From Candidatus Parcubacteria bacterium (GTDB lineage Bacteria; Patescibacteriota; Minisyncoccia; Phycocordibacterales; UBA2100), in assembly GCA_003599295.1 (NCBI GenBank), contig QZJK01000018.1, positions 1-43,596 on the forward strand: DNA of 43,596 nucleotides, in the 5' to 3' direction. The notes below the pieces were generated by a model, which ran no database searches, was not told the origin of the DNA, and was given only the letters and a program-made list of their open reading frames with translations. The first letter of the stretch is position 1, and the number at the start of each line of letters is the position of its first letter. This document shows positions 1-43,596 of this stretch, one piece after another. A program made the translations under genes and the position numbers.

Positions 1-13
1 GTAGAATGCCCGG

Positions 14-1561
14 ATGTTGGCGGAGCCCATACGGGAACTCATCGGGAGGGTTGAAGCCGCGGAGGAAGAAAGCAGGAAATCGTCTTTTGGCGAGCAGATC
101 CTCGAGGTCAATAGGATAATCGCTAAAGCCGCCACCTTCTACGAGAAGGTGCGGTATTTAATTGATTACCGAGAAGAGCACACCATCCGCCGGAGCGCGA
201 TAGAGCGGATACTGAAGCGCCGGGTATTCATGGAACAGCAGACGCGGGTAGGAGCAACGCTTCTCCAGGAACTCGCCGACGGACAGTATTTGCAAAAAGA
301 AGAAGCGACCGAAGAACTTTCGAATGATATAGACAATATCGTCTGGAAATTCCTCGGGCTCATCGACGCGGTAAAAGTGAACGGCAATATCTCGCGCCGC
401 CTCATTAGTTTTGCCGCGACGGAAATAGACGCGCGCCTCTCTCCGCTTCAATGCACGGTGGATGAGAGCACCGCGGAGGCGTTCTACAAGACGATGAAAG
501 GCCACGTGTTCGTTTCCGGGGTCTCGGAAGAAGACGTCAACGTGCAGCTCTACTGCGCCGTATGGCGCTCGCTTCTTTCCGCGGACAACGAACGTCTGTC
601 GTACGCGCTCTGGCTCCTCTATGTTCCCGAATGGCGAAAGCCCGACCTCGATGTTGCGGGTATCGCGGCAAAACTCCAGAGCGTTATGGCACACATCCAA
701 TATGCCGTCGGAAACCAGCTTCAGTGGCAGCTTGCGCCGAAACTAAAGAATGAAAGCATTTACTTTCACATTATCCGCGATGTCATGCAGCAGCACGGCG
801 GCGGAGCGGAGCAGTTTTTGAATTCCTCTTCGGAGCTCGAACAGTACACAAGGGAATTCCTCGCGAAAAAATACGAGCGTGAGAACGAGCGCATCCGCTC
901 CAGCGGCATACGCGCGGTCATCTACCTCTTTTTGACGAAGATGGCCGTCGCCGTCGCCGTCGAAGTGCCGTATGAGTATTTTGTCCTCGGCCGGATACAC
1001 TACGTGCCGCTTTCAATAAACGTGCTTTTCCATCCGCTTCTCTTGTTCGCGTTCACCCGCAGAGTCGGTTCGCTCGATGAATCGAATACGGACGCCATCA
1101 TAAAAGGCGTGAATGCCATTCTCTACGAAGGGAAAGTGCGCACGATACGCGTACGGAATACGTATACCCGCCTTACGTTCGCATTCGGCGTCCTGTATTT
1201 GGCGCTTATCGTCTTCGTGTTCGGCGCACTCATCGGCATCCTCCAGCTTCTCAATTTCAACGCGGTCTCCATCATCCTGTTCCTGTTCTTCCTTGCGCTC
1301 GTATCGTACTTTGCGTTCCGCATCCGGCACCAAGCAAGGCGGTGGAAAGTCGTCGAGAACCGAGGTGCCTTGGCGCTCATCGCGAGCGTTTTGGCAATAC
1401 CCGTCGTGCGCGTCGGCCGCTGGCTCTCCCAAACCTTCTCTTCGATAAACGTATTCGTACTCATCATGGACTTCATCATCGAGACGCCGTTCAAGCGCCT
1501 TCTCAATTTCTCGAACCAATTTCTCGTTTATCTTCGCGAGAAGGCCGAAGAGATGCGATAA
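14..1561 (+). CDS. conserved hypothetical protein with C-terminal transmembrane segments
   Basis: 515-aa ORF; hydrophobic segments near the C-terminal third (LTFAFGVLYLALIVFVFGALIGIL, VSIILFLFFLALVSYFAF). Confidence 0.7.
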   Translation: MLAEPIRELIGRVEAAEEESRKSSFGEQILEVNRIIAKAATFYEKVRYLIDYREEHTIRRSAIERILKRRVFMEQQTRVGATLLQELADGQYLQKEEATEELSNDIDNIVWKFLGLIDAVKVNGNISRRLISFAATEIDARLSPLQCTVDESTAEAFYKTMKGHVFVSGVSEEDVNVQLYCAVWRSLLSADNERLSYALWLLYVPEWRKPDLDVAGIAAKLQSVMAHIQYAVGNQLQWQLAPKLKNESIYFHIIRDVMQQHGGGAEQFLNSSSELEQYTREFLAKKYERENERIRSSGIRAVIYLFLTKMAVAVAVEVPYEYFVLGRIHYVPLSINVLFHPLLLFAFTRRVGSLDESNTDAIIKGVNAILYEGKVRTIRVRNTYTRLTFAFGVLYLALIVFVFGALIGILQLLNFNAVSIILFLFFLALVSYFAFRIRHQARRWKVVENRGALALIASVLAIPVVRVGRWLSQTFSSINVFVLIMDFIIETPFKRLLNFSNQFLVYLREKAEEMR

Positions 1562-1596
1562 TCTTTCAATTCGCCGCAAATCGTGTAAGATGCGGC

Positions 1597-2376
1597 ATGC
1601 TTGCAGGAGCCGACTCCTTCATTAAAGAGATCACGCGAGAAGCCGGAGACGCAACGCTGAAACGGTTCGGAAAAGACGGAGTGCACTACACGAAGTCCGA
1701 ACGCATTTGGGACGTCGTCACCAAGGCAGACCTCCTATCGGAAAAAATCCTCGTCTCAAGGATAAAAAAACAGTATCCGCGCCACGGCATCATTTCCGAA
1801 GAAAGCGGTTCGCATAATCCGGGGGAAGAATACGTGTGGGTCATCGACCCCATCGACGGCACTTTGAATTTTGCTTCTGGCACGCCGCTCTATGGCGTGA
1901 TGGTGTGCCTTGTTCATGACAGCGAGGTCATGCTTTCTGCGATACACATTCCCGCGACCGGTGAATTCTTTTTCGCGAAAGCCGGGAAGGGTGCCTACTT
2001 GAACGGCAAGCGAATCTACTGTTCGTCCCGAAAAGATGTCGGGAAAACATTCGGTACGGGCTCGACAAGTTTCTCGCCGCGAAGCACCCACTTTTTCGGG
2101 AAACTTTTGAAGGCGGGAAAGGGGGATCAGATGATGTACGGCTCGTTCGGCTCGATGGCGAACAACGCGTGCTACACAGCCGCAGGCCGCAGAGACTGGA
2201 TGGTCGCTCTGAACGGCAGTATTTGGGATTTCGCACCCGTGTCGCTCATCCTGAAAGAGGCGGGTTGCAAGATAACGAACATGAAAGGAGAACCGTGGAA
2301 ATTCGGGATGCTCGAAATGGTCGCGGCGAACCCCGTTCTCCACCGGAAACTGCTCGTATTGACGAAGGATGTGTGA
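1597..2376 (+). CDS. inositol monophosphatase family protein
   Basis: Motifs VTKADLLSEK, EESG, WVIDPIDGTLNF and WDFAPVSLILKEAG typical of the IMPase/SuhB fold. Start placed at ATG 1597 inside the longer ORF, with a -10-like TAAGAT at 1586-1591. Confidence 0.85.
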   Translation: MLAGADSFIKEITREAGDATLKRFGKDGVHYTKSERIWDVVTKADLLSEKILVSRIKKQYPRHGIISEESGSHNPGEEYVWVIDPIDGTLNFASGTPLYGVMVCLVHDSEVMLSAIHIPATGEFFFAKAGKGAYLNGKRIYCSSRKDVGKTFGTGSTSFSPRSTHFFGKLLKAGKGDQMMYGSFGSMANNACYTAAGRRDWMVALNGSIWDFAPVSLILKEAGCKITNMKGEPWKFGMLEMVAANPVLHRKLLVLTKDV

Positions 2377-2393
2377 GGTGCTACTAAAGAGAT
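2359..2393 (+). promoter_or_regulatory. sigma70-like promoter for a leader micro-ORF
   Basis: TTGACG (2359-2364), 17-bp spacer, TACTAA (2382-2387), 6 nt before ATG 2394. Confidence 0.5.
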
Positions 2394-2447
2394 ATGAACG
2401 CAATGACACAGGTGCATCACGGCTCGATTCTCGCGCGAGGGGATTGA
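2394..2447 (+). CDS. putative leaderless leader peptide MNAMTQVHHGSILARGD
   Basis: 17-codon ORF with promoter ending 6 nt upstream; its 3' end (2430-2442) is complementary to the 5' half of the downstream terminator. Confidence 0.4.
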   Translation: MNAMTQVHHGSILARGD

Positions 2448-2472
2448 GTTGATTTCCATTTTCATCAAACCA

Positions 2473-2497
2473 GCCCCCTCTCGCGAGGGGGCTTTTC
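2473..2497 (+). terminator. Rho-independent terminator/attenuator
   Basis: Perfect 8-bp stem GCCCCCTC-TCGC-GAGGGGGC followed by TTTTCGTTT. Confidence 0.75.
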
Positions 2498-2547
2498 GTT
2501 TCTCGGCCCGTATATAGAGAAACTTGTTCTACAAGGAGGAAAAAAGA

Positions 2548-2772
2548 ATGTCAGATGGCGGCATCTTCACTGAACGTGTTGGAGGTGAACTCATTCGCTA
2601 CATGGGATCCGGGCTGGCGCACGACACCGGCCGCGAACCATCTCAAACAATCGGTTGGCGCGAGCGACCAGACGGAACGCGAGAAGAGGTCACGTTCTAC
2701 GACGGCTTCGGGTGGCTTTCGAAATCCGAACACTTCAAGCTTCTGCAAGAAGAACCGCGCTTAGCGCCGTAA
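2548..2772 (+). CDS. small SD-led protein with GWRERPDG motif, paralog of the next gene
   Basis: AAGGAGG SD at 2533-2539; protein MSDGGIFTERVGGEL...TIGWRERPDGTREEVTFYDGFGWLSK. Confidence 0.7.
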   Translation: MSDGGIFTERVGGELIRYMGSGLAHDTGREPSQTIGWRERPDGTREEVTFYDGFGWLSKSEHFKLLQEEPRLAP

Positions 2773-2803
2773 CGGTGCCGACGCGTGAGTTTAAGGAGCG
2801 GTC

Positions 2804-2998
2804 ATGGCTGCAGGAGAGGTGTTCACGACCCGCGAGGGCACAATGAAAGTCCCGTTCAGATGGAATGATGGACTTCATCGAGCCTTGGCGTATGAGCCTC
2901 TGCAGAACTACGGCTGGCGTGAGCGTCCCGATGGTTCTCGTGAGCCGGTCTCTTGGGAAGGTCACCAGTGGGAGTTCACGTGGCGACTGGATCTTTAA
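2804..2998 (+). CDS. small SD-led protein with GWRERPDG motif, paralog of the previous gene
   Basis: AAGGAG upstream of ATG; ...NYGWRERPDGSREPVSWEGHQWEFTWRLDL aligns with the neighbouring ORF. Confidence 0.7.
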   Translation: MAAGEVFTTREGTMKVPFRWNDGLHRALAYEPLQNYGWRERPDGSREPVSWEGHQWEFTWRLDL

Positions 2999-3003
2999 CA
3001 ATC

Positions 3004-3037
3004 GCGGGCGCGCCCATGGCGCGCCCGCAGTGTTTTT
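3004..3037 (+). terminator. Rho-independent terminator
   Basis: 11-bp perfect stem GCGGGCGCGCC-CAT-GGCGCGCCCGC followed by AGTGTTTTTG. Confidence 0.8.
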
Positions 3038-3075
3038 GCTTGCGCGATAAAACAGGGGATGTTATAAAAGCGGTG

Positions 3076-3135
3076 ATGCAACACGTATTGACAATCAAGC
3101 CTCGACGAGAAGCTTCATACTTTGAGGCCGTTTAG
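3076..3135 (+). CDS. putative leaderless leader peptide MQHVLTIKPRREASYFEAV
   Basis: TATAAA (3063-3068) 7 nt before ATG 3076; 19 codons plus TAG ending in the 5' arm of an alternative hairpin. Confidence 0.4.
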   Translation: MQHVLTIKPRREASYFEAV

Positions 3136-3214
3136 AGCGTTTCCCCAAAAACATTCCAAAGCGGCCTCAAGGGGCCGCTTTCGTCACATGCAAGAGCATG
3201 CGGCGCATGCTCTT
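3120..3214 (+). promoter_or_regulatory. candidate attenuator with mutually exclusive hairpins
   Basis: 3120-3133 pairs with 3159-3172 (14 bp, two G-U), competing with hairpin AAAGCGGCC (3158-3166)/GGCCGCTTT (3173-3181). A further perfect hairpin AAGAGCATGC-GGC-GCATGCTCTT lies at 3192-3214, before the SD. Confidence 0.5.
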
Positions 3215-3233
3215 TCACAGAGGAGGTAAGAAC

Positions 3234-3743
3234 GTGAATCCATGCTGGACTCGACTGGCCAATGAAATGGGGGCGACTGGGAGGTTCGACATGGAACGAC
3301 TCACGCCCAGATTTTTGGCCAAGACCTACCACGAGGGCGATGCCCTCGTACGCGGCGAAAATATGAACCGTCATGGCGTTCCTGCGGACCCCTACGCATA
3401 TCTTGCGTGCCTAAAGAGCAGGGACGCAGGCTGGTGCGAGATCGCCCTTGCATACGTCCGTGAGCAACGCCAGGGCAACGGTGTCGGCCGTCTTCTCATG
3501 GCCGAGCTACTCTCCCGGAAATCTGGAGTGCGGTACTTCACGATTTCTCAGGATCCGGCGTACCAGGAAATCGCGAGAAGGCACGGCTTTTGTCCGGTGA
3601 CCAGACTCGTGATGTCTAACGTTGAGGATTGGGCCGAGAGGGTCGGCCTGAATATCCCCAACGGTCGACAGCGTCTTCCTGAAACTGCTCTAAGGGACGG
3701 CTTGCCGCGTCTGAATGGCGGGCGATGGCTGTTCATTCGCTGA
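3234..3743 (+). CDS. GNAT family N-acetyltransferase
   Basis: AGGAGG SD at 3221-3226, GTG start; CEIALAYVREQRQGNGVGRLLMAELL and YQEIARRHGF match the GNAT acetyl-CoA binding region. Confidence 0.75.
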   Translation: MNPCWTRLANEMGATGRFDMERLTPRFLAKTYHEGDALVRGENMNRHGVPADPYAYLACLKSRDAGWCEIALAYVREQRQGNGVGRLLMAELLSRKSGVRYFTISQDPAYQEIARRHGFCPVTRLVMSNVEDWAERVGLNIPNGRQRLPETALRDGLPRLNGGRWLFIR

Positions 3744-3747
3744 ACAA

Positions 3748-3779
3748 AGGCGCACGCAGATATTATTCTGCGTGCGCCT
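3748..3779. terminator. bidirectional-type hairpin terminator
   Basis: 13-bp perfect stem AGGCGCACGCAGA-TATTAT-TCTGCGTGCGCCT after the GNAT gene. Confidence 0.65.
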
Positions 3780-3801
3780 AAAACCTTTATATACTGATGA
3801 C

Positions 3802-4116
3802 ATGTACAAAGTAGTCGTCTTCGTTCCGGTAGCGAACGCAGAATCTCTGCGACAGGCGATAGGAGATGCGGGTGGCGGAAAAATCGGGAACTACTCGCAC
3901 TGCAGTTTTTCATCGCACGGTACCGGACGATTCAAGCCGCTCGAAGGCGCACATCCGGCGATAGGGGAAATCGGCAAACTCGAAGAGGTGGAAGAAGAAC
4001 GCATTGAGTTTGTCTGCACAGAAAAGAAACTGCAGACGGTTCTCGCGGCTATCCGGAAGGCGCACCCGTACGAAGAACCCGCGATAGACGTCTGGAAATT
4101 GGTGGATAAGACTTAG
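3802..4116 (+). CDS. stand-alone NIF3/YqfO insert-domain-like (PII/CutA-like) protein
   Basis: MYKVVVFVPVANAESLRQAIGDAGGGKIGNYSHCSF...GRFKPLEGAHPAIGEIG...AIRKAHPYEEPAIDVWKL is the signature of this domain; TATACT 6 nt before ATG 3802. Confidence 0.75.
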   Translation: MYKVVVFVPVANAESLRQAIGDAGGGKIGNYSHCSFSSHGTGRFKPLEGAHPAIGEIGKLEEVEEERIEFVCTEKKLQTVLAAIRKAHPYEEPAIDVWKLVDKT

Positions 4117-4279
4117 AGCATGTTTGAAAACCTCTCCCTGTCTGCGATGCGTGTTTTTGGGCTTCGACGCGTCGTCTCGTCCTCAATGTATCTACGGATA
4201 CACCTCGGCCTCCGACTTGCGTCTCGCCTTCAAAAACGCGCATCTCGACTCGGGAACCCGGGTTTTCAAACATGCTCTA
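4114..4279. repeat. 166-bp long inverted-repeat element (MITE-like or structured RNA)
   Basis: Terminal arms TAGAGCATGTTTGAAAACC (4114-4132) and GGTTTTCAAACATGCTCTA (4261-4279) are perfectly complementary; interior arms partly complementary (GATGCGTGTTTTTG / CAAAAACGCGCATC); centre GTATC-TACG-GATAC at 4188-4201. Confidence 0.8.
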
Positions 4280-4316
4280 GCTATTTCGATTTTTCCTGCT
4301 AGAATGCGCTTTTCCC

Positions 4317-5783
4317 ATGCGCACCATCGGAGAAAAATGCGCAGTCTTTGGGGTCTACGGCAAAGGCCTCGATGTCGCCCGCATAACCTTCTTCGGGCTC
4401 TTCGCACTCCAGCACCGCGGCCAGGAAAGTTCCGGCATCGCAACAGCCGACGGCAAAACGATAACGCTCCACAAGGGAATGGGATTAGTCTCCCAAGTCT
4501 TCAACGACGAGCTCATAGGCGGTCTTAAGGGCCACATCGCCATCGGGCATAACCGCTACTCGACGACAGGCGGCTCAAAACTGAAACACTCTCAGCCGAT
4601 GCTGGGCGCTACCTTGGTGCACAAAGTCTCGTATGATGACCCGCGCCCAAGCCTCAACGATTCGGTCTCGCTCTCATCCGGACCAGACGACGGCGCGATT
4701 GCTCTCGCGCACAACGGGAACCTGCCGACAACACATGAGCTAGCGCAATTTTTGCGCTCTAAAGATATCGAACCGACGGAGTTCTCGGATTCTCGGATGA
4801 TGGTCGAGGCGATAGCCGCGCGCATGCGCGAGGGTATCGATCTCGCAGGAGCGATAAAAGATATGTACCCGCTTTTCACGGGCGCATTCTCGCTCGTCAT
4901 CATGTCGCAAGACAAGCTCATCGCCGTGCGCGACCACTGCGGCATTCGCCCCTTGGCGCTCGCGCGGCTGAACGGGGGATACGTCGTCGCATCGGAAACG
5001 TGCGCCTTCGCCCCCATTGGGGCGGAATTCGAGCGTGAGATACAGCCCGGCGAGTTAATAGTTATCGATGAGCAAGGCATAAGAAGCGAACAGATAGTAA
5101 AACCAGACCCGAAACTCGACATCTTCGAATTCGTGTACTTTGCGCGCCCCGATAGTGAGCTTCTTGGAAAATCGGTATATGAGGTGCGCCGCAATTTCGG
5201 CGTGGAACTCGCGAAAGAATATCCTCTCAAGGCCGATGTCGTCATTCCTGTGCCGGAGACGGCAGTCGCTTCGGCGATAGGGTATGCGCAGGCTTTAGGA
5301 ATCCCGTTCGAAATGGGACTCACGAAGAATCGCTACATCCACCGCACGTTCATTACACCGGAACAGCATGTGCGCGAGCAGGGAGTGCGCGCGAAATTAA
5401 GCGTTCTCCCGAGCGCCGTTCGCGGGAAGCGCGTCGTCGTTTTCGACGACTCCATCGTGCGCGGGACGACCTCGCGGCAGATAGTAAAAATGCTTTTCGA
5501 AGCAGGTGCCAAAGAAGTCCACTTTCTTGTCGCCTCGCCGCCGGTTAAATATCCGGATTTTTATGGCATCGATACGCCGAAACAAGAATCTCTTATCGGA
5601 GCGATGAAATCTGTCGAGGAAACACAGAAATATCTTGGCGCGACGTCGCTCCACTACCTTTCATACGAAGGCATGATACGCGCGACGGGCATTCCGGAAG
5701 ACCAATTCTGCACGTCGTGTTTTACCGGAATGTATCCGATAGACATCAAAGAACGCGCAAAAGAGATACAAATGGACGTGTAA
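4317..5783 (+). CDS. purF: amidophosphoribosyltransferase
   Basis: Class II Gln-amidotransferase start (MRTIGEKCAVFGVYG), ALQHRGQESSGIA, PRPP motif VVVFDDSIVRGTTS. Confidence 0.95.
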   Translation: MRTIGEKCAVFGVYGKGLDVARITFFGLFALQHRGQESSGIATADGKTITLHKGMGLVSQVFNDELIGGLKGHIAIGHNRYSTTGGSKLKHSQPMLGATLVHKVSYDDPRPSLNDSVSLSSGPDDGAIALAHNGNLPTTHELAQFLRSKDIEPTEFSDSRMMVEAIAARMREGIDLAGAIKDMYPLFTGAFSLVIMSQDKLIAVRDHCGIRPLALARLNGGYVVASETCAFAPIGAEFEREIQPGELIVIDEQGIRSEQIVKPDPKLDIFEFVYFARPDSELLGKSVYEVRRNFGVELAKEYPLKADVVIPVPETAVASAIGYAQALGIPFEMGLTKNRYIHRTFITPEQHVREQGVRAKLSVLPSAVRGKRVVVFDDSIVRGTTSRQIVKMLFEAGAKEVHFLVASPPVKYPDFYGIDTPKQESLIGAMKSVEETQKYLGATSLHYLSYEGMIRATGIPEDQFCTSCFTGMYPIDIKERAKEIQMDV

Positions 5784-5833
5784 AAAAGAGCGTCGGATTT
5801 TGCTAATGACGTCGAATGTTGTAGTGTAGCGAA

Positions 5834-7072
5834 ATGGCATACACACCGAGCGACACAGTACTCAAGAAGTACGCGGACGTTCTCGTGAATTTCGCTCTCG
5901 GGAGCGGGAAAGGCATCAAAAAAGGCGAAGTCGTGCGGGTTTCCGGAAGCGAGTCGGCAAAGCCGCTTTTCATCGCGGTCTGCAACGCGATAGTTGAAGC
6001 TGGCGGCCATGTGCTCTCGCACTACGGCCCCGATGATGAGCACGGCGATAAGCGCCGGAACATCAGCGTCTCGCGGTATTTTTATGAGCACGCACAGCCG
6101 CACCAAATAAAATTCTTTCCGGCGAAATACCTGAAAGGAGTCGTCGAGCAGATGGACCACTCCATCTTCCTTCTCGCAGAGAAAGACCCGCATGCCCTAA
6201 AAGGAATAGACCCGAAAAAAATCATGGCGCGCGGGCTTGCACTCAAGCCCTTCATGGATTGGAGGCACGAGAAAGAGTGGAAGAATAAATTCACCTGGAC
6301 CATCGGACTCTACGGGACGCCGGCGATGGCGCGCGAAGCAGGGCTTTCCGAAAAAGAGTATTGGAACCAAATAATAAAGGCATGCTTTTTGGACCAGAAA
6401 AACCCTATCGCGAAATGGCAGCAGGTTTACAGAGACATTGAAAAGTATCGGAGCCGCCTCAACAAACTCTCGCCGAAGATAGACCGCCTTCACGCGAAGG
6501 GTTCTGACATGGACCTTTGGATAAAACTCGGCGACAAGCGTTCGTGGCATGCGGGGCGCGGCAGGAATATCCCAAGCTTTGAGATTTTCACGAGCCCCGA
6601 CTGGCGCGGCACGAACGGTTGGATTCGGTTCAACCAGCCGCTCTACCGCTACTCAAACAAGATCACCGGTATTGAATTGTGGTTCAAGAACGGACGCGTC
6701 ATAAAATCGAAAGCGAAGACGAACGAAAAGCTGCTAAAAGAAATGATAGCGACGAAGAATGCCGACAAGATAGGGGAGTATTCGCTGACAGACCGCCGCC
6801 ACTCGCGCATCACGAAATTCATGGCAGAGACGCTTTTCGACGAGAATATGGGAGGCCCTTATGGCAATACGCATCTGGCGCTCGGCATGAGCTATCGCGA
6901 CACGTATGCGGGCGATGTTTCCAAATTGACCACAAAGCAGGCAGAAAAGCTCGGTTTCAATGATTCATCGGTGCACACCGACATCATCTCGACGACGCGC
7001 CGCACCGTGACCGCGCACTTGAAGGATGGAACGACGAAGGTCATTTATAAGGACGGACAGTTCGTACTGTGA
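5834..7072 (+). CDS. M29-family (thermophilic) aminopeptidase
   Basis: GSDMDLWIKLGDKRSWHAGRGRNIPSFEIFTSPDWRGTNGWIRF and NTHLALGMSYRDTY match peptidase family M29. Confidence 0.85.
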   Translation: MAYTPSDTVLKKYADVLVNFALGSGKGIKKGEVVRVSGSESAKPLFIAVCNAIVEAGGHVLSHYGPDDEHGDKRRNISVSRYFYEHAQPHQIKFFPAKYLKGVVEQMDHSIFLLAEKDPHALKGIDPKKIMARGLALKPFMDWRHEKEWKNKFTWTIGLYGTPAMAREAGLSEKEYWNQIIKACFLDQKNPIAKWQQVYRDIEKYRSRLNKLSPKIDRLHAKGSDMDLWIKLGDKRSWHAGRGRNIPSFEIFTSPDWRGTNGWIRFNQPLYRYSNKITGIELWFKNGRVIKSKAKTNEKLLKEMIATKNADKIGEYSLTDRRHSRITKFMAETLFDENMGGPYGNTHLALGMSYRDTYAGDVSKLTTKQAEKLGFNDSSVHTDIISTTRRTVTAHLKDGTTKVIYKDGQFVL

Positions 7073-7731
7073 AAACGGTCTATTTCGTACGACACGGCGA
7101 AAGCATAGCTAACGTCGGACATCCGACATTTCTTAGCGAAGAGGATGTTGTCCTGACCGACAAAGGGCGAGAACAGGCGCGCCACATCGCGGAACGTTGC
7201 AGAAAACTGTCTGTCGAGGCATTAATCGCAAGTACAGCGACTCGCGCTAAACAGACCGCCGAGTACATCAGCGAGGCGACAGGTTTACATATGGAAGTGA
7301 ACAGTCTCTTTACCGAGCGCATACCCCCCAAGGAACTATTTGGGAAGTCTCGACAAGACGCAGAAGCAAGGGAGATGGAGGATGAATGGATGCTAACTTT
7401 CTTCAAGGAAGGTGCACGTGTCGGGTCGGGTGAGAACTTTGCGGATTTGAAAGCGCGCGTGGTACGAGCGCTCGAGCACCTTTACACGCGCCCTGAAGAG
7501 CACATCCTCGTCGCAACCCACGGCTTCTTTTTGCACATGATGGTGGCGCTGGTAACTCTCGGCAACACACTGACGGTCGCAGAGTTTAAAAGAATCGCGC
7601 CTGCGGTCTGGATGGATAATACTGGCATTACACGTATCGAATACCACGATCGAATTCTCACTCGTATTGATAAGAAGCGTCATAGCGGATGGATCTTGAG
7701 GGTCTGGAACGACCATGCGCACCTCGGATAG
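7069..7731 (+). CDS. histidine phosphatase (phosphoglycerate mutase-like)
   Basis: YFVRHGESIANVGHPTFLSEEDVVLTDKGREQA...ILVATHGFF. Confidence 0.9.
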   Translation: MKTVYFVRHGESIANVGHPTFLSEEDVVLTDKGREQARHIAERCRKLSVEALIASTATRAKQTAEYISEATGLHMEVNSLFTERIPPKELFGKSRQDAEAREMEDEWMLTFFKEGARVGSGENFADLKARVVRALEHLYTRPEEHILVATHGFFLHMMVALVTLGNTLTVAEFKRIAPAVWMDNTGITRIEYHDRILTRIDKKRHSGWILRVWNDHAHLG

Positions 7732-7825
7732 TTTCTCCGCGCCACTCCTGCATTCAATGTAGTTCACCATCGCTTCACGTCCGTCAGTGTCAACTGTGTA
7801 AGGAGCGCTTCATTAAGGGCGTCTC

Positions 7826-8425
7826 ATGTATGAGCGTTTTCGAACTGTCATGAACATTTCTTCACGCACACATAAAATACGGTCCGCATGGCACACTGCC
7901 GGGCTTTCTGAACGTGTGCAAGCAATAGGAGGAGTGAAATCTCGTTTCGAGACTCATGCAGTAGCGTGGAAGACAGGCCTTACGATACTGATCTTTGCAG
8001 TGCTTGCAGTATGGGCAATCGGAGGTTTTTTGTCAGAACGGTTCGCTGCACGGGCAGTCGTCGCAGGGTCGGAGGAGCTAGCCTTAGTGCAAGATGCACC
8101 GCTTTTAGAGCTTCACATCGCCAATAACGGATTAGTATATATGCAAGGCGCTCGAATTGTGTCAATTTCGCAGACAGGAATGACAGTCTCATCAAAATGG
8201 GAGGCGGCCACATTCCGTTGGATGATCGAAATAGACGATAAGACTAGGTTCGTGCAACCGGATGGGGAAACCGGAATGTTTTCCGATATACGTCTTGGAG
8301 ACTTCGTGAACATTACCGGTTACCTCATCAACAACTCTTCCCTGCCGTCTATTAGGGCGGAGGCGGTGCGTCGTGTTCTCTCTCCTACAGGCGATACGGT
8401 GGTGCGTTTGGAAAATCTGCCATAA
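7826..8425 (+). CDS. membrane-anchored hypothetical protein, single TM plus beta-rich C-terminal domain (DUF5666-like)
   Basis: TM TGLTILIFAVLAVWAIGGFL; VSISQTGMTVSSKWEAATFRWMIEIDDKT...LGDFVNITGYL. Confidence 0.5.
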   Translation: MYERFRTVMNISSRTHKIRSAWHTAGLSERVQAIGGVKSRFETHAVAWKTGLTILIFAVLAVWAIGGFLSERFAARAVVAGSEELALVQDAPLLELHIANNGLVYMQGARIVSISQTGMTVSSKWEAATFRWMIEIDDKTRFVQPDGETGMFSDIRLGDFVNITGYLINNSSLPSIRAEAVRRVLSPTGDTVVRLENLP

Positions 8426-8527
8426 ACTGATTCGGCGGAGTAGTGCGCTACTACCCGTGATATACGCTATTTCGATTGCTTGAGAAATCTTGCTGCTCCT
8501 TTATCTCACGAGGTATACTTGGGTGCC

Positions 8528-9070
8528 ATGCGCATGACTATTCCTACCGGCACCCTAAAATTCGTACTCGGCTGGACGGCGGTATTCTTGTTCCGCCTTA
8601 TCCCGTTCCGGCCGCCGAACTTCGAGCCGATGCTTGCAACGGTAATGCCGTTCTCCAAGCGCTACGGCCTTTTAGGGAGCTTTAGCTTCGGATTCTTCGG
8701 TATCGTCCTCTTTGACTCAATAACGAGTGGATGGGGGATATGGACCGCCGTCACGGCCGTGTGCTATGGAGGCTTGGGCGTCGCGGCACATCTCTTTTTC
8801 AAGCACCGTGAGGCGTCGGTCAAGAACTTTCTTCTCTTCGGCATCCCGGGAACGCTCGCATATGACGCCATAACAATGACCATCGGACCCCTCTTCAACT
8901 CCCAACTTTGGGGCGCCGCTCTCATCGGACAGATACCGTTTACTCTGATGCATCTTCTCGGTACGGCCGTATTCGCCACTCTCCTTTCGCCGGCACTCTA
9001 CCGATGGGTCGTGCAGAATGAGGTATTGGAGATTTCCTTTTTCAGAAAAGGGTATACAATTTCTTCTTAA
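8528..9070 (+). CDS. polytopic membrane protein, ECF S-component/DUF6580-like
   Basis: Multi-TM ORF (GWTAVFLFRLIPFRPPNFEPMLATVMPFSKRYG...); start placed at ATG 8528, with TATACT at 8514-8519. Confidence 0.6.
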   Translation: MRMTIPTGTLKFVLGWTAVFLFRLIPFRPPNFEPMLATVMPFSKRYGLLGSFSFGFFGIVLFDSITSGWGIWTAVTAVCYGGLGVAAHLFFKHREASVKNFLLFGIPGTLAYDAITMTIGPLFNSQLWGAALIGQIPFTLMHLLGTAVFATLLSPALYRWVVQNEVLEISFFRKGYTISS

Positions 9071-9978
9071 TGAAGCTTCACCATCTCGTCGAGACCCAGC
9101 AGTTCGATAGAGACGCTCTTCGAGAACTATTCCAATTAGCGTCTTCACTTGAAGGGAAGCGAGAGGAATCCATTAAAGGCAAAATACTTGCCTCGCTTTT
9201 TTTCGAGCCCTCGACGCGCACGCGCCTTAGTTTCGAATCCGCAATGCTCCGTCTCGGAGGAGAGGTCATCACTATGGAGAGCGGCGACTCGTCGTCGCAA
9301 GCAAAAGGGGAGACTTTGGAGGATTCGATAAAGGTCATCAATAATTACGCGGACATCATCGTCATGCGCCACGCGGAAGTCGGTTCTGCGGCGCGTGCTG
9401 CCGCAGTCTCAAAGATTCCCGTCATCAATGCGGGCGATGGCAACATGGGCCAGCATCCGACACAGGCACTCCTTGACCTCTACACGATCCAACGGGAGCT
9501 CAAACGCGAGGATGGGATACACGTCGCATTCGTGGGCAACCTCAAGTACTACCGTTCGCCGCGCTCGCTCGCGTACCTTCTTAGCAAATACAAAGATATC
9601 CGCGTCACGTTCATTTCCGCGCCGGAGCTTCGCATGGAAGATGACGTGAAAGGCCATCTCAAAGAAAACGGTGTCCCGTTCACGGAAACGGAGGATATGA
9701 CGGAGGGCATCAAAGAAGCGGATGTTGTCTATCAAACGCGCATCGCAAAGGAATGGATAAAAAACGATGCAGAATATGAGAAACAGCGGGGGCGATACAT
9801 CATCACGCGGGCTGTTGCGGACGCGATGAAGGAGGGAGCCATCATCATTCACCCCTTACCGCGCGTCGGGGAAATTGAGGACGCAGTGGACGCTTCGCCG
9901 CACGCGGTTTATTTCAGGCAGGTCGGATACGGCCTCTTGGTGCGCATGGCGCTTCTCAAAACTATTCTGAGCCGGTGA
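9070..9978 (+). CDS. pyrB: aspartate carbamoyltransferase catalytic subunit
   Basis: FFEPSTRTRLSFESAMLRLGG, GDGNMGQHPTQALLDLYT, HPLPRVGEI. Confidence 0.95.
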   Translation: MKLHHLVETQQFDRDALRELFQLASSLEGKREESIKGKILASLFFEPSTRTRLSFESAMLRLGGEVITMESGDSSSQAKGETLEDSIKVINNYADIIVMRHAEVGSAARAAAVSKIPVINAGDGNMGQHPTQALLDLYTIQRELKREDGIHVAFVGNLKYYRSPRSLAYLLSKYKDIRVTFISAPELRMEDDVKGHLKENGVPFTETEDMTEGIKEADVVYQTRIAKEWIKNDAEYEKQRGRYIITRAVADAMKEGAIIIHPLPRVGEIEDAVDASPHAVYFRQVGYGLLVRMALLKTILSR

Positions 9979-10519
9979 GAGACAGCATTTTCCGGGTAGC
10001 AATCGTGGCAAGCCACGCGAACATGCCGGCGATGAGGAACCCTCCCAGAACATCACTCGCATGATGTACGCCAAGGTACATGCGGCTGAATCCTATAACC
10101 CCAATGAGCAAGGCAGCCGAGAACAACGCCGCAAAACGCCAGCCTGTTTGCGGAATATGGCGCCACACGAGCCACACTAAAAATCCGTAGAGCGCGAGCG
10201 ACATTGCAGCATGACCGCTTGGAAATGAGAAACCTGTCTCTAGGTATGCCTGGAATATCGTATCAGGACGCGCGCGATGAAAGAGCTCTTTGAGGAAGTA
10301 TACAGCGGCGGCACTGCCAGCGACACTAATGGCGAGTCCCGTAAAATATGCAACTTTGCCCCGGAATAGGAATACGAGTCCCGCGGAGATCGTCAGGCCG
10401 CCAATGAACGTCGTGCTCCCGAGCTCTGTTATCCAAATGAGTACCTGCACTGCCTCAGGGTTTCGCATCGCGTACAACCCTTCCAGTATGTATTGGTCGA
10501 GCGAGATTATTGCGTCCAT
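9962..10519 (-). CDS. PAP2 family phosphatase
   Basis: KELFHRARPD, FSFPSGHAAMSLALY, RMYLGVHHASDVLGG. Confidence 0.9.
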   Translation of the reverse strand: MDAIISLDQYILEGLYAMRNPEAVQVLIWITELGSTTFIGGLTISAGLVFLFRGKVAYFTGLAISVAGSAAAVYFLKELFHRARPDTIFQAYLETGFSFPSGHAAMSLALYGFLVWLVWRHIPQTGWRFAALFSAALLIGVIGFSRMYLGVHHASDVLGGFLIAGMFAWLATIATRKMLSLTGSE

Positions 10520-10881
10520 GAAAAAAGGGCTAGCACGTACGGCATGTAAATAATGAAGCCGACAATGAGTGCGGTGAGAGACGAGACGAGCACAGCAGCT
10601 GCGGCGAGGTCTTTTATTTTCCCGATGTGCGGATCGTGCTCCGGCTGGAATTTGTCGCAGAGTTCTTCGAGGGCCGTATTAAATAATTCTGCTGTTAGCA
10701 CCAATCCGATCATGAGGATGACAATGAGGAATTCGATCGTCGAGATATTGAGGTACCAGCCGAGAAGAGGAGCCGCTATCGCGAAGAATATCTGTACCTG
10801 AAAGTTAAACTCCTCGCGCCACGCGATCTCGAGGCCTTTTAGTGCGTAGCGGAAATTAAGGACTTTTTTCCTGAGGTGCAT
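10507..10881 (-). CDS. dgkA: diacylglycerol kinase / undecaprenol kinase
   Basis: FRYALKGLEIAWREEFNFQVQIF...ELFNTALEELCDKFQPEHDPHIGKIKDLAAAAVL; start placed at 10881, with TATAAT 6 nt upstream. Confidence 0.85.
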   Translation of the reverse strand: MHLRKKVLNFRYALKGLEIAWREEFNFQVQIFFAIAAPLLGWYLNISTIEFLIVILMIGLVLTAELFNTALEELCDKFQPEHDPHIGKIKDLAAAAVLVSSLTALIVGFIIYMPYVLALFSWTQ

Positions 10882-10888
10882 GAGCTCA

Positions 10889-11716
10889 TTATAGCTCTTC
10901 CGCCACATCCGGCGCGTATACGTTGCCGTTTTCCGATGCCTCGAATTCCTCATGCGGAGCGAGCGTCGTGACCCCGAGCATGACGGCGACGCCGATAACG
11001 GCAGCGGCGATATGAGGTATCCATTTGCCGTGTACTTTTGCCGAACGCATAGCATGCGGCAGGAGGTCTCGAATGACGACGGAAAGGAATCCGCCTGCCG
11101 CAAATCCGCTCAACATGGCAAGGAGCGATTCAAATGAGGCGAGCGAGAGCGCGAGTGCGATGCCGATGAGGATGGTCGAGGAAACTGCGAAGTTGAGCGT
11201 AAGAGCTCTTCGATCGGAGTATCCCGCCTCTTTAAGAACGAAGAATTCCGATATCTCCTGTACCAGCTCATGGAGAAAAATGCCGAATGTCGCAGCGGCA
11301 CCTATGCGCCAATCTACGAGGAATGCCGGAACAATAAGAAAGCCGTCGGTCACATTGTGGATTGCATCGCTTACGAGAACACGCCGCCCGTCCATCCGCG
11401 TGTGAGAGTGGTCCGCAGGAGCTTCGTGGTGATGGTGCATGTCCGGAAGCAGGTGGTGGATTATTTCAAGCAGTACGACGCCGCCTACTACGGAAGCAGC
11501 GGCAAGGGCTACAGATTCGCTTTCGTGGAATGCTTCTTCGACGAGATGATAGGCAAGAACGGTAAGAACGCCCGCAGAGAACGTTGCAAGGTACGTGAGG
11601 CGTCTTTGCATCCACGCGCCAAGTGCCTGATGGGTGAATATGACGCCGACGAGCGATGCGAACATGACGCATACGGCGGCGAGAGTGGAAATGAAGATTA
11701 GAGACATATCACACAA
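10889..11716 (-). CDS. ZIP family metal transporter
   Basis: HNVTDGFLIVPAF, FLHELVQEISEFFVL, His-rich loop DMHHHHEAPADHSH. Confidence 0.9.
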   Translation of the reverse strand: MCDMSLIFISTLAAVCVMFASLVGVIFTHQALGAWMQRRLTYLATFSAGVLTVLAYHLVEEAFHESESVALAAASVVGGVVLLEIIHHLLPDMHHHHEAPADHSHTRMDGRRVLVSDAIHNVTDGFLIVPAFLVDWRIGAAATFGIFLHELVQEISEFFVLKEAGYSDRRALTLNFAVSSTILIGIALALSLASFESLLAMLSGFAAGGFLSVVIRDLLPHAMRSAKVHGKWIPHIAAAVIGVAVMLGVTTLAPHEEFEASENGNVYAPDVAEEL

Positions 11717-12143
11717 GGGCAGCGTCCTTCACGCAGGTGTTGCAGAGGCCGTACAGTTCGAACGAGTGGTCGGTAAGCCGCGCGAATGAGCGGGACTTTC
11801 GGACTACTCGCTCGGCAAGGCGCGAATGGGAATCATCAGCGAAATCCTCGATACGGCGGCAACTGGTGCAGACGATGTGATGATGATCGTCTGCGGGATC
11901 GATTATTTCATAGCGTATGCCGCCGTAGAGATGTATCTCTTTCGCAATTCCAGCGTTTTTGAATGTAGCCAACGTCCGGTAGAGAGTCACTAAATCAATA
12001 CGCGGGAAGCGCTTTTGGAGCTCTTTTATGGATAGGGGACGGCGAGCGTTCTCGAGATACGAAAAGACCGCGACGCGGGGCAACGTCCTGCGAAGCCCCG
12101 CGCCTTGAAGAGCCTCCTTCGCACTCCGCATCGTTCGTCTCAT
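11709..12143 (-). CDS. Fur/Zur family metal-responsive regulator
   Basis: LVTLYRTLATFKNAGI, DDHHHIVCTSCRRIEDF, GLCNTCVKDA; overlaps the ZIP gene by 8 nt. Confidence 0.9.
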   Translation of the reverse strand: MRRTMRSAKEALQGAGLRRTLPRVAVFSYLENARRPLSIKELQKRFPRIDLVTLYRTLATFKNAGIAKEIHLYGGIRYEIIDPADDHHHIVCTSCRRIEDFADDSHSRLAERVVRKSRSFARLTDHSFELYGLCNTCVKDAALV

Positions 12144-12157
12144 GCGGGCAGTATAAC

Positions 12158-12180
12158 TACTTGCAAATCATTTGCAAGTA
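12158..12180. promoter_or_regulatory. palindromic operator, likely Fur-family box
   Basis: Perfect 11-1-11 palindrome TACTTGCAAAT-C-ATTTGCAAGTA just upstream of the -10 (TATACT) of the Fur-family gene. Confidence 0.75.
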
Positions 12181-12227
12181 TTTATACGCAGGTGTGGATA
12201 ACCGAACCCCAAGTTATACTGTTCCGC

Positions 12228-13343
12228 ATGCGTTTTCTCATATCAGCCGTCGGTGCACTAATACTCCTCGTTGCCGCCCCAAGCGGCATTTCAGCGCAAG
12301 AACTCGTGCAGGACACGGTGACGACTTCGAAAGCGCGGGTACTAGAAGTGCTTTCGCAGGAGTCGCGTTTCATTCCGGGCACTGATACTCCGAGCATCTA
12401 CCAAACCATCCGTGTTGAGATACTCGACGGGGAGGAGGCGGGTGAGGTCATCGTCGTCGAGAATGATTATCTAGCACTCAAAGAAGGCGAAGTATTCTAT
12501 CTCCGGCACACGGTAGACAATATCTACGGCACCGATTACTACACAGTCTCCGAGCCATACCGCTTACCCGTACTCGCCACTCTCGCGGCGCTTTTTATCG
12601 GCATCACACTTTATTTCGGAGGGCGGCAAGGCGCACGCGGCCTTCTTGCCCTCATGATGAGCTTCTTGTTCATCGTCCTTTTTCTTCTCCCCGGAATTCT
12701 TCAAGGATACTCGCCGATACTCGTTTCAATAGGCGTATCCTCGCTTATTATCCTCATCGGCTCATACGTGACGCACGGGTTCAATAAGATGACGACCACT
12801 GCGGTCCTCGGGATGATAACGACTATCGTCATGACCGGCATCTTGGCTCACGTTGCCATCGGGCTCGCGCGGCTTTCCGGTTTCTCGACCGACGAAAGCG
12901 TCTATCTCAATTTCAACACGAGCGGTGCTATCGATATAACAGGACTTTTGTTAGGCTCCATCCTCATCGGTATTTTGGGAGTTCTCTATGACGCCGCCAT
13001 CGGCCAGGCAGTAGCCGTTGAAGAACTTACCGCGGCTGGTCCGGAACTTTCCCGTAAAACCATCTATACGCGCGCGTTTCGCATGGGTCGCGAACATATC
13101 GGCGCCCTGGTCAATACGCTTGCTATCGCATACGTTGGCGTCTCTCTGCCTCTTCTTCTCTTGTTCTACGGATTCGGGAGTGATTCGATACTTATCACGC
13201 TCAATCGGGAGATTTTTGCCACCGAGATAATTCGCACGCTGGTCGGCTCCATCGGCATTATTCTCACGGTTCCCATCACGACCGCCGTCGCCGTTCGCAT
13301 GCTCGTGAAATCCGGTCATAGCGGTGCTACGATTGCGTCATGA
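12228..13343 (+). CDS. YibE/F family membrane protein
   Basis: Signal peptide then multi-TM ORF with GGRQGARGLLALMMSFLFIVLFLLPGILQGYSP and GVLYDAAIGQAVAVEEL; start ATG 12228 with TATACT 7 nt upstream. Confidence 0.85.
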   Translation: MRFLISAVGALILLVAAPSGISAQELVQDTVTTSKARVLEVLSQESRFIPGTDTPSIYQTIRVEILDGEEAGEVIVVENDYLALKEGEVFYLRHTVDNIYGTDYYTVSEPYRLPVLATLAALFIGITLYFGGRQGARGLLALMMSFLFIVLFLLPGILQGYSPILVSIGVSSLIILIGSYVTHGFNKMTTTAVLGMITTIVMTGILAHVAIGLARLSGFSTDESVYLNFNTSGAIDITGLLLGSILIGILGVLYDAAIGQAVAVEELTAAGPELSRKTIYTRAFRMGREHIGALVNTLAIAYVGVSLPLLLLFYGFGSDSILITLNREIFATEIIRTLVGSIGIILTVPITTAVAVRMLVKSGHSGATIAS

Positions 13344-13732
13344 AATCAATACACCTGTGGCATGGGGCCGTCGGCATTGCGCTCGTCTGCGTCGGCATCG
13401 GGATAATCGGCGGAGTGGCATACCTTTTATATGCTCCCGAATCCGCACCCCCGCAAGAAGTGGTAGAAAACTCCAGCGCGTATATATGCGGAGAAACACG
13501 CGTCCTCGTGGCCTTTTCTGACACCGATGCGACGGTTACGCTTCCCGATTCGCGCAGCATCGCAGTGGTCTATACACCTCCCACGCCGGAAGCGCCTCCG
13601 GAGGCTCTTCTCTGGCAGCGCTATGCGTCCACGGATGGTTCGTTCGTTTTCTGGCGTTCGTCCGACGTGGCGTTTTTCGAAGAGAACGGAAGCGTACTTT
13701 TTGGCCAATGTGAGCCAGAAAATCAGGGTTGA
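13340..13732 (+). CDS. membrane-anchored MliC-like domain protein
   Basis: N-terminal TM then YICGETRVLVAFSDTDATVTLPD...RYASTDGSFVFWRSSDVAFFEENGSVLFGQC; overlaps the upstream stop. Confidence 0.6.
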   Translation: MKSIHLWHGAVGIALVCVGIGIIGGVAYLLYAPESAPPQEVVENSSAYICGETRVLVAFSDTDATVTLPDSRSIAVVYTPPTPEAPPEALLWQRYASTDGSFVFWRSSDVAFFEENGSVLFGQCEPENQG

Positions 13733-13778
13733 ACAAGGTGGCAGGGAAGCGCCTTTTTTGCTATAATTAAGGGCAATT

Positions 13779-16256
13779 ATGGCCCGCGAAAAGAAGGAAG
13801 AACCGGCACGAGTTGGAGCGGGCGGCGTTGTTTCCCGTTCGATCACGACCGAGATGCGCGAGTCGTACCTCGACTATGCGATGTCGGTCATCACGGCGCG
13901 CGCCCTTCCGGACGTGCGCGATGGGCTCAAGCCCGTGCACCGGCGCATTCTCTACGCCATGCAGGAAGCGGGGCTCACCGTCTCCGCAAAGACCCGAAAA
14001 TCGGCCACCGTCGTCGGCGATGTCTTGGGAAAATATCACCCGCACGGCGACGCATCCGTCTACGACGCGATGGTGAAGATGGCGCAGGATTTCAGCATGC
14101 GCTACCCGCTCATCATCGGACAAGGTAACTTCGGCTCGATCGACGGCGATGATCCGGCGGCTTACCGCTACACCGAAGCGAAGATGTCGCGGCTTGCGGG
14201 AGAAATGCTGAAAGATATCGAGAAAGATACCGTCCTCTTCCGTCCGAACTACGACAACACGAAACAAGAACCAACGATACTGCCCGCGGCCATTCCGAAC
14301 CTGCTTTTGAACGGAACACTCGGCATTGCGGTCGGCATGGCCTCGAACATCCCTCCGCACAATCTGAAAGAGGTGTGCGAGGCCGCGGTGCATCTCATCG
14401 ATGCGCCGGATGCGACGACCGATGAACTGCTGCAGTTCGTGCAGGGCCCGGATTTTCCAACAGGCTGTATCGCGTTCAATCAAAAAGATATCGCGCATGC
14501 ATACACGACCGGCCGCGGGCCCGTGGTCGTACGCGGTGATGCGGAAATAGTCGAGGGGAAGAAAGGCGACTACCAGATAGTCATCACTTCCATTCCGTAT
14601 CGCGTGAACAAGGCGGACCTTCTCACCAAGGTCGCCGATCTGGTGCACGAAAAGAAGCTCGAAGGTATTCGCGACATCCGCGACGAATCCACGAAGGATA
14701 TCCGGGTGGTCGTCGAATTGAAGAACACAGCCAATGCACAGACTGTCCTCAATTATCTCTACAAGCACACCCAGCTCGAAGAAACGTTCCATTACAACGT
14801 CGTGGCGCTCGTCGACGGCGTGCCGCAGACGCTCTCCCTCAAAGCGCTTCTCGAATACTTCCTCGCACACAGAAAAGAGGTCGTCACGCGCCGCACGAAA
14901 TTCGACCTGACGAAAGCGGAAGACAGGGAGCACATACTTCTCGGTCTCAAAAAGGCGCTCGACCACATCGACGAGATAATCGCGCTCATCAAGAAATCGA
15001 AGACCGTGGACGACGCTCGCGCGGCGCTGATGCAAAAGTTTAAATTCTCTGAGAAACAGGCAAACGCGATTCTTGAGATGCGCCTCTCGAAGCTTGCCGG
15101 GCTCGAACGCCAAAAAGTGGAAGACGAGTTGAAGGAAGTTCAGGCGCTCATCGAAGAATTGACGGCTCTTCTCAAGAGTGAAAAGAAGTTGATGGGTCTC
15201 ATCAAGAAAGAGATAGGTGATGTGATAGAAAAATACGGCGACGCGCGCAGGACGAAGATAGTGAAGCGCGAGGTAAAACTGCTTTCTGCAGAAGACCTGG
15301 TAGCCGACGAGGATTCCGTCTTGGTCTTAACCTCCGGCGGCTACATCAAACGAACGAACCCGGCAGAGTACCGCCGGCAAAAGCGAGGCGGAGTCGGCGT
15401 CGTCGATCTCGATACCAAGGATGAAGATTTTGTGACGCAATTCTTAACTGCGAGCGCGCACTCGGACTTGCTTTTCTTCTCCGACCGCGGAAAAGTCTAC
15501 CAGCTCAAGATGTATGAATTGCCGGAAGGGAAGCGTGCGACAAAGGGAAAGTCCATTATGAACTTCATATCGCTTGAGCAGGGCGAGCAGATCACCTCCA
15601 TTCTCGCGATGCCTAAAGCCGTAAAGGCTTCCGAAGGCCTCGCGCTTCTCATGGCGACGAAAAGCGGCACAGTGAAAAAGACTTCGGCCGACAAATTCAA
15701 AGAAGTGCGCAGGAGCGGTCTCATCGCGATAGGACTCGACAAAGGCGATTCGCTCATTTCCGCGCAATTCGTCCGGAAAGGCGATGACGTGATGCTAGTC
15801 ACCGCAAAGGGACAATCCATCCGCTTTGCCGAAAAGGACGTCCGCGAGATGGGGAGACAAGCCGCGGGCGTACGCGGGATGAAACTGGGGAGCGGCGATT
15901 CGTTAGTCGGCGCGGGAACTATTTCAAAGGATGCAAAGAATGCGGAACTCCTGGTTCTCTCCTCGACCGGGTACGGCAAGAAAACGAAGCTTTCGGAATA
16001 CAAACGCCAAGGACGCGGCGGAAGTGGTGTCAAGACGATGTCCATCACGCCGAAAACGAAACAGCTGGTGGGAGGGGCCGTCCTCGAGGGCGGCGGCGAA
16101 CTAGTCGCCATGTCGAAGAAGAGCCAGACCATTCGCACGGGGCTCGATGAGATTCCGACGCTTTCCCGCGCGACGCAGGGTGTTCGCATCATGAAGCTTC
16201 GCGAAGGAGACAGTGTCGCATCATTCATCGTGTTTGGGGGAATCGAGGGAGAATAG
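13779..16256 (+). CDS. gyrA: DNA gyrase subunit A
   Basis: [42 protein letters not shown]-terminal blades including RQKRGGVGV and [12 protein letters not shown]. Confidence 0.95.
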
Positions 16257-16319
16257 AATTCCCCACAAACTCGCACATTTTTCACCACAGAGGTTCCCAG
16301 CCGTATATAATGAACGACG

Positions 16320-16889
16320 ATGCGAACGCACGCACCGTCAAAGACGGCAACTTTTGCTCATCCGCGGCGCAACGTCGCGGCGCTCGGCATAGAGCCGGGA
16401 ATGTTAGTGGCGGATTTCGGGAGCGGAAGCGGCGCCTACACGCTAGCCATCGCGGATCGGCTGGAAGGGCTGGGGCACGTGTATGCCATAGATATTCAAC
16501 GAGACCTATTGAGGCGCATCGCGAATGAGGCGGCGAAACTTGGCCACAAGAACGTCGAAGTAATTTGGGCGGACCTTGAAATCCCGCGTGCCTCGAAACT
16601 CGCAGGAGGAACGCTTGATTTCGTCCTCATTTCGAATCTCCTTTTCCAGGTTCCCGATAAGGGCGCACTTCTTTCGGAAGCACGAAGAATACTGAAGGCA
16701 TCAGGGCGTCTTGCTATTGTGGATTGGTCCGAATCATTCAAGGGAATGGGACCGATAGAGGAGGATGTCGTGCCGAAACAAACGGCGCTCGAACTTGCGC
16801 GAAAGGCCGGCTTCGAGCTTGTGAAAGAATTTCCCGCCGGAGCGCACCACTACGGGCTCATTATGCGGCCCGTAGCTGTGGCAAAATAA
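16320..16889 (+). CDS. class I SAM-dependent methyltransferase
   Basis: GIEPGMLVADFGSGSGAYTLAIAD; TATAAT 8 nt before ATG. Confidence 0.85.
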   Translation: MRTHAPSKTATFAHPRRNVAALGIEPGMLVADFGSGSGAYTLAIADRLEGLGHVYAIDIQRDLLRRIANEAAKLGHKNVEVIWADLEIPRASKLAGGTLDFVLISNLLFQVPDKGALLSEARRILKASGRLAIVDWSESFKGMGPIEEDVVPKQTALELARKAGFELVKEFPAGAHHYGLIMRPVAVAK

Positions 16890-16893
16890 CACC

Positions 16894-18237
16894 ATGCCCA
16901 AACTATCTGTCTTTCAAACGGTCCTACTCGCGGTCTTCGGCGCACTCGCGGTTTCCGGCGTTCTCATATTCGCACTCGTTGTCGGCGGAGGCGGCGGGAA
17001 TTCCGTCGGGCCCGTCACGATCTGGGGCACGCTCGAGGAAGGAGCGTTCCGCGCCGTCATTCGGCAGATATCCGAGAATAACGATGCTCTCTCTCAAGTA
17101 ACATACATAGCGAAAGACGAGAAAACGTACGCCTCCGAACTGACGGAAGCGCTCGCGAGCGGCACTGGCCCGGACATCTTTCTCATGCGGCAGGATTATG
17201 CGGTGCGCGACGCGGGAAAAGTGCTCCCCATACCTTTCGATAATTTTCCGGAGACCCAATTCCGCAATGCATTCATCGAAGCGGCGAATCCGTTCATCGG
17301 CACTGCGGGGATTCTTGCCGTACCGTTCTTGGCCGACCCGCTCGTCCTTTATTGGAACCGCGACATGCTCTCTTCGGCCGGTTTCGCTAATCCGCCGCGC
17401 TACTGGGACGAATTGAACGGCATGGTGCAGGCGATAACGGTGCGGGATGATGCCGGACAAGTCGTTAAATCTGCCGTATCGTTCGGCGAGTACCGGAATG
17501 TTACCCATGCAAAGGACATTCTCGCGACCCTCATCCTACAGGCCGGCAGTTCGATTACGGCGAAAGACAGCACCGGCCGCCTCGTTCCGGCGCTTGCCGC
17601 GCGGACAGGAGACCGCCTACAGGCCGCCGATTCGGCGCTCCGCTTCTACACGGAATTCGCCGACCCATCCAAGGCGAGCTACACCTGGAGCCGGGCGCTC
17701 TCGGAATCGCGCGTGGCGTTCGCTGCGGGCGACCTCGCGCTCTACATTGGGTACGCGAGCGAGAAGCCCATCATTTCCCGCACGAACCCCAATTTGAACT
17801 TCGCGGTCGCTCCGATGCCGCAGATTCGCGCTGCGAACGGGGAAGTGCAGAAGGCAGTGAACACCGCGTGGGTATATGGCTTCGCGACAACGCGTACGAC
17901 GAAGAACCCTCAAGGAGCGTTTATCGTGGCCTCGACGTTAGCGGCGAGAGACGTATCACTCGCGCTCTCGACCGTATACGGCATACCCTCTGCGCGCCGC
18001 GACGTGCTGACGCCTCCGGGAGGCGCTCCCCAGGGAGACGACCTCTTCAAATTCAGCAGCGAACAAGAGTTGTTCAATAAGCAGGCGATAATCTCGCGCG
18101 CTTGGACCGACCCTGATCCCGATAGGACAAACGAAGTCTTCCGCGCTATGATTGAGAACGTGACTACCGGCGCACTCCGTCTCTCGGAAGCAGTGCAGCG
18201 CGCGCATCAAGAGATGGGAAATATATTAGGCATATGA
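16894..18237 (+). CDS. family 1 extracellular solute-binding protein
   Basis: N-terminal TM; VTIWGTLEEGAFRAVIRQI, GTGPDIFLMRQDY, VPFLADPLVLYWNRDMLSSAGFANPPRYWDEL. Confidence 0.85.
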   Translation: MPKLSVFQTVLLAVFGALAVSGVLIFALVVGGGGGNSVGPVTIWGTLEEGAFRAVIRQISENNDALSQVTYIAKDEKTYASELTEALASGTGPDIFLMRQDYAVRDAGKVLPIPFDNFPETQFRNAFIEAANPFIGTAGILAVPFLADPLVLYWNRDMLSSAGFANPPRYWDELNGMVQAITVRDDAGQVVKSAVSFGEYRNVTHAKDILATLILQAGSSITAKDSTGRLVPALAARTGDRLQAADSALRFYTEFADPSKASYTWSRALSESRVAFAAGDLALYIGYASEKPIISRTNPNLNFAVAPMPQIRAANGEVQKAVNTAWVYGFATTRTTKNPQGAFIVASTLAARDVSLALSTVYGIPSARRDVLTPPGGAPQGDDLFKFSSEQELFNKQAIISRAWTDPDPDRTNEVFRAMIENVTTGALRLSEAVQRAHQEMGNILGI

Positions 18238-18590
18238 AAACGCTTGTAATTCGGATTCTCCCCGTTATTACCGCCGCAGCATTTCTCGTGCTGCTTTCTC
18301 TCCCTGCGTTCGCGGCTGAAGGCATCCAGAGCCCTCTAAAACCCGAAGTAAGTTCAATACCGGGCTTTATCGAAGCCGCATTGAAAGCATTGGTCATGAT
18401 CGCTCTTCCTATCTTGACGCTCTTCATCGTTTATTCCGGTTTTAAGTTCATCTCCGCGCAAGGGAACTCGAGCAAATTGGAAGAAGCCAAGAAAAATTTC
18501 ATGTACGTCATCATCGGCGCACTTCTCATCCTCGGTGCGTGGGTCGTGGCGACCTTGGTCGGCGGCACCGTCAATCAGCTGACCGGATGA
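18234..18590 (+). CDS. VirB2/TrbC-like two-TM pilin-family protein
   Basis: Signal peptide plus two TMs with IVYSGFKFISAQGNSSKLEEAKKNFMYVIIGALLILGAWVV. Confidence 0.7.
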   Translation: MKTLVIRILPVITAAAFLVLLSLPAFAAEGIQSPLKPEVSSIPGFIEAALKALVMIALPILTLFIVYSGFKFISAQGNSSKLEEAKKNFMYVIIGALLILGAWVVATLVGGTVNQLTG

Positions 18591-18594
18591 ACTC

Positions 18595-18975
18595 ATGACG
18601 AAGCTTCGGCCGCTCCTCATATTCCTCGCTGTCCTCGTCGTCCCGGTTTTTGCGCACGCGGCTGCTAAGAGTTTCTCGGAATTAGTCGAAAGCCTCGTAA
18701 GCCTCATTAATACTGGCATCGGATTCCTTCTTTTGCTCGGGATAATCATGTACTTCTGGGGGATTTCCGTGAACGTGTTGAAGTTCGAGGACGATCCGGA
18801 AAAAAAGAAAGCCTACTTTTTTTGGGGCATTATCGTTCTCTTCGTCATGTTCTCGATATGGGGCATTATTGAACTCCTCCAAAATACGCTTTTTGGGGGT
18901 GGTTCATTCGGTATCGGAGGCGCACCCGCCCCGGAGTCCGGCACCTCGCCAACCTTCTTTTTGGATTCTAACTAA
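18595..18975 (+). CDS. two-TM pilin-like paralog
   Basis: IIMYFWGISVNVLKFEDDPEKKKAYFFWGIIVLFVMFSIWGIIELLQ. Confidence 0.65.
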   Translation: MTKLRPLLIFLAVLVVPVFAHAAAKSFSELVESLVSLINTGIGFLLLLGIIMYFWGISVNVLKFEDDPEKKKAYFFWGIIVLFVMFSIWGIIELLQNTLFGGGSFGIGGAPAPESGTSPTFFLDSN

Positions 18976-18978
18976 TGT

Positions 18979-19377
18979 ATGAATTCATCGGGCGCGCACC
19001 GGCTTTTTTTTGGCCTTTTTGCTCTCGCTGTCGTTACCCCGACACCCGCGGAAGCGCTCACGTTCGTATCGGTCGCGGAGCTTTTCAACATCTTCATCGG
19101 CCTCATGCTGACGGCGGCGCTGCTCCTCTTTTTTGGCGGTCTTTGGGTGTATTTCAGCCGTTTGGGCACGTGGCCGAACAACCGCGATGAGGCGATAAAG
19201 ATAATGGAGTGGGGAGTGGCTGTCCTTTTCACGCTCATCATCCTGCTTGCCATCGTGCAATTCTTCCAGCGTTATCCCAAGGTTATGAGCATGGTTGTGG
19301 CGGGGATAGTGATCCTCATTCTTGCCGGCATTACCTTGTGGGTCACCATGGCAAAGAAGAAAAAGGAGGAACATTAG
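18979..19377 (+). CDS. pilin-like paralog with an additional C-terminal TM
   Basis: LLLFFGGLWVYFSRLGTWPNNRDEAIKIMEWGVAVLFTLIILLAIVQFFQ. Confidence 0.6.
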   Translation: MNSSGAHRLFFGLFALAVVTPTPAEALTFVSVAELFNIFIGLMLTAALLLFFGGLWVYFSRLGTWPNNRDEAIKIMEWGVAVLFTLIILLAIVQFFQRYPKVMSMVVAGIVILILAGITLWVTMAKKKKEEH

Positions 19378-19479
19378 AGCATTTCGCCCTAGGCCGTTAT
19401 CCACACACTTTGGTCACATTCCGTTGAGTTTTACAAGGGGCTCGCTATCATGATGGGACAACTTTACATAGCCTAATTT

Positions 19480-19854
19480 ATGGGAAAAGTCATTTCTATG
19501 CATAAACGAGCAGCGATTTCTGCAGTAGCGGCAGCAAGCGGCCTTCTTCCCTTCATCGCAAGCGCTCAAACACTGAGCGACACTCTTATCTTCGTAAGCA
19601 CCATACTGAACGGCATCATCGGGCTTTTCATCACGCTCGCCATCGTCGTCTTCTTCTGGGGGCTCATCAAGTACCTCTGGAGCATGGGACCGGAAGATGC
19701 GCACGAAGGACTCCGGATAATGTTCTGGGGCGTCGTTGCCGTCTTCGTCATGGTTTCCATCTGGGGCATCATTCGGCTCTTGCAGAGTTCGCTCCGCGTG
19801 ACTTCGACAGAGCCCATCATCCCGCGAGGCATCTACTACACGCCTCCGCGATAG
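19480..19854 (+). CDS. two-TM pilin-like paralog
   Basis: VVFFWGLIKYLWSMGPEDAHEGLRIMFWGVVAVFVMVSIWGIIRLLQ. Confidence 0.65.
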   Translation: MGKVISMHKRAAISAVAAASGLLPFIASAQTLSDTLIFVSTILNGIIGLFITLAIVVFFWGLIKYLWSMGPEDAHEGLRIMFWGVVAVFVMVSIWGIIRLLQSSLRVTSTEPIIPRGIYYTPPR

Positions 19855-19919
19855 AGAGGTAGCAGGAGTTCCCGCTTCGCACTCTGTCGCGAAGCACTCA
19901 AGCATCCTAGAAAGAACGT

Positions 19920-20240
19920 ATGGAACCGGTATCGCAACTTCTGTACCGGTTCGACCAATTCATCGTAACGCCGGCGATAATATTGATATTTACCGCGGGG
20001 TTCTTTCTATTTTTGTGGGGACTTGTCCAGTTCATCATTAATCTGGACGAGGGAGGGAGCCGGCAAGAGGGTATCAATCACATGAAATGGGGCATCGCAG
20101 GCATGCTCGTCATGGTATCCGTGCAGGGGATTCTTATGCTACTCAATGCCACGTTCGATCTCGGCATCGGGCCGGGAGGCTCGTATAACCCCGATGTGCG
20201 AAGCCTCGACCTCAATACGATAGATTTCGGCGGAAGCTAG
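19920..20240 (+). CDS. two-TM pilin-like paralog
   Basis: FLFLWGLVQFIINLDEGGSRQEGINHMKWGIAGMLVMVSVQGILMLLN; TAGAAA 6 nt before ATG. Confidence 0.65.
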   Translation: MEPVSQLLYRFDQFIVTPAIILIFTAGFFLFLWGLVQFIINLDEGGSRQEGINHMKWGIAGMLVMVSVQGILMLLNATFDLGIGPGGSYNPDVRSLDLNTIDFGGS

Positions 20241-21067
20241 TCGTTTGAGCGCCCGCGGTTTTGCTCAAGGAATTCGTCGAACGCGCGCGAAAGTTCCCGC
20301 AATTTCTGCGAGGGTTCGGGAAGTACCAGTGAATCAATAGAGCGGATAGGCAATATTTTCGATGATGTGCTTGTAAGGAATGCTCCATACTCTTGTACTT
20401 CGTCCGGACGGAGCTCCTTTTCTTCGAGTACGAATCCGATATCCAGCGCAACGCGAAGCACCGCTTTTCGGGTAACGCCCTGCAGAATGACCGCCTCAGG
20501 CGCGGAGTAAAGAGTTTTCCCACTCATAGCGAAGAAATTAGTCCGTGTTCCTTCGGTGATACGGCCATCTCGATTTAAAAGAAGCGCCTCGTAGGCGTTC
20601 ACTCGCCTCGCTTCCCTAAGGCCAAGGTAGCTCCCCAGCATGTTCAGAGTCTTCGCATGAGGAAATAACCGCTCATAGGCATACGTAATACAGTCGACAC
20701 CGTCCCGAAAGAGTTTCTTGTCGGGGAACAGGGGATTGAGGCACAGAATGTAAAGCGTCGCGGAGTCTTTTGTCTGGCCGCCGATGAGCAGTATTTTCAG
20801 ATTGCAGGCCTCCACTTCGTTTTTTTCAATTAATTTCTCGGCACTATCATATATGATAGTACTGCTGAATGAGTGCTCAAGGCCGATGATGCGCGCGGAT
20901 TCCGCGAGGCGTTCGAGATGGTCTTTCAAAAAGTTGGGGATGCTATTCGTGACGCGGACAGTTTCGTATACGCCGAAACCGTATTGATATTCGATATTTG
21001 AGAGCGGGATTGCCGCCTGTTCAACAGGTAATATCTCCCCGTTTTTTGAAAAGAAAGGATGTTCCAT
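20237..21067 (-). CDS. class IV PLP-dependent aminotransferase
   Basis: YQYGFGVYETVRV, NLKILLIGG, EALLLNRDGRITEGTRTNFFAM, VILQGVTRKAVL. Confidence 0.85.
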   Translation of the reverse strand: MEHPFFSKNGEILPVEQAAIPLSNIEYQYGFGVYETVRVTNSIPNFLKDHLERLAESARIIGLEHSFSSTIIYDSAEKLIEKNEVEACNLKILLIGGQTKDSATLYILCLNPLFPDKKLFRDGVDCITYAYERLFPHAKTLNMLGSYLGLREARRVNAYEALLLNRDGRITEGTRTNFFAMSGKTLYSAPEAVILQGVTRKAVLRVALDIGFVLEEKELRPDEVQEYGAFLTSTSSKILPIRSIDSLVLPEPSQKLRELSRAFDEFLEQNRGRSND

Positions 21068-21074
21068 TTTTCTG

Positions 21075-21476
21075 TCAGAATTTTAAACGGACAATCGCAA
21101 TCAATGCTGAAGGGTCTTTCATTGTGTGTGCAAATTCATTTCTGGAAGGAAGCGGCTCCATCTTGTCAGGGTCGTACACCCCAATAGCAGGATTTTTATA
21201 TGCAAGTGCGTACTGAAACGGATTATCAGCGTGTTCAAGGGTCAGATTATGCTCATCGGTACAATAAATAACACCGGGATCCTCGGCTGAATGCCAAGAT
21301 TTACCAATCCCATCTGCATCAAAACCACTGTATAAAAGCGACGCTCGGTAAAACGGCATTTTTCTCAGTGCTTTGATGAACAACTCTGTTTGAGATACTG
21401 TATCCCATCCTTTGGAAACGTCGGCAATATATATAGAAGGCCCCCGTTCAGCGTTCCGACCTTGTTCAAGTGTCAT
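21075..21476 (-). CDS. hypothetical protein
   Basis: ORF MTLEQGRNAERGPSIYIADVSKGWDTVSQ...; start placed after tRNA-Leu; no family recognised confidently. Confidence 0.5.
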   Translation of the reverse strand: MTLEQGRNAERGPSIYIADVSKGWDTVSQTELFIKALRKMPFYRASLLYSGFDADGIGKSWHSAEDPGVIYCTDEHNLTLEHADNPFQYALAYKNPAIGVYDPDKMEPLPSRNEFAHTMKDPSALIAIVRLKF

Positions 21477-21506
21477 AGGTTGTATCGTAGCGTAATTCAG
21501 GATTTG

Positions 21507-21588
21507 TGGGCGAGGAGGGACTCGAACCCTCACGGATTGCTCCACACGGTCCTAAGCCGTGCGCCTGTACCAATTCGGCTACTCGCCC
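21507..21588 (-). tRNA. tRNA-Leu (anticodon UAG)
   Basis: Acceptor GGGCGAG/CTCGCCC, long variable arm, anticodon loop CTTAGGA, T-arm GGTTCGAGTCC. Confidence 0.93.
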
Positions 21589-22223
21589 CTCAATAGCTTC
21601 ATCGCAATTTTCCGTTTTCGCGATAGAGCTGGCAAGGATTTCTCATAATACATCAACTGCAAAATACGGGTAGAGTCGGCTTTCCCGAAAGAGAGCATCT
21701 GTACGGACTTATTCTTTAGAGTATGAATATGCCCGCCCTTTATCATAAAAAGTCGCTTTACAACTCCTAGAATCCAGATTAAGAATGCTGGACTCGCAGA
21801 TGCTATCCGGAGGCGTACTTGAGGAAACTGACTCTCTGGATGCCAAAAGGTACCTAGGCTACCATCACCATCGAAGCACCCTCGCAGGAAATCTCTGAAA
21901 AATTCGTCTGGTACAGCTACCTCTTTAATCGTCTTTGATTTTTTTGGCGTAAGGCCGATGGAAATCAGGAATTCGTAGAAATTCATGTCTCCAAACTGGA
22001 GTACAAAATACTTTTTCTCTTTAGAATACCCACGCGCCTTACGGCCGATCTTGTTTTTAAGTCTGAGGATTTTCTTCGCCATCTTGATTATCTCGAGGTC
22101 TTTCGAAGTGATATTTATATGGCGACCGCTGGACGAGAGATTACCATCTGAAGCGATTAAACCAATCACATAAGCGAACTCGGGCGACCACACTGAATAA
22201 GTATTCGATTCTCTTTTCCTCAC
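21579..22223 (-). CDS. LAGLIDADG homing endonuclease
   Basis: Two dodecapeptide-like motifs, YVIGLIASDGNLS and FLRGCFDGDGSLG, both with acidic residue; GTG start 6 nt after TATAAT; stop codon lies inside the 5' part of tRNA-Leu(UAG). Confidence 0.85.
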   Translation of the reverse strand: MRKRESNTYSVWSPEFAYVIGLIASDGNLSSSGRHINITSKDLEIIKMAKKILRLKNKIGRKARGYSKEKKYFVLQFGDMNFYEFLISIGLTPKKSKTIKEVAVPDEFFRDFLRGCFDGDGSLGTFWHPESQFPQVRLRIASASPAFLIWILGVVKRLFMIKGGHIHTLKNKSVQMLSFGKADSTRILQLMYYEKSLPALSRKRKIAMKLLRGE

Positions 22224-22305
22224 CAAACAATTATACTACGCCATAAAGCGTATACCATTGGCACTCGCTAAAAAGAGGTTCTTTGGAAAGTAAAAGCGTT
22301 ATTTT

Positions 22306-22327
22306 GTCCGCCCAGTTGGATATGAAC
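22306..22327 (-). repeat. partial second copy of the tRNA-Lys 3' end
   Basis: GTCCGCCCAGTTGGATATGAAC matches 22456-22477 at 20/22 positions. Confidence 0.85.
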
Positions 22328-22330
22328 TAC

Positions 22331-22385
22331 TGGGAAACCCACGGTTTTCCCACTCCTTCCTCCGCGGAAAACCGGCAGGTTTTCC
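22331..22385 (-). repeat. double-hairpin repeat copy A
   Basis: TGGGAAACC-CAC-GGTTTTCCCA, linker CTCCTTCCTCCGC, GGAAAACC-GGCA-GGTTTTCC; reverse complement of the layout in copies C and D. Confidence 0.8.
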
Positions 22386-22456
22386 AACCCTTTCCTATTC
22401 GAATCCAAACGAAAAACACCCAGCATTTTTCTCTGGGCGTCCTTCGCTTCGTTCAG

Positions 22457-22529
22457 TCCGCCCAGTTGGATTCGAACCAACGACCGTTCGCTTAAGAGGC
22501 GACTGCTCTACCAACTGAGCTATGGGCGG
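22457..22529 (-). tRNA. tRNA-Lys (anticodon CUU)
   Basis: CCGCCCA acceptor, D-arm GCTCAGTTGGTAGAGC, anticodon loop CTCTTAA, T-arm GTTGGTTCGAATCCAAC. Confidence 0.93.
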
Positions 22530-22602
22530 GTTAGGAAGATTTTACACGAATCCGCGTTTTTTGGAACCTTAGCGTTTCGAGTGCCGTGCTTTTGCACGGC
22601 AT

Positions 22603-22670
22603 CACAAATCCCCGTGGAGGAAGGTTTGGGAAAACCGAGAGGTTTCCCAGACGGGGGTCGGGGATTTGTG
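22603..22670 (+). repeat. double-hairpin repeat copy B, modules in permuted order
   Basis: CACAAATCCCC...GGGGATTTGTG arms enclosing TGGAGGAAGG, TGGGAAAACC-GAGA-GGTTTCCCA and GGGGGTCGGGG. Confidence 0.75.
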
Positions 22671-22751
22671 CCGGGGGTGGGACTCGAACCCACAAACCTG
22701 TGAAGGTCAAAGATTTTAAGTCTTCCGCGTAAACCATTCCGCCACCCCGGC
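22669..22751 (-). tRNA. tRNA-Leu (anticodon UAA)
   Basis: GCCGGGG acceptor, anticodon loop CTTAAAA, long variable arm, T-arm GTGGGTTCGAGTCCCAC. Confidence 0.93.
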
Positions 22752-22754
22752 GTG

Positions 22755-22827
22755 AGGCCCGAGCGGGAGTTGCACCCGCCCAATAGCGGTTTTGCAGACC
22801 GCCGCGTTGCTACTTCGCCATCGGGCC
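22755..22827 (-). tRNA. tRNA-Cys (anticodon GCA)
   Basis: GGCCCGA/TCGGGCC acceptor, U73 discriminator, anticodon loop CTGCAAA. Confidence 0.9.
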
Positions 22828-22867
22828 ATTCATCACTTTCTCACCTCACTCTACGCTGCCCAATATA

Positions 22868-23200
22868 TCACTTTTTGTCTTTCCGCGTCAGGTCTTCTAT
22901 CCTCTGACGATTCTTTTCGCCGTAGTCTACCTCGAAGTCGACGGTCGGAAGGCGCTGCAGAGCGCTGTGTTTCTTTAAGTATTCGCGGAATTCGGAGCGC
23001 TTGCGCTTCGCGAACGCGAGCACGGTCTGTTCATATGTTTCGGGAAGGACTGAGAAAAATATCGTGACCTCACGGATATCGGGCGATACATCCGCATGGG
23101 TGACGGTAACAAGCGATTGCGCATTCGATTCTCGCGCAAAAAAATCCGCTGCAAGATGTGCGATGGATTCAGACACCTGTATTTCCCGACGCGACGACAT
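22868..23200 (-). CDS. rbfA: ribosome-binding factor A
   Basis: MSSRREIQVSESIAHLAADFFARE...LVTVTHADVSPDIREVTIFFSVLPE, directly downstream of infB. Confidence 0.8.
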   Translation of the reverse strand: MSSRREIQVSESIAHLAADFFARESNAQSLVTVTHADVSPDIREVTIFFSVLPETYEQTVLAFAKRKRSEFREYLKKHSALQRLPTVDFEVDYGEKNRQRIEDLTRKDKK

Positions 23201-23204
23201 ATTA

Positions 23205-24710
23205 TTATTTTTCAGTGACGACGATACATTCAAGCACATCGCCGGGAGCGATCTCGAATGCCGACTCTACCTGTGCTCCGAATTCGCCTTTTTGTTCAAC
23301 GCGATCTACATTCTGCTTGTGCGCCTGGAGATTCTGTATCTTTCCCATGCCGACGATTGCATTCCTGCGGAGTACGCGAATGGAGGCATTTCGCGCAATG
23401 TAGCCCTCGGTAACTGCGCCGCCGATGACGTGTGAATCTTTGCGGCTTGAGAACTGTTTTAAAACGCGCGCTTTCCCGACGACCTCTTCGGTGACGCGTT
23501 TGGGGCGCAGTGTAGTGAGCATTTCCTCAAGCCGTTCGGTCAATTTGTAGATGATATCGAACGTCTCGATAGGCACCTTTGTCTGGCGCGCAAGTGCTTG
23601 CGCGATACCGTCGACTTGCACGTTGAATCCCACCACCGCAGCGGGAATAGTTCCGGCAAGCGCGGCTTTTACATCGTTCTCCGAAATGTTCCCGATGCCC
23701 GATTGCACGATGCGCACCGAAGAATGCTCGTCGCCGATGCGGCTTGCTTCGTGCGCGACCGCTTCAAGCGAACCTATCGCGTCGGCGCGGATGATGACGG
23801 GAAGATAAAAATGCTCCGCATGTTCGTCGCCCTCGGGCGGAAAGGAGAGAGACTTTTCTTGTGATGGTTTCTCCGCGCGAGCCTCTTCCGCGTCGCGTTT
23901 GTTTTTGTAGGCCTGGAATGCCGCGCCGACATCCGGCAACTCGTCGAAACCCACCAGGCGAACAGGGGTCGAAAAGCTCGCTTCACGAAACGATTCTCCG
24001 GTCGTTTTCTCCAGCAGGCGCACGGGCGCTATCGCTTGTCCGGCAAGTATCGCGGTGCCTTGTTTGATAGTGCCGTTCGTGATGATGAGCGTCGCCGCGA
24101 CCCCGCGTTTTGCGTCGCGATGCGCTTCAATGACGTATCCGGAAGCGGGTGCTGCCGGGTCTCCCTTGAATTCCTGAAGCTCTGCGACGATGAGAATGAG
24201 GTCAAGAAGTTCGTCGACGCCTTTCCCGGTCTTTGCCGAAATAGCGGCCCATGAGACATCACCGCCGAGTTTTTCCAAATACACGCCCTTTTCCATAAGG
24301 GTCGCCTGCGCGCGCTCAATGTTCGCTTCGGGCTTGTCTATCTTATTGATAGCGACGATGAAGGGGATATTCGCGTCCTTGATGCTCGAAAGCGCTTCAA
24401 GGGTCTGGGGCTTCACGCCGTCGTCCGCGGCGACGACGAGTATCGCAATATCGGCGACATTGGCTCCCCGCGCGCGAATAGCGCCGAACGCGGCGTGCCC
24501 CGGCGTGTCTATGAACGTGATGCGTTTCCTGACGCCGTCTTTCTCACGTTCAACTTCGTACGCGGCAACGTGTTGGGTGATACCGCCGGCTTCTTTTGCG
24601 ACGGTATTCGATTTCCTGATGAAATCGAGAAGCGTGGATTTACCGTGGTCGACGTGCCCGAGAACGGCTACAACAGGAGGACGCTCTATGAAATTCGGGA
24701 CTCGGGCCAT
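23205..24710 (-). CDS. infB: translation initiation factor IF-2, short form
   Basis: RPPVVAVLGHVDHGKSTLLDFIRKSNTVAKEAGGITQHVAAYEV, DTPGHAAF, NKIDKPEA; only about 11 residues precede the G domain. Confidence 0.95.
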   Translation of the reverse strand: MARVPNFIERPPVVAVLGHVDHGKSTLLDFIRKSNTVAKEAGGITQHVAAYEVEREKDGVRKRITFIDTPGHAAFGAIRARGANVADIAILVVAADDGVKPQTLEALSSIKDANIPFIVAINKIDKPEANIERAQATLMEKGVYLEKLGGDVSWAAISAKTGKGVDELLDLILIVAELQEFKGDPAAPASGYVIEAHRDAKRGVAATLIITNGTIKQGTAILAGQAIAPVRLLEKTTGESFREASFSTPVRLVGFDELPDVGAAFQAYKNKRDAEEARAEKPSQEKSLSFPPEGDEHAEHFYLPVIIRADAIGSLEAVAHEASRIGDEHSSVRIVQSGIGNISENDVKAALAGTIPAAVVGFNVQVDGIAQALARQTKVPIETFDIIYKLTERLEEMLTTLRPKRVTEEVVGKARVLKQFSSRKDSHVIGGAVTEGYIARNASIRVLRRNAIVGMGKIQNLQAHKQNVDRVEQKGEFGAQVESAFEIAPGDVLECIVVTEK

Positions 24711-24804
24711 ACGTTTTTTGGAGAGCCATAAGCGGCTTAGTGAGAGCAGTATACGCTAGAAATTTTCAATTATCAATTATCAATTTTCAGCGTAGAATCA
24801 GCAT

Positions 24805-26007
24805 ATGTTCGGCTTTTTTGGGAAACAGCGCGTCTATTTAGATTATGCCTCTGCTCCGCCTGTGCGGAAGGAAGCGCTCCACGCCATGCGCGAAGCGGAA
24901 TCGCTTTTCGGAAATCCGGGCGGGCTTCACGCGGAGGGCGTGGAAGCGAAGCGCGTTCTTGAAGACGCTCGTGAGCGCATAGCCGCCATCCTTGGCGTTA
25001 AGCCGCGCGAGCTCGTATTCACGTCCGGACTTACCGAAGCGAATAATCTCGCCATTCTTGGGTATGCCCGCGGGTTGGAGCGCATGCGCCGGACACTCAA
25101 GGGTTCGCATTGGATAGCGAGCGCTATCGAGCACGATTCGGTTCTCAGTTGTTTCGGTGAAGTAGAACGGTTGGGCGGTGAGGTGTCGTATGCAAATCCG
25201 AACGAGCACGGCATCGTGACGCCAGAAGAAATACACCGCCTCCTCAAACCGGCAACGGTTTTCGTATCTGTATCATGGGCGAACAATGAGATAGGAACGG
25301 TACAACCGCTCGCAAAGATCGCGCGCGCACTTCGTGCGTATGAAAAGGCGCACAGGAGCAGCATCGCTTTTCATGCTGATGCGGGGCAGGGGCCGCTATA
25401 TCTTCCGACCGTCGTCCATAGTCTTGGCGTCGACCTTCTGTCGCTTGGCTCGAACAAACTGTATGGGCCGCATGGAACAGGCGCGCTCTTCCTCGACCAG
25501 CGCTCGCTTGCGGGAAAGCTTGCGGGAATTATTCTCGGCGGTTCGCAGGAAGGCGGCTTGCGCGCGGGAACAGAGAATGCCGCGCTCGCGCTTGGCTTCG
25601 TGGCGGCGTTTGAGTCTGTCGCGCGCGAGCGCGAGTCGGAATCGAAGCGCTTGGCGAAACTCCGCGACACGCTTGCGCACGAGCTCTCGGAACGCACTCC
25701 TAGGCTTATCGTGAATGGCGACATCGGACACGCTCTTCCGCACATGCTCAATATTTCCATACCGAACATTTCAAGCGAATACATCGTACTTGCGCTCGAC
25801 CGCGCCGGCATTGCAATCTCGACGAAAAGCGCCTGTCGAGAAGGAGAAGATTCGTCGCATGTCGTCGCGGCTCTCCGTGGGGAAGAATGGCGTGCGCGGA
25901 ACACCCTTCGCATGTCATTGGGGAAAGATATCCGGAAAAGCGATATTTCCCAGATTGTTCATGAAATTACAAGGATCGTTGAGGCATATCAAAGATTTAA
26001 GGCATAA
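24805..26007 (+). CDS. cysteine desulfurase (NifS/IscS-like)
   Basis: VYLDYASAPPVRKEALHAM, FTSGLTEANNLAILG, HADAGQGPLYL, SLGSNKLYGPHGTGALFL, STKSACREG. Confidence 0.9.
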   Translation: MFGFFGKQRVYLDYASAPPVRKEALHAMREAESLFGNPGGLHAEGVEAKRVLEDARERIAAILGVKPRELVFTSGLTEANNLAILGYARGLERMRRTLKGSHWIASAIEHDSVLSCFGEVERLGGEVSYANPNEHGIVTPEEIHRLLKPATVFVSVSWANNEIGTVQPLAKIARALRAYEKAHRSSIAFHADAGQGPLYLPTVVHSLGVDLLSLGSNKLYGPHGTGALFLDQRSLAGKLAGIILGGSQEGGLRAGTENAALALGFVAAFESVARERESESKRLAKLRDTLAHELSERTPRLIVNGDIGHALPHMLNISIPNISSEYIVLALDRAGIAISTKSACREGEDSSHVVAALRGEEWRARNTLRMSLGKDIRKSDISQIVHEITRIVEAYQRFKA

Positions 26008-26088
26008 CATCGCGTTGCACACCCCTTGACACTTGACTCTTTCTCATTGCGGAGTAGGGTTTTTGTAGGAAAGGGGGTGAACCCACTA

Positions 26089-26319
26089 ATGCTAACCTTC
26101 ATCGGCGCTGCTTCCGTTGTCGCGTTCATCGGTCTGATGTTCTGGACCGATGATAGCGTTCTTGGGAGGAGACTTTCAAGGGCGCTCGAGCGGGAAAGGC
26201 GCAAGAAGAAGTACGGCGAAATCATTGCTCAAGACGAGGCACGAATCGAGTGCGTCGTCGAAGGCATTCGGGCAATGATTCCCCAATCACAACGCGCCTT
26301 CTTGGAGGCGGCGGAGTGA
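26089..26319 (+). CDS. small single-TM hypothetical protein, SD-led
   Basis: GGGGGTGA SD, ATG 26089; TTGACT-16-TAGGGT promoter-like; MLTFIGAASVVAFIGLMFWTDDSV; followed by terminator. Confidence 0.6.
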   Translation: MLTFIGAASVVAFIGLMFWTDDSVLGRRLSRALERERRKKKYGEIIAQDEARIECVVEGIRAMIPQSQRAFLEAAE

Positions 26320-26328
26320 CCTCGCGCA

Positions 26329-26366
26329 GGCCAGTCCCGGGAATCCGGGGCTGGCCGCTCTTTTTT
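26329..26366 (+). terminator. Rho-independent terminator
   Basis: 12-bp stem GGCCAGTCCCGG-GAAT-CCGGGGCTGGCC (one G-U) then GCTCTTTTTTG. Confidence 0.85.
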
Positions 26367-26402
26367 GCAAAAACGACAGAGAATGGTATACTTTTTTCGA
26401 CT

Positions 26403-27230
26403 ATGAACATGGAACAACTCTCCAAATCGCAGATAGTTCTCCTGACGCTTCTGGTGTCATTCGTCACGTCCATCGCGACGGGAATCGTCACTGTTTCTCT
26501 CATGGAACAGGCGCCGCCCGTCATCGCACAGACGGTCAACCGCGTCATTGAGCGTACGATAGAGACCGTCGCGCCCGCGAGCCAATCTGCCGGGGCGGGA
26601 GTGACGCGCACCGTCGTCGTTCGCGAAACCGAACTCATCTCACAGGCGGTAACAAAGATATCTCCAAGCGTCGTTCGTCTCTATGCGAGCACGTCGGAAG
26701 CCACTCCATTCCTCGGCCTCGGTATTGTCTTGAGCGCTGAAGGTTCGATTGCTATCGACGCATCATCTCTTGGGGAAGCCGCAGAAGGCGCAGTCGGGCT
26801 CTCCGATGGCACACGCGTGCGCGCCGTCCTCGATTCGCGAAATAGGGAACTCGGCCTCGCGTTCCTGCAGGCGACTTCGACGGATGCGAAGGTTGCTTGG
26901 AAACCGGCGACTCTTGCCGGTGGCAACCCCATACTCGGCCAGACCGTTGTCGCACTTTCCGGAAGAACGGTCGTGCGCGTCGAAGACGGCATCGTAACGG
27001 CGCTCATCCCTTTGGGTGAGGGGGAGGCTTCGGTGGGTACCGTCATTGATACGAACATTTCAGCCGATGCCATCCTTGACGGCACGCCGCTCATGAATAC
27101 CGACGGGGAAATCATAGGAGTAAGCACGAGCGTTTCCCGCGCGTCATCTTCTAAGGGCTTCATCGCATCTTCCGACCTTATGAGGAAAACTGAGGTAGAA
27201 TCAGGGGGCGAGAGTTCGGGCGCAGAATAA
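26403..27230 (+). CDS. membrane-anchored trypsin-like (HtrA/DegP) protein, catalytic triad apparently lost
   Basis: N-terminal [54 protein letters not shown] follows the HtrA layout without His/Asp; [14 protein letters not shown] replaces GNSGGPLxNxxGxxxG. Confidence 0.7.
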
Positions 27231-27244
27231 CGCTTAAAACATTT

Positions 27245-29950
<2,706 letters not shown>

Positions 29951-29959
29951 GAAATTATT

Positions 29960-30057
29960 GTGCGCCGGGAGGAGGATTAGGCCAAGCGCTCGAAATTTCG
30001 CCGTCGCAAAATTTCTCCGCTCGGCCCTGCTCGCGCGACCCGTTCTACTGAACGGGT
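29960..30057 (-). repeat. double-hairpin repeat copy E with partial copy of the tRNA-Tyr 3' end
   Basis: GTGCGCCGGGAGG at 29960-29972 is identical to 30136-30148; hairpins GAAATTT..AAATTTC and ACCCGTTC-TACT-GAACGGGT; linker GAGCAGGGCCGAGCGGAG (minus strand) resembles copy D. Confidence 0.6.
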
Positions 30058-30099
30058 ACCCCGCGCTCCCTTTCGAATTCCACCCTGCTGAAAATAGCA

Positions 30100-30126
30100 C
30101 AAAGTCGGAGACACGCTCCGACTTTG
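30100..30126. terminator. hairpin terminator downstream of tRNA-Tyr
   Basis: 11-bp stem CAAAGTCGGAG-ACACG-CTCCGACTTTG. Confidence 0.7.
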
Positions 30127-30136
30127 GCAATTTTAG

Positions 30137-30219
30137 TGCGCCGGGAGGGATTCGAACCCCCGTAGCCCGAAGGCAACGCGTCTACAGCGCGTCGTAATTG
30201 ACCGCTCTACCACCGGCGC
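30137..30219 (-). tRNA. tRNA-Tyr (anticodon GUA)
   Basis: GCGCCGG/CCGGCGC acceptor, anticodon ACGCG-CTGTAGA-CGCGT, long variable arm, T-arm GGGTTCGAATCCC. Confidence 0.92.
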
Positions 30220-30266
30220 ATTGTTCGATAGTATGCCGTATTTTTGGTCATGCTACAATACCGAAT

Positions 30267-30662
30267 ATGTCCCGCACGCAGGCTCTTTCTTGGATGGCCG
30301 TAATCGTCTTCTCTCTCGCTTTAACGTTGCCACTCTTCACATCTGCGGCGCTCCCGGACAAGATAGTTCCGTGTAACGGCGTAGACTGCGATGTCTGCGA
30401 TATCGCGAAACTTGCGCAGAACACGCTCAATGCCGGCATTTACATCGCCATCTTTCTCTCGGCAATATTATTCGCATGGGCCGGGTGGAAATACGTCTCT
30501 GCGGGCGGTGATTCCGGCAAAGTGAGAAGCGCGCGGGAAATATTCACTAATGTACTCATCGGCCTTGTCATCATCCTTGCCGGATGGCTTGTCGTGGACA
30601 CAATCATGAAAACCTTTGTAAGCGAGAGTGCGACCTTGGGGCCCTGGAACGAGATCTGCTGA
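30267..30662 (+). CDS. VirB2/TrbC-like two-TM pilin-family protein, detached paralog
   Basis: Signal peptide; FAWAGWKYVSAGGDSGKVRSAREIFTNVLIGLVIILAGWLVV; TACAAT 7 nt before ATG. Confidence 0.75.
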   Translation: MSRTQALSWMAVIVFSLALTLPLFTSAALPDKIVPCNGVDCDVCDIAKLAQNTLNAGIYIAIFLSAILFAWAGWKYVSAGGDSGKVRSAREIFTNVLIGLVIILAGWLVVDTIMKTFVSESATLGPWNEIC

Positions 30663-30702
30663 AATTGACCGACTGCCGATTCTCGGCTATAGTGCTCGTC
30701 TT

Positions 30703-30861
30703 ATGTCCCAAGATCAACTCATAAAACTGGCGTGCCAGAAGTGCGGCCGCACGAACTATTGGTCGCGCAAGAACAAGAAACTCGTAGAGCGCAAAATAGA
30801 GATCAAGAAATACTGCAAATGGTGCAGGGCTCATACAAAGCATAAGGAATCCAAAAAATAA
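30703..30861 (+). CDS. rpmG: 50S ribosomal protein L33
   Basis: MSQDQLIKLACQKCGRTNYWSRKNKKLVERKIEIKKYCKWCRAHTKHKESKK with two CxxC motifs. Confidence 0.92.
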   Translation: MSQDQLIKLACQKCGRTNYWSRKNKKLVERKIEIKKYCKWCRAHTKHKESKK

Positions 30862-30880
30862 TACTGCACCATTTGCAGTA

Positions 30881-30946
30881 GGAGGGGGTCGGGGAACCTG
30901 TCGGTTCCCCGTGAAGGAAGGAATGGGAAAACCGTGGGTTTCCCAG
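30881..30946 (+). repeat. double-hairpin repeat copy C
   Basis: GGAGGGGGT, CGGGGAACC-TGTC-GGTTCCCCG, TGAAGGAAGGAA, TGGGAAAACC-GTG-GGTTTCCCA. Confidence 0.85.
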
Positions 30947-30956
30947 AACTGCTGGT

Positions 30957-30997
30957 GGTGCAGGGCTCATACGAAGCATAAGGAAAGCAAGAAATAA
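30957..30997 (+). repeat. second copy of the L33 gene 3' end
   Basis: 41 nt, 37/41 identical to 30821-30861; still reads ...CRAHTKHKESKK*, with only synonymous differences. Confidence 0.9.
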
Positions 30998-31040
30998 GTG
31001 CCTTGTAGTCGGGGCATCGCAGCCGTACAATCTCCAATAC

Positions 31041-31111
31041 GGGCCTATAGTTCAACGGTAGAATGGCGGTCTCCAAAACCGCTGATCTAGGTTCGAGTCC
31101 TAGTGGGCCCG
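31041..31111 (+). tRNA. tRNA-Trp (anticodon CCA)
   Basis: GGGCCTA acceptor, anticodon GCGGT-CTCCAAA-ACCGC, T-arm CTAGGTTCGAGTCCTAG. Confidence 0.93.
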
Positions 31112-31993
31112 CCACGACCCGATTCTTTTTTCGATAATCTTCTTTTGTTTCGACTCGAACCACTCGATGTTTTTATTTCGTCTCCAATAGGTGAGCTGCC
31201 GTTTCGAGTAACGGCGGATATCGCGAAGCAGTTCGCGCTCAAATTCCTGTCTCGATATCTTCTTTTCCAGCAATCTGGCAAGGGAGCGATACTCAAGACC
31301 GAGCGCACCCATCCGCTTATAGGCGAGCCCTTTGCGGTGAAGTTGCCTTGCCTCGGCGATCATACCCTCCTGCATGCGAGCCGATAGGCGCGCCGCTATC
31401 TTTGCATCAAGGATCTTTTTAGGGGGCATAACTCCTATCCAAAGCACGTCATACTCGGCGGGGAGAGGCGCCGCTTGCGGACTTTTTCCGATTGCAGCAG
31501 CTATCTCAAGAGCGCGGACAAGCCGCCGCTTGTTGTGTTTATCTATCGTCTTCGCGCGGTGCGGGTCTTGTTTCTTAAGAAGCGCGTACAATTGTGGCGC
31601 CGTCTTTTTTTCGAGGCGGGCGCGGAGCTTCATATTGGGAGGAGCGGCAGGGAGGGTAATACGGCCGACGAGCGCGTCGATGTAAAAGCCGGTGCCGCCG
31701 GCAACGATGGGTAGCTTTCCTCGCCGAGCAATGTCCGCGATAGCTCGCGTTGCCGCCTTGCGATAGTCCTCGGCCGTGTAGAGCTTCTTCGGATCCGTCA
31801 CATCAAGGAGATGGTGCGCAACACCCCGCATCTCGCGTTTTTTGATCTTTCCCGTGCCGATATCGAGTCCGCGATACACTTGGCGGCTATCGGCAGAGAT
31901 CACCTCCCCGTTGAATTTCCGGGCGAGCTCGACGGCCAATGCGCTCTTGCCCGACGATGTAGGGCCGACAATGACGAGAATTCGCTGTTTCAA
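31100..31993 (-). CDS. miaA: tRNA dimethylallyltransferase
   Basis: ILVIVGPTSSGKSALAVELARKFNGEVISADSRQVYRGLDIGTGK, HHLLDVTDP; TTG start one nt downstream of tRNA-Leu(CAA), stop inside tRNA-Trp (opposite strand). Confidence 0.92.
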   Translation of the reverse strand: MKQRILVIVGPTSSGKSALAVELARKFNGEVISADSRQVYRGLDIGTGKIKKREMRGVAHHLLDVTDPKKLYTAEDYRKAATRAIADIARRGKLPIVAGGTGFYIDALVGRITLPAAPPNMKLRARLEKKTAPQLYALLKKQDPHRAKTIDKHNKRRLVRALEIAAAIGKSPQAAPLPAEYDVLWIGVMPPKKILDAKIAARLSARMQEGMIAEARQLHRKGLAYKRMGALGLEYRSLARLLEKKISRQEFERELLRDIRRYSKRQLTYWRRNKNIEWFESKQKKIIEKRIGSWRAH

Positions 31994-31994
31994 G

Positions 31995-32075
31995 TGCCGG
32001 AGGAGAGACTCGAACTCTCACGGGTTGCCCCACACGATTTTGAGTCGTGCGCGTATACCATTTCGCCACTCCGGC
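31995..32075 (-). tRNA. tRNA-Leu (anticodon CAA)
   Basis: GCCGGAG acceptor, anticodon CACGA-CTCAAAA-TCGTG, T-arm GAGAGTTCGAGTCTCTC. Confidence 0.93.
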
Positions 32076-32142
32076 TTAGGGGCAAGTGTACGGCGATTTT
32101 ATGCGGAAAACAAACTTTTTCGACATGTTATAATTTTCAATT

Positions 32143-33114
32143 ATGGCTGCGGCATATCAGGGGGATTCCATTTTTTGGGTCGAGGTTGACCGCATCAAGC
32201 CGAACCCGTTCCAGCCCCGCAAAGTCTTCGACGAAGCGGCCCTCGCATCTCTCGCCGAGTCCATCCGCCAGTACGGCGTATTACAGCCGCTCACGGTCAC
32301 GAGGAAAGAGATAGAGCGGCCGGGAGAGGGGATTTACGTCGAATACGAGCTTATCGCCGGAGAGCGCAGGCTTCGCGCGGCGAAGCTTGCGGGCATTCTC
32401 CAAGTGCCGGTGGTCATCCGAAGCGGCGAGGACGACGACCGGATGAAGCTCGAGATAGCCATCATCGAGAATCTTCAGCGCGAGGATTTGAATCCGATAG
32501 ACCGCGCGAAGGCGTTCCAGCGTCTTACAAATGAGTTCGGCCTTAAACACATCGATATAGGCAAGCGGGTGGGAAAAAGCCGCGAGTACGTCTCGAACTC
32601 GCTTCGCATCCTCGCGCTCCCGGAAGATATGCAGGACGCGCTCGCCTCGGGCAACATCAGCGAAGGCCACACGCGTCCGCTTCTCATGCTCATGGACCGG
32701 ACGGCCGAGCAGAAGACGCTTTTTCAAGAGATACTCACGCGGAAACTCACGGTACGCGATTCGGAGCAGGTCGCTCGCCGCATAGCGACCGAGCGTGCGC
32801 GAAAGCCCGACCTTACGCCGGAATTGCTTCTCCTTGAGCGCGAACTGACAGAGCGGTTGGGTACGCGGGTGCGCATAGAGAAGAAGGATCAAGGCGGGAA
32901 ACTCCTGATAGATTTCTTTTCAGTAGACGATCTCGCGCATATCCGTTCGGTGCTCTCCCGCGGAGAGAGCAGTGTCCCTGCAGATTCAGGATCACCGATA
33001 CCCGCCTCCCCAGAGGCTTCCGATGCAAACCCAGGTGTGCCGGAAACGGAAGAAGCGCCTGCGAAAGAGAACCCCGGAGACGACCTGTACTCGATACGCA
33101 ATTTCAGCGTTTAG
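32143..33114 (+). CDS. parB: chromosome partitioning protein ParB
   Basis: IKPNPFQPRKVFDEAALASLAESIRQYGVLQPLTV, YELIAGERRLRAAKLAG, IENLQREDLNPIDRAKAFQRL; TATAAT 8 nt before ATG. Confidence 0.93.
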   Translation: MAAAYQGDSIFWVEVDRIKPNPFQPRKVFDEAALASLAESIRQYGVLQPLTVTRKEIERPGEGIYVEYELIAGERRLRAAKLAGILQVPVVIRSGEDDDRMKLEIAIIENLQREDLNPIDRAKAFQRLTNEFGLKHIDIGKRVGKSREYVSNSLRILALPEDMQDALASGNISEGHTRPLLMLMDRTAEQKTLFQEILTRKLTVRDSEQVARRIATERARKPDLTPELLLLERELTERLGTRVRIEKKDQGGKLLIDFFSVDDLAHIRSVLSRGESSVPADSGSPIPASPEASDANPGVPETEEAPAKENPGDDLYSIRNFSV

Positions 33115-34654
33115 CTTCTCGTTGCTGAGCAAGCGCGGCACGAATGTGCTTTTTTGCCATGTTCGTTTTTGCGATGTCGTGCCATTTGCGCGTCGGATGC
33201 CCGGCGGGTTTCGTAATGATCTCGACCATCTCGCCGTTCCGGAGGGGCGTATCGAGGGATACTAATTTTCCGTTCACGCGCGCGCCCGACATTGTATTCC
33301 CGAGGTCGGAGTGCACAGCATACGCAAAGTCGATGGGCGTCGCGGCGATAGGGAGGTCGATAACGTCGCCCTTCGGCGTGAACACGAAGACGCGGTGACT
33401 GAAGAAGTCGGATTTCAACGTATCGAGATATTCTTTAGATTCTTTCGAGGCGGGGTCGGCGTGTGCAAGTTCTTTCACCCATCCCGGGACGCCCTCCCCT
33501 TTATCCTCCACGACCGGTATTTTTTCCACAGCGCTCCATCCGAGCCGCGGGAAGAATTGCCGCACCCATTCGAGGCTTCCTCGCCGCCCCTCCTTCGCCC
33601 CCGCCTGTATTTCTTTGTAGGTGAGGTGCGATGCGATGCCGTACAAGGCTTCTTTGTGCTGCGCTTCCGTTCGAAGCTGCATTTCCAAGGCCCCGCCGTC
33701 TCCCGTATAGATGGTGGTGTGAATGCTCTGGTAGCCGTTCGGCTTCGGAAAGGCGATGTAGTCCTTTATCTTTCCCGGAACGGGGCGCCAATGGGAATGA
33801 ATGAGCCCAAGCGCGGAGTAGCAATCCGCTATCGTCGGGAAAATGACGCGGAGCGCGCGTATGTCATATATTTTTGTCATATCCCACCCCTTGCGCTCAA
33901 GCTTTCGGAACAGGGAATAAATGCCTTTGACGCGGGTTTCCGTGCGGAATTCGCGTAATCCTGCCTCGGCCAGTTCTCGTTTAAGGGTTTTCTCGACTTT
34001 CTCAAGCCGTCGTTCGTTCTCGATGCTTCGCTCTTTGAGAAGCTCGCGCGTCTTCTCATACTCTTTGGGGTACGCGTGCGGGAACGCGGCGTCCTCCAAT
34101 TCTTGCTTCGCGACTGACATACCGAGCCTGTCTGCTATCGGCGCGTATATCTCGAGCGTTTCGAGCGCGATGCGCATCCGCTTCTCGACGCGGGGCACGT
34201 GCTCGAGCGTGCGCGCGTTGTGCAGCCGGTCCATCAATTTGATGATGAGCACGCGTATGTCTTTCGCGGTCGCGGCGAAAAGTTTGCGAAGCGATTCGGT
34301 GTGTCGTTCAAGGCCGCGATAGCGGAGCGTCCCCAATTTCGTCACGCCTTCAACGAGAGAGAGGACCTCTTTGCCGAACGTATCCTCGATGTCTTTCGGG
34401 GTCACACCCGCATCTTCGATAGTGTCGTGGATGAGCCCGGCCGCTATCGAGCGCGGCCCCATGCCAGCTTCCGCGAGCAAATATGCAACTTCTGCCGGGT
34501 GCACGAAGTACGGGTCGCCAGAATAGCGCTTCTGCACTTTATGTGCTTCTTCCGAAAATCCATACGCCTTTGAGACAAGCTCAATGTCCTTGGCGTCCTT
34601 GCTCGCCATCGCGTCGAGTATTTCCTTCAAGGGACGAGGTTTTACGGCGTTCAT
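33104..34654 (-). CDS. relA: RelA/SpoT bifunctional (p)ppGpp synthetase/hydrolase-type protein
   Basis: HD part (FVHPAEVAYLLAEAGM, AAGLIHDTIEDAG), synthetase part (KPNGYQSIHTTIY, EMQLRTEAQH), C-terminal TGS (VFVFTPKGDVIDLPIAATPIDFAYAVHSDLG). Confidence 0.93.
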   Translation of the reverse strand: MNAVKPRPLKEILDAMASKDAKDIELVSKAYGFSEEAHKVQKRYSGDPYFVHPAEVAYLLAEAGMGPRSIAAGLIHDTIEDAGVTPKDIEDTFGKEVLSLVEGVTKLGTLRYRGLERHTESLRKLFAATAKDIRVLIIKLMDRLHNARTLEHVPRVEKRMRIALETLEIYAPIADRLGMSVAKQELEDAAFPHAYPKEYEKTRELLKERSIENERRLEKVEKTLKRELAEAGLREFRTETRVKGIYSLFRKLERKGWDMTKIYDIRALRVIFPTIADCYSALGLIHSHWRPVPGKIKDYIAFPKPNGYQSIHTTIYTGDGGALEMQLRTEAQHKEALYGIASHLTYKEIQAGAKEGRRGSLEWVRQFFPRLGWSAVEKIPVVEDKGEGVPGWVKELAHADPASKESKEYLDTLKSDFFSHRVFVFTPKGDVIDLPIAATPIDFAYAVHSDLGNTMSGARVNGKLVSLDTPLRNGEMVEIITKPAGHPTRKWHDIAKTNMAKKHIRAALAQQREAKR

Positions 34655-34666
34655 ACAAGCTGATAA

Positions 34667-34685
34667 TACTGCGACTTACGCAGTA
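34667..34685. promoter_or_regulatory. inverted repeat overlapping the relA -10 box
   Basis: TACTGCG-ACTTA-CGCAGTA (7-5-7) overlaps TATTAT (minus strand, 34663-34668), 8 nt before the relA ATG. Confidence 0.45.
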
Positions 34686-34766
34686 CGCAACGTGAAGAGA
34701 ATTCCGCCGTTTATTGCTTGCGCAGAATACCTCGCGGCAGAGCCGCGAGGATGAATGCGCAGGAGC

Positions 34767-34848
34767 GGAGGGGGTCGGGGAACCGCGTTCGGTTCCCCGT
34801 GGAGGAGAGCAGCGAGCGGAGCGAGTGTTGAGAACCGACGGTTCTCAA
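34767..34848 (+). repeat. double-hairpin repeat copy D
   Basis: GGAGGGGGTCGGGGAACC identical to copy C over 18 nt; CGGGGAACC-GCGTTC-GGTTCCCCG; linker TGGAGGAGAGCAGCGAGCGGAGCGAGTG; TTGAGAACC-GAC-GGTTCTCAA. Confidence 0.85.
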
Positions 34849-34895
34849 AAAATGAGATACCGCAACAGCTGGGCTAGCGCAGTATCTCATTTTTT
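34847..34895 (-). terminator. topA terminator hairpin
   Basis: 14-bp arms AAAAAATGAGATAC (34847-34860) and GTATCTCATTTTTT (34882-34895); the topA stop codon lies in the stem. Confidence 0.7.
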
Positions 34896-37049
34896 CTTGT
34901 GCGGATTGTGATTCGGACATGCTCTGTTCGAGCAACGTTCGGGAATGGTTTTTGTCCCCTCCATCATGAGCGAGCCGCATTCCGGGCAAGTACGCCCCGT
35001 CGGTTTTGCTTTTATCGCATATTTGCACTCGGGATAGTTGGAGCACGAGTAGAAAAGGCCGAAGCGGCCACGGCGTTCCGTTAGTTCTCCCTTGCCGCAG
35101 ACGGGGCATGCGACGCCCGTTTTCGCGCGCGCTTCTTCGGCGGGGTCCTGCTTCACGAATTTGCACTTCGGATAGTTCGAGCAGGCGATGAATCTCCCAA
35201 AGCGCCCTTCACGTTCGATGAGTTTTCCGTCTTTGCATTGTGGACACGCTTCACCTATCTCTTTCGGGGGCGCTATTTCACTTCCATCTTCTTTTCGCGC
35301 TCCGAGGCACGCCGGAAATTTTGCGCAGCTCATAAAGCGCCCCGAACGCGACAATTTGTAGACCATTGGTCCTCCGCAGAGTGGGCAGGGGAATTCCGCC
35401 GGCGCGTCTCCCATGTTCGTCAGCTTCTCTATCTTCGCCTTGCTCTTTACCGCTTTCGTGAACGGGCTGTAAAAATTCCTGAGCGTTTTTTCGTATTCGC
35501 GCTTGCCGTCTGCTATCTCGTCGAGCTCGTTCTCCATCTCCGCCGTGAAGGTGTCGCTGATGTACTCGGCGAAGTGGTTCTCCAGGAACGTCGAGACGAC
35601 GTCGCCCGTATGCGTTGGAAGGAGCGTGCGTCCTTGTTTGTCGACATATCCGCGGTCCTCGAGCGTTTTGATGATGGTCGCGTACGTGGACGGTCTCCCG
35701 ATGCCGCGCCGCTCCAATTCTTTCACAAGACCAGCTTCGCTGTAGCGCCCTGGCGGCTGAGTTTCTTTTTCTTCCGAACGAGCTTCAATGAGATGCAATG
35801 ATTCTCCCTCGGCCACTTTTGGCAGTTCGACTTCCTCGCCGCGCGCGGCCGGATCGGCTTTGAGCCAACCCTCGAACATGATGCGGGAGCCCCGTGCGGC
35901 AAAAAGCGGGACGGATGCCCCGGTAATCTCCGCAGAAATGGTCGTGCGCATGACGCGCGCATCGGCCATTTGGCTTGCGACCGCGCGTGCGCGGATGAGC
36001 GCGTACAATTTTTTCTGTTCATCGGTCGCTCCCACGCTGTGTTTTTTCGGGTTCGTCGGGCGCACCGCCTCGTGCGCTTCCTGCGCAGTTTTGCTTTTCG
36101 TTTTATACGTGCGTGGAGAAACGTATTCTTTGCCGAACTCGCTCGCAACGGTCGCAATGAGCGCGGCTTGCGCTTCCTGTGCGAGGTTTGGACTGTCGGT
36201 GCGCATGTACGTTATATGTCCGGCTTCGTACAATTTCTGCGCGGTGCGCATTGTGCGGGACGGCGAGAAACCGAGCCGGGTCGAAGCAGCTTGCTGAAGG
36301 GTCGAGGTCGTAAATGGCGCTCGCGGCGCGCGCGATTGCTCGGCTTCTTCGACGTTTGCGACTTTCCACGGACCGGCCTCGGCGGCACTCAATATTCTTT
36401 TTGCCTCCGTTTCGGTCTTCGGCTCCTCGACGCAGGTAACGCCGAATTTCTTTCCTTTCGCGGTTTTCAGATCGGCGCTGATGACCCAGAATTTCTCGGG
36501 GATGAACGCCCGTATTTCCCTCTCTTTTTCCATGAGTATTCGAAGCGCGGGGGACTGCACGCGTCCGGCAGAAAGGCCGTAGCGCACCTTTTTCCATACC
36601 AGTCCGGAAAGGTCATAGCCAAAGAGGCGGTCTAACACGCGCCGCGCCTCCTGCGCGCGTCGAAGATCGTCATCTATCCTTCGCGGGTTCGCGAGCGCCT
36701 CTTGCACCGCCCGTTCAGTAATTTCGTTGAATACGATGCGCTTCGGTTTCTTGAGCCCGATAGTTTCCGCCAAGTGCCATGCGATGGCTTCTCCTTCGCG
36801 GTCGGGGTCGGTCGCAAGGATGACCTCTTCCGCCTTTTCCGCCATTCTGTGGAGCTCATCTATAACGTGCTGTTTCTCTTTCACGAGCTGGTAGCGCGGC
36901 ACGAAACCGCCCTCGACATCGACGGCGTCTTTATTCGATTTCGGCAAGTCGCGAATGTGTCCGACGGAAGCGCGGACGGTAAATCCTTTACCGAGATACT
37001 TCTCTATCGTTTTCGCTTTTGCGGGGGATTCTACTATTACAAGCTTCAT
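34887..37049 (-). CDS. topA: DNA topoisomerase I
   Basis: MKLVIVESPAKAKTIEKYLGKGFTVRASVGHIRDLPKS, LATDPDREGEAIAWHLAE, TYMRTDSPNLA; four-Cys zinc ribbons at the C-terminus. Confidence 0.96.
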   Translation of the reverse strand: MKLVIVESPAKAKTIEKYLGKGFTVRASVGHIRDLPKSNKDAVDVEGGFVPRYQLVKEKQHVIDELHRMAEKAEEVILATDPDREGEAIAWHLAETIGLKKPKRIVFNEITERAVQEALANPRRIDDDLRRAQEARRVLDRLFGYDLSGLVWKKVRYGLSAGRVQSPALRILMEKEREIRAFIPEKFWVISADLKTAKGKKFGVTCVEEPKTETEAKRILSAAEAGPWKVANVEEAEQSRAPRAPFTTSTLQQAASTRLGFSPSRTMRTAQKLYEAGHITYMRTDSPNLAQEAQAALIATVASEFGKEYVSPRTYKTKSKTAQEAHEAVRPTNPKKHSVGATDEQKKLYALIRARAVASQMADARVMRTTISAEITGASVPLFAARGSRIMFEGWLKADPAARGEEVELPKVAEGESLHLIEARSEEKETQPPGRYSEAGLVKELERRGIGRPSTYATIIKTLEDRGYVDKQGRTLLPTHTGDVVSTFLENHFAEYISDTFTAEMENELDEIADGKREYEKTLRNFYSPFTKAVKSKAKIEKLTNMGDAPAEFPCPLCGGPMVYKLSRSGRFMSCAKFPACLGARKEDGSEIAPPKEIGEACPQCKDGKLIEREGRFGRFIACSNYPKCKFVKQDPAEEARAKTGVACPVCGKGELTERRGRFGLFYSCSNYPECKYAIKAKPTGRTCPECGSLMMEGTKTIPERCSNRACPNHNPHKKK

Positions 37050-37111
37050 GGCGGGTAGTGATATCCCAATACCATAGCATGTGTCAAGCTAATCGCTTCG
37101 CGCTTTCTCTC

Positions 37112-37972
37112 TTAACGTGCGCGAACTGTACCGAGTTCTTCGACGATGAGACCCTTTATTTCCATTGTTGAGAGCAAAATGTTCGCCTCGGTTATCGGAA
37201 GGTCGAGCGTCGCGAGAAGCTCATCGCGGGAAATGGGGGTTCGAAGCGCCTCGAGAACACGACGTTCAGCTTCGGAAACATCCGCGTGCGAAGCGACCGC
37301 TTCGCGCGCCTCATCCTTGATACCGAGCGCCCGCAAAATGTCCGCCGGTTCCGTCACCGGAGTCGCGCCAAGTTTCAAGAATTGATGCGTTCCGCGGCTC
37401 TCGGCGGAGAAAATGGAGCCGGGGACGACGAGGAGCTCCCGATTGTATTCAGTCGCGAGTCGCGCGGTGATGAGCGAGCCGGACCTCTCTTTCGCTTCGA
37501 CGACGAGCGTCGCATGGCAGAGCCCCGCCATGATGCGGTTCCGTTGGGGAAACGTGTAATCAGTCGCTCTCATGTCGGGCTCGAATTCCGAAAGGAGCGC
37601 GCCGCCCTTTTTGACGATTTCGCGCGCTAAACTTACATTCGCGCGCGGGTAGAGGACATTCCAACCAAGCCCGGAGCCGGGGACGGCGACAGTCGTAAGC
37701 CCCGCTTCAAGCGCCGCTTTGTGCGCTTCGGCGTCTATGCCATAGGCAAGCCCCGATACAATTAGTATGGGGTAGCCCCGAAGGCCCTCCATGAGATGAC
37801 GCAGGGCTTGCCTCCCGTACGAGGTGCACGCGCGGCTCCCGACGACGGCGAGCCACGCCGCGTCGAAACTCGGAAGTTTTCCGCGCACGTAGAGCTTTTT
37901 CGGCGCATCCGGTATCTCCGAGAGAAGCGGCGGGAACTCTTTCGGGGAAAGAATCGCCAAATCGGCCTTCAT
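37112..37972 (-). CDS. dprA: DNA processing protein DprA/Smf
   Basis: AVVGSRACTSYGRQALRHLMEGL, IVSGLAYGIDAEAHKAALEAG, TVAVPGSGLGWNVLYP, KERSGSLITARLA. Confidence 0.93.
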   Translation of the reverse strand: MKADLAILSPKEFPPLLSEIPDAPKKLYVRGKLPSFDAAWLAVVGSRACTSYGRQALRHLMEGLRGYPILIVSGLAYGIDAEAHKAALEAGLTTVAVPGSGLGWNVLYPRANVSLAREIVKKGGALLSEFEPDMRATDYTFPQRNRIMAGLCHATLVVEAKERSGSLITARLATEYNRELLVVPGSIFSAESRGTHQFLKLGATPVTEPADILRALGIKDEAREAVASHADVSEAERRVLEALRTPISRDELLATLDLPITEANILLSTMEIKGLIVEELGTVRAR

Positions 37973-37990
37973 GGTGTTATATTGTACCGT
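37973..37990. promoter_or_regulatory. compact divergent promoter dprA/serS
   Basis: 18-bp intergenic region GGTGTTATATTGTACCGT; + strand TATATT (37978-37983) 7 nt before serS ATG, - strand TACAAT (37981-37986) 8 nt before dprA ATG. Confidence 0.65.
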
Positions 37991-39262
37991 ATGCTTGATA
38001 TTAAATTTATCCGAGAAAACAAGGATATTGTCGCCGCTGGCGCCAAGAAAAAACGCATAGAAGTCGACCTCGACAGGCTTGTCGAGCTCGATGACAAGCG
38101 CCGCGAATTGCAGGCCTCGATAGACGGCAAGCGTGCGGAGCAAAACAACGCTTCCATTGCGATAACGGGAGAGAAAGACCCGGCAAAGAAGAAAGAGATA
38201 ATCGCGCGCATGCAGGAGCTGAAGGAAACGCTTCGCCTCGAGGAAGAATCCATGCAGGAGCTTCTTAAGGAGTGGCGCTCACTCATGGTTCAGGTCCCGA
38301 ACGTACCAGATATATCGGTGCCGGAAGGGGAATCCGACGCGGACAATAAAGAAGTGCGCCAGTGGGGGGATATTCCAAAATTCGATTTTCCCGTCAAAAG
38401 CCACAGCGAACTGCTTCTCATGCACGATATGGCGGATTACGAACGCGGCGCGAAAGTCGCCGGCTTTCGGGGCTATTTTCTGAAGAACGACGGCGCGCGG
38501 CTTTCATGGGCGCTCGAGCGGTTCGTCATCGAGCGGTTCATGAATCGCGACGGCTTCACGCCGATGATAGTTCCGTCCCTCGTGCGACGAGAACCGTTCG
38601 TCGGCACCGGATACCTTCCGCAGAGCGAAGAGGATCTCTATAAAACGCAGGACGGCGACTATCTCGCGGGCACGGCGGAAGTCGCGGCGATGGGATACCA
38701 CATGGACGAAACGCTTGAAAAAAAAGATCTTCCGCTCAAGTTCTTTGCGTTCTCGCCGTGCTTCAGAAGGGAAGCGGGGAGCCACGGCAAAGACACGAAA
38801 GGGATTTTCCGCATCCACGAGTTCCTGAAGTTCGAACAGGTCGTTCTGTGCGAGGCGAACCACGAAGAGTCCGTGAAGTATCACGAAGAGTTGACCGCGA
38901 ACGCCGAAGCGCTTCTCCAAGAGTTGAAGCTTCCGTATCACGTCGTCATCAATTGCGGCGCCGATCTCGGATTGGGGCAGGTCAAAAAATACGACATCGA
39001 AGCATGGATGCCGAGCGAGGAGAAATACCGCGAGACGCACTCGTCCTCTTATTTCCACGATTTCCAGACGCGCCGTTTGAATATCCGCTATCGTGACGGA
39101 GAAACGCTCCGCTACGTGCACTCGCTCAACAATACCGCGCTCGCGACGCCGCGCATCGTGACACAGATAGTCGAGAACTATCAGAATAAAGACGGTTCCA
39201 TAACGGTGCCGGAGGTTTTGCGGGGCTATGTCGGCAAAGACACGATCGGGAAAAGTAATTGA
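37991..39262 (+). CDS. serS: seryl-tRNA synthetase
   Basis: MLDIKFIRENKDIV..., LAGTAEVAAMGYHMDE, CFRREAGSHGKDTKGIFRIHEFLKFEQV, NNTALATPRIVTQIVENYQ. Confidence 0.96.
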   Translation: MLDIKFIRENKDIVAAGAKKKRIEVDLDRLVELDDKRRELQASIDGKRAEQNNASIAITGEKDPAKKKEIIARMQELKETLRLEEESMQELLKEWRSLMVQVPNVPDISVPEGESDADNKEVRQWGDIPKFDFPVKSHSELLLMHDMADYERGAKVAGFRGYFLKNDGARLSWALERFVIERFMNRDGFTPMIVPSLVRREPFVGTGYLPQSEEDLYKTQDGDYLAGTAEVAAMGYHMDETLEKKDLPLKFFAFSPCFRREAGSHGKDTKGIFRIHEFLKFEQVVLCEANHEESVKYHEELTANAEALLQELKLPYHVVINCGADLGLGQVKKYDIEAWMPSEEKYRETHSSSYFHDFQTRRLNIRYRDGETLRYVHSLNNTALATPRIVTQIVENYQNKDGSITVPEVLRGYVGKDTIGKSN

Positions 39263-40154
39263 CTTGCGGAAGAAAAAGCCCGGTAGCTCGGGCACGCTTT
39301 CTTTCAATTGGGGCGGGTCGCATGCGAGCCGCCCGAAGCCCGCACGGCAATCGCCGCTGCGCGCCCGCCGCCGCCGCACTCGCGCGATAGCCGGCCTCGG
39401 CATGTTCACGATACTCGCAATGCTCGCGTATGGCGCGAATTGGATATCGTACGTGCCGCGCTTTTCAATAGCGGCGGTCGAGGTCGAAGGTGCCGCTGAT
39501 ATTCCTCCGCGTCTTATCGAAGCGTATCTCGAAGCCGATCTGTTCGACGGCGCGTATGCTTTCCTCTCGCGGCAGAACATCTTCTTGTATCCGCGGGAAT
39601 CTCTTGAGGAAAGTCTTATGGAACAGGTGCCGCGCATCCGAAGCGCAAAAGTCTCCCGCGAAGGACTTCTCGCGCAGGCCGTCGTCGTCACGGTGGAGGA
39701 GCGGGAACCGCGCGGCCGCTGGTGCGATGCCGGCGGATGCTATTACCTCGATAAAGACGGTTTCATTTTCGCGTCCGCTCCGCTCGCGTCCGACATCGGG
39801 CTCTATACGTTCGCGGGCACTCTCGCGAATTCGGGTTCGCCGATAGGACAAACCTTCCTGCCGAGATATTTCCCGAACATGCTTGAATTCCTCGAAAAAT
39901 TGAAAGACGCCGGATATCCGCCGCTCGATCTCTCGCTTGAAGGAGAGGAAGACGTTTCTGTCATGCTTGATTGGGGTTTTGAGATTCGCGCTCCACTCAG
40001 AAGCGATCCCGACAAACTCATCCGCGACCTGGAGCTCGTGCTTGCGTCGGATACGCTTCGTGGTAAAGAGAGCCGGCTGGAATATATTGACCTCCGTTTC
40101 GGCAATCGCGTGTATTACAAATTCGAGAACAGTGAGGCGGCGAAGATAGAGTAA
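39228..40154 (+). CDS. ftsQ: FtsQ/DivIB-like POTRA cell division protein
   Basis: Basic cytoplasmic tail, single TM, POTRA-like FSIAAVEVEGAADIPPRLIEAYLEADLF...VPRIRSAKVSREGLLAQAVVVTVEEREPRGRW. Confidence 0.75.
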   Translation: MSAKTRSGKVIDLRKKKPGSSGTLSFNWGGSHASRPKPARQSPLRARRRRTRAIAGLGMFTILAMLAYGANWISYVPRFSIAAVEVEGAADIPPRLIEAYLEADLFDGAYAFLSRQNIFLYPRESLEESLMEQVPRIRSAKVSREGLLAQAVVVTVEEREPRGRWCDAGGCYYLDKDGFIFASAPLASDIGLYTFAGTLANSGSPIGQTFLPRYFPNMLEFLEKLKDAGYPPLDLSLEGEEDVSVMLDWGFEIRAPLRSDPDKLIRDLELVLASDTLRGKESRLEYIDLRFGNRVYYKFENSEAAKIE

Positions 40155-40160
40155 GGGAGA

Positions 40161-40180
40161 AGGCGGCCGATGGGCCGCCT
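40161..40180. terminator. hairpin terminator between convergent genes
   Basis: AGGCGGCC-GATG-GGCCGCCT. Confidence 0.6.
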
Positions 40181-40208
40181 CCGTGTGCGTTGGCGGATTT
40201 ATCCGCCG

Positions 40209-40421
40209 TCAAAGGCGCAGTATTTCGAGAGCTGTCTCGACCTCGACAAGAAGGGGAAGAGGTATGCTCTCTTCATCTTCCCCAAACCTTTCTAAAAGTT
40301 GAGACAAGTCCCCTCTCTTACGAGTGTCGAGGGGACGCCCGTAACAGAGAAGAATTCTCACGGCAGACTCGGGGTCATGATGATCACTTGGCGTAAAGAA
40401 GAACGTTCGTCTTCTCCCCAT
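40209..40421 (-). CDS. small SD-led hypothetical protein
   Basis: Minus-strand TATAAT (40469-40474) with TTGACG 18 bp upstream, leader with CGACG..CGTCG hairpin, GGAGG before ATG. Confidence 0.5.
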   Translation of the reverse strand: MGRRRTFFFTPSDHHDPESAVRILLCYGRPLDTRKRGDLSQLLERFGEDEESIPLPLLVEVETALEILRL

Positions 40422-40527
40422 CTCTGGCCTCCATTTAAGAGCGACGAAAGACCCGTCGTTCTATCGCTATTATACCACTCCAAAGGGACATACGTCAAAA
40501 ACACTGGTTTTATGCTATGTTTCCAGC

Positions 40528-41481
40528 ATGTCGAATTTTTGGGAGAAGCTGCCAAAGCCCTTCTTCGCGCTTGCGCCGCTTGAGGACGTGACCGATGCCG
40601 CATTTCGTCGTCTTATCGCGCGCCATGGGAAACCACACGTCATGTTCACCGAATTCACGTCCGCCGACGGGTTAATGCTGGCGGATGTTGAGGGACAGAA
40701 GAAACTTCGCAGGAAACTCATCTGCTCCGAGGATGAACGCCCTATCGTCGCACAACTTTTCACCGCAGTCCCGGAATACATGGAGAAAGGGGCACGTCTT
40801 GTCGCGGAACTCGGGTTCGACGGCATTGATATCAATATGGGATGTCCCGTGGACGAAGTCGTCCGGCAAGAATGCGGCGCGGCGCTCATAAAAAATCCCG
40901 CGCTCGCGCGCGAGCTTATTCGCGCCGCGAAAACATCCGGTCTCCCAGTCTCCGTTAAGACGCGCACCGGCTACACGAAGGATGAACTTGAGGCATGGCT
41001 TCCGGAATTGCTCGCAGAGGAACCGGTAGCCATTGCCATCCACGCGCGGACGCGGAAAGAAATGTCCGCGGTGCCTGCGCGCTGGGACAGAGTGAAGCGT
41101 GCCGTCGAGATACGCGATGAAATGAAGTCGCCAACGTTGATAGTGGGTAATGGAGACGTACGTGATATAGCCGACGCGCGCGTGAAGGCGCGAGAGTCCG
41201 GCGCGGATGGCGTCATGCTCGGCCGCGCCATCTATGGGAATCCGTGGCTCTTTGCGGAGCGTGCGGATGTCCCGACGCGCGAAGAGCGAATCGCAGCGCT
41301 TATCGAGCATCTTGAACTCTATGAAGAACTGCTTGGCAATGTGTCCAATTTCGCGCTCATGAAAAAGCATTTCAAAGCGTACATTTCCGGCTGGGACGGA
41401 GCAAAAGAGCTGCGCGTGCGGCTTATGGAAACCGAAGCGCCGGATGATGCGCGGAAGATCTTGGCGTCCGCGTCTTCATAA
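40528..41481 (+). CDS. dus: tRNA-dihydrouridine synthase
   Basis: FALAPLEDVTDAAFRRLIARHG, GFDGIDINMGCPVDEV, GADGVMLGRAIYGNPW. Confidence 0.92.
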   Translation: MSNFWEKLPKPFFALAPLEDVTDAAFRRLIARHGKPHVMFTEFTSADGLMLADVEGQKKLRRKLICSEDERPIVAQLFTAVPEYMEKGARLVAELGFDGIDINMGCPVDEVVRQECGAALIKNPALARELIRAAKTSGLPVSVKTRTGYTKDELEAWLPELLAEEPVAIAIHARTRKEMSAVPARWDRVKRAVEIRDEMKSPTLIVGNGDVRDIADARVKARESGADGVMLGRAIYGNPWLFAERADVPTREERIAALIEHLELYEELLGNVSNFALMKKHFKAYISGWDGAKELRVRLMETEAPDDARKILASASS

Positions 41482-41551
41482 TCACTGTTGCGCCCTTCCC
41501 TCGAAAGAGATAGATTTTTTGGAGGCTGGTTCACGGCTTGGGGAGGTACAA

Positions 41552-41998
41552 ATGTTCAAAACTAAACTCACTGCACCTCGCGAGCAGGAGTTGCGCCGCT
41601 ATGCGGAAGAATGCAACGAGAGTTGGCAAGCCGTCGCCGCAAAGTATAAAGCGGCGAAAATGGCGGGGCATAAACTCCAGTTTGACCCCGTACGTCTCAT
41701 ACGGGCCGTCGGGCACGCTCGCGGCATACTTCTTGATGATGCCCGGGACGTGATGAGGGAATTCGACGAAGGCAAGGCATGGGTCTCGAACATGTACATG
41801 CTCAATCGTCTTCCTGAAGAGGTCCTCGACCTGATGCGCTCATCGCGCCCTCTTCCGGAGCGGCTCATGGTCGCCGACGCCCTGTCTATCGTGCGGAGCG
41901 CGCCCGAATATGAATACTTGGTTCGCGCGAAAAATCTCATTAGGGGCCGCACGCGCCAAGCGCTCGTATATATAGAGCGCATGCACCGTGCGGCGTAA
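41552..41998 (+). CDS. SD-led hypothetical protein with ParB-HTH-like segment
   Basis: GGGGAGG SD; ILLDDARDVMREFDEGKAWVSNMYMLNRLPEEVLDLMRSS resembles the ParB KorB-type HTH. Confidence 0.55.
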   Translation: MFKTKLTAPREQELRRYAEECNESWQAVAAKYKAAKMAGHKLQFDPVRLIRAVGHARGILLDDARDVMREFDEGKAWVSNMYMLNRLPEEVLDLMRSSRPLPERLMVADALSIVRSAPEYEYLVRAKNLIRGRTRQALVYIERMHRAA

Positions 41999-42020
41999 GG
42001 CGGGAGGTAAAGAACATGAT

Positions 42021-42048
42021 GGCCGCTTCGCGTTTGTGCGAAGCGGCC
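42021..42048 (+). terminator. hairpin (terminator/attenuator)
   Basis: 11-bp perfect stem GGCCGCTTCGC-GTTTGT-GCGAAGCGGCC. Confidence 0.6.
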
Positions 42049-42139
42049 CGACATTTTAAATTTGTTGCACAGTAGCGATAGAGAGAATAAGCTCAGGATT
42101 GGACCGTTCATTACGCTTGTGGTCCGGGAAGGAGGAGAA

Positions 42140-42958
42140 ATGTCTCAGATCTTGCAGAGGCCGTATGTGGACGATTCTCCGCTGTACGGGCCATGTCATC
42201 ACGAAGCTGATAGTCAGGCAGTGTCGCGCGATCTCTGCGCGATTCGTTCTGGCGATCCAAAAGTGAACAAGAAATGCGGCAGCTGCCTGTCGCCGTACAG
42301 GTTCTGCCAGAAATGCGTAAGAGAGAATCGCAGACGGCTGGTCAGCAAGCCGCCGACGGGGGACGGACTATGCAATGAATGCAGAAACCCAAAACCCATG
42401 GAAGTCGTCCAATCGCCGGCGCGGAAAAAGCCCGTGCAGTTCGTACCGATCTGGATCGTGAGGAAACCCACACTGGTTCCGAAAGCGGAACCGGTCAAAA
42501 AAGAGACGGTAATAGCTCGGGCGAGATCGGCCGAACCGCACAAGAATGTCACGCGCACGAGGAAAGAAAAAAACCCGCCCCTGCGCGGCACCGCGTTGAA
42601 TGAGGCAATACGAAGGTATCGCGAGATTAAGAAGGGCCTGACGCAAAGGGAAATTGCGGCACGAATGGACTGCTCAGACCAAACAGTCCATATGCTTTCC
42701 AAATGCGCGTCACTCCCGGACGACGTGTTGCTCCTTATCGAGACGCGCCATCTAAGCATGCAAGCCGCACTCGCGATAGCGCCCTTTCCGATAGCAGTCC
42801 GACCAAAGCTTGCCGACTCCATCGGGCACCATGCATTTCCAATGTGGCAGCTTGAGTACATTGCGCTCCTGGTCAAGCGCGGACAAGGCTCTTGGCACGG
42901 GCTTCTGAAGGAACGGCTGGAGCTTGTGATTCCGGTGGAAGACACGCTCGAATCGTAG
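42140..42958 (+). CDS. SD-led protein with Cys-rich putative zinc segment and ParB-HTH-like domain
   Basis: AGGAGG SD; KCGSCLSPYRFCQKCVRENRR...LCNEC and YREIKKGLTQREIAARMDCSDQTVHMLSKCASLPDDVLLLIETRHLSMQAALAIAP. Confidence 0.6.
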   Translation: MSQILQRPYVDDSPLYGPCHHEADSQAVSRDLCAIRSGDPKVNKKCGSCLSPYRFCQKCVRENRRRLVSKPPTGDGLCNECRNPKPMEVVQSPARKKPVQFVPIWIVRKPTLVPKAEPVKKETVIARARSAEPHKNVTRTRKEKNPPLRGTALNEAIRRYREIKKGLTQREIAARMDCSDQTVHMLSKCASLPDDVLLLIETRHLSMQAALAIAPFPIAVRPKLADSIGHHAFPMWQLEYIALLVKRGQGSWHGLLKERLELVIPVEDTLES

Positions 42959-42978
42959 AAAATCACGGAACTCGTGAG

Positions 42979-43008
42979 GGTCGGCGAATCTCGCCGACCT
43001 CTCTTTTT
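42979..43008 (+). terminator. Rho-independent terminator
   Basis: GGTCGGCGA-ATC-TCGCCGACC followed by TCTCTTTTT. Confidence 0.85.
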
Positions 43009-43023
43009 ATGTATACTGTGTCC

Positions 43024-43596
43024 ATGAAAAAGGAGGTGAAGCACACGACGCTTTATCGCGCGTACCGACCCCAGACGTTCAAGGAAGTCCATGGACAAAG
43101 CCATGTTGTCGATGTTCTCGCGAAGGCGATACAGAATAAAAAAGTAGCGCATGCGTACCTGTTCGCGGGAAGCCGGGGGACGGGAAAAACGTCCGTTGCG
43201 CGCATTCTCGCGCGCGAGCTCGGCGTTTCCGACAAAGACCTCTACGAGATCGATGCTGCCTCGAACACCGGCGTCGACAATATTCGCGAGCTTCGAGAGG
43301 GCGTTTTCGTCGCACCGTTCGATTCACCCTACAAATTCTACATAATAGACGAGGCGCACATGCTTTCGCGCGCCGCGTGGAACGCATTTCTAAAAACGCT
43401 CGAAGAGCCGCCGGCGCACGCGATATTCGTCCTCGCGACGACGGAGAAGGATAAGATACCCGATACCATTCAATCGCGTTGCGAAATATACAGTTTCAAA
43501 CAGCCGACGCGCGAGGTCCTCGCGGGAGTCATCGAAGATGTCGCGAAATCGGAAGGGTATTCGCTCGAGCGCTCCGCTTCGGAATTAATCGCGCTT
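43024..43596 (+). CDS. dnaX: DNA polymerase III gamma/tau subunit, partial (runs off window end)
   Basis: My translation: MKKEVKHTTLYRAYRPQTFKEVHGQSHVVDVL...YLFAGSRGTGKTSVARILARELG...YEIDAASNTGVDNIRELRE...IIDEAHMLSRAAWNAFLKTLEEPP; open at window end, so absent from the ORF track. Confidence 0.93.
   Translation, partial: MKKEVKHTTLYRAYRPQTFKEVHGQSHVVDVLAKAIQNKKVAHAYLFAGSRGTGKTSVARILARELGVSDKDLYEIDAASNTGVDNIRELREGVFVAPFDSPYKFYIIDEAHMLSRAAWNAFLKTLEEPPAHAIFVLATTEKDKIPDTIQSRCEIYSFKQPTREVLAGVIEDVAKSEGYSLERSASELIAL

Follow-up and report, generated by a model that had tools for sequence, protein, structure and literature searches.

The window examined here, a contig of 43,596 nucleotides from the 716-kb genome of a Candidatus Parcubacteria bacterium, carries near its beginning a gene for a GNAT acetyltransferase that is preceded by a structured leader with a short upstream open reading frame (uORF). 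The parts of this leader, all on the forward strand, are as follows.

3040..3045, +: -35-like hexamer TTGCGC; relatives carry TTGCGC, TTGACA or TTGCAC at equal spacing
3063..3068, +: -10 hexamer TATAAA, 17 bp after the -35 and 7 nt before the uORF ATG
3076..3135, +: uORF of 19 codons, MQHVLTIKPRREASYFEAV, probably leaderless; frame kept in relatives
3103..3108, +: putative control codons CGA CGA (Arg-Arg); RR, RRR or RGR here in 28 of 28 leaders
3107..3117, +: segment 1, partner of segment 2 (3123-3133), from the RNAalifold consensus and 1:2 energies
3120..3133, +: segment 2, partner of segment 1 or 3; 2:3 is stronger than with shuffled upstream sequence
3158..3172, +: segment 3, 5' arm and loop of the putative terminator and 3' arm of the antiterminator
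3173..3187, +: segment 4 with the short U-tract CUUUCGUC, 3' side of the terminator-like hairpin
3192..3214, +: second hairpin, ending in CTCTTTC just before the Shine-Dalgarno sequence
3220..3226, +: Shine-Dalgarno sequence GAGGAGG of the GNAT gene
3234..3743, +: putative regulated gene, GNAT acetyltransferase of 169 aa, GTG start at 3234

The uORF runs from the ATG at 3076 to a TAG stop at 3133-3135, the terminator-like hairpin occupies 3158-3181, and the leader is separated from upstream sequence by another terminator-like hairpin followed by a T-run (3004-3028). Over its 191 nt the leader folds at z = -3.35. The preliminary description had already placed TATAAA (3063-3068) seven bases before the ATG, and had noted the 19-codon frame with its stop, a 14-bp complementarity between 3120-3133 and 3159-3172, both hairpins (3158-3181 and 3192-3214), the Shine-Dalgarno sequence and the GTG start; each was found again in the sequence as described. 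It had overlooked the -35-like TTGCGC, the tandem CGA CGA and the pairing of 3107-3117 with 3123-3133.

As a separate observation, hairpins whose 3' arm reads CTCTTTC or TTCTTTC directly before a Shine-Dalgarno sequence (window 3192-3216; 2700-2735 and 3247-3300 of locus L053) stand before several genes that lie behind attenuators or a T-box-like element, and a similar hairpin is present in the majority of relatives' Arg leaders of the GNAT or kinase type.

Alternative pairings and the uORF start

Three mutually exclusive pairings can be drawn in the leader, namely 1:2, 2:3 (the antiterminator) and 3:4 (the terminator), with the uORF stop in or next to segment 2. The first of these emerged from an RNAalifold consensus of four leaders as an extra hairpin, in which the bases that directly follow CGA CGA pair with segment 2, and it completes the classical attenuator set. 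The 2:3 pairing of the window was equalled by just one of 200 shuffles, and the 2:3 helix outdoes shuffled upstream sequence in nearly every leader. MAFFT alignments gave weak covariation, since the core hardly varies and the subtypes are offset by one base; we therefore relied on shuffles and on a comparison of own with cross pairing, in which the own segments paired better in 23 of 27 leaders.

The effect of a ribosome was modeled by masking its footprint during equilibrium folding, which ignores transcription kinetics. For the window, a footprint at the stop gave a terminator probability of 0.95, and one on either CGA gave 0.00; this supports the earlier suggestion that a ribosome at the uORF stop would free the downstream hairpin. 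Across 27 leaders a footprint at the stop gave a mean terminator probability of 0.93 and one on the Arg codons 0.22-0.26, with a difference above 0.5 in 19 of them; no switch was seen in L035, L100 and L107. With no ribosome present, equilibrium folding of the window leader favours the antiterminator, and that of several relatives favours the terminator. A T-rich tail follows the hairpin in most relatives; the U-tract of the window is short, and T-rich hairpin tails across its genome are generally short and mixed.

For 25 of the 28 leaders, the highest-scoring promoter within 60 nt stops 6-9 nt short of the uORF start, and a promoter score of at least 8 is reached by 61% of leaders versus 1.5% of other ATGs in the same loci, figures which are favoured by the partial use of promoter score in choosing the uORF start codons, although an unconstrained search agrees. 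This placement supports the proposal, made in the preliminary description, of a leaderless uORF: to judge from the sequence, the transcript probably starts at or adjoining the uORF start codon, and translation would begin from this 5'-terminal codon. The near-constant position of the promoter suggests that leaderless initiation belongs to the design. A strict promoter scan of 2300-4400 gave no match, and it missed the conserved promoter likewise. A perfect TTGACA within the uORF (3088-3093) was considered as an alternative -35 and set aside, as inspection by eye found no -10 at normal spacing.

Conservation, arginine codons and downstream genes

Six further genomes of the genus have relatives of the GNAT, at approximately 25-39% identity, and in three of these (L002, L004 and L006) the same leader lies directly 5' of the GNAT gene with a shared core, CGA CGA ... 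GAGGCYGYTTAGAG ... TTCCAAA(R)CGGCCTC. In L005, L003 (genome G018) and L007 (G011) the leader stands before the first gene of the operon and not directly before the GNAT gene. With a covariance model built from four leaders, 25 of the 53 genomes of the genus gave matches at E <= 0.1, those with the poorest scores being doubtful, and a second model found leaders in four other families of the order. The 28 leaders analysed come from Kaiserbacteria and these four other families. Public records carrying the leader motif are mostly Candidatus Kaiserbacteria, the rest being labelled Patescibacteria group bacterium or bacterium, and a class-level search with a further model (R3) gave, outside the order, only weak matches and no convincing tandem-Arg uORF. 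The preliminary description held that its proposal would fail if the uORF frame or the complementarity were not conserved; in relatives both are conserved, together with the Arg codons, the remaining pairings and the promoter spacing.

The most constant element of the uORF is its arginine run. RR, RRR or RGR lies just before segment 1 in 28 of the 28 leaders analysed, a set found with covariance models seeded with CGACGA leaders, which leaders lacking Arg codons would escape; example peptides are MKKTLATYSRRAVSKIEAA, MQVKKTNTQNRRRTASHRLF, MESIKNIQNRRRAASS and MNMCAVLIQVRRRRHSV, among others. Doubled arginine is present in 27/28 leaders versus 38/195 promoter-linked short ORFs of similar length, a comparison in which the leaders are related to one another and do not count as independent events. 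CGA makes up 43 of 69 control codons versus 11.6% of the Arg codons in the window's genome. The C-terminus of the peptide differs between subtypes (EAV, EAA, SL, RLF, HSV, ECL), as does the position of the stop.

The genes behind the leaders were never seen by the search model. Among the 28 leaders they comprise argG (9), argC (2), a gene of acetylglutamate kinase fold (5), argS (1), GNAT genes at or near the operon front (8) and others (3). The argG assignment is confirmed by TIGR00032, and argC, argF and argS were named by reading translations. At several of the five kinase-fold loci, GNAT and argF genes come after. In the reverse direction, the genus holds 15 argG genes, one of them at a contig end, and an RR or RRR leader lies upstream of 11 of the 14 that are testable (L026 and L013, both in the survey, included); of the remaining three, one is directly behind argF and two are without a leader. 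In relatives the leader thus precedes genes for the amino acid that its codons specify, by way of argG, argC, argS and the kinase-fold genes.

The structure model of the window GNAT (pLDDT 92.5) matches many GNATs, N-acetylglutamate synthases among them. Curated family models did not name the protein, and no ArgA match was found in NCBIfam; for the GNATs of L097 and L100, which stand behind Arg leaders in other families, the ArgA model is the best match, far below its cut-off. Our best guess is that the window GNAT is N-acetylglutamate-synthase-like. The kinase-like proteins are short (~160-185 aa; L014 1662-2138, L003 2003-2494 on the minus strand, L017, L021 and L033) and have no match in Pfam or NCBIfam, and the top matches of their structure model (pLDDT 84) are acetylglutamate kinase and the kinase domains of N-acetylglutamate synthase (NAGS). 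As a GNAT gene comes after the kinase-like gene in L014, L003 and L017, the two products may together form a split N-acetylglutamate synthase, on the evidence of these models.

For the window, its own genome speaks against this reading: argG was not found in it, and tblastn of all but ~3 kb of it found no argC, argJ or kinase-like gene. Its sole argF match is 26% identical and was read as aspartate carbamoyltransferase. With argG lacking and no argC, argJ or clear argF found, the arginine signal looks clear, but its benefit to this cell does not. The leader links uncharacterised genes, the GNAT and the short kinase-like protein, to arginine metabolism.

Mode of action

We consider it highly probable that the leader works as a trp/his-type attenuator, leaderless and ribosome-mediated, which monitors the charging of arginine tRNA and turns the gene on when this tRNA is uncharged. 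This reading is supported computationally by the conserved frame, Arg codons, pairings and promoter-AUG spacing, by the association with arginine genes and by the folding switch under masks; ribosome stalling on the Arg codons, termination in vivo, leaderless translation and the role of the GNAT are what we infer from these. Transcription would begin at the uORF AUG or beside it, and on this 5'-terminal AUG a ribosome would load. When Arg-tRNA is ample, the ribosome would pass CGA CGA to the stop and cover segment 2, allowing the 3:4 terminator to form and the gene to be off; when it is scarce, the ribosome would wait on CGA CGA and cover segment 1, such that 2:3 pairs, no terminator forms and the gene is on.

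The alternative that survives best, while still unlikely, is that the same Arg-sensing uORF acts post-transcriptionally, either on access to the GNAT Shine-Dalgarno sequence or on mRNA stability. The weak U-tract of the window and the second hairpin adjoining the Shine-Dalgarno sequence would suit such control, part of that sequence is able to pair with uORF bases in a long fold, and there is a precedent in Salmonella speF, where Arg codons control mRNA stability (PMC6386406). Against this, the same hairpin is followed by a T-rich tail in most relatives (T-rich hairpin tails being generally short and mixed in this genome), the first hairpin lies ~40 nt upstream of the Shine-Dalgarno sequence, and genes behind argG-type leaders begin a further 100-500 nt away. 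The preliminary description leaned to translational control; from the terminator-like look of the hairpin in most relatives, transcriptional control appears the more likely; in the window itself, with its short tail, either mode may apply.

It had also compared the leader with those of bmrCD and ermC and proposed a drug or general translation-stress signal, for which no support emerged. Stalling within the uORF by a nascent peptide or a drug, as happens in these and other arrest-peptide leaders, would produce an identical layout of uORF and hairpins, yet beyond its Arg run the peptide shows no conservation between subtypes and the stop position varies, and what is conserved is the Arg codons, before arginine genes. 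No conserved peptide is found at the presumed stall site beyond the Arg run. A conserved run with a varied C-terminus fits starvation sensing over nascent-chain arrest, and on these grounds we discard drug arrest and judge arrest in general to be very improbable. Finally, uORFs and hairpins are common, and RR occurs in 38/195 promoter-linked short ORFs (above), but a chance hairpin with a fortuitous ORF is scarcely credible given a frame, codons, pairings and spacing conserved across families before functionally linked genes.

The mechanism type is already known, and what would set this form of it apart is its arginine specificity, the probably leaderless uORF and the Patescibacterial host. 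With trp/his-type attenuators the leader shares a peptide with tandem control codons, the 1:2, 2:3 and 3:4 pairings and a stop in or next to segment 2; unlike them, it would sense arginine from a probably leaderless uORF in a Patescibacterial host, and it has no entry in Rfam, no family of which matches it. The T-box model of Rfam likewise gave no match at E <= 1 in 2990-3300. T-boxes bind tRNA directly, whereas the sensor here would be a translated uORF. Arginine T-boxes are similar in that they regulate arginine genes at the RNA level; a survey of Actinobacteria, which detected no RNA structure conserved ahead of arginine operons, mentions them as occurring elsewhere (PMC1262725). In the Salmonella speF leader, two consecutive Arg codons of orf34 likewise act as an arginine sensor, by way of a pausing ribosome and a refolding RNA (PMC6386406); that system works through Rho, ribosome-binding-site access and RNase G, has a peptide with a conserved core (DUF2618), controls ornithine decarboxylase, and lacks the intrinsic terminator switch proposed here. 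Leaderless leader peptides are known from trpL of S. meliloti (PMC7298713) and from the poly-Cys uORFs of mycobacteria, described as acting on translation (Canestrari 2020, cited in PMC13236596); these also place amino-acid control codons in a uORF at the transcript 5' end, and differ in sensing Trp or Cys and in belonging to other phyla. Our search of the open-access literature found no amino-acid attenuator described in Patescibacteria, which is weak evidence of absence, nor any attenuator of the classical kind that uses arginine codons to control arginine biosynthesis genes.

Other leaders and amino-acid starvation

Most of the window's genome and most of genome G028 were scanned for promoter-linked uORFs with alternative hairpins, which yielded, in addition to the Arg leaders, the His, Met, Ile and Phe candidates given here. 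A reversed-genome control reached scores of up to 44.5 at loose settings, and lone matches without cognate codons or conservation are therefore not trusted. The His, Met, Ile, Phe and T-box-like elements described below stand outside the Arg set and are leads, not results.

A second attenuator-like leader lies in the window at 2359-2493 (TTGACG-17-TACTAA, with an ATG six bases on). Its uORF, MNAMTQVHHGSILARGD (2394-2447), contains two His codons and precedes a small uncharacterised gene, and an alternative pairing competes with a terminator-like hairpin (2472-2493), whose probability in the mask test was 0.00 for a ribosome on the His codons and 0.98 for one at the stop. Adjacent to each other at 2548-2772 and 2804-2998 are two small paralogous genes, ~42% identical over 52 aa and without a Pfam match; within the genus a single further homologue was found (G063 C25), and it immediately precedes an Arg leader and argG.

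Matching leaderless leaders with Met runs occur at L044 14552 (G000 C7) and L178 (G028 C1:683506, minus strand), their peptides in the window's genome and G028 being MHRHFQRMMLTLMILPRGGVLPA and MYSKAMMMAMMSSRAEVFCLTA; they lie upstream of small genes and pyrF-pyrE, and both switch in the mask test. At L053 1734-3190 (G000 C17), three candidate amino-acid sensors follow one another, each preceding a small uncharacterised gene: a uORF leader rich in Ile, a T-box-like element (E = 1.2e-11 with the Rfam T-box model, under its gathering score) and a uORF containing five Phe codons. The Ile and Phe candidates showed no switch in the mask test. In L101 (G292, ~1460-1590) a candidate with two Pro codons (MNVVPPATAL) precedes, by ~900 nt, what looks like a glutamate 5-kinase gene (proB).

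It is quite possible, and we put it forward tentatively, that Kaiserbacteria and related Patescibacteria sense amino-acid starvation broadly through leaderless attenuators for Arg, His (window 2394-2493) and Met, and possibly through the Ile, Phe and Pro leaders and the T-box-like element, several of which stand before small uncharacterised genes. The Arg leader provides a means, open to testing, of reading out amino-acid starvation in bacteria for which culture is barely feasible. Patescibacteria such as these are thought to live off neighbours, and broad sensing, if true, would amount to an unrecognised starvation regulon in bacteria believed to depend on them.

Follow-up and report, generated by a model that had tools for sequence, protein, structure and literature searches.

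LAGLIDADG proteins encoded at the 5' ends of tRNA genes in Patescibacteria: candidate free-standing homing endonucleases targeting tRNA genes

The locus

The DNA studied here, hereafter the window, is a stretch of 43,596 nucleotides from the 0.72-Mb genome of a Candidatus Parcubacteria bacterium (assembly GCA_003599295.1, contig QZJK01000018.1), and it includes an open reading frame (ORF), present as a single copy in this genome, which codes for a LAGLIDADG protein and runs into the 5' end of a tRNA-Leu(UAG) gene. The features of the locus are as follows.

21506/21507..21588, minus strand: tRNA-Leu(UAG), intact and intronless (ARAGORN; Rfam RF00005, 59.9 bits)
21551..21571, minus strand: D-loop-to-anticodon stretch of this self tRNA, GGTACAGGCGCACGGCTTAGG, proposed recognition site, altered here
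21565..21577, minus strand: swapped D-stem pair, Sprinzl 12-23, with C at 21577 and G at 21565 (G and C in ORF-less alleles)
21579..22223, minus strand: LAGLIDADG endonuclease ORF, 214 aa from GTG 22223, stop TAG at 21581-21579
22230..22235, minus strand: -10 box TATAAT, 6 nt 5' of the GTG
22236..22256, minus strand: putative target-mimic motif GGTATACGCTTTATGGCGTAG, 21 bp, abutting TATAAT on its upstream side; proposed operator
22456..22529, minus strand: tRNA-Lys(CUU), the upstream neighbour, bounding a syntenic Lys-Leu(UAG) interval from which the ORF is absent at loci L075 and L074

Several details that the initial annotation had read from the DNA stand: the TATAAT box occupies 22235-22230, ahead of the GTG by the 6 nt claimed, and the ORF ends inside the tRNA, its stop codon corresponding to tRNA bases 8-10 because tRNA base 1 is at 21588. 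The overlap of the two genes comprises tRNA bases 1-10, ORF stop included. The tRNA is intact and intronless as described, being called by both ARAGORN and Rfam, and no group I intron was found within the window at Rfam thresholds. The ORF is not located inside an intron or intein and the tRNA downstream of it is intact, which is the arrangement of a free-standing gene. An alternative start codon, TTG at 22226, lies one codon 5' of the GTG and would give 215 aa. As TATAAT is only 6 nt from the GTG, a leaderless mRNA is predicted, and this gap is also the commonest among carriers of the gene (60 of 91 scored, in a count where the -10 score helped to choose the start codons).

Some further sequences near these genes are recorded here as separate observations. 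The last 15 bases of the tRNA-Lys (TCCAACTGGGCGGAC, 22456-22470) recur exactly at 22306-22320, about 135 bp downstream, and this exact repeat of the tRNA 3' end resembles an attachment-site duplication or an insertion scar. Intergenic repeats of the form GTGGAGGAAGG..GGGAAAACCG..GTTTCCCA are found near these tRNAs at about 22330-22400 and 22600-22660, and similar ones in the related locus of genome G009 (L075, about 420-480). Between the tRNA-Leu(UAG) and an aminotransferase gene there is another ORF (21075-21545, minus strand), without a Pfam match and missing in the syntenic alleles of G009 and G028.

Family membership and genomic position

The protein had been taken for a LAGLIDADG endonuclease with acidic residues in both motifs, and profile searches agree with this assignment. 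It matched Pfam LAGLIDADG_3 (PF14528) at 36.2 bits, above the cut-off of 22.5, the acidic residues D26 and D120 (one per motif, GTG-start numbering) are invariant in all 61 aligned homologs, and the profile of the family matches the solved homing endonucleases 2dch, I-AniI, I-DmoI and I-CreI. LAGLIDADG models alone matched the window protein in Pfam, with no match to a GIY-YIG domain, and the model of the WhiA LAGLIDADG domain scored 17.6 bits, under its cut-off of 23.2. In a search of a phage collection, all LAGLIDADG matches were distant (<30% identity). By its sequence, the window protein is a LAGLIDADG protein of the homing-endonuclease type.

Of 146 relatives searched with the protein, 55 had matches, and every match down to about E=1e-16 was fetched, resulting in 71 first-round loci. 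A same-strand tRNA is located at the ORF end in 69 of these, the other two being truncated or at a contig edge. The tRNAs at the first-round loci are Leu (UAG, GAG or CAG), Asp, Cys and one Lys, while Leu(UAA) and Leu(CAA) were never the tRNA at the ORF end among the 71. A phylum-wide sample of 379 genomes, 49 of them with matches, provided 30 further loci, two repeating earlier ones; here a tRNA started at the ORF end in all 28 loci with enough downstream sequence, and Phe was added to the tRNA types. As a control, a tRNA was directly downstream in only one of 80 more distant viral LAGLIDADG relatives. Since the arrangement recurs in every assessable homolog, it goes far beyond chance, and the direct fusion of ORF and tRNA, which the initial annotation had regarded as unusual, is within this family the rule. 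The stop codon is placed anywhere from about 37 nt before the tRNA to tens of nt inside it, and the reading frame is therefore not conserved, though the location is. In a tree of 63 proteins, five changes of tRNA isoacceptor account for the six states, which is the minimum possible; on this tree each isoacceptor marks one protein clade and the specificity tracks the protein, not the host. Several members may reside on different tRNAs within one genome (e.g. G001, G018 and G123).

Two other gene arrangements were seen alongside this family. On a 427-kb viral contig (L252, about 1970-2764), a LAGLIDADG ORF has its stop immediately 5' of a tRNA-Trp, and it is a possible phage member of the endonuclease-tRNA arrangement. 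At L099 (about 920-1495, minus strand), and also at L078 and L080, a different LAGLIDADG-type ORF lies a few nt past the 3' end of a tRNA-Leu(CAA); these ORFs form a second family, on the opposite side of the tRNA, and are probably read from the tRNA promoter.

The initial annotation had proposed looking among relatives for tRNA-Leu(UAG) loci free of the ORF, and the comparison gave 14 at which it is absent, several with the same neighbours as in the window; neither finding named in the annotation as refuting, an ORF at the same place in all relatives or no profile relationship to homing endonucleases, was thus obtained. In the ORF-less alleles of G009 and G028, these neighbours are the tRNA-Lys upstream and a class IV aminotransferase gene downstream. 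Similarly, at tRNA-Leu(GAG), the upstream gene end is common to the carrier G018 and the ORF-less G037 and G038. Broken copies, with stops or truncations, are found at L009, L015, L042, L047, L061 and L166. Together, the ORF-less syntenic alleles and the broken copies are as expected of a gene that is gained and lost. No conservation was found in the upstream sequences of the ORF-less alleles.

Promoter region

Of 100 ORF-less alleles, 39 have a strong -10 box no more than 13 nt from the tRNA, compared with none of 58 carriers; with the limit at 21 nt, the counts are 52 of 100 and 8 of 58. From these counts, the gene appears to separate the tRNA from its promoter, and transcription of the gene probably also yields the tRNA, in line with what the initial annotation had expected. 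A look for terminator-like sites in the interval gave none. That all carrier tRNAs are left promoterless would be too strong a statement, given the -10-like box that those eight carriers have in the wider search window.

The sequence GGTATACGCTTTATGGCGTAG, next to the -10 box of the window, reproduces two parts of tRNA-Leu(UAG), namely the D-loop (GGTATACGC) and the anticodon region (TTAG). The motif was assessed by scoring the two tRNA-derived blocks against shuffled sequence, with presence defined as p<=0.05. The window motif has 13 of 14 matches to these blocks (p=0.005, the floor of the test) and is one of only two loose matches genome-wide. Across the family, the motif is present in 63 of 88 carriers, most of them at the test floor, with a length of 20-23 bp, and about a quarter of the carriers, mostly distant ones, are without it. 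It always corresponds to the tRNA that follows the ORF, in direct orientation for Leu (37/37) and Asp (17/17) and inverted for Cys (9/9). In Asp and Cys, the blocks are spaced as in the tRNA, whereas the Leu motifs almost always have 1 bp more, as at 22236-22256. The motif ends at a median of 12-18 nt 5' of the start codon, over the -35 and spacer region, and usually abuts the -10 box. A less sensitive test by local alignment ranked the own tRNA type first in 37 of 69 cases, with ties among the Leu types and with Cys missed. Upstream of ORF-less tRNAs, the motif was found in 1 of 100 alleles; this is chance level, and the idea that the motif persists as a scar at ORF-less alleles was rejected. 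Given its place at the promoter, the motif has the look of a target-mimicking operator of the kind known from I-TevI.

Carrier tRNAs

Should the motif be a copy of the target, carriers would need some form of protection. The stretch that reads GGTACAGGCGCACGGCTTAGG in the window reads GGTATACGC or GGTACACGC in ORF-less tRNA-Leu(UAG) alleles. The D-stem is GCC..GGC in the window and in its nearest relative (L003) and GCG..CGC in most of the 14 ORF-less alleles, none of which has the swap. The swap turns GGTATACGC or GGTACACGC into GGTACAGGC with the stem kept, and no tRNA of the window's own genome has the target sequence. In some carriers (e.g. L004, L014, L028 and L049), the D-loop G18 is lost together with T55.

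For tRNA-Asp, the target pattern was the motif consensus GGTTAG-N10-TGTCACG, written after the motifs were seen, and it is intact in 2 of 20 carriers against 28 of 39 ORF-less alleles (p=6e-6, host relatedness not fully controlled). Pooled over five isoacceptors, the difference in intactness reaches z=-4.7, with the same incomplete control for host relatedness. For tRNA-Leu(GAG), the target is intact in 3 of 37 carriers and 6 of 39 ORF-less alleles, which is not significant (p=0.27) because the ORF-less alleles are often altered too; one guess is that these alleles were altered during past carriage. The samples of Leu(UAG), Leu(CAG) and Cys are singly too small for the test, and three Leu(UAG) carriers (L005, L006 and L220) retain a target-like tRNA. 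Independent pairs on the tree gave 3:0 of 4 (p=0.25), too few pairs for a conclusion.

In eight tRNA-Asp carriers, a group I intron splits the tRNA between U35 and C36, inside the proposed target; exons were rebuilt for seven of the eight, and two are above the Rfam threshold. The D half and the spacing are kept in 6 of these 8 intron carriers against 2 of 20 intronless tRNA-Asp carriers (p=0.002).

Discussion

We consider it probable that these proteins are free-standing LAGLIDADG homing endonucleases targeting tRNA genes, with autorepression through a mimic of the target and with immune tRNAs that are either recoded or shielded by an intron. The gene belongs to a family found across Patescibacteria, with one tRNA isoacceptor per protein clade, and appears to lie between promoter and tRNA. 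In the proposed mechanism, the protein would recognise some 20-23 bp, from D-loop to anticodon, in tRNA genes of the same type without the endonuclease gene, and would cut such ORF-less genes between D-loop and anticodon. With the carrier copy as template, repair would then convert the tRNA, which would receive the altered 5' half, and copy the gene a few dozen bases upstream. The carrier itself would be spared by the changed D-arm of its own tRNA (in the window, the swapped D-stem pair) or, in some tRNA-Asp relatives, by the group I intron that interrupts the anticodon. The protein probably binds the target copy overlapping its own promoter and thereby represses itself, and RNase P probably excises the tRNA from the transcript of the gene. 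Essential tRNA genes would, seen in this way, look like both targets and vehicles of an endonuclease arms race.

That the D-loop-to-anticodon stretch is the recognised sequence is suggested by the promoter-side motif, the altered D-arms and the position of the intron. The initial annotation had offered the tRNA or its junction as the target; the first of these is likely, while the junction is not supported, the same three lines of evidence pointing elsewhere.

An alternative, which we regard as unlikely, is a domesticated DNA-binding regulator with a WhiA-like fate, binding the promoter motif and tuning the tRNA operon with neither cutting nor homing. Such a regulator would account for a motif that overlaps the promoter in most carriers and for a tRNA downstream of the motif promoter without a strong -10 box of its own, and the weak, sub-threshold similarity to the WhiA LAGLIDADG domain points the same way, but the WhiA model stays under its cut-off, both catalytic acidic residues are invariant, the family is patchy and has broken copies, and the altered D-arms as well as the exchange between intron and intact D-arm in tRNA-Asp would be left unexplained.

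Integrases are known to replace tRNA halves at tRNA 3' ends, and the motif could by analogy be what is left of a former tRNA 5' half, displaced when the gene entered the tRNA together with a new 5' half. We find this somewhat less probable still: the motif does resemble the tRNA found at the opposite end of the ORF, but it is without the acceptor strand and bases 1-13, keeps just two blocks whose spacing and distance to the -10 box are constant, is inverted in all nine Cys carriers and in Leu exceeds the tRNA by 1 bp. Least probable of the three is a protein that cuts the junction of promoter and tRNA, the insertion itself destroying the site, which would fit an insertion always placed between promoter and tRNA but not the unconserved upstream sequences of ORF-less alleles, a clade specificity that follows the anticodon, or the mapping of motif and self-tRNA changes to the stretch from D-arm to anticodon. 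A maturase for a tRNA intron was dismissed, most carriers, the window included, having no intron.

Each of the known systems compared here shares one feature with the family for which we favour tRNA-directed homing. SegB of phages T4 and T6 is free-standing, lies beside tRNA genes, cuts tRNA-containing DNA and is associated with many tRNA isotypes (PMC13096335; PMC2988022, Table 1); it is likewise an endonuclease gene adjoining a tRNA, but it is of the GIY-YIG type, phage-borne and within a tRNA array, whereas the window family is LAGLIDADG, chromosomal and at tRNA base 1. The free-standing enzymes of T4 are described as cutting at sites hundreds or thousands of bp away from the gene that encodes them (PMC2988022), in contrast to a family with one clade per isoacceptor and only a few dozen bp between gene and proposed site. 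In I-TevI, a sequence similar to the homing site (15/20 nt) overlaps the endonuclease promoter, with binding and repression proven (PMC2988022), and the window gene similarly has a target-like sequence at its own promoter (22236-22256, abutting TATAAT). I-TevI is, however, a GIY-YIG enzyme within the td intron, whereas for the window family we infer binding and repression, and its promoter also seems to serve an essential tRNA. In collaborative or trans homing (F-CphI, MobE), a free-standing endonuclease gene lies beside a separate group I intron (PMC2988022, PMC6083498), to which the tRNA-Asp loci with an ORF-less group I intron interrupting the proposed target of the neighbouring endonuclease can be likened; the differences are a LAGLIDADG enzyme, an intron that interrupts the anticodon of a bacterial tRNA, and a window that is itself intronless. 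Lastly, rRNA introns of CPR bacteria carry LAGLIDADG endonucleases (I-ShaI and others), LAGLIDADG_3 proteins among them (PMC11270868); these share phylum and fold family with the window family but are inside rRNA insertions, and a text search of that paper found no mention of tRNA. In the literature searched, with subscription papers and preprints outside its scope, we found no description of chromosomal endonucleases dedicated to single tRNA isoacceptors, including a LAGLIDADG family in Patescibacteria.

Genes for tRNAs are among the most constrained sequences and therefore good homing targets. A more far-reaching claim, which we hold to be about evenly balanced, is that a phylum-wide family of tRNA-dedicated homing endonucleases drives the evolution of near-universal tRNA features. 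To escape cutting, carriers and former carriers would recode D-stem pairs or the D-loop G18 (with T55-to-G partners) or acquire a group I intron, and the essential tRNA would come under the autorepressed, leaderless promoter of the endonuclease, so that a selfish gene would both threaten and control it. If the preferred reading is true, the family would offer a series of natural enzymes that share one fold and cover at least five tRNA specificities, in which each member carries a sequence predicting its own target, useful for studying and engineering specificity. It would also offer a cause for the odd D-arms and anticodon introns of Patescibacteria tRNAs, and a bacterial example of an intron that could be mobilised by an endonuclease encoded outside it.

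Two more group I introns were observed in the loci collected. One, in G083 (L314), is in a tRNA-Asp at the same anticodon position, with no endonuclease gene found nearby, and the other is a second intron at L065 (758-962; Rfam 69.5 bits), located upstream of the endonuclease locus.

What the first reader, a model, noticed from the sequence alone, without database searches (positions are those of the whole stretch)
22306..22529. tRNA-Lys 3' end duplicated across repeat copy A
GTCCGCCCAGTTGGATATGAAC (22306-22327) matches the tRNA-Lys 3' end (22456-22477) at 20/22. In gene direction the order is tRNA-Lys, terminator-like hairpin, a T-arm-like sequence (22397-22410), H1, linker, H2, tRNA 3' copy. 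This is the same order as at L33 and tRNA-Tyr. tRNA 3' ends are classic tyrosine-recombinase attachment sites (established), but the enclosed DNA is only about 130 bp and encodes no recombinase, so a remnant or a non-autonomous unit is the inference.
Basis: partly seen in the sequence, partly recalled or inferred. Interest (0 to 1): 0.75.

Follow-up and report, generated by a model that had tools for sequence, protein, structure and literature searches.

The report
Gene-end-matching hairpin units in Patescibacteria
The 130-bp repeat after this tRNA gene belongs to an apparently undescribed family of tiny, enzyme-less inserts, found in many species of ultra-small bacteria, each with the same folded core and with arms matching the end of the gene it sits in, as if one device could be re-aimed at many genes.

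Summary
The tRNA-Lys 3' end is copied (20/22) beyond a 130-bp insert. The insert's core (H1, linker, H2) recurs 17 times in this 717-kb genome, in 42 of 60 relatives, and in every named GTDB hit only in Patescibacteria; it matches no Rfam family, phage, plasmid or viral contig. One anatomy repeats: intact gene end X, short spacer D, inverted partial copy x', core, direct copy X''. Arms match the local gene (x': 71% of units versus 10% with swapped partners). Targets are tRNAs with 31 anticodons, entered at one T-loop position, rpmG and rpsI 3' ends, and, in antisense, 5' ends of GTPase, RNase H and glycosyltransferase genes. In coding targets X and X'' differ at 108 synonymous and 15 non-synonymous codons, so both come from functional genes: X looks imported, X'' is the host's own end. 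Core pairs covary, and G.T exceeds A.C 20 to 3, so one strand folds. No unit encodes an enzyme. Best reading: non-autonomous units integrated as folded single strands by a trans-acting recombinase, as with integron attC or CTXphi. Family, anatomy and mobility are well supported; enzyme and strand chemistry are inferred.

The parts
22456..22529 (-). tRNA-Lys(ctt), the intact target gene
   Evidence: ARAGORN, Rfam tRNA 69.4 bits
22456..22477 (-). X: tRNA 3' part from T-loop to end, matched by X'' and by x'
   Evidence: (D6)
22411..22455 (-). D: spacer with terminator-like hairpin (CGCCCAG...CTGGGTG, T-run)
   Evidence: sequence
22396..22410 (-). x': inverted copy of the T-arm (TTGGATTCGAA), next to the core
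   Evidence: 11/11 match to X
22327..22401 (-). core as found by covariance model R1 (91 bits)
22366..22385 (-). H1 hairpin GGAAAACC TGCC GGTTTTCC
   Evidence: covariation over 78 cores
22352..22365 (-). conserved purine linker GCGGAGGAAGGAGT (family: GTGGAGGAAGG)
22332..22351 (-). H2 hairpin GGGAAAACC GTG GGTTTCCC
22306..22327 (-). X'': direct copy of the tRNA-Lys 3' end, T-loop GA changed to AT
30703..30861 (+). rpmG (ribosomal protein L33), target of the second unit
   Evidence: Pfam PF00471
30812..30861 (+). X of rpmG unit: last 16 codons and stop
   Evidence: D7
30862..30880 (+). x' of rpmG unit, 17 nt perfectly complementary to X
30875..30949 (+). core of rpmG unit (96.6 bits); folds as three-way junction with x'/X''
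30948..30997 (+). X'' of rpmG unit; right of the crossover 3 synonymous, 0 non-synonymous codon differences from X
34761..34852 (+). third core, downstream of topA, subfamily with fixed flanks
   Evidence: 66.1 bits
22588..22671 (.). circularly permuted core next to tRNA-Leu(taa): H1 opened, H2 closed
   Evidence: (29.8 bits)
29946..30135 (-). degenerate unit after tRNA-Tyr: end copy and T-arm-like inverted piece, core not recognised by the model

Best explanation
The feature is one copy of a family of small (about 110-250 bp) non-autonomous integrative units of Patescibacteria. SHOWN: a conserved scaffold (GGGTC, H1, GTGGAGGAAGG, optional hairpin, H2) lies between two arms that match the gene it sits in: x' (inverted) and the start of X'' (direct). 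The insertion point is precise (T-loop base 59/60 in tRNAs), and the gene is left intact because the unit side supplies a fresh gene end X, while X'' is the recipient's old end. INFERRED: the unit travels as single-stranded DNA. Its arms pair with each other into a stem with a small mismatch bubble at the crossover, which imitates the target site. A recombinase supplied in trans, most likely a tyrosine recombinase such as the host Xer or one from another element, recognises the scaffold and exchanges one strand with the target; replication then fixes the insert. Changing the arms would re-aim the unit, which would explain one scaffold in dozens of different genes.
For: Family: 17 copies in own genome, 42/60 relatives, 25/287 genomes across the phylum, only Patescibacteria among named hits. 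Folded strand: 1182 Watson-Crick, 20 G.T, 3 A.C pairs, with double-sided changes. Arms: x' matches own gene in 71% of units versus 10% with swapped partners; x'/right-arm duplex -21.3 versus -15.1 kcal/mol swapped. X'' matches own upstream gene above score 11.5 in about 85 of 134 units versus 5 swapped. Crossover: X'' starts 15 nt from the tRNA end (T-loop 59/60) in the main class, the second peak at 22 nt being the GTTC carried by the right arm; 31 anticodons. Bubble beside the crossover in tRNA, rpmG and rpsI units; rpmG unit folds as the three-way junction, z -4.9. X/X'' differences: 65:7 sense and 43:8 antisense, synonymous:non-synonymous. X'' runs into the native flank (rpsI-grpE, rpmG-tRNA-Trp), and GC3 at differing codons is 60/93 in X'' versus 35/93 in X in 15 GC3-rich hosts. 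Empty site in G018. The same targets (tRNA-Lys CTT, rpmG, rpsI 3' ends; some 5' ends) are used by streptococcal tyrosine integrases (PMC4701971). Opposed arms around a 90-bp hairpin with unequal centres are the CTXphi device (PMC3089051); a bubble and variable terminal structure define folded attC (PMC2727003).
Against: No enzyme is linked to the units. Tyrosine recombinase genes are near-universal here (57/60), so co-occurrence is uninformative, and G007 has 5 units with none detected. One recombinase would have to accept very different sequences. The lowest-energy DNA fold of the tRNA-Lys unit itself pairs H1 with H2 rather than forming the junction. Glycosyltransferase units show no clear bubble. 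In G102 one near-identical core sits at several tRNAs, each with local X and D, which needs a duplication step that plain circle integration does not give. No excised form was seen (reads not available).
Confidence: 0.42

Rival explanations
1. The units spread by natural transformation and ordinary or homology-facilitated recombination. Gene body and X'' are conserved homology on both sides, so donor DNA recombines in the gene on the left and in X'' on the right. No dedicated recombinase acts today; the fold has another role or is a relic.
For: X imported and X'' native would also result from a double crossover; targets are the most conserved gene ends; competence genes are common in Patescibacteria (PMC12455944); no enzyme linked.
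Against: Breakpoints are at one T-loop base in many tRNAs, and X'' looks coding from its first codons, while homologous crossovers should scatter. It does not explain the target-matched x', the bubble, or near-identical cores at different tRNAs in G102.
Confidence: 0.2
2. RNA-mediated or primer-type insertion: the folded strand acts as RNA (or its cDNA) whose 3' arm anneals at the gene end and primes synthesis; the X-D duplication is a long target-site duplication and x' arises from fold-back.
For: Near-identical duplication of X plus downstream D in L066, L368 and the tRNA-Val unit; strong G.T over A.C bias; near-identical cores with local X and D at several tRNAs in G102.
Against: Synonymous X/X'' divergence shows that most coding-gene units were not made by local duplication. 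5'-end targets lie antisense to their gene. Reverse transcriptases were not searched for.
Confidence: 0.15
3. Scars of homing endonucleases (LAGLIDADG, GIY-YIG) or large serine integrases that attack tRNA ends in these genomes.
For: A LAGLIDADG ORF lies right after X'' of the tRNA-Lys unit; a few others lie within 2 kb of units; large serine recombinase genes end at tRNA 3' ends.
Against: G025, G031 and G047 (17, 12 and 8 units) have no LAGLIDADG_3; G003, G009 and G051 (5, 7, 5 units) have no serine recombinase. HEN loci without units carry no X'' copies. No enzyme family recurs beside units.
Confidence: 0.08
4. A host RNA element (3'-end processing, termination or decoy) maintained by selection; the gene-end copies are by-products.
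For: Located after tRNA and ribosomal genes in most cases; conserved single-stranded GGGTC and GTGGAGGAAGG.
Against: Patchy presence among relatives at any given gene; units at 5' ends antisense to the gene; different genes in different species.
Confidence: 0.1

Closest known systems
Integron attC sites (folded bottom-strand recombination sites of IntI)
   Same: A single strand folds; two arms pair with an unpaired central spacer and a variable terminal structure; recognition by shape allows sequence diversity
   Different: No intI linked, target is many gene ends rather than attI, arms follow the target gene, and the terminal structure is the conserved part here
CTXphi attP(+) and other Xer-exploiting elements (IMEX)
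   Same: Two opposed arms about 70-100 nt apart whose pairing creates the site; central mismatch; no own integrase
   Different: Targets are tRNA and coding gene ends, not dif; no phage genome; arms vary from unit to unit
tRNA- and ribosomal-gene-targeting tyrosine integrases (e.g. streptococcal ICEs in tRNA-Lys, rpmG, rpsI)
   Same: Same target genes, insertion restores the gene end and leaves a direct repeat
   Different: No integrase, no cargo, one scaffold for dozens of targets, inverted arm x'
REP/REPIN and MITE-type small mobile repeats
   Same: Small, non-autonomous, hairpin-rich, many copies
   Different: Target-matched arms, long gene-end copy, no GTAG-type foot; presence does not follow Y1 transposases (G047 has 8 units and no Y1_Tnp)
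IS110 bridge RNA and TIGR-Tas dual guides
   Same: Two target-matching segments on one folded scaffold
   Different: IS110 nearly absent (4/60, none in own genome); arms pair with each other; long gene-end duplication; TIGR boxes and Tas not looked for

Membership tests
Integron attC | Linked or cognate IntI integrase and attI platform | tested here: not met
   Only one tyrosine recombinase in the genome, not linked to any unit
Integron attC | Folded stem with unpaired central spacer | tested here: met
   Arms pair, mismatch at crossover, junction fold of rpmG unit
Integron attC | Conserved RYYYAAC/GTTRRRY boxes | tested here: not met
   Arms follow the target gene: tRNA T-arm, TACTGCAAATGG, CCGCAGTGG
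IMEX (CTXphi type) | Integration at dif with dif-like arms | tested here: not met
   All identified targets are gene ends
tRNA-integrating IME/ICE | Encodes its own integrase | tested here: not met
   No ORF between X and X''; no recurrent flanking enzyme
tRNA-integrating IME/ICE | Restores gene end, leaves direct repeat of it | tested here: met
REPIN/RAYT | Presence tracks a Y1 transposase | tested here: not met
   G047, G040, G004 carry units without Y1_Tnp
IS110 bridge-RNA elements | IS110 transposase in the genome | tested here: not met
   0 in own genome, 4/60 relatives
Rfam-described RNA | Match above gathering score | tested here: not met
   Only tRNAs in the window; nothing near threshold on the rpmG unit
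TIGR-Tas | TIGR array with Tas (Nop-domain) protein | not tested
   Paper read only

The most novel reading that the evidence does not exclude
A re-targetable integration system: one conserved folded scaffold with exchangeable target-matching arms that inserts as a single strand into the conserved end of almost any gene, without encoding a protein, using a recombinase supplied by the host or by other elements.
Probability: 0.33. Interest if true: 0.95.

Novelty: categorically new. Interest (0 to 1): 0.83.

Why it matters
If right, Patescibacteria, a large and mostly uncultured part of bacterial diversity with very reduced genomes, harbour a phylum-wide class of mobile units whose target is set by short arms on a constant scaffold, carrying gene ends between species. 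That would be a new form of target choice in site-specific recombination and a source of exchange at tRNA and ribosomal genes. The enzyme becomes a well-posed question: which protein binds the GGGTC/H1/GTGGAGGAAGG/H2 junction? Even if the mechanism proves different, the family is a sequence-defined, apparently undescribed component of these genomes.

Tried and rejected
Degraded tandem tRNA-Lys: rejected, since only the 3' 22 nt are copied and the same insert occurs at unrelated genes. Local duplication as a general origin: rejected for coding targets by 108 synonymous to 15 non-synonymous codon differences. Remnant of a large element: no cargo-bearing version among about 130 units. Linked enzyme: all-against-all ORF comparison and Pfam scan of 127 right-flank ORFs gave only orthologous neighbours (GrpE after rpsI, MiaA after rpmG). 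Serine recombinases at tRNA ends looked promising but no core or X'' was found with them. LAGLIDADG loci without units carry no end copies. Viral, phage and plasmid searches were empty. Core similarity by genome or by target was only weakly structured (0.71, 0.75, background 0.69). Two scripts failed on alignment settings; automatic frame finding was unreliable and was replaced by hand-set frames.

Full report
OBSERVATION. The window is contig C8 of a 716,511-base genome in 18 contigs, 97.9% complete. tRNA-Lys(ctt) lies at 22456-22529 on the minus strand. Its last 22 bases recur at 22306-22327 with two differences; about 1e-5 such matches are expected by chance in the window. Between them lie a terminator-like hairpin, an inverted copy of the T-arm, and two hairpins H1 and H2 joined by a purine linker. 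The same layout is clear at rpmG (30812-30997) and partly degraded at tRNA-Tyr. A further core copy lies by topA (34761-34852) and a circularly permuted one beside tRNA-Leu(taa) (22588-22671). In G018 the same tRNA-Lys is followed after 100 nt by tRNA-Leu(tag), with no insert and no copy; G009 carries a unit at the same tRNA.

A FAMILY. A BLAST search of the own genome with the core gave 11 places at tRNA-Lys, Asp, Gln, Val, Pro, Glu, rpmG, rpsI and others. A covariance model of seven copies finds 17 copies in the own genome and copies in 42 of 60 relatives, and in 25 of 287 genomes drawn across the phylum. The core is absent from IMG/VR viral contigs, INPHARED phages and PLSDB plasmids and from Rfam. 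The papers I could search do not describe it; that library is open-access only.

STRUCTURE. Over 78 aligned cores the H1 and H2 pairs show double-sided changes (for example GC 42/AT 34; CG 47/AT 27; GC 36/TA 36/CG 4). Mismatches are 20 G.T versus 3 A.C (p = 0.0005), so the strand as written folds, as RNA or single-stranded DNA. Single-stranded GGGTC and GTGGAGGAAGG are nearly invariant. Many copies carry an extra variable hairpin in the linker (CA[hairpin]GTTGG), and one (L346) has long hairpins inserted in the linker and in the H2 loop. Two copies in the own genome have H1 opened and the rest closed, as in a circular permutation. The rpmG unit folds as a three-way junction closed by the arms, with a mismatch in the stem, z -4.9. 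The tRNA-Lys unit does not in its lowest-energy form, since H1 and H2 can pair with each other.

ARMS THAT MATCH THE TARGET. Among 133-134 distinct units, x' matches the upstream gene of its own unit (score 10 or more) in 71% and that of a randomly chosen other unit in 10%. X'' matches its own upstream gene above 11.5 in about 85 of 134 against 5 with swapped partners. The arm duplex averages -21.3 versus -15.1 kcal/mol swapped. Alignments show that x' matches X perfectly from the T-loop on, while X'' matches only from just right of a short changed stretch: GTTCGAATCC becomes GTTCATATCC or GTTCTTATCC, and rpmG TGCAAATGG becomes TGC(TGG/TTG/TTA)TGG. The element's right arm therefore pairs with x' around a small bubble at the crossover. 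In tRNA units X'' most often starts 15 nt from the tRNA end (T-loop 59/60); a second peak at 22 nt reflects the GTTC of the right arm. Thirty-one anticodons are hit. Glycosyltransferase units show no clear bubble.

ORIGIN OF THE COPIES. In 22 units at coding genes X and X'' differ at 108 synonymous and 15 non-synonymous codons (65:7 for 3'-end targets, 43:8 for 5'-end targets that lie antisense to their gene). Blocks were set by hand and some units share ancestry, but random drift would give roughly a quarter synonymous (p about 1e-48). X'' is therefore not a decayed local duplicate; both copies come from functional genes of different lineages. X'' runs on into the native flank (rpsI-grpE, rpmG-tRNA-Trp), which element-free relatives show directly after the gene. 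At differing codons in 15 hosts with GC3 of at least 0.50, X'' has 60/93 G or C at third positions and X 35/93. So X is usually the import and X'' the host's own end. Some units look recent and local: L066, L368 and the tRNA-Val unit duplicate X together with the downstream terminator. In G102 near-identical cores sit at tRNA-His, Arg(cct), Glu and Arg(tct), with perfect tandem arrays of the whole X-D-x'-core unit at Arg(cct) (period 163, 2.4 copies) and Glu.

WHAT MOVES THEM. No ORF lies between X and X''. Flanking ORFs are orthologous host genes. In 60 relatives: tyrosine recombinases in 57 (usually one each), serine recombinases in 42, Y1 transposases in 44, LAGLIDADG_3 in 35, IS110 in 4. 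Genomes rich in units lack LAGLIDADG_3 (G025, G031, G047), serine recombinase (G003, G009, G051) or Y1 (G047), so none of those is required in the cell where the unit now sits. Tyrosine recombinase is the only tested family that nearly always co-occurs, but it is near-universal, and G007 (5 units) shows none.

MECHANISM. The anatomy (two opposed, target-like arms, a mismatch bubble at the crossover, a branched terminal structure, a precise crossover that restores the gene) is that of a folded single-stranded attachment site, as in integron attC (PMC2727003) and CTXphi attP(+) (PMC3089051). The target genes coincide with those of streptococcal tyrosine integrases, namely tRNA-Lys CTT, rpmG and rpsI 3' ends and some 5' ends (PMC4701971). 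I therefore propose integration of a folded single strand by a trans-acting tyrosine-type recombinase that reads the constant scaffold, with the arms choosing the target. Family, anatomy, crossover position and import of X are supported by results; the single-strand intermediate and the enzyme are inference. Main rivals are spread by transformation and homologous recombination, and RNA- or primer-driven insertion with long target duplication. The G102 case and the D duplications favour a duplication step at new targets and are the weakest point of the proposal.

MEMBERSHIP AND NOVELTY. The unit fails a defining test of each family considered (attC: no IntI, no R/L boxes; IMEX: no dif; ICE/IME: no integrase; REPIN: presence does not follow Y1; IS110: transposase absent; Rfam: no match). 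I rate the family as categorically new in anatomy, while stressing that it may work like a known system.

Noticed in passing
window 21579-22226 (-): Free-standing LAGLIDADG_3 homing endonuclease ORF (215 aa) between X'' of the tRNA-Lys unit and tRNA-Leu(tag); absent at the same place in G009. In relatives such ORFs lie mostly between tRNA genes.
   Followed up: partly
L348:4022-5836 (-), L341, L347, L349, L339, L340: Large serine recombinase genes (about 500-600 aa) whose ends reach or overlap tRNA 3' ends (Ala, Glu, Ser, Asp), suggesting serine integrases with tRNA targets in Patescibacteria.
   Followed up: partly
window 34761-34852; L079, L081, L022 (G031): Subfamily of the core with fixed flanks (...TGCGCA / AAAAAATAAAAT..CTCG) in intergenic sites, several copies in one genome.
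   Followed up: no
L064, L080, L082: Units beside a conserved sequence GGAGCTCGCACCCGTCCTxCGC that is neither tRNA nor evident coding sequence; possibly an unknown RNA.
   Followed up: no
L346:2055-2800: tRNA-Asn unit with long hairpins inserted in linker and H2 loop, followed by a broken GIY-YIG-like reading frame (judged by eye) and a second T-arm-like inverted piece.
   Followed up: no
L355:2263-2661 and L356 (G102): Perfect tandem arrays of a whole unit at tRNA-Arg(cct) (163-bp period; the last copy ends right after GGGTC) and tRNA-Glu.
   Followed up: partly
L290, L253, L306, L314, L258, L259, L269, L257, L360: A right-arm variant GAGATAGCGAAGCG, a mini-hairpin placed exactly at the crossover, shared by several species.
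   Followed up: no
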